NCBI GenBank assembly: GCA_903841185.1
Contig: CAIMIV010000042.1
Location: 75,319 to 112,703, forward strand
Reading direction: 5' to 3'
Source: an uncultured bacterium
GTDB taxonomy: Bacteria > Patescibacteriota > Minisyncoccia > Moranbacterales > UBA2206
Length of the DNA stretch: 37,385 nucleotides
Positions 1-37,385 of the stretch are shown here, one piece after another (within the stretch, counting starts at the first letter, position 1; the number at the start of each line of letters is the position of its first letter). Position numbers and translations under genes: made by a program. Under the pieces are notes generated by a model. It was not told where the DNA came from and made no database searches. It saw only the letters and a program-made list of their open reading frames with translations.

Positions 1-417
1 ATACAAATTAAAAAATTAGAAGTTGATGCTAAAATTCCTCAATATGCACTTGCCGGTGATGCTGGTATGGATATCTTTTCTTTGGAAAATTTAGAATTGC
101 ATCCGATGGAAAAGGTGGCTTGTAGAACTGGAATTGTCATGCAAATCCCAGATGGATATGTTGGGTTAATTTGGGACAAGAGTGGAATTTCTGTTAAAGG
201 TGGAATAAAAATTTTGGGTGGTGTTATTGATAGTGGATATCGTGGTGAAATTAAAATAGGTTTGATAAATTTGTCACAAGAGGTATATAAAATAAAAAAA
301 GGAGATAAAATTACGCAAATGCTTATTCAGAAAGTAGAAAATCCAGAAATAGTTGAAGTGGATGAATTAAAAGAAACTGAGCGAGGTGCTGGCGGATTTG
401 GAAGCACCGGAATTTAA
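1..417 (+). CDS. dut: dUTPase, 5'-truncated by the window edge
   Basis: Deoxyuridine 5'-triphosphate nucleotidohydrolase hydrolyses dUTP to dUMP and pyrophosphate. This keeps uracil out of DNA and supplies dUMP for thymidylate. The frame is open from base 1; the internal ATG at 67 lies within conserved sequence (AGDAGMDIF, motif 1), so the true start is upstream of the window. The trimeric dUTPase motifs follow in order: DKSGIS (variant of PRSGLA, motif 2), GVIDSGYRGEI (motif 3, with the substrate-stacking Tyr), KKGDKITQMLI (motif 4) and the Gly-rich C-terminal RGAGGFGSTG (motif 5). The visible 138 residues are nearly the full family length. The call is secure. Confidence 0.95.
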   Translation: MQIKKLEVDAKIPQYALAGDAGMDIFSLENLELHPMEKVACRTGIVMQIPDGYVGLIWDKSGISVKGGIKILGGVIDSGYRGEIKIGLINLSQEVYKIKKGDKITQMLIQKVENPEIVEVDELKETERGAGGFGSTGI

Positions 418-430
418 ACATTTAGTCATT

Positions 431-458
431 GGAAATTGGAAATTGAGATTTGGAAATT
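431..458 (+). repeat. AT-rich heptamer repeat upstream of gatB
   Basis: Four consecutive 7-nt units (GGAAATT, GGAAATT, GAGATTT, GGAAATT) lie between dut and gatB. The same kind of 7-nt unit (purine-rich, ending AATT) recurs before hypC and trxA in this window. The function is unknown; slippage-generated spacer or leader sequence is the simplest reading. Confidence 0.6.
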
Positions 459-529
459 TGAGTAACATAATAAATTCACTAAATATATTTTTTTAGAAAA
501 TATTAATAAAGCTAGAAAAACTTAATTTT

Positions 530-2023
530 ATGACAAAGTATATACCAGTAATCGGCATGGAAATCCATGTCGAATTGAAGACTGAATCGAAGATGTTTTG
601 CAGTTGCAAGAATGGCTTGGGATTGGAGATTGAGCCAAATGTGCATATTTGTCCGGTCTGCACGGCGCAACCCGGCACGTTGCCGGTGGCCAACGCCCAG
701 GCGATTGAATTTGTGCAAAAAGCGGGATTGGCGCTCAATTGTCACATTGCGGAGGTGTCCAAATTTGACCGCAAGAACTATTTTTATCCGGACATTCCCA
801 AGGGTTACCAGATTTCGCAATATGACCAACCCTTGTGCGAGCACGGGTGGATTGATTTGGAAGACTTGACGCAAGCTGGCCAGACCAAAAGAACAGGCAT
901 CACGCGGATCCACATGGAAGAAGACACCGGAAAATTGAATCATCCCAAGGGCGCGGACTATTCTTTGATTGATTTCAATCGAGCCGGAGTGCCCCTGATG
1001 GAGCTGGTCACGGAGCCGGATATTGAAAGCGGCGCCGAAGCCCGGCTTTTTTGTCAGAAATTGCAACAAATTTTTCGCTATTTGGATATTTCGGAGGCGG
1101 ATATGGAAAAGGGTCATATGCGTTGTGAGGTAAATATTTCCTTGCACAAGGAAGGGGAAGAAAAATTGAGTGGCACTAAAGCAGAAATCAAAAATCTGAA
1201 TTCTTTTCGCGTGGTGGAAAAGGCGGTAGATTATGAAATCATCCGCCAGACGGAACTATTGGATAAGGGAGAGGCGGTGTTGCAGGAAACGCGCGGCTGG
1301 GACGAGGCGCGCGGGGTGACTGTGGCGCAGCGCAAAAAAGAATCCGCTCATGACTATCGCTATTTCCCAGAACCGGATATCCCGCCGATGCGCTTTGGTG
1401 CCGACTATGTAGAAAAAATCAAAAAAAGCTTACCTGAACTGCCGGATGCTAAGGCCAAGAGATTTATGGAGGAATATAAATTGTCCCCGGAAAATGTCAG
1501 CGTCCTCACAGGGGACCGGTACTTGGCTATGTATTTTGAAGAAGTGGTTTCAGAATTGCAAGAGAAAAAACAAAGTGGCGAGGTGCAGGCGGAAACGGAA
1601 AAATTTGTGAAACTGGCGGCCAACTATATGGTGAGTGAATTGCAAAAACATTTGGTGAAAAATAATGAGACGATCAGGGATATCAAAATCACCCCGGAAA
1701 ATTATGCGGAATTTGTGGGCATCTTGGCTGATGGAAAAATAAATTCCAGCGCCGGGCAAATCGTTTTAGAGGCTATGTATGCGACCGGTGGTGACCCTTC
1801 GCAAATTATTGAAGATAAAAATCTGGCGCAGGTGAGTGATTCATCGGAATTGGAGGTTATTGTGGATGGGGTGCTGGCCAAGAATCAACAATCCGTAGAA
1901 GATTTTCGAGCGGGCAAGCAAAATGCTTTGCAATTTTTGATGGGGCAGGTGATGATGCTGACCAAAGGAAAAGCCAATCCTGGCATGGTGATGGAAATGT
2001 TGAGGAAGAAATTAGGAGAATAA
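530..2023 (+). CDS. gatB: Asp/Glu-tRNA amidotransferase subunit B
   Basis: GatB is the kinase/amidotransferase subunit of GatCAB. It phosphorylates misacylated Glu-tRNA(Gln) or Asp-tRNA(Asn) and amidates it with ammonia channelled from GatA. The 497-aa length is normal. The N-terminus has the GatB signature IPVIGMEIHVELKTESKMF, followed by the zinc-ligand pairs C24/C26 and C41/C44. The catalytic cradle fills residues 1-290 and the C-terminal helical and YqeY-like tail covers about 330-497, including NPGMVMEMLRKKLGE. gatA and gatC are not adjacent. No clear Shine-Dalgarno precedes the ATG at 530, as for most core genes here. A tRNA-Gln gene in the same window (15065-15135) is one expected substrate of the pathway. 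Confidence 0.96.
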   Translation: MTKYIPVIGMEIHVELKTESKMFCSCKNGLGLEIEPNVHICPVCTAQPGTLPVANAQAIEFVQKAGLALNCHIAEVSKFDRKNYFYPDIPKGYQISQYDQPLCEHGWIDLEDLTQAGQTKRTGITRIHMEEDTGKLNHPKGADYSLIDFNRAGVPLMELVTEPDIESGAEARLFCQKLQQIFRYLDISEADMEKGHMRCEVNISLHKEGEEKLSGTKAEIKNLNSFRVVEKAVDYEIIRQTELLDKGEAVLQETRGWDEARGVTVAQRKKESAHDYRYFPEPDIPPMRFGADYVEKIKKSLPELPDAKAKRFMEEYKLSPENVSVLTGDRYLAMYFEEVVSELQEKKQSGEVQAETEKFVKLAANYMVSELQKHLVKNNETIRDIKITPENYAEFVGILADGKINSSAGQIVLEAMYATGGDPSQIIEDKNLAQVSDSSELEVIVDGVLAKNQQSVEDFRAGKQNALQFLMGQVMMLTKGKANPGMVMEMLRKKLGE

Positions 2024-2043
2024 TTAATTGTGGCCTAGCCATT

Positions 2044-3453
2044 ATGGAAATAAAAATAAATAACCAAAATTTAGAATATTTTGCCGGAGAGATTATTTTG
2101 GACGTGTGTCAGCGCAATGAAATCAAAGTGCCGACATTATGCAACATGAAAAAAGTGCATGAGGGTGTGTGCCGGTTGTGCGTGGTGGAAGCGGGTGGGC
2201 GGTTGGTGACCTCTTGCAATACGAAGGTGGCAGATGGCATGGAAATTGTGACGGAAAGTGAGCAAATTTCCCGTGCTCGAAAAATCAATTTGGAATTGTT
2301 GTGGGCGGACCATGCGGGCAAATGCATCACTTGCAAAAAAAATCGCCGGTGTGAGTTGCAAAATTTGGCTGGCACCAACCGGATGGATATTTTTAGTTTT
2401 GTGCCCAAGAAAGAAGAATTGACCAGTCAGGAAGAATTGGATTTGCTGAAAGACAATCGCATGCGCGTAGTGGTGGATGAAGCCAATGCGGCCATCTCTA
2501 GGACTACGGAGCTGTGCGTGGAATGCCGGCATTGCATCAATGTTTGCCCGACGCAGGAGTTTTCTTTCAATTACCGGGCGGGAGACGTAGTGGTGGGGAC
2601 ACCATATGAAAAACCCTTGGATTGCATTTTTTGCGGTCAATGTGTGAAACATTGTCCGACCGGTGCCATCACGGACAAAAATGATTTAACGGAAATTATA
2701 GCGCAGCTAGATGATGCGAACAAATTGGCCATCGCGCTATGGGATCCGGCTTTGCGAGAATCAGTGTCGCTGGAACAACCGGAAATTGATTCAGAACGAA
2801 AACTGATTGGCACACTGAAAGCCATTGGGTTTGAAGTGGTGCTGGATTTGCGTTTCGGGATGGAGCTTTTTTTGTCCGAAACCCAAAAAGCCATTCAGAA
2901 AAATCCGCAAAACAATCTCATTCTCAGCCATTGTCCGGCATTGAATTTATATATTAAAAAATATTATCCGCAGTTTCAAAAAAATATTCTGGACGTGTTG
3001 ACGCCGGAGGAATTGATGGCGCAATGGATCAAAACGCACTATGCGCAAAAGCACAAAATCAATCCGGCCAACGTGGTGGTGATAGCGATTTCAGCTTGCA
3101 CGGCGAAAAAAATCAAAAAAGATGCCAGTTTGAACTATGTGCTGACCATGCGCGAATTGGGTCGCATTATTCGGCAAAAAAACGTGAAATTGGCGGAAGT
3201 GACGGGAGATGAATTTTCTCGTGATCTTGCAGTGAAAAACAAGGCGGTAGAAAAAATGGTACATTGTGGCGGCGCGGCCGAGCTGCTGGCCAAGAGTTTG
3301 CAGTGTGAATATGTGGTGGCTAATGAAGTGAAAACCATAAAAAAACTGCTGGATAATTTGAGCAAAAAAAGAATCCAGACGAAAATCATTGAAGTCATGA
3401 TTTGTCCCGGTGGATGCGTGGGTGGGGGAGGACAATCGAAGCAAATTTTGTAA
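2044..3453 (+). CDS. Divergent short [FeFe]-hydrogenase-like iron-sulfur protein
   Basis: 469 aa. The N-terminal half is laid out like HydA/HndD/NuoG: a [2Fe-2S] domain (C33, C43, C46, C58), a His-Cys3 [4Fe-4S] site (H90, C94, C97, C103) and two ferredoxin [4Fe-4S] motifs (C158/161/164/168 and C194/197/200/204). The C-terminal half matches the H-cluster domain: RFGMELFLSE, LSHCPAL (L1), SACTAKKIK (L2), NYVLTMRELGRII and EVMICPGGCVGGGGQ (L3). The four H-cluster cysteines are C297, C352, C454 and C458. Three things are odd. The proton-relay Cys of the usual TSCCP motif is His296; the usual MPC of L2 is SAC; and the chain stops ten residues after the second L3 cysteine, so the usual C-terminal lobe is missing. 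It lies 20 bp after gatB and is followed by hypC-hypD. It could be an H2-evolving or sensory hydrogenase, or an inactive electron-transfer relic. Family membership is sure; activity is not. Confidence 0.85.
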   Translation: MEIKINNQNLEYFAGEIILDVCQRNEIKVPTLCNMKKVHEGVCRLCVVEAGGRLVTSCNTKVADGMEIVTESEQISRARKINLELLWADHAGKCITCKKNRRCELQNLAGTNRMDIFSFVPKKEELTSQEELDLLKDNRMRVVVDEANAAISRTTELCVECRHCINVCPTQEFSFNYRAGDVVVGTPYEKPLDCIFCGQCVKHCPTGAITDKNDLTEIIAQLDDANKLAIALWDPALRESVSLEQPEIDSERKLIGTLKAIGFEVVLDLRFGMELFLSETQKAIQKNPQNNLILSHCPALNLYIKKYYPQFQKNILDVLTPEELMAQWIKTHYAQKHKINPANVVVIAISACTAKKIKKDASLNYVLTMRELGRIIRQKNVKLAEVTGDEFSRDLAVKNKAVEKMVHCGGAAELLAKSLQCEYVVANEVKTIKKLLDNLSKKRIQTKIIEVMICPGGCVGGGGQSKQIL

Positions 3454-3534
3454 TTTTTAAATTTTTAATTTTGTAAATAATTTCTTAAATCCAAATTTTT
3501 AAACAGCAGTCTTTTTGTTTAAATGCGAGGTTTA

Positions 3535-3618
3535 GAAATTAAAAATTAAAGCATTATTTTCCGCTCTAGTCGGATCAGCCTCGGGCTGAAAAAATTCAAA
3601 AATTAAGAATTAAAAATT
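3535..3618 (+). repeat. Heptamer repeats and small hairpin before hypC
   Basis: The 172-bp spacer between the hydrogenase-like gene and hypC is very AT-rich. It has 7-nt units GAAATTA/AAAATTA at 3535-3548 and AAAAATT/AAGAATT/AAAAATT at 3598-3618, the last ending 7 nt before the hypC ATG. A GC-rich island between them includes a perfect inverted repeat, TCAGCC-TCG-GGCTGA (3575-3589). No terminator T-run follows it on either strand, so transcription may pass from the hydrogenase-like gene into hypCD. Confidence 0.5.
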
Positions 3619-3625
3619 TTAAACT

Positions 3626-3832
3626 ATGTGTCTAGCAATCCCGGGGAAAATTTTGAAAATCAAGGACCAAATCGCCGAAGTGGATTTTGATGGCATTGTG
3701 AAAGACATCAATATCGCTTTGGTGGATGTGACCGTGGGCGAATATGTGATGGTCCACGCCGGTTTTGCCATTGAAAAAATGGATATGGAGCAGGTGGACT
3801 ACATTCATTCGGTTATTAAAAAGAAGAAATGA
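3626..3832 (+). CDS. hypC: HypC/HupF family hydrogenase maturation chaperone
   Basis: HypC is a small chaperone. With HypD it carries the Fe(CN)2CO fragment to the large subunit of [NiFe] hydrogenases. The protein is 68 aa and begins MCLAIPGKIL, with the essential Cys at position 2. The body is the usual small beta-barrel (DFDGIVKDINIALVD, GEYVMVHAGFAIEKMD). Its last four bases overlap the hypD start (ATGA), so the two are translationally coupled. No [NiFe] large subunit or other hyp gene is in the window; a hydrogenase elsewhere in the genome is the usual expectation. Confidence 0.95.
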   Translation: MCLAIPGKILKIKDQIAEVDFDGIVKDINIALVDVTVGEYVMVHAGFAIEKMDMEQVDYIHSVIKKKK

Positions 3833-4932
3833 AAAGAATAGTTGATGAAATTCGAGAAAAGGCTAAAAAAATCGGTCGGCCGGTGCGATTGATGGAGCTT
3901 TGTGGCACACATTCGCAGACTATTGCGGAACATGGCATCAAGGAATTGATGCCGAAGAACGTCATTTTGGTTTCCGGGCCGGGCTGTCCGGTATGCGTCA
4001 CGGATCAAACGGACATTGATGTGATGGTGGGCTTGGCTTTGGCAGGGATTCCTGTGGCGGTCTATGGCGACACTATGCAAGTGCCGGGCAATTTGATGAG
4101 TCTGGAAGAGGCGGCGCAAAAAGGCGCGGATGTGAGCGTGGTCTATGACATCACGGAGGCGGTGCGGCTGCAAAAGGAGAAATCGAAACTAGTTTTTTTT
4201 GGCTTGGGTTTTGAGACTACGACGGGCATGACCGCTTGGGCGATTCAACAGGGACTGACAGTCTACAGCGCCCACAAGCTTTTCCCGCCGGCGATGGCGG
4301 CGCTTCTGGCAAATAATAATGCTGGACCTCACCCCAACTCTCTCCTCAAAAAGGAGAGGGGGCAGATGGAAAAAAACTTTCAGATCGATGGCTTTATTGA
4401 TCCGGGACACGTCAGCGCCATGATTGGCACGCGAGTGTATGAACAGTTTTCGATTCCGCAAGTAGTAGCTGGTTTTTCCGGTGAAGATGTCTTGCGGGCG
4501 ATTTCAATGCTACTTACCCAAATCTTGAAAGGTGAAAAAAAAGTGGAAAATGATTATTCGCGCTTAGTGAAAAAAGAAGGAAATGTTAAAGCGATGCAAC
4601 TGATTGCAGAAGTTTTTGAAACGGGGGATGCGCGCTGGCGCGGTTTGGGAGAAATCAAAAAATCCGGCTTGAAGATTCGCAAAAAATATCGGCGTCATGA
4701 TGCGGAATTTGTCCATCGCGATTTGATTGCGAAAATAAAAGCCGAAACTAAAATCAAGCCCTCCGCCTGCCAGTGCGGCTTGGTCTTGCAGGGTCTCATT
4801 GAACCGAAACAATGTCCCATGTTCGGACGTGCTTGCACCCCCGACAAGCCCCAAGGTGCCTGCATGGTGTCGGTGGAAGGCAGTTGCAACGTCGAGTTTC
4901 GGTATAAAAAAATAAAAATTATTTTTTTATAA
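3829..4932 (+). CDS. hypD: Hydrogenase Fe-cyanide/CO assembly protein HypD
   Basis: HypD is a [4Fe-4S] scaffold on which the Fe(CN)2CO group of [NiFe] hydrogenase is built, in complex with HypC. The diagnostic motifs are present: MELCGTHSQTI, GPGCPVCVT, GFETTTGMTAWAI, IDGFIDPGHVSAMIG, and the C-terminal Cys-rich block (SACQCGLVLQG, then CPMFGRACTPDKPQGACMVS and EGSC). Length 367 aa is normal. There is one oddity: about twenty residues around PHPNSLLKKERGQ, between LLANNN and IDGFIDPGH, do not belong to the family pattern and are encoded by a palindromic DNA element (separate entry). Transcription ends in a strong terminator 5 bp after the stop codon. Confidence 0.95.
   Translation: MKRIVDEIREKAKKIGRPVRLMELCGTHSQTIAEHGIKELMPKNVILVSGPGCPVCVTDQTDIDVMVGLALAGIPVAVYGDTMQVPGNLMSLEEAAQKGADVSVVYDITEAVRLQKEKSKLVFFGLGFETTTGMTAWAIQQGLTVYSAHKLFPPAMAALLANNNAGPHPNSLLKKERGQMEKNFQIDGFIDPGHVSAMIGTRVYEQFSIPQVVAGFSGEDVLRAISMLLTQILKGEKKVENDYSRLVKKEGNVKAMQLIAEVFETGDARWRGLGEIKKSGLKIRKKYRRHDAEFVHRDLIAKIKAETKIKPSACQCGLVLQGLIEPKQCPMFGRACTPDKPQGACMVSVEGSCNVEFRYKKIKIIFL
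4326..4367 (+). repeat. REP-like palindrome inserted in frame within hypD
   Basis: The segment starts with ACCTCACCCCAACTCT and contains the inverted repeat CTCTCCT (4340-4346) / AGGAGAG (4352-4358) with a 5-nt loop. The stem can be extended by a G-T and a C-G pair. CCTCACCCC-CTCTCC...GGAGAGGG sequences are a common intergenic palindrome type in bacteria. Here the element sits inside the hypD frame and adds residues absent from the HypD consensus without breaking the frame. Confidence 0.6.
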
Positions 4933-4936
4933 AAAG

Positions 4937-4975
4937 CAGATTGCAACACTTTGGTTGCAATCTGTTTGATTTTGC
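4937..4975 (+). terminator. Intrinsic terminator after hypD
   Basis: A perfect 10-bp stem, CAGATTGCAA (4937-4946) / TTGCAATCTG (4955-4964), with an 8-nt loop, followed by TTTGATTTT. Confidence 0.9.
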
Positions 4976-4991
4976 TAGCGGATAGCTGGAT

Positions 4992-5123
4992 TTACCGAAG
5001 AGATTTTCGGATGAGAATTCCTCCCCGGTACTGTCTGCGCTTCCACTGTCTCAGACTACTCATGATAGCCTCCCAATTTACATAACCTTTGTGATGTTTT
5101 GGTTGAGAACTTTTTAGTTCCAT
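4992..5123 (-). CDS. Small basic 43-aa protein, unknown
   Basis: This short minus-strand ORF starts with ATG at 5123 and stops with TAA at 4992. It encodes MELKSSQPKHHKGYVNWEA, continues with IMSSLRQWKRRQYRGG and ends ILIRKSLR. It is strongly basic in its second half. The best support is a near-perfect Shine-Dalgarno, AAAGGAGGTG, ending 4 nt before the ATG. It also has a plausible promoter (5171-5199) and lies in a spacer otherwise without genes. I recognise no family. A nucleic-acid-binding or ribosome-associated small protein would fit the charge but is speculation. The facing hypD terminator may also serve it. Confidence 0.6.
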   Translation of the reverse strand: MELKSSQPKHHKGYVNWEAIMSSLRQWKRRQYRGGILIRKSLR

Positions 5124-5170
5124 TTAGCACCTCCTTTGTGAAATGAATGTTTGTAAAGCCTCTTTCCTGT

Positions 5171-5199
5171 AGGCTACTAGGGATTAGGGCAAATGTCAA
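5171..5199 (-). promoter_or_regulatory. Candidate promoter for the 43-aa ORF
   Basis: On the minus strand TTGACA (5199-5194), a 17-nt spacer and TAGCCT (5176-5171). The -35 is perfect and the -10 weak. It is arranged back to back with the plus-strand promoter at 5218. Confidence 0.4.
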
Positions 5200-5217
5200 T
5201 TGAAATAGCCACATCGT

Positions 5218-5246
5218 TTGACAAATCGAATATCCAAGCGTATAGT
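5218..5246 (+). promoter_or_regulatory. Sigma70-type promoter of the 212-aa gene
   Basis: TTGACA (5218-5223), 17-nt spacer, TATAGT (5241-5246). The start site near 5253 leaves a leader of about 97 nt before the ATG at 5350. Confidence 0.75.
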
Positions 5247-5349
5247 GAAAAGTCAGTTAGGCAAGTTCTTTAAATAAATGTAGTCAGAGCTTTGGCAACT
5301 TTGCCGGATATATCTTCATCATTTTTGGATAAAAAAAAGGAGTTCTATC

Positions 5350-5988
5350 ATGAGCAAAAAAGTGAAAATGGCAACTGAGGCGCAGATGGCAACAATCTGT
5401 AAGATATGCGGAAGGATACCAGCGGAAAAACTAGCTCGCATTATTGAAATAATTGTCGATTGTCGTGAGGGGAATGTTTTGGCAGTTGAACGGAACGCAA
5501 TTCGAGCCCTTCTTGGTCTCAAACCGCTCGTAAGAAAAGTTTCCGAACCGAAAGTGGAGGATACCATAGAAGATGTCGATATCATCATAGTCCCTGCGAC
5601 CACCCAAGAGTTTGTTGCGAGAAAAAAATTTGTGCCAGACATCCGAAGTGATGCACTGGTGAAGATTTTATCCCTCAATGAGCATTTCCGAGAACATTAC
5701 CTTGGAAAAATCGAAGAGCCCAATGGGAAAACAAGACTTCGCTATCGGGACAGAGTGAGTGTCGAAGAGCTTGGCGGCGAGGATAAGGCTGAGATTACCC
5801 TGAAGGAACTATTTTTCGTGCTGGGGAAACCGGGGAAACGGGAGTCGGGAATTGCTCATGTGCGTGATGTCTGTGGCGTGCTGGGGAAAGTGGTTTTCTT
5901 CTGGAAAACTAGGGGATGGGTTTTAACTTCCTATGACTTGGATGTAGAACCCACTTCTCTTGTCAGTCAAATCCTAATCCATGATTAA
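5350..5988 (+). CDS. Orphan 212-aa protein, unknown
   Basis: I do not recognise a characterised family. It starts MSKKVKMATEAQMATICK, preceded by AAAAGGAG at good spacing; the second Met (codon 7) lacks its own site. Residues 14-60 are helical with a CxxC (CKICGRIPAEKLARIIEII) and an Arg/Ala-rich stretch (VERNAIRALLGLKPL). The rest is mixed, with DVDIIIVPATTQEF, the charged RYRDRVSVEELGGEDKAE and a hydrophobic C-terminal part. There is no signal peptide or membrane segment, so it is likely cytoplasmic. It is monocistronic, with a promoter at 5218 and a terminator at 6015. Proteins of this size and style are common CPR orphans, which is an impression and not a search result. Confidence 0.8.
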   Translation: MSKKVKMATEAQMATICKICGRIPAEKLARIIEIIVDCREGNVLAVERNAIRALLGLKPLVRKVSEPKVEDTIEDVDIIIVPATTQEFVARKKFVPDIRSDALVKILSLNEHFREHYLGKIEEPNGKTRLRYRDRVSVEELGGEDKAEITLKELFFVLGKPGKRESGIAHVRDVCGVLGKVVFFWKTRGWVLTSYDLDVEPTSLVSQILIHD

Positions 5989-6014
5989 AGCTCTGGGCAT
6001 GCATTGTCGATGTG

Positions 6015-6059
6015 ACCCTTTGGAATTTTTTTATAATTTTTCAAAGGGTTATTTTTTTT
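6015..6059 (+). terminator. Intrinsic terminator of the 212-aa gene
   Basis: ACCCTTTG (6015-6022) pairs with CAAAGGGT (6042-6049). The loop is AT-rich and can extend the stem by about three pairs. The T-run TTATTTTTTTT follows. Confidence 0.85.
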
Positions 6060-6117
6060 GGAAAAATTTCCGCCACGGATGTCGCGGAGCCTTTTAGCAT
6101 GGGGGTTTATTGGGCTA

Positions 6118-6146
6118 TTGCAGGATATTCTAAAAGAAAGTATAAT
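6118..6146 (+). promoter_or_regulatory. Promoter of the ABC exporter operon
   Basis: TTGCAG (6118-6123), exactly 17 nt, then a perfect TATAAT (6141-6146), 28 nt before the ATG at 6175. Confidence 0.8.
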
Positions 6147-6174
6147 AATAGTAGACTAAATAGAAAAAATAAAC

Positions 6175-7554
6175 ATGACGGAACCGATTATTTCAGTCGA
6201 AAAAATGAAGATTATTTATAATCAAAACAAGTCCAATGAGGTGCGCTCATTGGATGGTATTGATCTACAAATTTTTCCTCATGAGTATATCATTATCCAT
6301 GGCCCCTCCGGTTGTGGAAAGTCCACTCTGATGTATTCTATTGGTGGTTTTCAAATCCCTACGGAGGGTGAAGTGACAGTTGAGGGCAAGCAGATTTCCA
6401 AAATGTCACCCAAAGAACTGGTAGCTCTGCATCAAATTGGAGTCGGCATGATTTTTCAGGCTTTCTATCTAATTCCCACTCTCACCATATTGGATAATAT
6501 TTGTCTGCCACGGACTTTTATGGGCGAGGATTTGAAAATACGACGAGAAGCCGGCATGACGCTCTTGCGAAGATTTGGTATTACGGAACAGGCGCATAAA
6601 TTTCCCAGCCAACTTTCCGGCGGGCAAAAACAAAGAGTGGCCATTGCCAGATCGCTCATCAACAATCCTCAAATCATTTTGGCGGATGAGCCGGTAGGAA
6701 ATTTGGACAGTGAATCCGCTAAGAATGTGCTGCAAATTCTCAAGGATTTGAATGAAATAGATAAGAAAACCATCATTATGGTAACGCATAATCCGGAGCA
6801 TTTGTACTATGGTGATCGGATTATCCACATGAAAGACGGGAAGATCATCGGGGAGGACATCAACAAAGAAAAGCGTCCTCTGGACTTCTTTGAAAAGGCG
6901 AGGAAAGTTGCCGTGGGAGAAAAGGAAAAAATGGATATTGAAAAAGATAAGAATGGAGATGAACAAGCGAAAATTGACGTTCCAAATGAACTAAAACTTT
7001 TAATGCGCACGTTCAAAGGTTTGGATGCAGCACAGTTGGGAGCGCTTTTGGTTCCCTTCAAGGCCAAGCAACTATTGTCATATGTTTTAGCAGAGCTGAA
7101 TAATGAGCAATTAGCTTCAGCGGAAAGTTTCTTGAAAGAACTGTTGTTTAGGAATATAACTATCCAGGAGTTGCCCAAGAAGTTGGATATGAATTTTGAA
7201 GAAGGTGGATCAAATTGGAATAAAACGCGAGCCCAATCATTTTCAGAAAGAATTAATGAAATTATGGAGCAAGTCGATTTCCAGGCTCAGGCAGGGGAAG
7301 AGAAAAGAGAAGAAGCGGTTGCGCAGATGTGCAGATATTTGCAAGGGGCATTTCATTTGCATTTGGATGATGTCACCAGACCTCGTTTTTATGCTCACGT
7401 GAAACTGCGTTTTGAGAATAGAATAGACGGTCTTGAATTGAAAAAGCAACTCGATCTCGCCAAAATTATGGGTGGAGTGGGGCTTAATAGGGTGACCGCA
7501 GAAAAATTAGTTAGAGAAATGGATATTATTATGTTACTAAAATATACCGGTTAA
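6175..7554 (+). CDS. LolD/MacB-type ABC ATPase with long C-terminal extension
   Basis: ATP-binding subunit of a macrolide/lipoprotein-exporter-like ABC transporter. Residues 1-225 form a complete nucleotide-binding domain: Walker A GPSGCGKST (43-51), Q-loop Q95, signature LSGGQ (147-151), Walker B ILADEP (168-173), H-loop H205. Typical members end near residue 230; this one is 459 aa. The extra part starts with a charged linker (about 235-262) and continues with a predicted helical domain (LKLLMRTFKGLDAAQLGALL, then FAHVKL-like and VTAEKLVREMDIIMLLKY segments) that I cannot assign. The permease begins three bases after the stop, so the two are surely co-transcribed. The extension may couple to the permease or another cytoplasmic partner. 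Confidence 0.92.
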   Translation: MTEPIISVEKMKIIYNQNKSNEVRSLDGIDLQIFPHEYIIIHGPSGCGKSTLMYSIGGFQIPTEGEVTVEGKQISKMSPKELVALHQIGVGMIFQAFYLIPTLTILDNICLPRTFMGEDLKIRREAGMTLLRRFGITEQAHKFPSQLSGGQKQRVAIARSLINNPQIILADEPVGNLDSESAKNVLQILKDLNEIDKKTIIMVTHNPEHLYYGDRIIHMKDGKIIGEDINKEKRPLDFFEKARKVAVGEKEKMDIEKDKNGDEQAKIDVPNELKLLMRTFKGLDAAQLGALLVPFKAKQLLSYVLAELNNEQLASAESFLKELLFRNITIQELPKKLDMNFEEGGSNWNKTRAQSFSERINEIMEQVDFQAQAGEEKREEAVAQMCRYLQGAFHLHLDDVTRPRFYAHVKLRFENRIDGLELKKQLDLAKIMGGVGLNRVTAEKLVREMDIIMLLKYTG

Positions 7555-7557
7555 TAT

Positions 7558-8760
7558 ATGAAAGCATGGGATGTCATAAAATTGTCCACTAGAATGTTTA
7601 AGGCTCGGCCATCCCGAACTATTTTGACTGTGTTGGGAATGAGCGTGGGTATTGGCGCTATTTTGTTTTTGGTTTCTTTGGGCTATGGATTGCAAAAAAC
7701 CCTTTTGGAAAAAATTACTACCGCCGATTCCTTGCTGACACTGGATATTGCTGAGGGAAAATCCGGAGTGGTCAATCTGGATCATAGTGTAGTGGATGAG
7801 GTACGTGCAATGCCTGGGGTGACGGAGACGAGCCCATCTTTCAAGATTGCTTCCCAAGGGCTCATAAATGACATTTCGGCGGATTTGTCCGTGAATGCGG
7901 TTGAACCTACCTTCTTACGCTTAGGAGGCTATAAAATGAGCCAAGGAAAATCCATCTCCGATGACGATCCAAGTGGTATCATCATTAATTCTGCCGTAGC
8001 TCAGGTATTTGGCAAACAAATAGGTAGTGTTATCGGACAGGAGGTCAGTTTTACTTTCTTTGTTCCTGAAAATACTGACAATCCGGAAGCGCAAGAAAAA
8101 TTTAGGAAAGTTGATTCAGAAATTAAATATAAGATAGTGGGCGTGATTGAGGGGGAAGAGGATGCTGTCTTTGTGCATGCAAAAACACTGGAGTATCTGA
8201 AGATTGAAAAATTTAGCACATTGAAAGTGCGCTGTGCGGATAGTGGGGCGATGAAAGCGGTTCGCGACAAAATCATTGAAAAAGGACTTTTGGTTTCTTC
8301 GCTTTCGGATACTGTAGAACAGGCTAACCAGGTATTTAGCGTGATTCAACTAGTGTTGATGCTGTTTGGCATAGTAGCCTTGATTGTTAGTGCTATTGGA
8401 ATGTTTAACACTATGACCATTGCTCTTTTGGAGCGAACGGAAGAGATTGGTATTATGAAATCCATTGGTGCTTCCAATACAGCGGTCTCCCTGATGTTTG
8501 TGACAGAGGCCACGGTGATGGGATTTTTGGGCGGTCTGGGAGGGGTGGCGATTGGATATGTCGGTGGGGAAATGTTTAACATCTCCATTAATCTGATAGC
8601 TAGTCGTTTTGGCGGCGAATCAGTAGATCTTTTCTATAGCCCGCCATCCTTTGTTTTGGGAATTATCATCTTTGCGGCCGTAGTAGGTTTTATGACCGGC
8701 GTGGTTCCGGCCAGAAGAGCCAGTAGTATTGATCCGTTGGATGCGTTGCGTTACAAATAG
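7558..8760 (+). CDS. MacB/FtsX-type ABC transporter permease
   Basis: 400-aa permease with the MacB_PCD plus FtsX layout. An N-terminal membrane helix (RTILTVLGMSVGIGAILFLV) is followed by a large extracytoplasmic domain of about 220 residues. Three C-terminal helices follow (VIQLVLMLFGIVALIVSAIG, then VTEATVMGFLGGLGGVAIGY, then FVLGIIIFAAVVGFMTGVV). The conserved cytoplasmic loop ALLERTEEIGIMKSIGA contacts the ATPase, and the typical end PARRASSIDPLDALRYK is present. These transporters move substrates by mechanotransmission, often peptides or lipoproteins; the substrate is not evident here. No periplasmic adaptor gene is nearby. Confidence 0.93.
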   Translation: MKAWDVIKLSTRMFKARPSRTILTVLGMSVGIGAILFLVSLGYGLQKTLLEKITTADSLLTLDIAEGKSGVVNLDHSVVDEVRAMPGVTETSPSFKIASQGLINDISADLSVNAVEPTFLRLGGYKMSQGKSISDDDPSGIIINSAVAQVFGKQIGSVIGQEVSFTFFVPENTDNPEAQEKFRKVDSEIKYKIVGVIEGEEDAVFVHAKTLEYLKIEKFSTLKVRCADSGAMKAVRDKIIEKGLLVSSLSDTVEQANQVFSVIQLVLMLFGIVALIVSAIGMFNTMTIALLERTEEIGIMKSIGASNTAVSLMFVTEATVMGFLGGLGGVAIGYVGGEMFNISINLIASRFGGESVDLFYSPPSFVLGIIIFAAVVGFMTGVVPARRASSIDPLDALRYK

Positions 8761-8792
8761 CATAAGCATAAAAAAGTTTCTGAGTTTATATA

Positions 8793-8823
8793 AATAGTCG
8801 GGCTAGTCCCGGCTATTTTTTTC
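8793..8823 (+). terminator. Terminator of the ABC operon
   Basis: AATAGTCGGG (8793-8802) / CCCGGCTATT (8808-8817), with one G-T pair and a 5-nt loop, then a run of eight T. Confidence 0.9.
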
Positions 8824-8834
8824 CAAAAAAATAG

Positions 8835-8879
8835 GCCCTATGTAAAAATTCAGATTCGAATTTTCGCATAGGGCTTTTT
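8835..8879. terminator. Bidirectional terminator
   Basis: GCCCTATG (8835-8842) / CATAGGGC (8867-8874), with an inner AAAATTC/GAATTTT stem. It is flanked by an A-run on the left and a T-run on the right, so it can act on both strands. It most directly serves the minus-strand gene ending at 8891. Confidence 0.85.
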
Positions 8880-8890
8880 GCTGTGGAATC

Positions 8891-9331
8891 TCATACTCTT
8901 AGTATGGTGTGAGCCAAGGGCTGATGAGCATCCATCATTGCGTGAAGGCGATCATAATATGCCTTCTTTTCAGGGTGAAGATTTTCATCCCAGATGCAAA
9001 GAAGACGGTATTTGCAGCCTACTTGGTCGCAATAGCCGTGCCTAGCTGAGCCAAAGCAGGGAGAATACCCTTCTTTTTCTTGCTTCGCTCGGAATTTCTC
9101 TCCGGAAGACGAGCGAGCTAGGCACTCCGGGCAGCAGCTATGGCTAATAAGTACGCCATTATCAAACAATTCCTGAGTAGATGGTCTTCTTTGGTTCAGC
9201 TCCAATATGGCAAGGCTGATTTCCCAAAAAATTTCCTTAGGCGGAGCTTCTCCAAACCAAATCAAATTGCAGGAGGAGCAACCCCTCAAATACGCCCGGT
9301 ACTCCCTAGCTAAGCTAATAGAATCTTTCAT
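8891..9331 (-). CDS. Cys-rich 146-aa protein with two metal-binding-like modules
   Basis: Likely a small zinc-ribbon-type protein; no characterised family is assigned. An excellent Shine-Dalgarno (AAAGGAGG, 5 nt before ATG) fixes the start. Module 1 pairs CSSC (near residue 18) with GVLISHSCCPECLARS (near residue 60). It resembles the CSSCK...SHGICPECL ribbon found in many bacterial signalling and orphan proteins. Module 2 is SPCFGSARHGYCDQVGCKYR with a following LC, a dense five-Cys block. The chain has no membrane segment. It has its own promoter (9528-9555) with a leader of about 190 nt and a strong terminator. Zinc binding and regulation are inferences from the spacing of the cysteines. 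Confidence 0.8.
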   Translation of the reverse strand: MKDSISLAREYRAYLRGCSSCNLIWFGEAPPKEIFWEISLAILELNQRRPSTQELFDNGVLISHSCCPECLARSSSGEKFRAKQEKEGYSPCFGSARHGYCDQVGCKYRLLCIWDENLHPEKKAYYDRLHAMMDAHQPLAHTILRV

Positions 9332-9483
9332 GATGTCCTCCTTTGCAAGTAGAATTTTTTTGAGTATGTATCAGCTTCTTGAAAAGAACAAAAGACAACT
9401 TCCAATAAAGAAACTGTCTTCTGTTTTCAAAGCAACTAACTTTGACTGTCTATTCAAATGTATATTTGTTTTTGTTTTCAACA

Positions 9484-9567
9484 ACACCCCCCGCAGCACA
9501 AATATATCCCAACATTTATCTATTTATATTATACTGCGAATCTTAAAAAAGTAAATGAGGGGGGTGT
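9484..9567. repeat. 9-bp GC-rich inverted repeat bracketing a promoter
   Basis: ACACCCCCC (9484-9492) is the reverse complement of GGGGGGTGT (9559-9567). The two arms stand out in AT-rich surroundings and lie on either side of the minus-strand promoter at 9528-9555, so they could be paired regulator sites. Chance is possible. Confidence 0.4.
9528..9555 (-). promoter_or_regulatory. Promoter of the Cys-rich gene
   Basis: Minus strand TTTACT (9555-9550), 16-nt spacer, perfect TATAAT (9533-9528). The long leader to the ATG at 9331 contains no obvious known riboswitch. Confidence 0.6.
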
Positions 9568-9591
9568 GGATAACTTTTTCAAATCAATAAA

Positions 9592-9624
9592 TAAAAAAGA
9601 GCACAGGGAAAGATCCATATGCTC
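9592..9624 (-). terminator. Candidate terminator of the 80-aa gene
   Basis: On the minus strand GAGCA (9624-9620) and TGCTC (9603-9599) form a short stem with a large loop, followed by a T-run from the A-run 9592-9598. It is weak by stem length. Confidence 0.45.
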
Positions 9625-9676
9625 ACTTGGTTGGTAGGGGTTTTTGTCCAGGTGCGTCGTTCCGTCATCTAGGCAT

Positions 9677-9919
9677 TTATCCCGCGGCTGTTCTAAATAA
9701 TTCCGTGAACTCCTCACCTGAATTAATTTTCTGATACATCGTATAGATTTCAGCTTTGCTGAAATTTTCAAAGTCAGGGGGGTGGCTAATGGTCGTTAGG
9801 CCATCAGCTAGACTAAGTCGATGCATCCTTCTTCCCGGCCTAATAGAATCACTGATCCAGGTTATTAATTGCAGAACAGAACCATCTTTTAATGTCTTTT
9901 TTTTCACAGTCTTGCTCAT
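9677..9919 (-). CDS. 80-aa orphan protein
   Basis: It starts MSKTVKKKTLKDGSVLQL with an AAGGAGAG Shine-Dalgarno a few bases before the ATG. It is preceded by a perfect consensus promoter (9997-10025), which argues for a real, well-expressed gene. The lysine-rich start is followed by a mixed region (RPGRRMHRLSLADGLTT) and a helical acidic C-terminal half (ENFSKAEIYTMYQKINSGEE). No signal peptide, membrane segment or recognised motif. Function unknown. Confidence 0.7.
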   Translation of the reverse strand: MSKTVKKKTLKDGSVLQLITWISDSIRPGRRMHRLSLADGLTTISHPPDFENFSKAEIYTMYQKINSGEEFTELFRTAAG

Positions 9920-9996
9920 CCTGCTCTCTCCTTGGTGTTTTTTGAACTAGGGGGTATATTTTTAAACAGCTTTCATTCTAATCCTCACAATTTATG

Positions 9997-10025
9997 ATTA
10001 TAGGCGCCTCTCAATTACTTGTCAA
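9997..10025 (-). promoter_or_regulatory. Perfect consensus promoter of the 80-aa gene
   Basis: Minus strand TTGACA (10025-10020), exactly 17 nt, TATAAT (10002-9997). The start site near 9990 gives a leader of about 70 nt. Confidence 0.85.
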
Positions 10026-10034
10026 ATTTGATAT

Positions 10035-10077
10035 AAAAAACGCCTTGGTAATAGTTGTTAACTACCAAGGCGGTTTT
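10035..10077. terminator. Terminator of the exported 139-aa gene
   Basis: A perfect 10-bp stem CGCCTTGGTA (10041-10050) / TACCAAGGCG (10063-10072), with an A-run on the left and TTTTT on the right. It works on the minus strand for the gene ending at 10103. Confidence 0.9.
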
Positions 10078-10102
10078 TGAGCTTTCTAGCTTGTGGTTGG
10101 AG

Positions 10103-10522
10103 TCATTCGATTCCGAACCACCCTTTGAATCTTTCTTGGATCTCCGGAGGTAGCGATCCAATTCGCGGAACGCATTTTTCTTCAAAGGCAGGGTATCCAC
10201 CTTCAATTAAGAAGCGATCGCTAGGGGCAGAGTGGGAGATGTCCTTCTCTAACACCATTTTCCCTTCCTCAATCTTGAGGATGATATATTCTATGGTCAC
10301 CTTGCCGGATCGGTTGTGGATAATGCCATAACCCGTCACGCTCCCATCGGTCATGATGTTAACCCGACATGATCCGTCCGGCAAATCCAGCGAATAGCTG
10401 AACAACATTGCACTGTTGGTGTTTTCCCTTGGTTCCTTTCGCCACTCATCAGCAAAGGCTGTGGAAGAAGCCAATAAAGAAATAGCCAAGACTACTAATA
10501 ATATGGTGCATGATTTTTTCAT
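10103..10522 (-). CDS. Exported 139-aa protein, unknown
   Basis: The start at 10522 (MKKSCTILLVVLAISLLASS) is chosen because it gives a textbook Sec signal peptide with cleavage after TAFA. The frame extends 22 codons further upstream but without signal-peptide logic; GGAG lies 10 nt before the chosen ATG. The mature part (about 114 aa) starts DEWRKEPRENTNSAM and is mostly beta-strand-like, with CRVNIMTDGSVTGYGII and a second Cys in EEKCVPRIG, so one disulfide is possible. Likely secreted or surface-located. It has a perfect consensus promoter and its own terminator. No family recognised. Confidence 0.75.
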   Translation of the reverse strand: MKKSCTILLVVLAISLLASSTAFADEWRKEPRENTNSAMLFSYSLDLPDGSCRVNIMTDGSVTGYGIIHNRSGKVTIEYIILKIEEGKMVLEKDISHSAPSDRFLIEGGYPAFEEKCVPRIGSLPPEIQERFKGWFGIE

Positions 10523-10617
10523 TGTCGGTCTTCTCCAATTTTCTAAGAACATCCTTTCTGATAAATTCCAGGTTTTCGCTAAAAGCAAGAAACCCGCCTA
10601 TTCAACCGTAATTATGT

Positions 10618-10646
10618 ATTATACACCCAAACATCAATTTTGTCAA
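10618..10646 (-). promoter_or_regulatory. Perfect consensus promoter of the exported protein
   Basis: Minus strand TTGACA (10646-10641), 17-nt spacer, TATAAT (10623-10618). The leader to 10522 is about 90 nt. Confidence 0.85.
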
Positions 10647-10685
10647 CAAATTGTAAATGATCCATTTTTTCACTAAGGAATTTGG

Positions 10686-10694
10686 TGCTATAAT
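10686..10694 (+). promoter_or_regulatory. Extended -10 promoter of the antiporter
   Basis: TGCTATAAT fits the extended -10 pattern TGNTATAAT. No good -35 is visible. The start site near 10701 gives a very short leader (about 19 nt) with no Shine-Dalgarno. Confidence 0.6.
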
Positions 10695-10719
10695 TAAAAA
10701 ATAAACATTCATTAAAAAA

Positions 10720-11940
10720 ATGAGCCACTCTGATATAATTTTATTTATTTTTTCCTTAGCCATCCTATTGTTGATGGCTATTGTTTCTGGTCGTCTCGCT
10801 CAATATCTCAGGATGCCCAAAGTTATCGGTGAGCTGGTGGGAGGCATCATTCTGGGACCGACCGTTTTGGGATTGTGGTATCCGGATATTAAGGAACTGC
10901 TATTCGCTTCTTCCGGTTCGGTTTTTCAAGCCAGAGATGCTCTCGTCAAATTAGGGGCGATTCTGTTGCTGTTTGTCATCGGGCTGGAAATTAATTTGCC
11001 TAAAATCAAGGAACTGAGAAAAACCATCGCTTGGACCAGTTTTTTTGGTTCATCCTTTCCTTTCGTTTTGGGACTAGCTTCCGTATTCCTCTTTCCGCAG
11101 ATTTGGAATTATTCGCCTGTCCAAAACAAATGGCTCTTGCCTCTATTTATCGGCACGGCCCTTTCTATTTCTGCGTTGCCGGTTATTGCTAGAATTCTGC
11201 TTGACCTAGGTCTTATCAAGAGCAAAGTTGGTTCCGTAATTTTAGCTACTGCCACTATTGACGATATCGTCGGCTGGATAATGTTTGCCATAATCGTGGC
11301 TAATTTCTCTCCTGACGCAAAGCATATTAACCCAGCTATAACTGCTTTTGGCATCATAGCAATGTTTGTCTTTACTATCACCATTGGGAAAAAACTAGCC
11401 AAGAAATTGACACTTTGGATTGAAAAGAAAAATGACAGCGATAGTTTGTTTTTGGGTATTACTTTAGTACTAGTTCTTCTAAGTGCCACCCTAGCTGAGA
11501 AAATTGGCATCCATGCAGTCCTTGGAGCCTTTCTGGTAGGAATCGCTTTTTCCAGCGACGAACCACACAAAATGCATACTGCGATGCGTCAAATGATTCT
11601 CTCTTTCTTTTCACCATTATATTTTGTCGCTGTCGGACTGCAAGTAGATTTTTTGAAACACTTTGATTTTACGTTGGTGCTCACGGTTATCGGCATAGCC
11701 ACTTTGGGAAAGGTTCTGGGCGCGTTTATCGGAGCAAAAATATCCAAACTCAGCACGCAGGAATCTCTAGCTGTTGGATTTGGAATGAATGCCAGGGGTG
11801 CGGTTGAAATTATTTTGGCTACTTCAGCTTACCAAGCCAAGCTCATAGATGAGAGGATCTTTGTGGCGATTGTTATTATGGCGATAGTTACAACTCTGAT
11901 GAGTGGACCGCTGATGAAAAAAACACTAACGTGGAAATAA
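10720..11940 (+). CDS. CPA2-family Na+/H+ (or K+/H+) antiporter
   Basis: 406-aa polytopic membrane protein of the NapA/Kef/GerN type, with about 12-13 membrane helices from residue 4 to the end. It shows the family start (VIGELVGGIILGPTVLGLW) and the ion-binding Asp pair ATATIDDIVGW (D181-D182), which is typical of electrogenic Na+/H+ exchange. It also has HAVLGAFLVGIAF and GFGMNARGAVEIILA (helix 10 region). It lacks the C-terminal TrkA_N/RCK domain of full Kef channels. It would serve pH and sodium homeostasis at the inner membrane. It is single-gene, with an extended -10 promoter and a terminator at 11966. Confidence 0.93.
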   Translation: MSHSDIILFIFSLAILLLMAIVSGRLAQYLRMPKVIGELVGGIILGPTVLGLWYPDIKELLFASSGSVFQARDALVKLGAILLLFVIGLEINLPKIKELRKTIAWTSFFGSSFPFVLGLASVFLFPQIWNYSPVQNKWLLPLFIGTALSISALPVIARILLDLGLIKSKVGSVILATATIDDIVGWIMFAIIVANFSPDAKHINPAITAFGIIAMFVFTITIGKKLAKKLTLWIEKKNDSDSLFLGITLVLVLLSATLAEKIGIHAVLGAFLVGIAFSSDEPHKMHTAMRQMILSFFSPLYFVAVGLQVDFLKHFDFTLVLTVIGIATLGKVLGAFIGAKISKLSTQESLAVGFGMNARGAVEIILATSAYQAKLIDERIFVAIVIMAIVTTLMSGPLMKKTLTWK

Positions 11941-11956
11941 AAAATTATATTATGAA

Positions 11957-12013
11957 TGTCTAATCAAAAAAGCCATCCGACGGGGATGACTTTTTGCTTT
12001 GTTGGGGCTATGG
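11957..12013 (+). repeat. Direct repeat copy 1 (hairpin-bearing)
   Basis: This ~57-bp segment includes GTCTAAT, an A-run, GCCATCC, GGATGACTTTTT, GCTTTG and GGGA. It closely matches a copy in the same orientation at 14044-14100. The two copies flank the 599-aa minus-strand gene, possibly as boundaries of an inserted cassette or as a duplicated terminator. Apart from this, 11941-12149 holds only AT-rich sequence. Confidence 0.65.
11966..11996 (+). terminator. Terminator of the antiporter gene
   Basis: AAAAAGCCATCC / GGATGACTTTTT, with one internal mismatch, followed by T-rich sequence. It lies within the repeat copy at 11957. Confidence 0.7.
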
Positions 12014-12149
12014 GACGAAATCGGAAGTTATTTAATTCAAAATATGTTGGTGGTATTTTTTTAGCTACTTTAGCAAGTTTGCAAATTATAAAAGAGGCGA
12101 CGAGGATTGATTGACGTCTCATATATTAGTAAAGATAATTTTTTGTAGC

Positions 12150-13949
12150 TTAATTTTTGAGATTGAATTTAAAAATTTTGTCCGGCAGCGGCTTAACATC
12201 TGAACTGCCGTTTAGATCCTGCTTCAGTGTGAAGGTTATGTAATTTTTGTCCTTAGTATACTCACAATCGAAATTTGTGTACTGCTCCAATTCTTTTTGG
12301 TCAGAAACATCAAAAACTTTTTTGCCATCCGGCAAAGAAAAGACAACTCCTGTTCCACCGCCCATGCCTGGAGACATACAACCATAAACATATTTATCTC
12401 CTTCGGTAAAGCCGAGTTTTTCCGGCCCATCCATGCCTGCCACTTGCTTTTTCTCTTTCACGTCATAGATAGAAGTTCCAGACCATTCCCAGCCGCCGGC
12501 AAGATATTTTAGGTATCTTCCGCTTGGAGAGAATTTAGGATCATGAAAAATTTTCACTTGGCCGATACCTTGCTTCTCGAAATCATTCCCTGCTTTATCA
12601 ATAATAATTTCTTTTCCATTCTCAGTCAGTACGATATAATTCTGGTCACCGATATTTTTGGTGAAAGCTGTGTATGGCCCAAAAGAAACAATCGCGCTGG
12701 TTATTTCTTCCGAAGCAATGGTTTTGAGCTGGCTATTGACTACCTGCATTGTTGCATGATAAATAGTAGGCGTGTTATTATGTTCTTGATAATCGACATA
12801 GAACTCATAACTATTGTCACCCTTGTTTTTGAAATCGCGCGGATCTGCTTTCATCGCATTCTTGTACCATGTCTGATATGTAGAAAAATCGGCTGGTTTT
12901 TGGGAATACATAGCATAAGCTTGATCTAATTTCCCGTTGGTGATTAGCCAATAATATTTGCGGATAATTGTAATGTTGGGATCTTCACCAGAAATTTGTT
13001 CAAATTCACTCTGAGTTTTAGGCACTGGCCTAAAAGCAGTTATTGTATTGCTGAATTGTTCAAATTCTTTCCGTTCTTGGCTGAATTGTTCTTTGGTTTT
13101 TATTGGAAATCCATTTTCAACTTGCGTTGTTTTGTTGCCAGTGAAAAATTCATCAAGTGTTCCCAATTCTTCATGTATTTGATTAGCTCGATCAACCACA
13201 CGACTTACCAAAACATTATCAAAATAGCCATTAGCAAGTTTTTTGAAAGACAATAATCTGAGGTCATAAGTATAAAGAGCTCCGATATTATTAAAATTGA
13301 AGAATTCCTTATTTTGTGTTAAGGCAACCTTGACTCCATTCGCACAATCAGAATAAATGGTTTTTAAGGTATCCGGATTCATTTCCATTTCATTATTCCA
13401 AGCATAGTTATACCCGATTTTATAATTGCAAATACTGCCTCCATTCCGCAAGCTAACAACATCGTCGGTAGTTCCAGAATCATAGAAAGTGGTTGGCTCA
13501 TTGATATCTCGTTGGCTTTTCCCGCTATATTGATCATTGAAAAGCCTAATATGTATTTGATTATTTTTTTCAAAATTAATATTAAGCGCATTTTCATAAT
13601 AGATATTCTGTGTTTCAAAAGTTTCTTTCATATTTGAAATATTCGTTATATTTTTGATTGGATCAGTGGTTGGTTCTCCCCATTCAATGGGATAGCAAAA
13701 TGCGATACCTAATGTATTTTGGTAATATTCTCTCCAGTCCTTTTGACAATTCAATTGGGGAGTTTTTGTTTGTACAGAATTAACCGATGTTTCATTGGTT
13801 ATGCGTTGACTTAATTGATTCCCGGGCGACAGAGTCACTGGTTGTTTATTGATCAAATAAAAAATTCCGCCAAGCATTACAGCTAAAATTAAAATGATTC
13901 CAATCGCAATTTCGGTTTTTATTTTGTTATTCATATTGTCGTTGTGCAT
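12150..13949 (-). CDS. 599-aa membrane-anchored extracytoplasmic protein, unknown
   Basis: The N-terminus has a short charged head and one membrane helix (IAIGIILILAVMLGGIFYLI), then a Ser/Thr/Asn-rich linker (about 36-65) and a large outside domain. The start may be the ATG at 13949 or the in-frame ATG at 13934 (MNNKIK); neither has a Shine-Dalgarno. In the ectodomain, CQKDW...TLGIAFCYPIEWG resembles the start of the PsbP-like domains often seen in Parcubacteria lipoproteins and anchored proteins. A middle part (EDPNITIIRKYYWLITNGKL) resembles an NTF2-like stalk. The C-terminal 170 residues look like beta-propeller or WD-type repeats (KFSPSGRYLKYLAGG). These domain calls are by eye. Flanking direct repeats (11957, 14044) suggest a cassette. 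Confidence 0.8.
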   Translation of the reverse strand: MHNDNMNNKIKTEIAIGIILILAVMLGGIFYLINKQPVTLSPGNQLSQRITNETSVNSVQTKTPQLNCQKDWREYYQNTLGIAFCYPIEWGEPTTDPIKNITNISNMKETFETQNIYYENALNINFEKNNQIHIRLFNDQYSGKSQRDINEPTTFYDSGTTDDVVSLRNGGSICNYKIGYNYAWNNEMEMNPDTLKTIYSDCANGVKVALTQNKEFFNFNNIGALYTYDLRLLSFKKLANGYFDNVLVSRVVDRANQIHEELGTLDEFFTGNKTTQVENGFPIKTKEQFSQERKEFEQFSNTITAFRPVPKTQSEFEQISGEDPNITIIRKYYWLITNGKLDQAYAMYSQKPADFSTYQTWYKNAMKADPRDFKNKGDNSYEFYVDYQEHNNTPTIYHATMQVVNSQLKTIASEEITSAIVSFGPYTAFTKNIGDQNYIVLTENGKEIIIDKAGNDFEKQGIGQVKIFHDPKFSPSGRYLKYLAGGWEWSGTSIYDVKEKKQVAGMDGPEKLGFTEGDKYVYGCMSPGMGGGTGVVFSLPDGKKVFDVSDQKELEQYTNFDCEYTKDKNYITFTLKQDLNGSSDVKPLPDKIFKFNLKN

Positions 13950-13976
13950 TTAAAAGTTAGATTTTTAACTGCTTAA

Positions 13977-13985
13977 ATTATATCA
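13977..13985 (-). promoter_or_regulatory. Extended -10 promoter of the 599-aa gene
   Basis: Minus strand TGATATAAT (13985-13977), about 27 nt upstream of the ATG at 13949, giving a leader of about 20 nt. No clear -35. Confidence 0.5.
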
Positions 13986-14043
13986 TAAATATCTTAACTT
14001 TGGGAAATAGACAGCACTACATTCTACCTATGTCATTAGCCTA

Positions 14044-14100
14044 GAGTCTAATAAAAAAAGCCATCCTTGGAGATGACTTTTCGCTTTGCTGAGGAAGTGG
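14044..14100 (+). repeat. Direct repeat copy 2
   Basis: Partner of 11957-12013: GAGTCTAAT, an A-run, GCCATCC, GGAGATGACTTTT, CGCTTTG and GTGGGA in the same order and orientation. No plus-strand gene ends here, so a plain terminator role is unlikely for this copy. The rest of 13950-14255 has a small AGCTT/AAGCT hairpin (near 14130-14145) and no gene. Confidence 0.65.
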
Positions 14101-14196
14101 GAACTCGTTTAGTTTTAGAGTTTTCCAGCTTGAACGCAAGCTAGAATCTCTTCATGCAGAATTCCATTTGAAACAATACACCCTTGTTTTTTTGTA

Positions 14197-14239
14197 TAAA
14201 AAAACCGTTCCGCATATCAATGATATGTATTCGGAACGG
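14197..14239 (-). terminator. Terminator of the 180-aa gene
   Basis: CCGTTCCG (14205-14212) / CGGAACGG (14232-14239), with an inner CATATC/GATATG stem. On the minus strand it is followed by a T-run (the A-run at 14197-14204). Confidence 0.9.
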
Positions 14240-14255
14240 CTTTTGTCGAAATAGA

Positions 14256-14798
14256 CTATGAATATGAATTGAGTTTGATGACGACTATATCGAGATTGGT
14301 CGCAACCTCGAATTTTAGATCACCAGTGGATTTTGACGCATAGGGAAAGAACAAGCATTTTTTCCCTGTAATTTTAGCCAATGGAGACTCCTCATTGCTA
14401 AACAGCTCTTGGTTTATTTCTTGCAAGAATTTTCTTGCGTCAAAAATCGAGGTATCCTCGCTCATCACTAAAAAAAATTCATCCGTCTCTTCATTTTTCA
14501 CAATCACCATTTTGGTTGACCCTGGGTGGTCTTTCAACGCATGTTCATTACAAGAGTGTTGTCTCCGGATATTAGAGAGAAGAAATGTTGTGTCGCCAGC
14601 CGTGAGTTTTCCTCCGCTAGAAGAGGAAAATAAGTCCACTATAAAATTAATTTCTTGATCCCTAGTTTTTTTGTCAGAGGGATAGATGTGCACGACAATC
14701 GAAGTGTCGGTGCCTGCTGTATCAATGATGATAAATTTACCATTAATAATAACTATTTTTCCAATAGCTTCAGTCATTGCTCTCATTGTTTTTTTCAA
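14256..14798 (-). CDS. 180-aa orphan protein with TTG start
   Basis: No family recognised. The TTG at 14798 is preferred because AGGAGG lies exactly 6 nt upstream; the next in-frame ATG (14786) would be 18 nt away. The protein is mostly beta-strand plus helix: IGKIVIINGKFIIIDTAG, DTSIVVHIYPSDKKT, a Ser/Gly-rich bend (SSSSGGKLTAGD), STKMVIVKN, FFLVMSEDTSIFDARKF and a C-terminal VATNLDIVVIKLNSYS. There is no signal peptide or membrane helix. It has its own promoter (14902-14930), a leader with a TGCCTA/TAGGCA hairpin (14825-14840), and a terminator. Confidence 0.75.
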   Translation of the reverse strand: MKKTMRAMTEAIGKIVIINGKFIIIDTAGTDTSIVVHIYPSDKKTRDQEINFIVDLFSSSSGGKLTAGDTTFLLSNIRRQHSCNEHALKDHPGSTKMVIVKNEETDEFFLVMSEDTSIFDARKFLQEINQELFSNEESPLAKITGKKCLFFPYASKSTGDLKFEVATNLDIVVIKLNSYS

Positions 14799-14901
14799 GG
14801 TACACCTCCTAGTGTAAATGTTTTTGCCTAACGGTAGGCATTAATAGAATATTAAGTTTTTTGCTTATTGTATCCATGAATCTTTCTTCAATGGATATAG
14901 C

Positions 14902-14930
14902 ATTATAGTCTGAAAAAAACAAAAAGTCAA
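14902..14930 (-). promoter_or_regulatory. Promoter of the 180-aa gene
   Basis: Minus strand TTGACT (14930-14925), 17 nt, TATAAT (14907-14902). The leader is about 95 nt. Confidence 0.8.
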
Positions 14931-14979
14931 ACGATTATATAAGTTGAGTGCATAGGGCGACTTATTTCACTCCTGCCTG

Positions 14980-15003
14980 TCACGTCGTTCGCGAACGACG
15001 TGA
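14980..15003. repeat. 24-bp perfect palindrome near tRNA-Gln
   Basis: TCACGTCGTTCG is followed directly by its reverse complement CGAACGACGTGA. It is GC-rich in an AT-rich spacer, downstream of the tRNA-Gln gene and past its terminator hairpin. Neither strand shows a T-run. Candidate roles are a protein-binding dyad or a mobile palindromic repeat. Confidence 0.7.
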
Positions 15004-15024
15004 TCCGTTCGAAGCCACTATTAT

Positions 15025-15057
15025 AAAAAAACTTCACCCAAAAGGGCGAAGTTTTTA
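15025..15057 (-). terminator. Terminator after tRNA-Gln
   Basis: AAACTTC-ACCC / GGGC-GAAGTTT with an AAAA-type loop. On the minus strand it is followed by TTTTTTATAA. Confidence 0.75.
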
Positions 15058-15064
15058 TTTTAGT

Positions 15065-15135
15065 TGGGGTGGTAGGATTCGAACCCACGCATCGTGGAAC
15101 CAAAATCCACTGCCTTACCGCTTGGCTACACCCCA
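15065..15135 (-). tRNA. tRNA-Gln (anticodon UUG)
   Basis: A 71-nt cloverleaf on the minus strand. The acceptor is TGGGGTG.../...ACCCCA and the D-arm is around AGCCAAGCGGTAAGGC. The anticodon stem-loop is GTGGA-TTTTGGT-TCCAC, giving anticodon TTG, and the T-arm has TTCGAAT. CCA is not encoded. Together with gatB it fits indirect Gln-tRNA formation. Confidence 0.93.
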
Positions 15136-15142
15136 ATTTTTT

Positions 15143-15820
15143 TTATTGTAAACTATCCGTAATTCCTAATGTCCAGCCTCTAATTTTTCTATTTAAATCC
15201 GTACTGCGAGTAACATCTATTCTCAATAATCCAATATAGTCATTACTAGTATTTTTTCGTATTGTTGTTTTTGGGTTATGATTTTTTAAATATAATTTTT
15301 CTATATCTTCACCTATGAGTTCACTCCAGAATTTCTTTGCTTTGGCAATATCAGCTGTTTTGTGGATACAAATGCGGTAATAAAATCTTTCATTGGCGAC
15401 ATCACAACATTCTTCCATCCATCGCTTGAATAATAAAACCATTTTTGGATCAGAATTTCCGAAAGATACTCCCTGAGAAACATTATGGGTTTTTTGCTTT
15501 GAGCCTTCTGCCCAATAAATAGCAATTCCGATAAGCCATAATTCTCGCTTAGAAATGTTTTGGATTTCTTGTTTTGCTGCTTCTATGATTTCTTTTTCTC
15601 TCACAACTCGGATATTTCGGCAGGCTTCACTGGCTTTAATTTGTGCTAATTTTCGTTGCAGTGTTAATCTCTGTGTTTGCGGCTTTGCAATCCCGATATC
15701 CTTGAGCCAAACCGAAAGAGTAGACTTAGCGATTGGGACTTCTTTCAGAATTTCAGTATAGGTCAGTCCTTGTTTTCTCAGTTGTATTGCGAGTTGTTTT
15801 TCGGTTTCTTTTTTTATCAT
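15143..15820 (-). CDS. HTH plus LAGLIDADG-like endonuclease-type protein
   Basis: 225 aa. Residues 5-45 form a resolvase-type helix-turn-helix (AIQLRKQGLTYTEILKEV, KSTLSVWLKDIGI). Residues 90-135 carry LWLIGIAIYWAEGSK and SFGNSDPKMVLLFKRWM. This pattern is seen in LAGLIDADG-superfamily homing-endonuclease-like proteins that occur as free-standing HTH genes in CPR bacteria and archaea. One LAGLIDADG-like helix is clear; a second copy is not, so it may act as a dimer or may be non-catalytic. It ends 7 bp upstream of tRNA-Gln on the same strand. No strong Shine-Dalgarno. The domain assignment is by motif memory. Confidence 0.65.
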   Translation of the reverse strand: MIKKETEKQLAIQLRKQGLTYTEILKEVPIAKSTLSVWLKDIGIAKPQTQRLTLQRKLAQIKASEACRNIRVVREKEIIEAAKQEIQNISKRELWLIGIAIYWAEGSKQKTHNVSQGVSFGNSDPKMVLLFKRWMEECCDVANERFYYRICIHKTADIAKAKKFWSELIGEDIEKLYLKNHNPKTTIRKNTSNDYIGLLRIDVTRSTDLNRKIRGWTLGITDSLQ

Positions 15821-15877
15821 ATAAAAACCACAGATGTTATGTATATATGATATATCCGTAGTTCGTATTCGTCAATC

Positions 15878-17506
15878 TTATTCACTAACCACCGTTCCTC
15901 CCATAATTTCCATAGCGGAATTCATGAGGGAATCTTGTTCGCCCGGCACATCTTCCTTGGCCTCATTTCTGGGTGGCTCAATGGCGATGCCCGCTTCTTT
16001 GTGGGTGACAATCTTGAGGCGAACTTGCAACCCTAAAATTTTACCAAAAACCCCTTCGACTGTCAACTTATTGCTGTGATCGTTGAGTTTTTCCTTATAG
16101 AAATCATAGGGAGTGGAAACAGCAATCTCGTTGCCGGTGACGGCAATGGCTTGGCAGTTAGAAGAAAAAATAGTGGCCAGGGATTGATTGTCTCTTTTTA
16201 ACGCTTCCAACAAATTTCGCCAATTGTTGCGAATAGTATAGAGATCGGTGTCTCCTTCAGGCAGATTTTTGATTACCGGTTCATCCTCTTGCATTTGAGC
16301 TAGCGCTTCGGGTGAAGCGGCGATCGGCTCTGGCGTTGAAGGGCTCGAAACTGCCCTAGGAGCCAAACAGATGTCATTAGTGGTCTCTTGCTGGGTATAC
16401 TCAGTGGAATTGGCTGGGAAGGTGTGAGTAGCCCGAATGATGGCAATCTCCAAAGGAAGTTGGGGGAGAGCGGCGGATGCAATTTTCCCTTGCGCCTCCA
16501 AAAAGAGGTTAAGAGCCAGGATGATTTCGGTCAGTTCCGCTGCTTGGGCTTGCGTAGTCATTTCCTTGAGTTGTTCTTCAGTGGATTCATAGACGAAACT
16601 GGTTTTGAGAGCCGGGTTAATTTTGAGAAGCATCAACTGGCGCAAATAATTGATCAGGGATTTGGTGAAGATTTGCAAATCATAGCCATCAGTCAAGATG
16701 GAGTTTATTTTTACAATGGCTCCCGTGGCATCTTTTTGCATAATTAGACTAGCGATTTCCGCCGAAAATTTCCGATCGGTAGTGCCTAGAATTTCCTCCA
16801 CTTCTTTGACGGTGATGTTTTTGTCCTCCAGAGAGATGACTTGTCCAAAAAGACTCTCAGCGTCACGCATCCCTCCCTCCGCGGCAATGGCAATCATCTC
16901 TAGGGATTCCGCGTCAACAGTGATGCCTTCTTGTTTGGCGATAAGGGACAGCTTTTCGATGATATTTTCCAGCGGCAGTTTGGCAAAATCAAATTTTTGA
17001 CACCGGGAGATAATCGTGGCAGGGACTTTGTGGATTTCAGTGGTAGCGAGAATGAAAATGACATGTTTGGGTGGCTCTTCCAGCGTTTTCAAAAGGGCAT
17101 TAAAGGCGCCGGTGGAAAGCATGTGTACCTCATCGATGATATAGACTTTGTATTTGAGCTGGGTGGCGGGCAGATTGACCGTTTCGCGCAGCTCGCGCAT
17201 GTTGTCTACGCCCGTATTGGAAGCGGCGTCAATTTCAATAATATCCAAAGAGCGATTGTCATTGATGACCTGGCAATGGGCACATTTTTCACAGCTAATA
17301 GCCTCTTTTTGATCAAGACAGTTGACGGTTTTGGCGAGAATGCGGGCGATAGAGGTTTTTCCGGTGCCGCGGGAACCGGTGAAAAGATAGGCCTGCGCGA
17401 CATGATTATTTTTGATAGCATTAGAAAGAGTCTGGACGATATGTTTTTGTCCAATGACCTCAGAAAAATTTTTTGGCCGATATTTTCGGTATAAAGTGGC
17501 TGACAT
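15878..17506 (-). CDS. dnaX: DNA polymerase III subunit gamma/tau
   Basis: Clamp-loader ATPase that opens the beta clamp and loads it on primed DNA. The 542-aa chain starts MSATLYRKYRPKNFSEVIGQ (family signature). It has Walker A GSRGTGKTSIA, the zinc site CEKCAHC with an upstream Cys, Walker B YIIDEVHMLS and the sensor/SRC motif TIISRCQKFDF. The domain III collar runs to about 370. A Pro/Glu/Ser linker and a C-terminal tau-like module (NNWRNLLEALKRDNQSLATI, VRLKIVTH) complete it. I see no dnaX-type slippery heptamer at the expected gamma/tau boundary. An extended -10 promoter lies just upstream. The start codon has no strong Shine-Dalgarno. Confidence 0.96.
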   Translation of the reverse strand: MSATLYRKYRPKNFSEVIGQKHIVQTLSNAIKNNHVAQAYLFTGSRGTGKTSIARILAKTVNCLDQKEAISCEKCAHCQVINDNRSLDIIEIDAASNTGVDNMRELRETVNLPATQLKYKVYIIDEVHMLSTGAFNALLKTLEEPPKHVIFILATTEIHKVPATIISRCQKFDFAKLPLENIIEKLSLIAKQEGITVDAESLEMIAIAAEGGMRDAESLFGQVISLEDKNITVKEVEEILGTTDRKFSAEIASLIMQKDATGAIVKINSILTDGYDLQIFTKSLINYLRQLMLLKINPALKTSFVYESTEEQLKEMTTQAQAAELTEIILALNLFLEAQGKIASAALPQLPLEIAIIRATHTFPANSTEYTQQETTNDICLAPRAVSSPSTPEPIAASPEALAQMQEDEPVIKNLPEGDTDLYTIRNNWRNLLEALKRDNQSLATIFSSNCQAIAVTGNEIAVSTPYDFYKEKLNDHSNKLTVEGVFGKILGLQVRLKIVTHKEAGIAIEPPRNEAKEDVPGEQDSLMNSAMEIMGGTVVSE

Positions 17507-17541
17507 AGTGAGTGATAATGAATAAAATACCTTAGAATCCT

Positions 17542-17550
17542 ATTGTACCA
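17542..17550 (-). promoter_or_regulatory. Extended -10 promoter of dnaX
   Basis: Minus strand TGGTACAAT (17550-17542), about 36 nt before the dnaX ATG and after the terminator of the upstream gene. Confidence 0.5.
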
Positions 17551-17556
17551 TAGCGC

Positions 17557-17591
17557 AGAAGAAAAGAAAAAGCGCCTTTCTAATGGCACTT
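17557..17591 (-). terminator. Terminator of the gtrA operon
   Basis: On the minus strand AAGTGCC (17591-17585) / GGCGCTT (17576-17570), with one G-T pair, followed by a T-rich tract (TTTCTTTTC). Confidence 0.7.
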
Positions 17592-17602
17592 AGGAGGGGG
17601 AA

Positions 17603-18265
17603 TTATTTCTTGAAAACAATAAATTTGTAACCCACAAAATTCCAGGCTAGGCCGAGAATGCTGCCGGCAATGGCGCCAAGCAGACCGGCTTGATCGGCGC
17701 TGATGGCAGTGGCATCATTAACTAATTTGAAAGTGATGGAAGCTGCTACGACATTGATCACAAAGCCCACTAGACTGACGATGAAGAATTGAACAAAGTT
17801 GGACTTTTCTTCACCTTCCCCGTCTTTTTTGAAAGTCCAGTGTTTATTCCAATAATAGCTATTGATGTTGGCAATGATAAAAGAGAAAGCCTTGTAGGCG
17901 GAATAAAAAGTGAGGAAAGGTAGGATATTGAAAATGATGCCTTCGGAATCGATATTGAATTTACTTCGGAAGAGCCAGGTGAGAACAGTAAGGATCCCGA
18001 GATCCACCAGGGCGTTGAGAATTCCCGTGACACCAAATTTAGCTATCTGCCAAATAACCGCAATTTTTTTGCTGAGAATGTTGGCCACGAGCAGTCCCAA
18101 TGGCGTGCCGATAAGGAAGAAAGGGATAATGATTAAATATATTCTAGCAAAAAGGTCGGGCTTAGCAGCGTTAAGAACAGGTAAAAACAAAAGGCCGATT
18201 AACAAACCAGCCAAAGTTCCTAGGGTCAAATCTTTTTTTGTCAGCCAAACTTCTTTTAAATGCAT
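17603..18265 (-). CDS. GtrA-family membrane protein
   Basis: GtrA-like proteins are small four-helix membrane proteins linked to transfer of lipid-linked sugars in glycan synthesis. The core (from about residue 70) shows QIAKFGVTGILNALVDLG, the hallmark FIIANINSYYWNKHWTFKK and the end LAWNFVGYKFIVFKK. At 220 aa it is longer than the usual 120-150: two extra hydrophobic segments precede the core (LGTLAGLLIGLLFLPVL and IIIPFFLIGTPLGLLVA). It starts 9 bp after the stop of the 249-aa gene and shares its promoter. It may flip an undecaprenyl-type lipid-sugar, which would fit the prenyltransferases at 33825-35667, but no glycosyltransferase is adjacent. Confidence 0.9.
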   Translation of the reverse strand: MHLKEVWLTKKDLTLGTLAGLLIGLLFLPVLNAAKPDLFARIYLIIIPFFLIGTPLGLLVANILSKKIAVIWQIAKFGVTGILNALVDLGILTVLTWLFRSKFNIDSEGIIFNILPFLTFYSAYKAFSFIIANINSYYWNKHWTFKKDGEGEEKSNFVQFFIVSLVGFVINVVAASITFKLVNDATAISADQAGLLGAIAGSILGLAWNFVGYKFIVFKK

Positions 18266-18273
18266 GTTTCGTT

Positions 18274-19023
18274 TTAATCGTTTAGGGGTTTATTGAGTTC
18301 CTTGCGCAACTCTTCAATGTCCGGAGTCCATTCATCAATGATGGAAAAAGTGTTATTTTTTTCGGCTGGTTGTATGGCGGGAGAAGCTTCCTCATGGATC
18401 GTTTCCGATGGAGTGGAAGGAGTTGGATTTTTGTCGTTAACTATATCATCAATATCAAAATTTCTTTTCATTGTGCTGAAATTATGCATGGCGCTGCTTT
18501 TCTGAATGACATTTTCGATGGAGGCCCAGTCAGAATCCATATCGCGCGGAGTGACGAGCGTCACTTCATCACCTGGTTCAACTTTGAAATAGGTGATGGA
18601 TGCCAGCAGCACTCGATAGGGTTTTCCGTCGGCTGTGATGAAATAATTTCCGTCGGCATCTTGATTGATTATGCCAATGAGGCGTCTTCTTTCAATGGGC
18701 CCAATTTGTTTATAAACAAAAGAGCCTTCGCTGGTGATGGTGAGTTTCAACATGTCTCCCTCTACCAGTTTTGATTTTGAGGCATAGTTGGCGGGAATGG
18801 GATATTGTTTTCCATCAGTGCCAAGCATAATTTGACCATCAAAGGTTCCTTCAATAATTCTTCCATCACCGTCGTCTTCAAGCTTCTTTCTTCTGCCAAC
18901 TTTCTTCTTTCCCTCCAACTGCAAAAGCATTGCCTTGGCAGATTGAAGACTTTTTTCGGAACTATAAATCATCTCGCGCAGAGCTTGAATTTTATCGGAA
19001 ACATTTTCTAAATTTTCGTCCAT
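18274..19023 (-). CDS. Conserved CPR-type hypothetical, coiled coil plus beta domains
   Basis: 249 aa. Residues 1-45 form a coiled coil (VSDKIQALREMIYSSEKSLQ). The central part has two similar beta-rich blocks: EGTFDGQIMLGTDGKQYPIP followed by ANYASKSKLVEGDMLKLTI, and IINQDADGNYFITADGKPYR followed by VEPGDEVTLV. The repeat suggests tandem small barrels, perhaps OB- or TRAM-like. A Ser/Pro/Glu-rich tail ends in DEWTPDIEELRKEL. No membrane segment. I recall near-identical proteins as conserved unknowns in Parcubacteria, so it is likely core for the lineage. First gene of an operon with gtrA; promoter at 19083-19111. Confidence 0.8.
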   Translation of the reverse strand: MDENLENVSDKIQALREMIYSSEKSLQSAKAMLLQLEGKKKVGRRKKLEDDGDGRIIEGTFDGQIMLGTDGKQYPIPANYASKSKLVEGDMLKLTITSEGSFVYKQIGPIERRRLIGIINQDADGNYFITADGKPYRVLLASITYFKVEPGDEVTLVTPRDMDSDWASIENVIQKSSAMHNFSTMKRNFDIDDIVNDKNPTPSTPSETIHEEASPAIQPAEKNNTFSIIDEWTPDIEELRKELNKPLND

Positions 19024-19082
19024 TTTGTTTTATTTTCTACGCCTTTTTTAGCGAAGAACTTTGTTTTTATTTTTATACTATA

Positions 19083-19111
19083 ATTATACAAGCAGATGGA
19101 ATTTTTGGCAA
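19083..19111 (-). promoter_or_regulatory. Promoter of the 249-aa gene and gtrA
   Basis: Minus strand TTGCCA (19111-19106), 17 nt, TATAAT (19088-19083). It is back to back with the plus-strand promoter at 19145. Confidence 0.8.
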
Positions 19112-19144
19112 GGGCAAATCGGGATCGATGTGAAAAAAGAAAAA

Positions 19145-19174
19145 TTGAAAAAAATTTCAAAGATGTGGTATAAT
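19145..19174 (+). promoter_or_regulatory. Promoter for a leaderless mRNA
   Basis: TTGAAA (19145-19150), 18-nt spacer, TATAAT (19169-19174) preceded by TGG (extended -10). The ATG at 19181 begins 7 nt after the -10, where transcription should start, so the mRNA would have no or almost no 5' leader. Confidence 0.75.
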
Positions 19175-19180
19175 AATTAT

Positions 19181-19840
19181 ATGATAATAAAAAATAAATT
19201 TATCTTTAGCGCGTTGCTTGTTTCGGGGATTTTCCTTGGAGGGAATTCTTCTGAAGCTTATCAATCCCAAGTTATTTTGGGAGAAGAAAGTATCAAGATT
19301 GATAGTCCGGAAACGGCTAAGGCTTTTTATGGTGAACTAAGTGGTCGGGAAAACAGTTTTAAGATCAATAGTGATACGCCGTTTAATCTCTATGTGAATA
19401 TATTGGTTCCTGATGTTTTTGGGGCACGGGAGGATTTTACTGTTGAGATCAGTAAGGATGGAAAAATAGTTGCTGTGTTAAATGGCGCAAACTCTCAATG
19501 GAAAAATTTTTATGAACCTTTTGCCGGGGATAATTATTGGAAGGGGCCGGAATATAATTCTTCCGTTGAGGCGGGAGCATACGAAATAAAAATTGCTAAT
19601 CCCGGACAGGTGGGTAAATACGCTTTGGTGGTTGGGAAGACAGCTTCGCTTTCACCTGGTGCAACATTGCAATCAATTTTTCTCATTCCGCAAATTAAAA
19701 CCTATTTTTTCCACGAAGCATTCTTCTCGGCCTATTGCAATCAAACAACTTTGCTGTTCCTCGTTGTATGCCTGAGCTTGACGGGATTGGGGGTAGTGGC
19801 TGTGGTATTCTATCGCAACAATAGGCGCAGAGATGTCTAG
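19181..19840 (+). CDS. Surface protein with signal peptide and C-terminal anchor
   Basis: The frame is open 40 codons further upstream, but the start at 19181 is preferred. It begins the signal peptide (MIIKNKFIFSALLVSGIFLG, cleavage near SSEAYQ) and sits at the predicted transcription start. The 219-aa product has a beta-rich outside domain (INSDTPFNLYVNILVPDVFG, DFTVEISKDGKIVAVL, AGAYEIKIANPGQVGKYAL), resembling an Ig- or emp24-like sandwich. A C-terminal helix (TTLLFLVVCLSLTGLGVVAV) and a short basic tail RNNRRRDV follow. The topology is thus type I with the domain outside. Function unknown. It ends in a strong terminator. Confidence 0.8.
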   Translation: MIIKNKFIFSALLVSGIFLGGNSSEAYQSQVILGEESIKIDSPETAKAFYGELSGRENSFKINSDTPFNLYVNILVPDVFGAREDFTVEISKDGKIVAVLNGANSQWKNFYEPFAGDNYWKGPEYNSSVEAGAYEIKIANPGQVGKYALVVGKTASLSPGATLQSIFLIPQIKTYFFHEAFFSAYCNQTTLLFLVVCLSLTGLGVVAVVFYRNNRRRDV

Positions 19841-19863
19841 ATAGGCTAAATTCAAGAAGTTTT

Positions 19864-19894
19864 AAACCCGGCTAAATGGCCGGGTTTTATTTTT
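19864..19894 (+). terminator. Terminator of the surface-protein gene
   Basis: A perfect 9-bp stem AAACCCGGC (19864-19872) / GCCGGGTTT (19879-19887) with a 6-nt loop, then TATTTTT. Confidence 0.92.
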
Positions 19895-19948
19895 CAAAAT
19901 ATCTACTGGGATTAAAAATGTATTTTTTGGTTATCTACAGGTCAAAAA

Positions 19949-19980
19949 TAGACAAAAATATTTATAGTGATATAATATCA
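19949..19980 (+). promoter_or_regulatory. Promoter with palindromic operator before the RhuM pseudogene
   Basis: TAGACA (19949-19954), 16 nt, TATAAT (19971-19976). The -10 lies inside the perfect palindrome TGATAT-A-ATATCA (19968-19980). The same palindrome, with the following YTATAAYAAA, recurs at 26959-26971 before the Bro-N gene. It is a likely shared repressor site. Confidence 0.65.
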
Positions 19981-20016
19981 TTATAATAAAGATAAGAAAT
20001 CATTAAGTATAGAACT

Positions 20017-20575
20017 ATGCAAGAAGAAAAAAACAACAAAATAATTCTTTATAGCACCGAAGATGGAAAAGCAGAAATTGCAGTTAGTCTTGAAGGTGAG
20101 ACTGTTTGGCTGAATCAGAAACAGATGGCGGAACTTTTTAATTGCAGTATTGATAATGTCGCGCTTCATCTGAAAAATGTATATTCGGAGGGGGAATTGG
20201 ATGAGCAGTCAACATCCGAGGAATCCTCGGTAGTTCAAAAAGAGGGCAATAGAGAGGTAGCTAGATTAGTAAAATATTATAATCTTGATGCGATTATTTC
20301 AATTGGCTATCGAATTAATTCATTGCGTGGCACGCAATTTCGTATTTGGGCAACACAGAAGTTGCGAGAATATATCGTGAAAGGTTTTGTGATGGATGAT
20401 GAGCGACTAGCAAATGGCGGAGTGAGGCAAAAATATTATGCACATGAAAGATTGGGTGCAATATTTGCACAAGATGCTGGCTTTAAATAATTTGGAAGTG
20501 CTGTCAGGCAAAGGCAAGACTTCGCATGAAAAAATGGAAAAGACCGTGAAAAAAAGAATTACACAAATTTCTTGA
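20017..20575 (+). pseudogene. RhuM-family gene, internally deleted and frameshifted
   Basis: The first 157 codons match the N-terminal part of the virulence-RhuM family (about 330 aa): IILYSTEDGKAEIAVSLEGE, TVWLNQKQMAELFNCSIDNV, YNLDAIISIGYRINS and FRIWATQKLREYIVKGFVMD. The frame stops at 20488-20490. In the next frame (20474-20575) ALNNLEVLSGKGKTSHEKME resembles the family C-terminus (LxFNxxEVLxxxGKISHExA). The central ~140 residues are therefore missing and the remnants are out of frame. RhuM-like proteins are mobile-element-associated. The promoter and operator upstream look intact. Confidence 0.75.
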
Positions 20576-20621
20576 CCAGAAGAATTTGAAATGATTAGAT
20601 GGGAAGTAATTTTAAAAAGCG

Positions 20622-20684
20622 GTAAGTAGTTGATTACGTAATTAAAGGTGTAACAATGAATTTGGGATTGGTTGTTTCTATTTG
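20622..20684 (+). repeat. Island direct repeat, left copy
   Basis: The segment contains TTGATTACGTAATTAAA and TGTAACA. It matches 28020-28085 at roughly 50 of 64 positions in the same orientation. One copy follows the RhuM pseudogene, the other the Bro-N gene. It contains the near-palindrome TTGATTACGTAATTAA. The rest of 20576-20811 is AT-rich with no gene. Confidence 0.7.
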
Positions 20685-20811
20685 AAAGGCAATAGCACTT
20701 CAGATCAGAAGTTAAGTACAGAGAATTGCGATAGCTTACCTATTGAATAAAAATATGTTATTATAATCGTAGCTAATGTAATGGTAATAGATATAAAATT
20801 ATAAAATAAAA

Positions 20812-21780
20812 ATGAACCGATCCAAATATTTCGATTATATAGAAGAAAAGTTAAATACTCTTGCTGCTAGAATTGAAATAAAGGGAAAATTAAACATACT
20901 AGATTTACATCTTCATTCTGAGAATTTTTATCGCGACCTTTTAAATAAGCTATTTAATTGGAAGCTTAAGAATATAAATGAATTTAAGCCAAATACTGAA
21001 GCAATTGATTTAATTTGTGAGTCAAATAAATTAATTATTCAAGTGTCGGCAACCTGTACAATTGAAAAAATAAAAACCGCTTTGAATAAAAAAATAATTA
21101 GGGAGTATGATGATTATCATTTTAAATTTATTTCAATATCAAAAGATGCAAGTAAGTTAAGAAAAAATAAATTTATTAATTCCCATGGTATTTTTTTTGA
21201 TCCAGCAGATGATATATATGATATCGCATCAATATTAAAATATATAGTTAACTTAGACATAGATCATCAAAGGGAAGTACACGATTTTATTAAAAAAGAA
21301 TTAGGTCAAGAAATAGACATTGAAAAACTAGAATCAAATTTAGCAAGTATTATAAATATTTTAGCAAAGGAAAATTTGGACAAGAATGACCAATTTATTG
21401 AAATAGATAGTTTTGAAATCGAGCGTAAGATTTCCTTTAATAATCTTGATGATGCAAGGATTGTAATTGATGATTATAATGTGCACTATAATAGACTCGA
21501 TAAAATATATTCTGAATTTGATATGTCAGGAACTAATAAAAGTAGTGCTGTATTGGCAACCATTAGAGGTGAGTATGCAAGGAACTTAATGGTTAAAAAA
21601 GATGGAGAATTATTTTATCTTATTATAGATAATATTAGAGAAAAAATTATTCAAAGCGCTAATTTTTTTAAAATTCCGAGTGATGAGCTAGATGTTTGTG
21701 TGAATATTCTTGTGGTAGACGCATTTATTCGTTGTAAAATTTTTGAAAATCCTAAAAATTATAAATATGTTGTTGCCTGA
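20812..21780 (+). CDS. ABC-3C system effector with SMEK domain
   Basis: 322 aa. The N-terminal half is a clear SMEK domain: MNRSKYFDYIEEKLNTLAAR, KLNILDLHLHSENFYRDLLN, NTEAIDLI, KLIIQVSATCTIEKI and FKFISISKDASKLRK. SMEK proteins are the effector component of ABC three-component (ABC-3C) conflict systems described by Aravind and colleagues. The pattern ..EAIDLI (D66) ... IIQVSA (Q77, S79) resembles the core of PD-(D/E)xK nucleases with Ser where Lys is usual; this is my inference. The C-terminal half (about 190-322) should be the part that binds the middle component. The stop overlaps the next gene by 14 bp. Codon use is markedly AT-rich compared with the flanking core genes. Confidence 0.85.
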   Translation: MNRSKYFDYIEEKLNTLAARIEIKGKLNILDLHLHSENFYRDLLNKLFNWKLKNINEFKPNTEAIDLICESNKLIIQVSATCTIEKIKTALNKKIIREYDDYHFKFISISKDASKLRKNKFINSHGIFFDPADDIYDIASILKYIVNLDIDHQREVHDFIKKELGQEIDIEKLESNLASIINILAKENLDKNDQFIEIDSFEIERKISFNNLDDARIVIDDYNVHYNRLDKIYSEFDMSGTNKSSAVLATIRGEYARNLMVKKDGELFYLIIDNIREKIIQSANFFKIPSDELDVCVNILVVDAFIRCKIFENPKNYKYVVA

Positions 21781-21994
21781 TAATATACATCCAGAAAACT
21801 CTATCTATTATAATGGTGTTTTTGTTTTGCAAGAATTACAAAAAGAAGAAAATCAACATTTGTTGGATTTATATCAAAATGTAAGGCAACAGCAAAATAT
21901 GAGCTTTCCAATTTTTGTACTATGCTTGGATTGGCTCTTTTTGTTGGGCGTTGCTGAATTAAATAATAATGATAAAGTAAAATTATGTTTTTGA
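21767..21994 (+). CDS. ABC-3C middle component (MC6-like)
   Basis: 75 aa, MLLPDNIHPENSIYYNGVFV onward. I recognise the LLPDNIHPENSIYYNG...VL pattern and the SFPIFVLCLDWLFLLGVAEL core as the small middle component (MC6 type) that links effector and ATPase in ABC-3C systems. The frame also has an ATG at 21743, but the start at 21767 gives the conserved N-terminus. It overlaps the effector by 14 bp and the ATPase by 10 bp (ATGTTTTTGA), so all three genes are translationally coupled. The fold is probably a compact winged-helix-like domain; that is inference. Confidence 0.85.
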   Translation: MLLPDNIHPENSIYYNGVFVLQELQKEENQHLLDLYQNVRQQQNMSFPIFVLCLDWLFLLGVAELNNNDKVKLCF

Positions 21995-23706
21995 AGTCAT
22001 TAAAAATATCAGCTAAAAATAAAACAATCCGCGAGATAATTTTTCGAAGAGGGATTAATTTGATTGTGGATGAAACGCCAGTAGCCGACGACAAGTCTAC
22101 TGGAAATAATGTGGGCAAAACAACCATTTTAAAGTTAATTGATTTTTGCCTAGGAGCTGATCCGAAAGTGGTATATGTTGATCCAGAGTCAAAAAGGGAT
22201 GTGTATGTACTAGTAAAAGATTTTCTAATAGATAATGAAGTATTGATTACGCTTATTCTAAAAGAAAACCTAGAAGAAAAAAGTTCTCACGAAATTATAA
22301 TTGAAAAAAATTTCTTGTTCCGTAAGGACAAAATTCAAAAAATTAATCATGAAAATTTAACTGAAGATGAGTTTGAAATAAAATTATTACAATCAATTGT
22401 TCGTAGAAATGATGCGGAAAAACCTACATTCAGACAAATAATATCTCACAATATTCGTTATAAGGACGAAAGTATTGGCAGTACATTAAGAACGTTGGAT
22501 AAGTATACAACCGATGCTGAATATGAATCATTATATTTATTTCTATTTGGTTGTGAATTCACAGGTGGTAATTTTAAACAAGGTATTTTAGAAAAAATAA
22601 GACAGGAAGATATTTATAAAAAAAGGCTTGAAAAGCAACAAACCAAGACAGCCTATGAAACGGCACTTGCTCTTATTAATTCTGAAATAGAAGAGTCTAA
22701 TAGAAAAAAGGCCAGGTTTAATTTAAACGAGGATTTTGAGTTTGATTTGGATAAATTGAACAAAATAAAGTATGAGATTAATAAAATAAGCTCAGAGATA
22801 ACCAAGACCACAATCAGAAGAGACTTGATTATTGAGGCGGAGCAAGAATTGAATTCTAGAAAATCTGATATTGATTTGCAACAACTAAAATTAATTTATA
22901 GTCAGGCTACTAATAAGGTAAAAGATATTCAAAAAACATTTGATGAGTTAGTCAATTATCATAATCAAATGATTATTGAAAAAGTAAAATTTATAAAAAA
23001 GGAATTGCCGGATTTGGAAAATCATATACAGAATAAGCAGTTTCATTTAAAAAAACAATTGCGACTGGAAAAGGAAGTGGCTTTTAAAATAGCCAAGAGT
23101 GACTCGTTTGAGGAGCTAGAGGTTTTTATCGCCGAATTAAATGAAAAATTCAGAAAAAAAGGAGAATACGAAAATATTATTCAGCAGTTATCGGAGGTCG
23201 AGGATAATATAGAAAAATATACAATACAACTTAATGAAATAGATGATGAGCTATTTTCTGAAGATTTTGAACAGACCGTGAAAAAGCAACTTAATAAATT
23301 TAACAAAAAATTTGCTTTTATATCGAATGAATTATATGGTGAGCAATATTTAGTAAAATATGATATTGTTACTAATAAAAAAAATCAGCGATTATATAAA
23401 TTTAGTTCATTCAATGGAAATTTAAGTTCAGGAAAAAAACAAGGTGAGGTTTCTTGTTTTGATATTGCGTATACTATGTTTGCGAATGAAGAAAACATCC
23501 CTTGTCTTAATTTTTTATTAAATGATAAAAAAGAATTAATGCATGATAATCAGTTGGTAAAAATTGCTGAATTTGTTGATAAACACAATATGCAATTTGT
23601 AGCATCAATATTAAAAGATAAGCTTCCTGAAGAATTGAATAAAGAAGAATATTTTGCAGTGAAGCTTTCTCAAAAAGATAAGTTGTTTAGAATTGAAAAT
23701 TATTAA
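21985..23706 (+). CDS. ABC-3C ATPase, DUF2326-type SMC-like protein
   Basis: 573 aa, the third component of the ABC-3C system. The N-terminal lobe has FRRGINLIVDETP and Walker A TGNNVGKTTILK (about 39-50). A DUF2326-type segment follows (LLQSIVRRNDAEKPTFRQII, RTLDKYTTDAEYESLYLFLF). Residues about 215-430 are long coiled coils (RQEDIYKKRLEKQQTKTAYE, KKQLRLEKEVAFKI). The C-terminal lobe carries the variant signature SSGKKQGEVSCFDIAY (about 481-496) and a Walker B-like CLNFLLNDKKEL (507-518, D514). Such ATPases resemble Rad50/SMC and are thought to sense nucleic acid and gate the effector. All parts are intact, so the system is probably functional. Confidence 0.88.
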   Translation: MFLKSLKISAKNKTIREIIFRRGINLIVDETPVADDKSTGNNVGKTTILKLIDFCLGADPKVVYVDPESKRDVYVLVKDFLIDNEVLITLILKENLEEKSSHEIIIEKNFLFRKDKIQKINHENLTEDEFEIKLLQSIVRRNDAEKPTFRQIISHNIRYKDESIGSTLRTLDKYTTDAEYESLYLFLFGCEFTGGNFKQGILEKIRQEDIYKKRLEKQQTKTAYETALALINSEIEESNRKKARFNLNEDFEFDLDKLNKIKYEINKISSEITKTTIRRDLIIEAEQELNSRKSDIDLQQLKLIYSQATNKVKDIQKTFDELVNYHNQMIIEKVKFIKKELPDLENHIQNKQFHLKKQLRLEKEVAFKIAKSDSFEELEVFIAELNEKFRKKGEYENIIQQLSEVEDNIEKYTIQLNEIDDELFSEDFEQTVKKQLNKFNKKFAFISNELYGEQYLVKYDIVTNKKNQRLYKFSSFNGNLSSGKKQGEVSCFDIAYTMFANEENIPCLNFLLNDKKELMHDNQLVKIAEFVDKHNMQFVASILKDKLPEELNKEEYFAVKLSQKDKLFRIENY

Positions 23707-23743
23707 GTACAAAATTATAATAAAATTAGGCTTAATAGAAAAT

Positions 23744-23901
23744 ATGATACTAGGTGTTAATACTAAGAAAGAGGTGGAGAAAGGCTTCTTTAATTTGTCA
23801 TCCGCAGAGCAGAAGAAAATACTAAAAAAGCCAGTATATCAGCAAATGAGGAACAACTTGATTTGGTAAAAAGATATGAGAAATTAAAAGTTCGTAGCTA
23901 G
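23744..23901 (+). pseudogene. Antitoxin-like small gene with -1 frameshift at A AAA AAG
   Basis: Frame 1 from ATG 23744 reads MILGVNTKKEVEKGFFNLSS, AEQKKILKK and then an out-of-frame tail. One base back, the other frame continues ASISANEEQLDLVKRYEKLK and ends VRS at TAG 23899-23901. Joined, these give a coherent helical 52-aa protein of a kind I associate with small antitoxin-like orphans. The junction is CTA AAA AAG, the classical X XXY YYZ slippery heptamer in the correct phase for -1 slippage. It may be a homopolymer mutation, a sequencing error or programmed frameshifting. It lies between the ABC-3C operon and the XRE gene. Confidence 0.5.
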
Positions 23902-23902
23902 T

Positions 23903-23922
23903 CCCGGAGGTTCAACTTTCGG
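23903..23922 (+). repeat. Dispersed palindrome, copy 1
   Basis: CCCGGAGGTTCAACTTTCGG, an imperfect inverted repeat related to the one at 26728-26747. A second small perfect palindrome, GTAACTAGTTAC, lies at 23961-23972. The remainder of 23925-24036 is AT-rich without a gene. Confidence 0.5.
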
Positions 23923-24036
23923 AAATAAAAAAACGATATGGAGAGTATTTTTTTTGTTCAGTAACTAGTTACGAAACACTTTCAAAGGCACTTCGTGTGT
24001 CGTTTCAAGCATTTTGTAATATCCAGATTTTAGATA

Positions 24037-24068
24037 TTGACTTTTTACATATACGCTTGTAGTATATG
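24037..24068 (+). promoter_or_regulatory. Promoter-like elements and operator of the XRE gene
   Basis: TTGACT (24037-24042) lies 17 nt before TAGTAT (24060-24065), which touches the ATG, so transcription must start elsewhere or the pair is fortuitous. CATATAC (24048-24054) and GTATATG (24062-24068) form a perfect inverted repeat with a 7-nt gap that overlaps the start codon. This suits autorepression by the encoded HTH protein. Confidence 0.5.
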
Positions 24069-24287
24069 AGTAAGACAATACAAACAAAAGAATATGCCAG
24101 ATTTATTGATAGGTTGCGAAAAGCGAGACTGGAAGCAGGACTTAAGCAAATTGATGTTGCAAAGAAAGTGAAGCGTCCGCAATCTTATATTTCCAGAATT
24201 GAATCAGGCGAATACAGACTTGATATTTTGGAAGTCAAAAGACTTGCAAAGATTTATGGCAAAAGTATTGAATATTTTTTGAAATAA
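24066..24287 (+). CDS. XRE-family HTH transcriptional regulator
   Basis: 73 aa, essentially one Cro/C1-type helix-turn-helix: FIDRLRKARLEAGLKQIDVA, KKVKRPQSYISRIESGEYRL, then DILEVKRLAKIYGKSIEYFL. Such single-domain regulators normally control mobile or conflict genes next to them. A perfect 7-bp inverted repeat over the start codon is a candidate binding site. It is placed between the ABC-3C operon and the membrane/Mrr cluster and could regulate either. Confidence 0.9.
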   Translation: MSKTIQTKEYARFIDRLRKARLEAGLKQIDVAKKVKRPQSYISRIESGEYRLDILEVKRLAKIYGKSIEYFLK

Positions 24288-24336
24288 TTATTTATACGGC
24301 AGTGCTAGTAAGATATAAATTCTTAAGTATAAAGAA

Positions 24337-25329
24337 ATGGAGAATAGCCAACAATCTATTAAGGACAAGCAAGAAGATAATAAAAAAGCTTGGTATAAAA
24401 AATGGTGGGGAATTATTCTTCTTATCTTTGTTTGGCCATATTTTTTACTTTGGTATATGTGGGCAAAAACAAATTGGAATAAAGCGGTAAAAATAGCAAT
24501 TACTGCAGTAGCGGTACTTGGAGTTGCGTATATCCCTATGTCAGAATCGAGCAGAAATAAATTGGGAGAAAAATCAGTCATTTCAGAAACGGATGCAGTA
24601 TCGCAGGATAATTTAAAATCACTAGTTGATAAAAATCTAACCTTTAACGTGGTTGCTAGTAATCCTGAAGCGTATGAAGGTAAGATTATACAATGGGGTG
24701 CTAAAGTTTTTACACAGCCAGAAAAAGATGATAAGGGCGTTTATTTGCAGGCCTATGAGAGCGGTGATGATAATAATTTCGCCATAGCTTATGCAAATCC
24801 AAATTTTCAGGTAAAAGAAGGTGATTTCATTATTGTTACGGGCAAGGTTGCTGGGAAGTTTGAAGGCGAAAATGCCTTTGGGGCAAAACTCGAAATTCCA
24901 ACAGTTAGGGCTGGCTATATAGAAATTGCAACAAGGAATGATGTTGTTGCTCCAACTGAAATCGAAGTTAATATAAATCAATCAAATACTCAGCATGATT
25001 TTACCGCTACATTAAATAAGGTTCAATTGGCAAAAAACGAAACTAGATTTTTTGTTAAACTAAAAAATGAAGGCAAGGATAGTATAAGTTTTTATACATA
25101 TAGCTCAAAAATTACACAAGGCACTAAACAATATGAAGCTAGGAGCTCATATGATACAGGCCTGGAATTACCAAGTGAAATTCTTCCTGGTGTTGAGGCT
25201 GAGGGTATAATAGTTTTCCCAGCAATTGAGAGAAATCCAAAACAGCTGACAATATATTTGGATGATCCTAGCAGCAGTGATTATTCTATAAATTGGAAAG
25301 ATATAAAATTTGATATCGTGCTGCCATAA
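24337..25329 (+). CDS. Membrane-anchored OB-fold-like protein, unknown
   Basis: 330 aa. A Lys/Gln-rich cytoplasmic head (1-22) precedes two adjacent membrane segments (WWGIILLIFVWPYFLLWYMW and AVKIAITAVAVLGVAYI). The outside part has an OB-fold-like domain at about 95-200 (LTFNVVASNPEAYEGKIIQW, GDFIIVTGKVAGKFEGENAF), resembling the tRNA_anti-like OB family of exported proteins. A second beta-sandwich at about 205-330 (DFTATLNKVQLAKNETRFFV, ISFYTYSSKITQ) resembles DUF4352-type telokin-like domains. No catalytic motif is seen. Neighbours are the XRE gene and membrane/nuclease genes in the same direction. Its role in the island is unknown; cargo status is possible. Confidence 0.75.
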   Translation: MENSQQSIKDKQEDNKKAWYKKWWGIILLIFVWPYFLLWYMWAKTNWNKAVKIAITAVAVLGVAYIPMSESSRNKLGEKSVISETDAVSQDNLKSLVDKNLTFNVVASNPEAYEGKIIQWGAKVFTQPEKDDKGVYLQAYESGDDNNFAIAYANPNFQVKEGDFIIVTGKVAGKFEGENAFGAKLEIPTVRAGYIEIATRNDVVAPTEIEVNINQSNTQHDFTATLNKVQLAKNETRFFVKLKNEGKDSISFYTYSSKITQGTKQYEARSSYDTGLELPSEILPGVEAEGIIVFPAIERNPKQLTIYLDDPSSSDYSINWKDIKFDIVLP

Positions 25330-25349
25330 AAAATATTTAGTTAAATTGT

Positions 25350-25616
25350 ATGTTTAATAACCTGCCATCACAATTGTTTTCTCCCGCTAAAACGTTTTAT
25401 ATAGCATATGTTGTTTTGAATATTTTCAAAAAAAGTCCTGCTAATTGGTGGCAATTTGCATTTATATCACTACTATTTGTTATTGTAGAAATTGGGCATA
25501 ATGATTATCTAAGGATAATTTTAAATCATGCAGCTTGTAAAAGGTGCCAATGTTCCGTTGATATTAAAAAAGCTGAAATAGAATTGGAAAAAGAAAAGAT
25601 TAAAAAAATAAATTAA
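25350..25616 (+). CDS. Small membrane protein with CxxC, unknown
   Basis: 88 aa, 20 bp after the OB-fold gene. Hydrophobic segments are at about 12-28 (AKTFYIAYVVLNIF) and 33-50 (WWQFAFISLLFVIVEIG). Then HAACKRCQC carries three close cysteines that could bind metal, and the tail is a charged helix (EIELEKEKIKKIN). No recognised family. The 10-bp gap to the Mrr-type gene suggests they are made together, and both are membrane-associated. Confidence 0.55.
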   Translation: MFNNLPSQLFSPAKTFYIAYVVLNIFKKSPANWWQFAFISLLFVIVEIGHNDYLRIILNHAACKRCQCSVDIKKAEIELEKEKIKKIN

Positions 25617-25626
25617 GCTGCGCCAA

Positions 25627-26703
25627 GTGGAAACTTACAAAGACATCGATAAATTAAATGGCATTGAATTTGAAGATTTAGTTGAAAAACTAATTTCCAA
25701 GATGGGCTTTATAACGGAGCGAACGAAACGCTCTTTTGATGGTGGGATTGATATTGTTGCTATAAATGAGCAACCACTTTTTAACGGAAAGTATATAATT
25801 CAGTGTAAAAGATATTCGAAGTCAATTGGAGAACCAGTTTTGAGAGATTTGTATGGTGTTGTAAATTCTGAACATGCAAATAAGGGAATAGTGATAACAA
25901 ATTCATATTTCACTAAAACTGCAAAAGAATTTGCTAAAAATAAACCGATTGAATTGATAGATGGAAAAAAACTAACAGAAATGCTAGATAAACATCTCAA
26001 TTTTTATGCAGAAAAGAAAGTTGAGGAATTAAAGATACCCGAGGCTTACAAGATAACTGTTGATCTGCTCGTTCCTGTTATAAAAGAGATTAGTGATAGA
26101 AGAACAAAAATAAAAAATGGATTTATTTTTGTTGATAAGAGGCATTTAACCAATGATAAAGTTTTTTTAAGTTTCCTGCAAAAAAATCAATCAACACTAG
26201 CTTCGTTGAGTCAAACAATGACAAGCCAATTTAATCATTTGTATGTATTATGGGAGAATTCAAGAGGAGAGCAAGAAAAATATACAAATCTTTCTGAAAT
26301 AAAAACACACTGCGGGGAGTTTGCCAAAAGTATGCAAAAAATGGAAAAAGAATGGGAGGTATTTTTCAGTGTTGAAACATCGGAATATTTCAATAGACTT
26401 TACAATATCACTTGTGAATTTTATGAGGTCATTTTTAAGGAAAATGAAAGGGTTATCTTGGAGCTAGAAAAGGCAATTAGCATTTCAGAGGATTTTGTAC
26501 CAAAAAATAATATAGAAGTAAATCTAACAGTAAATTATGATGTTGGAAAATGCACTGAGGAGTTTAATAATGAAATAAGTGCAATAACAAAAAGAAGCAA
26601 CGGTTTCAATTGGAAATCATTGAGTGATTCGCTCGGCGGGTGTTTGGTTGTGTTGGCATTCGTATTGGCAGCTATCATTGTCATTGTCATTGCTATATTC
26701 TAA
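25627..26703 (+). CDS. Mrr-type restriction endonuclease with C-terminal membrane anchor
   Basis: 358 aa from the GTG at 25627 (no Shine-Dalgarno, so the start is uncertain by a few codons). Residues 10-120 are an Mrr_cat/PD-(D/E)xK domain: NGIEFEDLVEKLISKMGF, SFDGGIDIVA with catalytic D42, YIIQCKRYS with Q59-x-K61, and GIVITNSYFTKTAKEFA. The middle (about 130-330) is helical and charged with no known motif. The last 25 residues form a strong membrane helix (VVLAFVLAAIIVIVIAIF) ending at the C-terminus, so the nuclease would be tail-anchored with its catalytic part in the cytoplasm. Members of this fold cut modified or foreign DNA. Membrane tethering is unusual and suggests action on incoming DNA. 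Confidence 0.85.
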   Translation: METYKDIDKLNGIEFEDLVEKLISKMGFITERTKRSFDGGIDIVAINEQPLFNGKYIIQCKRYSKSIGEPVLRDLYGVVNSEHANKGIVITNSYFTKTAKEFAKNKPIELIDGKKLTEMLDKHLNFYAEKKVEELKIPEAYKITVDLLVPVIKEISDRRTKIKNGFIFVDKRHLTNDKVFLSFLQKNQSTLASLSQTMTSQFNHLYVLWENSRGEQEKYTNLSEIKTHCGEFAKSMQKMEKEWEVFFSVETSEYFNRLYNITCEFYEVIFKENERVILELEKAISISEDFVPKNNIEVNLTVNYDVGKCTEEFNNEISAITKRSNGFNWKSLSDSLGGCLVVLAFVLAAIIVIVIAIF

Positions 26704-26727
26704 GCAAAAGGGAGATATATTAGTTTG

Positions 26728-26747
26728 CCCTGAAGGTTCAACCTTCG
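26728..26747 (+). repeat. Dispersed palindrome, copy 2
   Basis: It contains GAAGGTT-C-AACCTTC, a perfect 7-bp inverted repeat, followed by GGAAA. It matches the copy at 23903-23922 in sequence and orientation. The two bracket the XRE-to-Mrr gene cluster. Confidence 0.55.
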
Positions 26748-26760
26748 GAAAGAATTTTGG

Positions 26761-26803
26761 AAATCAGTGCAATCCGTGTGGGTTCGAGTCTCATCTCGGA
26801 TGC
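26761..26803 (+). other. Possible tRNA 3'-end fragment
   Basis: The segment contains GTGGGTTCGAGTCTCAT, which has the look of a T-stem-loop (TTCGAGT loop), followed by CTCGGATGC like an acceptor 3' strand. The matching 5' acceptor strand (GCATCCGAG) is not present upstream, so no complete tRNA is formed. Such fragments are typical remnants of integration at a tRNA gene. Confidence 0.4.
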
Positions 26804-26807
26804 TGAG

Positions 26808-26837
26808 TACTGAATTAATTCATGAATTAATTCAGTA
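26808..26837. repeat. 30-bp perfect palindrome
   Basis: TACTGAATTAATTCA is followed without a gap by its reverse complement. The core is two tandem copies of the 12-bp palindrome TGAATTAATTCA. No T-run follows, so it is not a simple terminator. Confidence 0.8.
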
Positions 26838-26877
26838 ATTAAAATATTTTCCACAGACATTGCCACTTGGGCATAGA

Positions 26878-26917
26878 CCACTACCATTCGATGTTATATG
26901 GAAGTGGTTTTTGTTTT
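26878..26917 (+). terminator. Terminator after the Mrr-type gene cluster
   Basis: CCACTACCAT (26878-26887) / ATGGAAGTGG (26898-26907), with one A-A mismatch, followed by TTTTTGTTTTT. Confidence 0.8.
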
Positions 26918-26938
26918 TGGGCTAGGTGAGTGGGGGAA

Positions 26939-26971
26939 TTGACAGAAATGGAGTATAATGATATTATATCA
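26939..26971 (+). promoter_or_regulatory. Promoter with palindromic operator before the Bro-N gene
   Basis: TTGACA (26939-26944), 17 nt, TATTAT (26962-26967). The -10 lies inside the perfect palindrome TGATAT-T-ATATCA (26959-26971), followed by CTATAACAAA. Nearly identical to the site at 19968-19980. Confidence 0.7.
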
Positions 26972-26995
26972 CTATAACAAACTAAAATAAAAAAT

Positions 26996-27850
26996 ATGGC
27001 AAAAGAGAATAAAAATGCATTGGCGATTTTTGAGGGCAAGCAGATTAGAAGGGATTGGCACAATGAAGAATGGTTTTTTTCAGTGGTAGATATCATCGAA
27101 GCTTTAACAGAAAGCCCATCCCCACGTCAATACTGGGGAATGTTAAAAGGAAGAGAGGTGCAGTTGTTAACAATTTGTTTACAACTGAAATTAGAAAGCG
27201 CGGATGGTAAAAAATATGTTACAGATTGTGTAAATAGGAAAAACGCCTTTCGCTTAATTCAATCGATACCAAGTAAAAAGGCTGAGCCATTCAAAATGTG
27301 GTTAGCGCAAGTTGGAGATGAGAGGCTTGATGAAATTGAAAATCCAGAGTTGGCTCAGGAACGAATGAAACATCTCTATGAACAGAAAGGTTATCCTCAA
27401 TCTTGGATCGACAAAAGATTACGAGGGATTGCGATTCGCCAAAATTTGACTGATGAATGGAAAGAACGAAGCATCACTAGTCGATCAGACTTTGCAATTC
27501 TCACAGCAGAAATTTCTAAGGCGACATTTGAGATGACACCTAGTGAATATAAAAAATTCAAAAGCATTTCAGATAAATCAAAAAGCAATTTACGAGACAA
27601 TATGACAGATCTAGAATTGATTTTTACAATGTTGGGTGAGCGGGTTACAACTGAAATTTCTCAACAAGAAAAACCAACAGGAATGCCAAATAATAAAAAA
27701 GTTGCAAAACGAGGCGGAGTTGTGGCTGGCAGTGCTAGAAAAGCAACGGAAAAAGAATTAGGCAGAAGCGTGATTTCTAAAAATAATCATCTTAAAATTA
27801 TACAGGGATCAAAGAGATTAAAGATGGGTAAAAATACCCCAGTTAAATAG
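26996..27850 (+). CDS. Bro-N domain (phage antirepressor-like) protein
   Basis: 284 aa. The Bro-N domain covers about 8-115: ALAIFEGKQIRRDWHNEEWF, FSVVDIIEALTESPSPRQYW, KYVTDCVNRKNAFRLIQSIP and PFKMWLAQVGDERLDEIENP. It is followed by the usual conserved second half of this bacterial group (ERMKHLYEQKGYPQSWIDKR, LRGIAIRQNLTDEWKERSI) and a basic tail (KVAKRGGVVAGSARKATEKE). Bro-N proteins bind DNA and are related to phage antirepressors; chromosomal copies are frequent in CPR bacteria. The gene looks intact. Its promoter contains the same operator as the RhuM pseudogene, which hints at regulation by a common protein, possibly itself. Confidence 0.9.
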   Translation: MAKENKNALAIFEGKQIRRDWHNEEWFFSVVDIIEALTESPSPRQYWGMLKGREVQLLTICLQLKLESADGKKYVTDCVNRKNAFRLIQSIPSKKAEPFKMWLAQVGDERLDEIENPELAQERMKHLYEQKGYPQSWIDKRLRGIAIRQNLTDEWKERSITSRSDFAILTAEISKATFEMTPSEYKKFKSISDKSKSNLRDNMTDLELIFTMLGERVTTEISQQEKPTGMPNNKKVAKRGGVVAGSARKATEKELGRSVISKNNHLKIIQGSKRLKMGKNTPVK

Positions 27851-28165
27851 TCGATCTAAGGCCGAATTTAACGGGGCAAGAAAATATGAACGAACTCATA
27901 AACATAAAAGTTATTCAAAAAGACTTCAACGCTATCCGAAGTAAGATCGCTACTATACAACTATGTATGGTAGTATTTTTTAATATCAATTGGAAATAGC
28001 AGTCTTAAAAATAAAAATAGATAAGTAATTGATTACGTAATTAAATATGTAACAGCTGATTTAGGATCGACTGTTTTTTTTATTGCCTGATTTCATAATA
28101 AATAGGTGCTTGCAGCGTGATAATCTGGCTTTAGCTGATTATTTTACGCTGTGGATAACTTTGTG
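27851..28165. other. Spacer between the island and the mra cluster
   Basis: Holds a 37-codon ORF (27886-27999, starting MNELINIKVIQKDFNAIR). It weakly recalls the start of ORF6N or antirepressor proteins and is probably a remnant. Then come the right island repeat (28020-28085) and a hairpin, AGCGT-ATAATC / GATTAT-ACGCT with internal loops (28114-28150), without a T-run. No convincing gene. Confidence 0.4.
28020..28085 (+). repeat. Island direct repeat, right copy
   Basis: Partner of 20622-20684. The shared core is TTGATTACGTAATTAAA, then TGTAACA, with weaker similarity after it. The two copies enclose the ABC-3C system, the XRE/Mrr cluster and the Bro-N gene, about 7.4 kb. Confidence 0.7.
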
Positions 28166-28226
28166 TTGACAATGTGGACATGTGGAGTAAAATAGGGAGT
28201 AGGTAAATGAAAGTGGGGTAAAGTGG
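28166..28226 (+). promoter_or_regulatory. mra promoter with MraZ-box-like repeats
   Basis: TTGACA (28166-28171), 16 nt, TAAAAT (28188-28193). GTGG-type repeats surround it: TGTGG at 28173 and 28181, and AAAGTGG at 28210 and 28220 (10-bp spacing). Direct repeats of this type are the known binding sites of MraZ, the first protein of the cluster, so autoregulation is likely. Confidence 0.7.
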
Positions 28227-28233
28227 TGAATGT

Positions 28234-28325
28234 GCCGATTCGAAACTACGAATGGCACACGAATCTACGAACATAAATATTCGTAAGTTCGTAAATTCGA
28301 ATATAATTCGTAAATTCGCATCGGT
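28234..28325 (+). repeat. TTCGTAA-type repeat region in the mraZ leader
   Basis: Repeated ATTCGTAA/GTTCGTAA/ATTCG units and their inverted counterparts (ACGAAT, CTACGAA) fill the 90 nt before the mraZ ATG. ACGAATCTACGAAC (28259-28272) pairs with GTTCGTAAATTCG (28287-28299), and CCGATTCGAA near the left end pairs with TTCGCATCGG at the right end. The frame upstream of mraZ is open through the repeat but is not protein-like. Confidence 0.55.
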
Positions 28326-28326
28326 T

Positions 28327-28761
28327 ATGTTTATTGGTGAATATTCACATTCGATTGATGAGAAAAAAAGATTGGCGGTGCCCAGCAAGTTTCGTGGCGA
28401 GCTGAAAAACAAAGTGGTGGTCACGCGCGGTTTGGATAAATGTCTATTTGTCTATCCGATGAAAGCTTGGGAAGAGCTGGCCGGAAAATTGGGGACTTTG
28501 CCAGTCGGCGAGGCGAGTACGCGTAGCTTTACGCGTTTGATGCTGGCTGGAGCGGTGGACGTGGATGTGGACAAGCAAGGCCGAATTTTGATTCCCGATT
28601 ATTTGAAAGAGTATGCGGATTTGAAAAGAAATATTGTGGTGGCCGGACTCTATAATCGCTTAGAAATTTGGGATGAAAAGAAATGGGAGATATATAAATT
28701 AGGAGCGGAAAAAAATTCGGATGAAATCGCGGAGCAGTTGGGTAAGTTAGGAGTTTATTAA
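28327..28761 (+). CDS. mraZ: Transcriptional regulator MraZ
   Basis: DNA-binding regulator of the division and cell-wall cluster, 144 aa. The start MFIGEYSHSIDEKKRLAVPS at 28327 gives the conserved N-terminus; an upstream in-frame ATG at 28252 only adds repeat-derived residues. Two AbrB-like MraZ half-domains are visible, each with the DxKxR motif: DEKKRLAVPSKFR (about 11-23) and DKQGRILIPDYLKEYA (about 82-97). The family normally forms ring-shaped oligomers that bind direct repeats upstream of mraZ, which are present here. First gene of the cluster. Confidence 0.95.
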   Translation: MFIGEYSHSIDEKKRLAVPSKFRGELKNKVVVTRGLDKCLFVYPMKAWEELAGKLGTLPVGEASTRSFTRLMLAGAVDVDVDKQGRILIPDYLKEYADLKRNIVVAGLYNRLEIWDEKKWEIYKLGAEKNSDEIAEQLGKLGVY

Positions 28762-28776
28762 ATTAAAAATTTTAGG

Positions 28777-29709
28777 ATGGCTATTCATAAACCGGTTTTA
28801 TTGAAAGAGAGTATAGAAGGACTAAGTTTAAAAGACGGATCTCGTGCTGTGGACGCCACTCTGGGGGGAGGCGGACACAGCAGTGAGATATTAAAAATAA
28901 TCGGCAAAAAGGGACAGTTAATTGCCATTGATCAAGATGCTCAGGCTATTGCCAATTTCAAAAAACAGTTAGCCGGAAAAGATCAGAATGTCTATGTGGT
29001 GAAGGACAATTTTTCCCGGTTGAAAAATATTTTGCAGGAATTGGAAATTGAAGCAGTGGACGCTATTTTGGCTGATTTGGGATATTCTTCCATTCAACTG
29101 GAGGATCGCGAGATAGGGATGAGTTTCCTGTTGGATGCGCCACTGGATATGCGCCTGGATCGAGACGGAGAGCTGACAGCTAAAGATATTGTAAATAATT
29201 ATTCGCAAGGAGAGATTGGAAGAATTTTGAAGGATTATGGGGAAGAACGTTTCGCGAGTATGATTGCCAAAAAAATTGCTGATAGACGAAAAATAAAAAG
29301 CATAGAGACCACTGGAGAATTAGTAGAGATTATCAAAAGTGCGATGCCGGAAAGATACCAGCACGGCAAGTTGCATCCGGCCACCAAGACTTTTCAGGCC
29401 TTGCGCATTGAGACTAATCGGGAATTGGCAGTGCTGGAAGAATTTATTCCCCAGGCGATAGATATGCTGAAGACGGGCGGACGGCTGGCCATCATCTCCT
29501 TCCATTCACTAGAAGATCGAATAGTTAAAAATATACTGAGGAAAAATGCCAGGGGATGCATTTGTCCGGCTGACTTTCCTATTTGCCAATGCGGCGAAAT
29601 GGCGAAAGTAAAAATAATCACTAAAAAACCGATTATTCCAGGCGAGGTGGAAACGGGGGAGAATCCCAGGGCGCGCAGTGCCAAGCTTCGCATTTGCGAG
29701 AAGTTATAG
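28777..29709 (+). CDS. rsmH: 16S rRNA m4C1402 methyltransferase
   Basis: RsmH (MraW) uses S-adenosylmethionine to methylate N4 of C1402 in the ribosomal P site. 310 aa, normal. It shows the start HKPVLLKESIEGL, the SAM-binding DATLGGGGHSSEIL (26-39), LIAIDQDAQAI, DAILADLGYSSIQL, the substrate loop DMRLDR, LHPATKTFQALRIETNRELA and IISFHSLEDRIVKN. Two Cys in CICPADFPICQC near the C-terminus are a common variant. It starts 15 bp after mraZ with GGATG at the start and is surely in the same operon. Confidence 0.97.
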   Translation: MAIHKPVLLKESIEGLSLKDGSRAVDATLGGGGHSSEILKIIGKKGQLIAIDQDAQAIANFKKQLAGKDQNVYVVKDNFSRLKNILQELEIEAVDAILADLGYSSIQLEDREIGMSFLLDAPLDMRLDRDGELTAKDIVNNYSQGEIGRILKDYGEERFASMIAKKIADRRKIKSIETTGELVEIIKSAMPERYQHGKLHPATKTFQALRIETNRELAVLEEFIPQAIDMLKTGGRLAIISFHSLEDRIVKNILRKNARGCICPADFPICQCGEMAKVKIITKKPIIPGEVETGENPRARSAKLRICEKL

Positions 29710-29722
29710 ATTTAAGGTCACA

Positions 29723-29874
29723 ACCCCAGCACTAATTTCAACAAAGATTTGTTAAATGATTAGCCTGGTGTGCGAACTCGCCTTCGGCTTAAAAAGAAAA
29801 AACAAAAGTTTATACAGAAAATTAGTGCGGGGTCCTCAATTTTGTAGTCCCGCTTGGGCGGGAACAAAATTGGG
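29723..29874 (+). other. Structured spacer between rsmH and ftsL
   Basis: Two strong secondary structures fill the 213-bp gap. Stem 1: ACCCC-A-GCACTAATTT (29723-29738) pairs with AAATTAGTGCGGGGT (29819-29833), 15 bp with one bulge around an 80-nt loop that contains GCCTTCGGC. Stem 2: CAATTTTGT-AG-TCCCGC (29837-29853) pairs with GCGGGA-ACAAAATTG (29858-29872), 15 bp with a 2-nt bulge and a 4-nt loop. There is no T-run after stem 2, so it is not a standard terminator. Possible RNA element or palindromic insertion. Confidence 0.65.
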
Positions 29875-29922
29875 AAAAAGAAAAATAAATAAACAATTTA
29901 GTTTCAGGGGGACTGAAAATAA

Positions 29923-30330
29923 ATGTCACGAATTTTGATTTTAAACAAATCAATTGCGAACCCGAGAATGTCTCGGACGCAAAAAAACACTGATTTTCAT
30001 AGTGATGGTTTTTTGTCCGCCAAAAATGCTTTTAGTGCTGGTCGCGTAGAATTGAATGGAATAGCCTTAATATTCACGGTGATTATCGGCATCTTTCTTT
30101 GTGGATCTTTTTATCTCTATCAAGTGAATAATATTGCTACCAAGAGCTATGAAATTAGAGATTTGGAAGGTAAAATTCAAAATTTGAATAAGGAGAGTAA
30201 GAAAATGGAAATTCGAGAAGTAGAATTAAAGTCCATGTATAATATCGAAAAGGCTTCCCAAGATTTGAATTTGGTAAATTCCGGAGAAGTTTCTTATATC
30301 GAAATAAACGGTCCTGTGGCGATGAGATAA
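29923..30330 (+). CDS. ftsL: FtsL-like division protein
   Basis: 135 aa, bitopic: cytoplasmic head (1-45), one membrane helix (NGIALIFTVIIGIFLCGSFY) and an outside coiled coil (SYEIRDLEGKIQNLNKESKK, MEIREVELKSMYNIEKASQD), ending LNLVNSGEVSYIEI. Sequence similarity in this family is low; the call rests on topology and on the position between rsmH and ftsI, the standard place of ftsL. FtsL pairs with the FtsB/DivIC type and activates FtsWI. A structured spacer precedes it. Leader GGGGGACTG-type sequence is the only Shine-Dalgarno-like signal. Confidence 0.8.
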   Translation: MSRILILNKSIANPRMSRTQKNTDFHSDGFLSAKNAFSAGRVELNGIALIFTVIIGIFLCGSFYLYQVNNIATKSYEIRDLEGKIQNLNKESKKMEIREVELKSMYNIEKASQDLNLVNSGEVSYIEINGPVAMR

Positions 30331-30366
30331 TAGATTTGTTGCGTAATAGGTTGCATAACAAGTCTA

Positions 30367-32265
30367 ATGAATTCCAATATGACGGTAGATAGGAAAAATT
30401 TGGAGGATATTCTAAACTGGAGAATTTATGCGCTGGTTTTTTTATTTTTTGCCATGGGTCTGGTTATCATTACTCGCTTCTATTCTTTACAGGTGGTACG
30501 GCATGAGCAATATCAAGCCTTGGCCGAAGGGCAACATTCTATTTTCAAAAGTTTGATACCCAAACGCGGAGAGATTTTTATGAAAGATCGCTCTGAGCGT
30601 TATCCTTTGGCGGTTAATCGTGAAACAAAAATGGCTTATGCGGTGCCCAAGGAAATGGAAAATCCGGCGCAGGCTGCTTTTTCCGTAGCCTCTGTATTGC
30701 AACTGGATGCCAATGATTTGCAAGAAAAATTCAGCAAAGCCAACGATATGTATGAGCCCCTGAAGCATCGCCTGAGTGAGGAAGAAAGCGACAAGCTAAA
30801 TGCTTTGCAATTGAGCGGCATTCATCTTTCAGATGAAAATTATCGTTATTATCCTTCTTCCGAATTGGCGGCTAATGTGGTGGGATTTGTAGGCTGGAAG
30901 GGGGACAGTTTGGGAGGGCGGTATGGTTTTGAGTCTTTTGAGGATGAGACATTGCAAGGCACAGAAGGTTCTCTTTTTCACGAGAGAGATGCTTCCGGCG
31001 GGTGGGTTGGAGGAAAGGCACGGGAAATTACGCAAGCTAAGGATGGTGATTCTTTTGTTTTGACACTGGATCATATTGTGCAATATCAGGCAGAAAAGAT
31101 TATTAAAAATGCCATAGTGAAATACCAAGCCGATAGCGGCAGTATTATTGTTATGGAACCTGGCACCGGAAAAATATTAGCTATGGCTAATTCCCCTACT
31201 TTTAATCCCAATGAATATGCTAAGGTGGAAGATATTGGTGCCTTTCGGAATACGGCGATTAGTAGTGCGTATGAGTCCGGGAGTGTGTTTAAAACACTTA
31301 CTATTGCATCCGGACTGGATAGTGGTAAAATTACCCCCGATTCTACCTACACGGATACCGGTTCAGTTTTTGAGGCCGGTTATACGATTCACAACTCAGA
31401 TTTGAAATCTAATGGTGTGCAGACGATGACGCAGGTGATGGAAAAGTCTCTTAATACTGGAGTTATCTATGTAGAAAAGTTATTGGGTAATAAAGATTTC
31501 GCGGAATATATGAAAAGATTTGGTTTTGGAGAATTGACCGGCATAGATTTGATGGGCGAGGCGAGAGGCAACACTAATAATTTAAATAATTTGAGAAGCA
31601 ACATTCAGTTTTTTACCGCGGCTTTTGGCCAGGGGATAACAGTGACGCCCATTCAGCTAGCCAGTGCCTATAGCGCTATTGCCAACGGCGGGACCTTGAT
31701 GAAACCGCAAATAATTGATAGCATACTACATACCGGTGGAGAGGAAGAGGTTATCGCTCCCCAAGAAATCCGCAAAGTTATTTCGCAAAAAGCCGCTATG
31801 GAAACCGGAAAAATTTTGCAAAGTGTGGTGGATAATGGACATGGGAAGAGAGCTGGCGTGCCGGGCTATTTGGTAGGCGGAAAAACCGGAACGGCTCAGA
31901 TAGTGGATGCTCAAACCGGCGGCTATGCGCAAGGGAGGTCAGTCGGCTCTTTTGCTGGCTTTGCTCCGATCAATGATCCTAAATTCACCATAGTAGTTGA
32001 GTTGGATAATCCCAAGAATGTAGAATGGGCAGAATCCAGCGCCGCCCCCGTTTTTGGGGAAATGATGAAATTTTTGCTGGGCTATTATAATATTGAACCG
32101 ACGCAGCAGTATACTCAAGCTGATCTGGATAAATTTAATGCCGCCCATACGATCCTGCAATTTTCTCCGGATGCTCAGGTGGAGGCAGGAAAAATAAACG
32201 CTAGTCCAACTACTCCAGAACAAAGCATCATAATCAAGGCAGACAGTAAAAAAGTAAAAAAATGA
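30367..32265 (+). CDS. ftsI: Division transpeptidase (class B PBP), FtsI/SpoVD type
   Basis: Septal peptidoglycan transpeptidase, 632 aa. N-terminal anchor helix (IYALVFLFFAMGLVIITRFY), then the PBP dimerisation domain (SLIPKRGEIFMKDRSERYPL; GFVGWKGDSLGGRYGFESFE). The catalytic domain has the three active-site motifs: S306-V-F-K309 (SxxK), S361-L-N (SxN) and K506-T-G (KTG). It ends in a Pro/Ser-rich tail. It overlaps murF by four bases (ATGA). It would cross-link septal wall together with an FtsW-type polymerase encoded elsewhere. The presence of the whole set of motifs implies the organism makes peptidoglycan. Confidence 0.95.
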   Translation: MNSNMTVDRKNLEDILNWRIYALVFLFFAMGLVIITRFYSLQVVRHEQYQALAEGQHSIFKSLIPKRGEIFMKDRSERYPLAVNRETKMAYAVPKEMENPAQAAFSVASVLQLDANDLQEKFSKANDMYEPLKHRLSEEESDKLNALQLSGIHLSDENYRYYPSSELAANVVGFVGWKGDSLGGRYGFESFEDETLQGTEGSLFHERDASGGWVGGKAREITQAKDGDSFVLTLDHIVQYQAEKIIKNAIVKYQADSGSIIVMEPGTGKILAMANSPTFNPNEYAKVEDIGAFRNTAISSAYESGSVFKTLTIASGLDSGKITPDSTYTDTGSVFEAGYTIHNSDLKSNGVQTMTQVMEKSLNTGVIYVEKLLGNKDFAEYMKRFGFGELTGIDLMGEARGNTNNLNNLRSNIQFFTAAFGQGITVTPIQLASAYSAIANGGTLMKPQIIDSILHTGGEEEVIAPQEIRKVISQKAAMETGKILQSVVDNGHGKRAGVPGYLVGGKTGTAQIVDAQTGGYAQGRSVGSFAGFAPINDPKFTIVVELDNPKNVEWAESSAAPVFGEMMKFLLGYYNIEPTQQYTQADLDKFNAAHTILQFSPDAQVEAGKINASPTTPEQSIIIKADSKKVKK

Positions 32266-33590
32266 TAAACGGTAAATCACAAAAAATAGTTTGGCTGGAA
32301 AAAATGCTTCGCGGGATGGCTGTTTTAGTGCTAAAAAAATATAATCCTAAGATAATCAGTGTCACAGGTTCCGTGGGAAAAACTTCCACTAAAGAAGCGA
32401 TTTATGCAGTGATGGCGAGTAAATTTCGAGTGAGAAAAACAGAAAAAAACTATAACAATGAAATCGGTTTGCCCTTGACTATCATCGGAGCGGAGAGCGG
32501 AGAAGATTCTCTTTTTGGTTGGGGCAGGGTTTTGTTGAAATGGCTGTGGGTGGTGCTGGCGCCGATTGAATATCCGGAAATGTTGGTTTTGGAAATGGGC
32601 GCGGATAAGCCCGGTGATATTGAATATTTAACTAGTTTTGTGACTTCTAACGCCGGAGTGATTACTGATTTTTCCTCCAGTCACATCGAATTTTTCAAAA
32701 CTATTGAAGGTGTGGCTAAAGAGAAAAGCGTTCTGGTGAAGAAGCTGAGTGCCAGTGGACTAGCCGTTCTCAATGTGGATAATCCACATGTGGCCAAATT
32801 GGAGTCACAACTGAAGTGTAATGTGGTGACTTTTGGTTTTGTGCCAGAAGCGCAAATGCGCGCTACAGATTTTAGTTTTAGTTATGTAGGGGAGAAGCAA
32901 GACTTGCGAGGTTTGAGTTTTAAGTTGAATTATAAAGGAACCACTCTTCCTGTGAGACTAAATAATATTTTGGCTAAACATCAAATCTATTCTGCCCTGG
33001 CAGCAGTGGCTGTTGGTACCGGATTTGGCATTAATTTAGTGGAAGCCGCCGCGGCGCTGGAAAATTTTTCTTTGCCGGGTGGCCGGATGAATCTAATCCT
33101 GGGCATGCATAAATCATATATTATTGATGATACTTATAATGCTTCTCCTGTTTCGGTCGCTGCCGCTCTCAATGCTCTCGGCGAAATAGCAGCTTCGAGC
33201 AAACAGGTGGCCAGAAAAATTGTTGTCTTGGGGGACATGTTGGAATTGGGAGAGGAGGAGGAAGAGCGGCATCGCGAGATAGGCAGGAAAATTATGGAAG
33301 TGGGTTGCGATTTTTTTGTGGCGGTGGGAGGGCGAATGCGCTTGGCGGGAGAGGAGCTGATCCAAGCTGGCTTTGCGGAGGAAAAAGTTTTTTATTTTGC
33401 TAGCCCCATGGAGGTCGGTAAAAAAATGAAAGAGCTGGTGGCTGAAGGTGATTATATTTTGGTAAAAGGTTCTCAGGGAATGCGCATGGAAAAAGTGGTG
33501 GAGGAACTTATGCAAAATCCACAGGAAGAGCTGAAAATGTTGTGCCGGCAAAATAAGCACTGGAAAGAAATAGCTTGGAAAAAAGTGTGA
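32262..33590 (+). CDS. murF: MurF-type Mur ligase lacking the usual N-terminal domain
   Basis: ATP-dependent ligase expected to add D-Ala-D-Ala to UDP-MurNAc-tripeptide. 442 aa. The P-loop TGSVGKTSTKEAI lies at residues 35-47, whereas standard MurF has it near residue 107, so the N-terminal UDP-binding domain is missing or replaced by a short helix (KIVWLEKMLRGMAVLVLKKY). The central domain has LVLEMGADKPGDIEYL and ITDFSSSHIEFF. The C-terminal domain has PGGRMNLILG, DDTYNASPVSVAAALNAL and KIVVLGDMLELGEEEEERH. A hydrophobic insertion (FGWGRVLLKWLWVVL) may touch the membrane. The cluster position supports MurF; a related amino-acid ligase cannot be excluded. mraY, murD and the rest are not here. 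Confidence 0.88.
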   Translation: MINGKSQKIVWLEKMLRGMAVLVLKKYNPKIISVTGSVGKTSTKEAIYAVMASKFRVRKTEKNYNNEIGLPLTIIGAESGEDSLFGWGRVLLKWLWVVLAPIEYPEMLVLEMGADKPGDIEYLTSFVTSNAGVITDFSSSHIEFFKTIEGVAKEKSVLVKKLSASGLAVLNVDNPHVAKLESQLKCNVVTFGFVPEAQMRATDFSFSYVGEKQDLRGLSFKLNYKGTTLPVRLNNILAKHQIYSALAAVAVGTGFGINLVEAAAALENFSLPGGRMNLILGMHKSYIIDDTYNASPVSVAAALNALGEIAASSKQVARKIVVLGDMLELGEEEEERHREIGRKIMEVGCDFFVAVGGRMRLAGEELIQAGFAEEKVFYFASPMEVGKKMKELVAEGDYILVKGSQGMRMEKVVEELMQNPQEELKMLCRQNKHWKEIAWKKV

Positions 33591-33640
33591 TATAATTAGC
33601 TTAGTGTTGCAAGGCTGTTTTTTGGTTATTCGGGCAAGAC

Positions 33641-33669
33641 TTGATATTTTCTGAGTTTATTGCTACAGT
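33641..33669 (+). promoter_or_regulatory. Candidate promoter of tRNA-Glu
   Basis: TTGATA (33641-33646), 17 nt, TACAGT (33664-33669), about 60 nt before the tRNA. Moderate match only. Confidence 0.4.
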
Positions 33670-33728
33670 TATATTTATCATGGTGCTATCCTTCAATGGC
33701 AGATAGGCATCATTTTAAAGCCATATAT

Positions 33729-33800
33729 GGCCTCATCGTCTAACGGTTAGGACGCCAGGTTCTCATCCTGGTAATAGGAGTTCGATTCTCCTTGAGGCTA
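33729..33800 (+). tRNA. tRNA-Glu (anticodon CUC)
   Basis: A 72-nt cloverleaf: acceptor GGCCTCA / TGAGGCT, D-arm around GTCTAACGGTTAGGAC, anticodon stem-loop CCAGG-TTCTCAT-CCTGG (CTC), T-arm GGAG-TTCGATT-CTCC. CCA is not encoded. The prenyl synthase frame is open back into the tRNA, but its start must lie beyond it. Confidence 0.92.
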
Positions 33801-33824
33801 CTAAAATTTATAAAAATAAACTCC

Positions 33825-34895
33825 GTGGATGCCAAAAAAACTTTAGTGGAATTTAAGAATATCGTAGATCCATATTTGAACGCCTATTTTGAAAAGAAGG
33901 CTAAAGAGGCAGGTGAGATAGATATTATCGCCGAGGAAACAGTGCGTCTGATTAAAGATTATACTATGGCAGGTGGAAAAAGAATTCGGCCGGCTTTTTT
34001 GTATTTTGGCTACTTGGCTTCCGGGGGAAAGAAGAATAAGAAGATTCTAGAAGTTTCCATCTGCGTGGAGTTATTACATTCCTTTCTACTGATCCATGAT
34101 GATATTATGGATAGGGATGCCACCAGGCACGGAGTGGCGACTATGCATGAAAGATTCAAAGCTATCGGCGCTCGCTATAAACTTAGCGATGACCATGATC
34201 ATTTTGGCAACTCCATGGCCATCATGGCAGGCGATATGGCTGCAGCTATGGCTTGTGAAGCTATTTTTAGTTCGAAATTTTCCCCAGCTTTGATAGTTAA
34301 GGCGCTGAACAAGCTGCAAGAGATTATCTTTATCACTGTTCCTGGTCAAATGATAGATGTCATTATGCAATATGCTGAAGTGGCGACGGAGGAAGAAATT
34401 CTAAAAATGCATGAATGTAAGACTGCCCGTTATACTTTCGAGGGACCATTACAGCTCGGATGCCTGCTGGCGGGAGGAAGCAAGAAAACGTTTCAATATT
34501 TTTCAGATTACTCTTTGCCATTGGGCAAAGCTTTCCAAATTCAAGATGATATTTTGGGTGTTTTTGGAGATGAGAAAAAAATTGGCAAACCAGTCGGGTC
34601 AGATATTATTGAAGGGAAACAAACCTTGCTGGTGATTAAGGCTTTGGAATGGGGCACGAAAGAACAGAAACAAGTTTTAAAAAAATATTTGAAAAAGAAG
34701 AATTTAACGCCAAAAGAAATTGATGAATTCAGAATAGTGATTCAAGAGACTGGCTCGCTGAAATATTCTCAAGAGCTCGCTGCAAATTTTATTCAGGAGG
34801 CCTTGAGGGCAATTAAAAAAATAGATTGTAAAAATAAAGAAGCTAAGGAATTTCTCGTGGGTATTGCGGATTATATGTTAAATAGAGAGGTGTAG
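33825..34895 (+). CDS. Trans-polyprenyl diphosphate synthase
   Basis: Isoprenoid chain elongation (farnesyl, geranylgeranyl or longer) from isopentenyl diphosphate. I place the start at GTG 33825 (VDAKKTLVEFKNIVDPYL) because the open frame before it runs into tRNA-Glu; no Shine-Dalgarno is seen, so the start is uncertain. About 356 aa. Motifs: GGKRIRPAFLYFGY; the first Asp-rich motif LLIHDDIMDRD followed by TRHGVATMHE; AIMAGDMAAAMA; the second Asp-rich motif FQIQDDILGVFGD; and GKQTLLVIKAL. The bulky residues before the first motif (ELLHSFLL) do not settle product length. It precedes a cis-prenyltransferase that could extend its product. Confidence 0.92.
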   Translation: MDAKKTLVEFKNIVDPYLNAYFEKKAKEAGEIDIIAEETVRLIKDYTMAGGKRIRPAFLYFGYLASGGKKNKKILEVSICVELLHSFLLIHDDIMDRDATRHGVATMHERFKAIGARYKLSDDHDHFGNSMAIMAGDMAAAMACEAIFSSKFSPALIVKALNKLQEIIFITVPGQMIDVIMQYAEVATEEEILKMHECKTARYTFEGPLQLGCLLAGGSKKTFQYFSDYSLPLGKAFQIQDDILGVFGDEKKIGKPVGSDIIEGKQTLLVIKALEWGTKEQKQVLKKYLKKKNLTPKEIDEFRIVIQETGSLKYSQELAANFIQEALRAIKKIDCKNKEAKEFLVGIADYMLNREV

Positions 34896-34950
34896 TAGTA
34901 AAAAGAAGCTATTTTTGTACTTATATTAATGTTTAATTTAAAAATTAGAT

Positions 34951-35667
34951 ATGATGGAAAAAGAAATGCAGAATATGCCTAATCACCTAGCTATCATCCC
35001 GGATGGCAATCGGCGTTGGGCCAAGGAGCGAGGCTTGCAACCCTGGGAGGGACATGAGGCGGGTGCGAAAAACACAGAAGCGCTTATTCGTTATGCTTTG
35101 AAAAAAGGCATCTATTGTCTGACTCTGTGGGGGTCTTCGGTGGATAATCTAAAAAAGCGCCCCCTGCAAGAGAAAAAAGCCTTGTTGGATATTTATAAAA
35201 GATATTTCACGGAATTACTCACTAACCCCGATATTGATGAACAAGAAGCCAGAATAAACTTTATCGGCAAATGGGAAGAGCAATTTCCCGATTCGCTCAA
35301 GAGCATCCTGTATGCTATTATAGAGAAAACCCAGCGGTATGAGAAAAAAATGTTGAATTTTATGCTGGCTTATAATGGCGACGATGATATGCTGCAGGCG
35401 GTGCAAAAAATTCAGGATAAATGCGCGGCGGGTGTTAAAATAACCGCGGCAACGCTAAAGAAAAATCTGTTGACAGCTAATCTTCCGGCCGTAGACTATT
35501 TAGTTCGAACGGGCGGGGATGCGCATTTGAGCGCCGGGTTTATGATGTGGGACGTGGCCAATGCGCAGCTATACTTTGCGCAGGAAAAATTCCCGGATTT
35601 CAACGAAGAGAAATTGGAACAAGCCTTGGAGGAATACACCACGCGGCAAAGAAGGTTTGGAAAATAA
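34951..35667 (+). CDS. uppS: UppS-like cis-prenyltransferase
   Basis: Undecaprenyl (or related) diphosphate synthase, which makes the lipid carrier for peptidoglycan and other glycans. 238 aa. Near the start, NHLAIIPDGNRRWAKERGLQ is the catalytic motif (usual form IMDGNGRWA; D18 is the essential Asp, and M to P and G to R changes are seen). Then GHEAGAKNTEALIRYALKKG, LTLWGSSVDNLKKRP (usual YAFSTENWKRP) and DYLVRTGGDAHLSAGFMMWD with NAQLYF (usual RTSGE.RLSNFLLWQ...ELYF). All regions are present but divergent, nearer to archaeal and CPR forms. It lies 55 bp after the trans-prenyl synthase. The frame ends 14 bp before the thiol-relay gene. Confidence 0.9.
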   Translation: MMEKEMQNMPNHLAIIPDGNRRWAKERGLQPWEGHEAGAKNTEALIRYALKKGIYCLTLWGSSVDNLKKRPLQEKKALLDIYKRYFTELLTNPDIDEQEARINFIGKWEEQFPDSLKSILYAIIEKTQRYEKKMLNFMLAYNGDDDMLQAVQKIQDKCAAGVKITAATLKKNLLTANLPAVDYLVRTGGDAHLSAGFMMWDVANAQLYFAQEKFPDFNEEKLEQALEEYTTRQRRFGK

Positions 35668-35681
35668 AATATAGAAAAAAT

Positions 35682-36788
35682 ATGACAAAAAAAAGCTTTA
35701 TTTTTATAATATTTGCGCTGTCTTTAATATTTTTTTCACCGGCCAAGGCGCAAGAGCCCACGGTGAAAAAAAAGGCCGTTTATTTTTATTCAGCGACCTG
35801 CGCTCATTGTGAAAAAGTGGATAGCTATTTTCAGGCAGTGAATATCTATAACACGTATGATATTGAAAAAATAGAGGCCTCCGGTCCCTATAATATGGCC
35901 TATTTTAATAAATTCTTGGATGCGTTCAGTGTGCCGGCGGATAAGCGCGGTTTTCCGGTGATATTTTTTCAAGACAAGATGATTTTGGGCGACGAGCCGA
36001 TTATCAATAATTTTGTGAGCGAGATTGAAAAGGTGGAGGCTGTGGAAGCACCTACTCCGGAAAAGGTGAGCGAGATGTTGAATGTGGAACAGAAGACCAG
36101 CAAGCCGCTTGTGGCTGACGTCTCATTGATAGTTTTGATTTGGGCTGCTCTGGTGGATGCAATCAATCCTTGCGCCTTTGCAGTGCTGATTCTTTTGGTA
36201 GCGACAGTTATTTCCGCCAAAGGCAGACGGGGCGGGCTATATTCCGGTTTGTTATTTTCGCTGGCGATTTTTGTTTCCTATTTTTTGATGGGCCTGGGTC
36301 TGTACAAGGCGATGGGATTTTTCAATCTGCCTAAGATATTTTCCTTTGTGATTGGCGGGATTGCCATCCTCATTGGCATCGCTAATCTCAAGGATTTTTT
36401 TTGGTATGGCAGGGGTTTTGTGATGGAAGTGCCTTTCAGCTGGCGGCCGAAAATGCAAGCCATCATTCGCAATGTCACTAGCCCTATGGGCGCGTTGGGA
36501 GCGGGTTTTCTGGTGAGTCTCTTTTTGCTGCCGTGCACCAGCGGACCCTATATTGTTATTTTGGGACTCTTGGCACAAAAAGAAAATCTAGGGCATACTA
36601 TTTGGATGCTGTTTGTGTATAACTTGATTTTTATTCTGCCAATGGTTATAATTACTATTAGTATGTATTTAGGAGTTAGGGCGAAAGGATTGGAGAATTG
36701 GCGACAGAAAAATATTCGTCTGCTTCATCTGGTGGCCGGTGCAATAATGTTGTTTATCGGCGGATATCTTATTTACAATTGGTTATAA
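35682..36788 (+). CDS. Thioredoxin-like/CcdA fusion, trans-membrane thiol transporter
   Basis: 368 aa from ATG 35682; the frame is open earlier inside uppS, but only this start gives the signal peptide (SFIFIIFALSLIFFSPAKAQ). Residues 30-115 are a thioredoxin-fold domain outside the cell with the CxxC YSATCAHCEKVDSYF (C40, C43) and a cis-Pro-like GFPVIFF. From about 155 a six-helix CcdA/DsbD core follows, with its two membrane cysteines in DAINPCAFAVLIL (C164) and FLLPCTSGPYIVILG (C285). This architecture moves reducing power from cytoplasmic thioredoxin (trxA lies downstream) to extracytoplasmic thiols. The fusion order, Trx first, is the reverse of classical DsbD. Confidence 0.92.
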   Translation: MTKKSFIFIIFALSLIFFSPAKAQEPTVKKKAVYFYSATCAHCEKVDSYFQAVNIYNTYDIEKIEASGPYNMAYFNKFLDAFSVPADKRGFPVIFFQDKMILGDEPIINNFVSEIEKVEAVEAPTPEKVSEMLNVEQKTSKPLVADVSLIVLIWAALVDAINPCAFAVLILLVATVISAKGRRGGLYSGLLFSLAIFVSYFLMGLGLYKAMGFFNLPKIFSFVIGGIAILIGIANLKDFFWYGRGFVMEVPFSWRPKMQAIIRNVTSPMGALGAGFLVSLFLLPCTSGPYIVILGLLAQKENLGHTIWMLFVYNLIFILPMVIITISMYLGVRAKGLENWRQKNIRLLHLVAGAIMLFIGGYLIYNWL

Positions 36789-36862
36789 TTAAATTTTTTT
36801 AAAACATTTTCAGTGTTTTAATTACTAGATTTTCAAAAAACAATCACTTAGTTTAAAAATTA

Positions 36863-36908
36863 GGAAATTGAAAATTATTTGAAAATTGAGAATTGAGAAT
36901 TGAAAATT
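36863..36908 (+). repeat. AT-rich heptamer repeat upstream of trxA
   Basis: Units GGAAATT, GAAAATT (36863-36876) and GAAAATT, GAGAATT, GAGAATT, GAAAATT (36881-36908), ending 8 nt before the trxA ATG. Same type as at 431-458 and 3598-3618. Confidence 0.7.
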
Positions 36909-36916
36909 TAAACTGT

Positions 36917-37231
36917 ATGGCACAAGCATTTACCGATCAAAATTTTGATCAAGAAGTTATTAAAAGTAATGTCCCAGTGTTGGTGGATTTTTGGGCGCCT
37001 TGGTGCGGACCATGCCAAATGATGACTCCGATTATTGATGAATTGGCTCAGGCAATGGGCGACAAAGCCAAAGTAGGAAAAGTGAACGTGGATGAAAATC
37101 CCGCCGTATCTTCTCAATATGGCATCATGTCTATTCCCAGCATCAAAATTTTTGTAGGCGGAAAAGTGGTGAAAGAATTTGTAGGTGTGCAAGGAGTAGA
37201 AGCACTAAAAGGAGAATTGGAAAAACTATAA
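36917..37231 (+). CDS. trxA: Thioredoxin
   Basis: 104 aa, cytoplasmic disulfide reductase. Active site FWAPWCGPCQMM (C30, C33), the buried Asp in LVDFW, and the cis-Pro loop GIMSIPSIKIF. The start at 36917 (MAQAFTDQNFDQ) gives the standard length; an earlier in-frame TTG is inside the heptamer repeat. It is probably the electron donor for the CcdA fusion encoded 128 bp upstream. Confidence 0.97.
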   Translation: MAQAFTDQNFDQEVIKSNVPVLVDFWAPWCGPCQMMTPIIDELAQAMGDKAKVGKVNVDENPAVSSQYGIMSIPSIKIFVGGKVVKEFVGVQGVEALKGELEKL

Positions 37232-37252
37232 TCTGACCTCTAAAAGTCAATT

Positions 37253-37288
37253 AAAAAAACAGTCCTGAGTTTTTGGGACTGTTTTTTT
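37253..37288 (+). terminator. Terminator of trxA
   Basis: AAAAACAGTCC (A-run from 37253, stem to 37265) pairs with GGACTGTTTTT (37276-37286). The T-run is long. Confidence 0.92.
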
Positions 37289-37373
37289 GCCAAAAATGGC
37301 TTATAATAAGAGAAATATTTGTGTTTTTTATATTTCGTCCATTCAAATTGCGCTATGATAAAGCGAAGCTTGG

Positions 37374-37382
37374 TGATATAAT
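37374..37382 (+). promoter_or_regulatory. Extended -10 promoter for a gene beyond the window
   Basis: TGATATAAT at the very end of the window fits TGNTATAAT. The downstream gene is not visible. 37289-37373 shows no gene. Confidence 0.45.
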
Positions 37383-37385
37383 CAA

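Follow-up and report, generated by a model that had tools for sequence, protein, structure and literature searches.

Complex I, Hox hydrogenases and formate dehydrogenases have in common a NuoG/HydA-like relay subunit, the far end of which has often been swapped or worn down, mostly long ago. Hybrid [FeFe]/[NiFe] complexes have reportedly been described from archaea by Greening et al. in 2024 (Cell 187:3357). The closest known system to the locus studied here is NiFe-HydABCSL of Acetomicrobium mobile (Bfu Type 3; PDB 7T2R; PMC8880783, PMC9304861), whose solved structure includes a HydA without an H-cluster and traces the chain FMN-B1-A1-A2-A3-S1-[NiFe] (PMC8880783). The group 3b hydrogenase of Moranbacteria and Berkelbacteria has been modelled with a HyhG/HyhB diaphorase (PMC10811913). 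Here we propose, with a probability of about 80%, that a HydA subunit of the HydABC/group A6 type encoded in a Candidatus Moranbacteria genome is no longer a hydrogenase and now serves as a HoxU/NuoG-like Fe-S relay of a [NiFe] hydrogenase. The basis for this reading is ligand anatomy and conservation, loss of the pocket, gene neighbourhoods, the lack of recognisable maturases, purifying selection and clade structure.

The window, the whole stretch of 37,385 nucleotides analysed, comes from a metagenome-assembled genome (MAG) of Ca. Moranbacteria (CPR) at 96% completeness. The gene under study (2044..3453; all features described lie on the plus strand) encodes a short [FeFe]-hydrogenase-derived subunit of 469 aa, with Pfam domains Fer2_4, NADH-G_4Fe-4S_3, two copies of Fer4 and Fe_hyd_lg_C, the last matching PF02906 far beyond chance (E = 1e-44). 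Its scores for curated families are below the cut-offs (NF040763, 303 of 765 bits; TIGR02512, 172 of 406; TIGR04105, 141 of 450). Aligned residue by residue with C. pasteurianum CpI, the protein matches 16 of 16 accessory Fe-S ligands, as the original prediction had stated. These are C33, C43, C46 and C58 of the N-terminal [2Fe-2S] cluster A1 (2140..2217; CpI C34/46/49/62); H90, C94, C97 and C103 of a His-Cys3 [4Fe-4S] cluster (2311..2352; CpI H94/C98/C101/C107), taken as A3, the arm of NiFe-HydABCSL towards [NiFe]; and two [4Fe-4S] motifs, A2 and A4, at C158/161/164/168 and C194/197/200/204 (2515..2655; CpI C147-C157 and C190-C200). Residues 229-469 (2728..3450) were assigned as a putatively retired H-cluster domain by sequence search of the PDB and by model match: below E = 0.1, matches were to [FeFe]-hydrogenases only, and the model matched D. 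desulfuricans HydA with Z 27.7 and rmsd 3.4 over 289 residues, indicating that the fold is kept. The AlphaFold model of the whole protein was confident in this domain (block means mostly 78-94) and fell below 50 for residues 130-194, so N-terminal geometry was left out of use.

Relatives encode three forms of the protein. The short form, S, was found in 11 genomes, homologues in the 10 genomes other than our own being 46-70% identical to the window protein. Form X, of about 345 aa, from which the four H-cluster cysteines have also gone, was found in 16 genomes. Form F is an intact, full-length HydA with a normal TSCCP motif, present in the same order and forming a group apart from S and X; one genome (G019) holds both kinds. 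The A1-A4 ligands are invariant in all three forms. S and X fall on one side of a branch both in the tree of the HydA N-terminal part (support 97/90) and in the NuoF tree (SH-aLRT 99), and the origin of X takes one change on the former (70/98) or at least three on a quick NuoF tree. With dN/dS of 0.08-0.22 in its H-domain, the S form is under purifying selection and is therefore not a pseudogene.

At the old H-cluster site, the four ligand cysteines are present as originally claimed: C297, next to H296 at the position of the CpI proton-relay C299 (2929..2934), C352 (3097..3099), and C454 and C458 near the chain end (3403..3417), equivalent to CpI C300, C355, C499 and C503, respectively. Loops L1 and L2 also read as claimed, LSHCP and SAC, the latter in place of MPC and with S350 at the position of CpI M353. 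The absence of the usual C-terminal lobe is borne out by the 5 residues that follow the CPGGCVGGGGQ block, compared with 60-78 in full-length relatives; the segment preceding the block is 12 residues long, compared with 45-52. All 11 S forms keep the four cysteines, which argues that the old site still does something, and K358 and M497 are each kept in 10 of 11. C299, M353 and Q325 are kept in none of the 11, whereas F forms keep C299 (9/9), M353 (9/9) and Q325 (8/9). The predicted histidine at the relay position is found in the window protein but is not conserved, position 296 being H in seven S homologues and S, F, N or Y in one each, and this variation rules out His296 as a new proton relay. 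The window residues at the C299, M353, S319 and R286 positions are H, S, L and K; in TamHydS, a group D enzyme that is active, the corresponding residues are A, S, L and K (PMC11803613), so loss of these four residues alone is no proof of inactivity.

HydG was not found, and HydE and HydF had no match above cut-off, in the window's own genome or in any S/X genome; in a 96% complete MAG such absence is statistical, though it is repeated in relatives. Because these maturase genes were not found, the S-form H site is predicted to be missing the [2Fe] part. HydF matches in 55 of 55 genomes were dismissed, as all fell short of the cut-off and resemble nonspecific cross-hits among GTPases, and a weak HydE match in genome G005 was taken as another radical-SAM protein. 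Some relatives carry [NiFe] genes without HypD or HypE; HypC-HydE fusions and HydG occur in one relative without HypD/HypE and in one distant genome.

Both neighbours named in the original prediction were confirmed: hypC, encoding a [NiFe] cofactor chaperone of 68 aa (3626..3832; PF01455, 3.4e-24; TIGR00074 above cut-off), and hypD, for [NiFe] maturation, of 367 aa (3829..4932; PF01924, 3.1e-118; TIGR00075, 382.6 bits against a cut-off of 192.8). The gene-hypC-hypD order recurs in relatives, where S/X loci include nuoE-nuoF, hyp genes and, nearby, the small and large subunits of a group-3b-like [NiFe] hydrogenase, an operon that recurs across many genera. Among 25 S/X loci, 23 have nuoF on the same strand no more than 9 kb away, and 23 have hypC, hypD or hypE, the exceptions being G024 and G030, the latter ending at a contig edge; no hyp or [NiFe] genes were near F in any of nine loci. 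A [NiFe] large subunit is present in 25 of 27 S/X genomes, the other two being 70% and 79% complete, and the same strong match was absent from all eight F-only genomes. Of the genes that the original prediction had proposed to seek in the same genome, hydEFG thus had no match above cut-off and both [NiFe] subunits are present, on the same contig and 28.5 kb upstream. The nuoEF genes are on contig C52, and this dispersal of the parts counts against a relay role. In eleven relatives the [NiFe] pair occurs although neither S nor X is present, and most of these also lack PF10418; the pair may therefore have a different partner.

The [NiFe] motifs RICGICxxxH and DPCxSCxxH are intact, the small subunit has 12 Cys, and the large and small subunits are closest to the alpha and delta subunits of P. 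furiosus sulfhydrogenase I (E 2e-66, compared with 1.5e-37 for 5xf9_D). PF10418, the marker of the 3b FAD diaphorase, is absent from our genome and from every S/X genome, and NuoE-NuoF-HydA appears to take the place of that diaphorase. In alignment, the 416-aa NuoF covers residues 114-523 of 7t2r_B (597 aa), and in one relative its Pfam domains are 51K, SLBB and NADH_4Fe-4S and nothing else.

We predict that the S/X protein forms one physical complex with NuoEF and the [NiFe] subunits. Electrons from NADH would pass to FMN in the NuoF-like subunit and to the [4Fe-4S] cluster of that subunit, then along A1-A2-A3 of the window protein, whose cluster content is likewise predicted, and from A3 through the clusters of the 3b-type small subunit to the Ni-Fe site, where protons would be converted to H2, reversibly in principle. 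Off this path, the A4 arm would form a side branch together with the old H-cluster site, which probably holds a plain [4Fe-4S] bound by C297/C352/C454/C458 in the S form; in X this site is gone. Bifurcating HydB has additional Fe-S domains that are missing from NuoF; we therefore expect simple NADH-linked H2 turnover, and the complex is presumably non-bifurcating. The likely direction is from NADH to H2, and the placement of S/X-locus genes between fba/tpi and gapdh in relatives suggests disposal of glycolytic NADH.

Retention of the four cysteines in 11 of 11 S forms, with K358 and M497 in 10 of 11, might instead mark a short, still catalytic or sensory [FeFe] hydrogenase with a group-D-like pocket and a complete H-cluster, particularly as the pocket changes (C299 lost, M353S, S319L, R286K) resemble those of active TamHydS and the modelled H-domain fold appears to be kept. 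Such an enzyme is nevertheless quite unlikely, given the maturase search in our own and all S genomes, the deletion of the C-terminal lobe and an internal segment, a sister form, X, whose operon is the same although the entire site is gone, and the failure to find a sensor domain, PAS domain or regulator alongside. The novel short catalytic class first suggested is likewise disfavoured, C299, M353 and Q325 being lost in 11 of 11 S forms and HydE/F/G having no match above cut-off. A working site, organometallic or responsive to H2, that is made without HydEFG and held by the four cysteines, Lys355 and Met452 is very doubtful; it might be assembled, for example, from HypCD-supplied Fe(CN)2CO, and one complex would then contain two metal sites that react with H2 and differ in descent.

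A [4Fe-4S] at the old H site could also gate the [NiFe] complex or report redox state, making the protein a redox-sensing or regulatory subunit. Its four ligands are strictly kept among 11 S proteins that share about 46-70% identity with the query, where drift would leave fewer. The gene context lends the originally suggested redox sensor no support, no linked regulatory gene having been found, and X persists in the same operon without the site. We regard this role as unlikely, and it is compatible with a relay function. Were the gene a degenerating copy about to become a pseudogene, adjoining hypCD by chance, its truncation relative to full-length HydA would be explained, and the full-length TSCCP homologues that the original prediction associated with decay do exist in the same order, with both kinds in G019. 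These homologues form a separate group, however, and purifying selection acts on the short form (H-domain dN/dS 0.08-0.22), reading frames of its homologues are open, the operon is conserved in many genera and S and X are one group in two trees. Conservation and dN/dS rule out a pseudogene or a random neighbourhood, and continuing decay is highly improbable.

The relay reading retains the originally suggested [FeFe]/[NiFe] hybrid in a restricted form, as an [FeFe]-descended subunit in a [NiFe] hydrogenase. Because related genomes still carry versions that are intact (F), half-worn (S) and almost fully worn (X), one can read and test in what sequence an [FeFe] active site disappears while the electron wire persists. 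The locus is also a warning that an Fe_hyd_lg_C HMM match in a CPR genome does not mean [FeFe] hydrogenase activity.

Like NiFe-HydABCSL, the Moranbacteria system joins a HydABC-type module to [NiFe] S and L subunits; the genes for both are encoded together in NiFe-HydABCSL and in Moranbacteria relatives but scattered in the genome from which the window comes. The S form may resemble HydA of NiFe-HydABCSL, which has kept A1-A4 and lost the H-cluster, its site being described as a [4Fe-4S] remnant (PMC8880783, PMC9304861). Unlike that HydA, the Moranbacteria H-domain is recognisably [FeFe] (PF02906, 1e-44), and alone it has no sequence match to 7t2r_A at E up to 10, although the folds may still agree. 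The 3b-like S/L pair, with its 12-Cys small subunit, differs from the one-cluster, 179-aa small subunit of NiFe-HydABCSL, as does the 416-aa flavin subunit, without bifurcation cluster domains (HydB B2-B5), from its counterpart of about 600 aa. FeFe-HydABC of group A6 (NF040763) has the same domain order and includes the nearest homologues (303 bits; 8a6t_A), and nuoE-nuoF adjoin in relatives; our protein departs from it in score (303 against 765 bits), in the loss of the relay Cys, the Met and the C-terminal lobe, in the lack of HydEFG above cut-off and in its link to [NiFe] genes. Group 3d Hox (HoxEFUYH) has the same layout of NADH/FMN module, Fe-S relay (HoxU) and [NiFe] pair, but its relay is a plain HoxU rather than a reduced HydA, and group 3b, not 5xf9, is the closer match to our [NiFe] pair. 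The archaeal hybrids of Greening et al. 2024, known here by title and citation, are alike in the idea of uniting both hydrogenase types. Group 3b (sulf)hydrogenases, including the Moranbacteria/Berkelbacteria case (PMC10811913), have similar large and small subunits, whereas the diaphorase marker PF10418 of that model is absent here. New relative to NiFe-HydABCSL are the 3b-like NiFe core, the flavin subunit without bifurcation clusters and the still recognisable remnant of an [FeFe] H-domain.

The open reading frame at 2044-3453 encodes a 469-amino-acid HydA-like protein with Fer2_4, NADH-G_4Fe-4S_3, two Fer4 and Fe_hyd_lg_C (1.2e-44) Pfam domains, on the same strand as hypC (3626-3832) and hypD (3829-4932), both unambiguous by profile search. 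Residue alignment to the C. pasteurianum [FeFe]-hydrogenase CpI bore out the original prediction point by point: the protein keeps the four H-cluster ligands and all accessory ligands, of which there are 16, and it has His296 where CpI has the relay cysteine C299 and an altered L2, in which Ser350 replaces M353. The C-terminal lobe is missing as predicted, with 5 residues after the L3 motif where full-length relatives have 60-78; one internal stretch is also shorter, at 12 residues versus 45-52. The source genome (1.34 Mb, 71 contigs) is 96% complete.

Surveying 55 related genomes, we identified three forms of this protein. The short form (S; ~464-483 amino acids) occurs in 11 genomes, including the source genome, with 46-70% identity to the window protein; the shortest (X; ~338-365 amino acids; 16 genomes) aligns with residues 1-270 of the window protein plus a short piece; and the full-length form (F; ~570-600 amino acids) is a complete HydA that has TSCCP and MPC as well as the C-terminal lobe. 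Across a 31-row alignment covering all three forms, the ligands of accessory clusters A1-A4 never vary. Every S protein has the four H-cluster ligands, none has C299 or M353, and all carry Asp at A230 and Asp or Glu at Q325; S319 is missing from 10 of 11, and K358 and M497 are each retained in 10 of 11. The relay-position His is not conserved among S proteins. X proteins lack all four H-cluster ligands, and F proteins retain all these residues, except that Q325 is changed in one of them and S319 and S232 in some.

An AlphaFold2 model built on the 31-row alignment is confident in the H-cluster domain (H-domain) and poor in the middle of the N-terminal part. Its best Foldseek matches are HydA of HydABC and CpI, and VIA-align against D. 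desulfuricans HydA gave Z 27.7 and rmsd 3.4 over 289 residues. A sequence search with the isolated H-domain matched only [FeFe] hydrogenases, besides two chance-level matches. Both halves of the gene are, as judged from simple Nei-Gojobori counts, under purifying selection, with dN/dS of 0.08-0.22 for the H-domain (0.08-0.21 for S pairs alone) and 0.05-0.13 for the N-terminal part. In a tree of the shared N-terminal part of HydA, a branch (97/90) sets S and X together apart from the other sequences, and X forms a single group (70/98). The NuoF tree again places S and X on one side (SH-aLRT 99) with X scattered, so more than one loss of the H-domain is possible.

A gene order common among the relatives runs gt2-galT-(vtt)-tpi-fba-nuoE-nuoF-hydA(S or X)-hypC-hypD-hypE-(hypF opposite)-NiFeS-(M10 peptidase)-NiFeL-(desulfoferrodoxin)-hypA-gapdh-amidohydrolase. 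Operons at loci L041, L050 and L054 have [NiFe] genes interspersed with genes of glycolysis (tpi, fba and gapdh) and with those for desulfoferrodoxin and a matrixin-like peptidase. In 23 of 25 loci, S or X has nuoF on its own strand no more than 9 kb away, and hyp genes are as close in 23 of 25; no hyp or [NiFe] gene lies this close to F at any of nine loci. Since nuoF accompanies F in eight of those nine and two F loci have a tpi/fba context, S/X and F appear to be orthologous modules whose roles differ. Genome-wide, 25 of 27 S/X genomes encode a [NiFe] large subunit; none of the eight F-only genomes has an equally strong match, and the matches in G038 and G054, both F-only, are weaker and divergent. 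In eleven relatives the [NiFe] pair occurs with neither S nor X. Module parts in the source genome are dispersed rather than clustered: NiFeS and NiFeL lie 28.5 kb upstream of the S gene on the window's contig (C42:46747-48822), hypE and hypF near C42:42-44 kb and nuoE-nuoF on another contig, C52.

Both Ni-Fe motifs are present in the [NiFe] large subunit, and 12 core cysteines in its small partner; nearest to the two subunits is P. furiosus sulfhydrogenase I. The chain of the large subunit stops at the mature His, and all 3b-like large subunits here terminate at the His of DPCxSCxVH (e.g. L035:4564-5823), whereas the P. furiosus alpha subunit (428 amino acids) has a short C-terminal tail. PF10418, the FAD diaphorase marker of group 3b, was found in none of the S/X genomes. 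NuoF (416 amino acids) aligns only with the middle of HydB-type flavin subunits and thus lacks the extra clusters required for bifurcation (PMC8880783, PMC11406978).

In these MAGs, HydG was not found in the source genome or any S, X or F genome, HydE gave nothing above cut-off in the same set, and HydF gave nothing above cut-off in any genome searched. A weak, below-cut-off HydE match in G005 was rejected as a radical-SAM cross-hit. Nine genomes encode full-length HydA with intact H-cluster motifs (F-form loci L047, L048, L049, L066-L071), and these genomes have no HydG and neither HydE nor HydF over cut-off.

Nine relatives (G002, G003, G006, G011, G016, G020, G039, G043 and G046) have a group-3b-like [NiFe] pair without HypD, and none has HypE above cut-off. 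Their loci come in three variants. One combines a second HypC type (hypC2) with an adjoining ~220-amino-acid protein with no Pfam match (L054:10034-10699, L062:11056-11724, L118:9398-10033); in its AlphaFold model (pLDDT 88) the C-terminal domain is most like the HypC fold (Z 6.3), which is suggestive only. Another has hypC2 separated from the [NiFe] small-subunit gene by an EamA transporter and DUF6390 (PF19927; L056:10361-11071 in G003, L063:6487-7212 in G043); the C-terminus of the G003 DUF6390 protein matches HypC weakly. The third, in G016, has a HypC-HydE fusion followed by HydG adjoining the [NiFe] genes (L055:9037-11776), and the same pair faces divergent [NiFe] genes in G088 (L142:7382-10330). 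These two distant genomes, both CPR, are 94% and 100% complete, and HypD was found in neither. This suggests HydG/HydE chemistry as the source of diatomic ligands for their [NiFe] site and, across the HypD-less loci, an alternative way of making the Fe(CN)2CO unit, which merits separate study.

On our best reading, S is a HydA subunit that no longer takes part in H2 chemistry and now serves as the Fe-S relay of a [NiFe] hydrogenase, in a predicted complex whose cluster content and electron direction we infer. The absence of C299-type residues would not by itself rule out activity, as group D TamHydS illustrates (PMC11803613). F, which occurs in the same order, has an intact pocket yet no recognisable HydE, HydF or HydG; if it cannot build the [2Fe] subsite, maturase loss may have come first, freeing the H-domain to erode. 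In the solved A. mobile NiFe-HydABCSL, the chain runs FMN-B1-A1-A2-A3-S1-[NiFe] and the A4-A5 arm is termed a nonfunctional remnant (PMC8880783). By comparison, the H-domain remnant here clearly derives from [FeFe] hydrogenase, the [NiFe] pair resembles group 3b and the flavin subunit has a non-bifurcating size, so the moranbacterial system looks like a separate assembly on the same principle.
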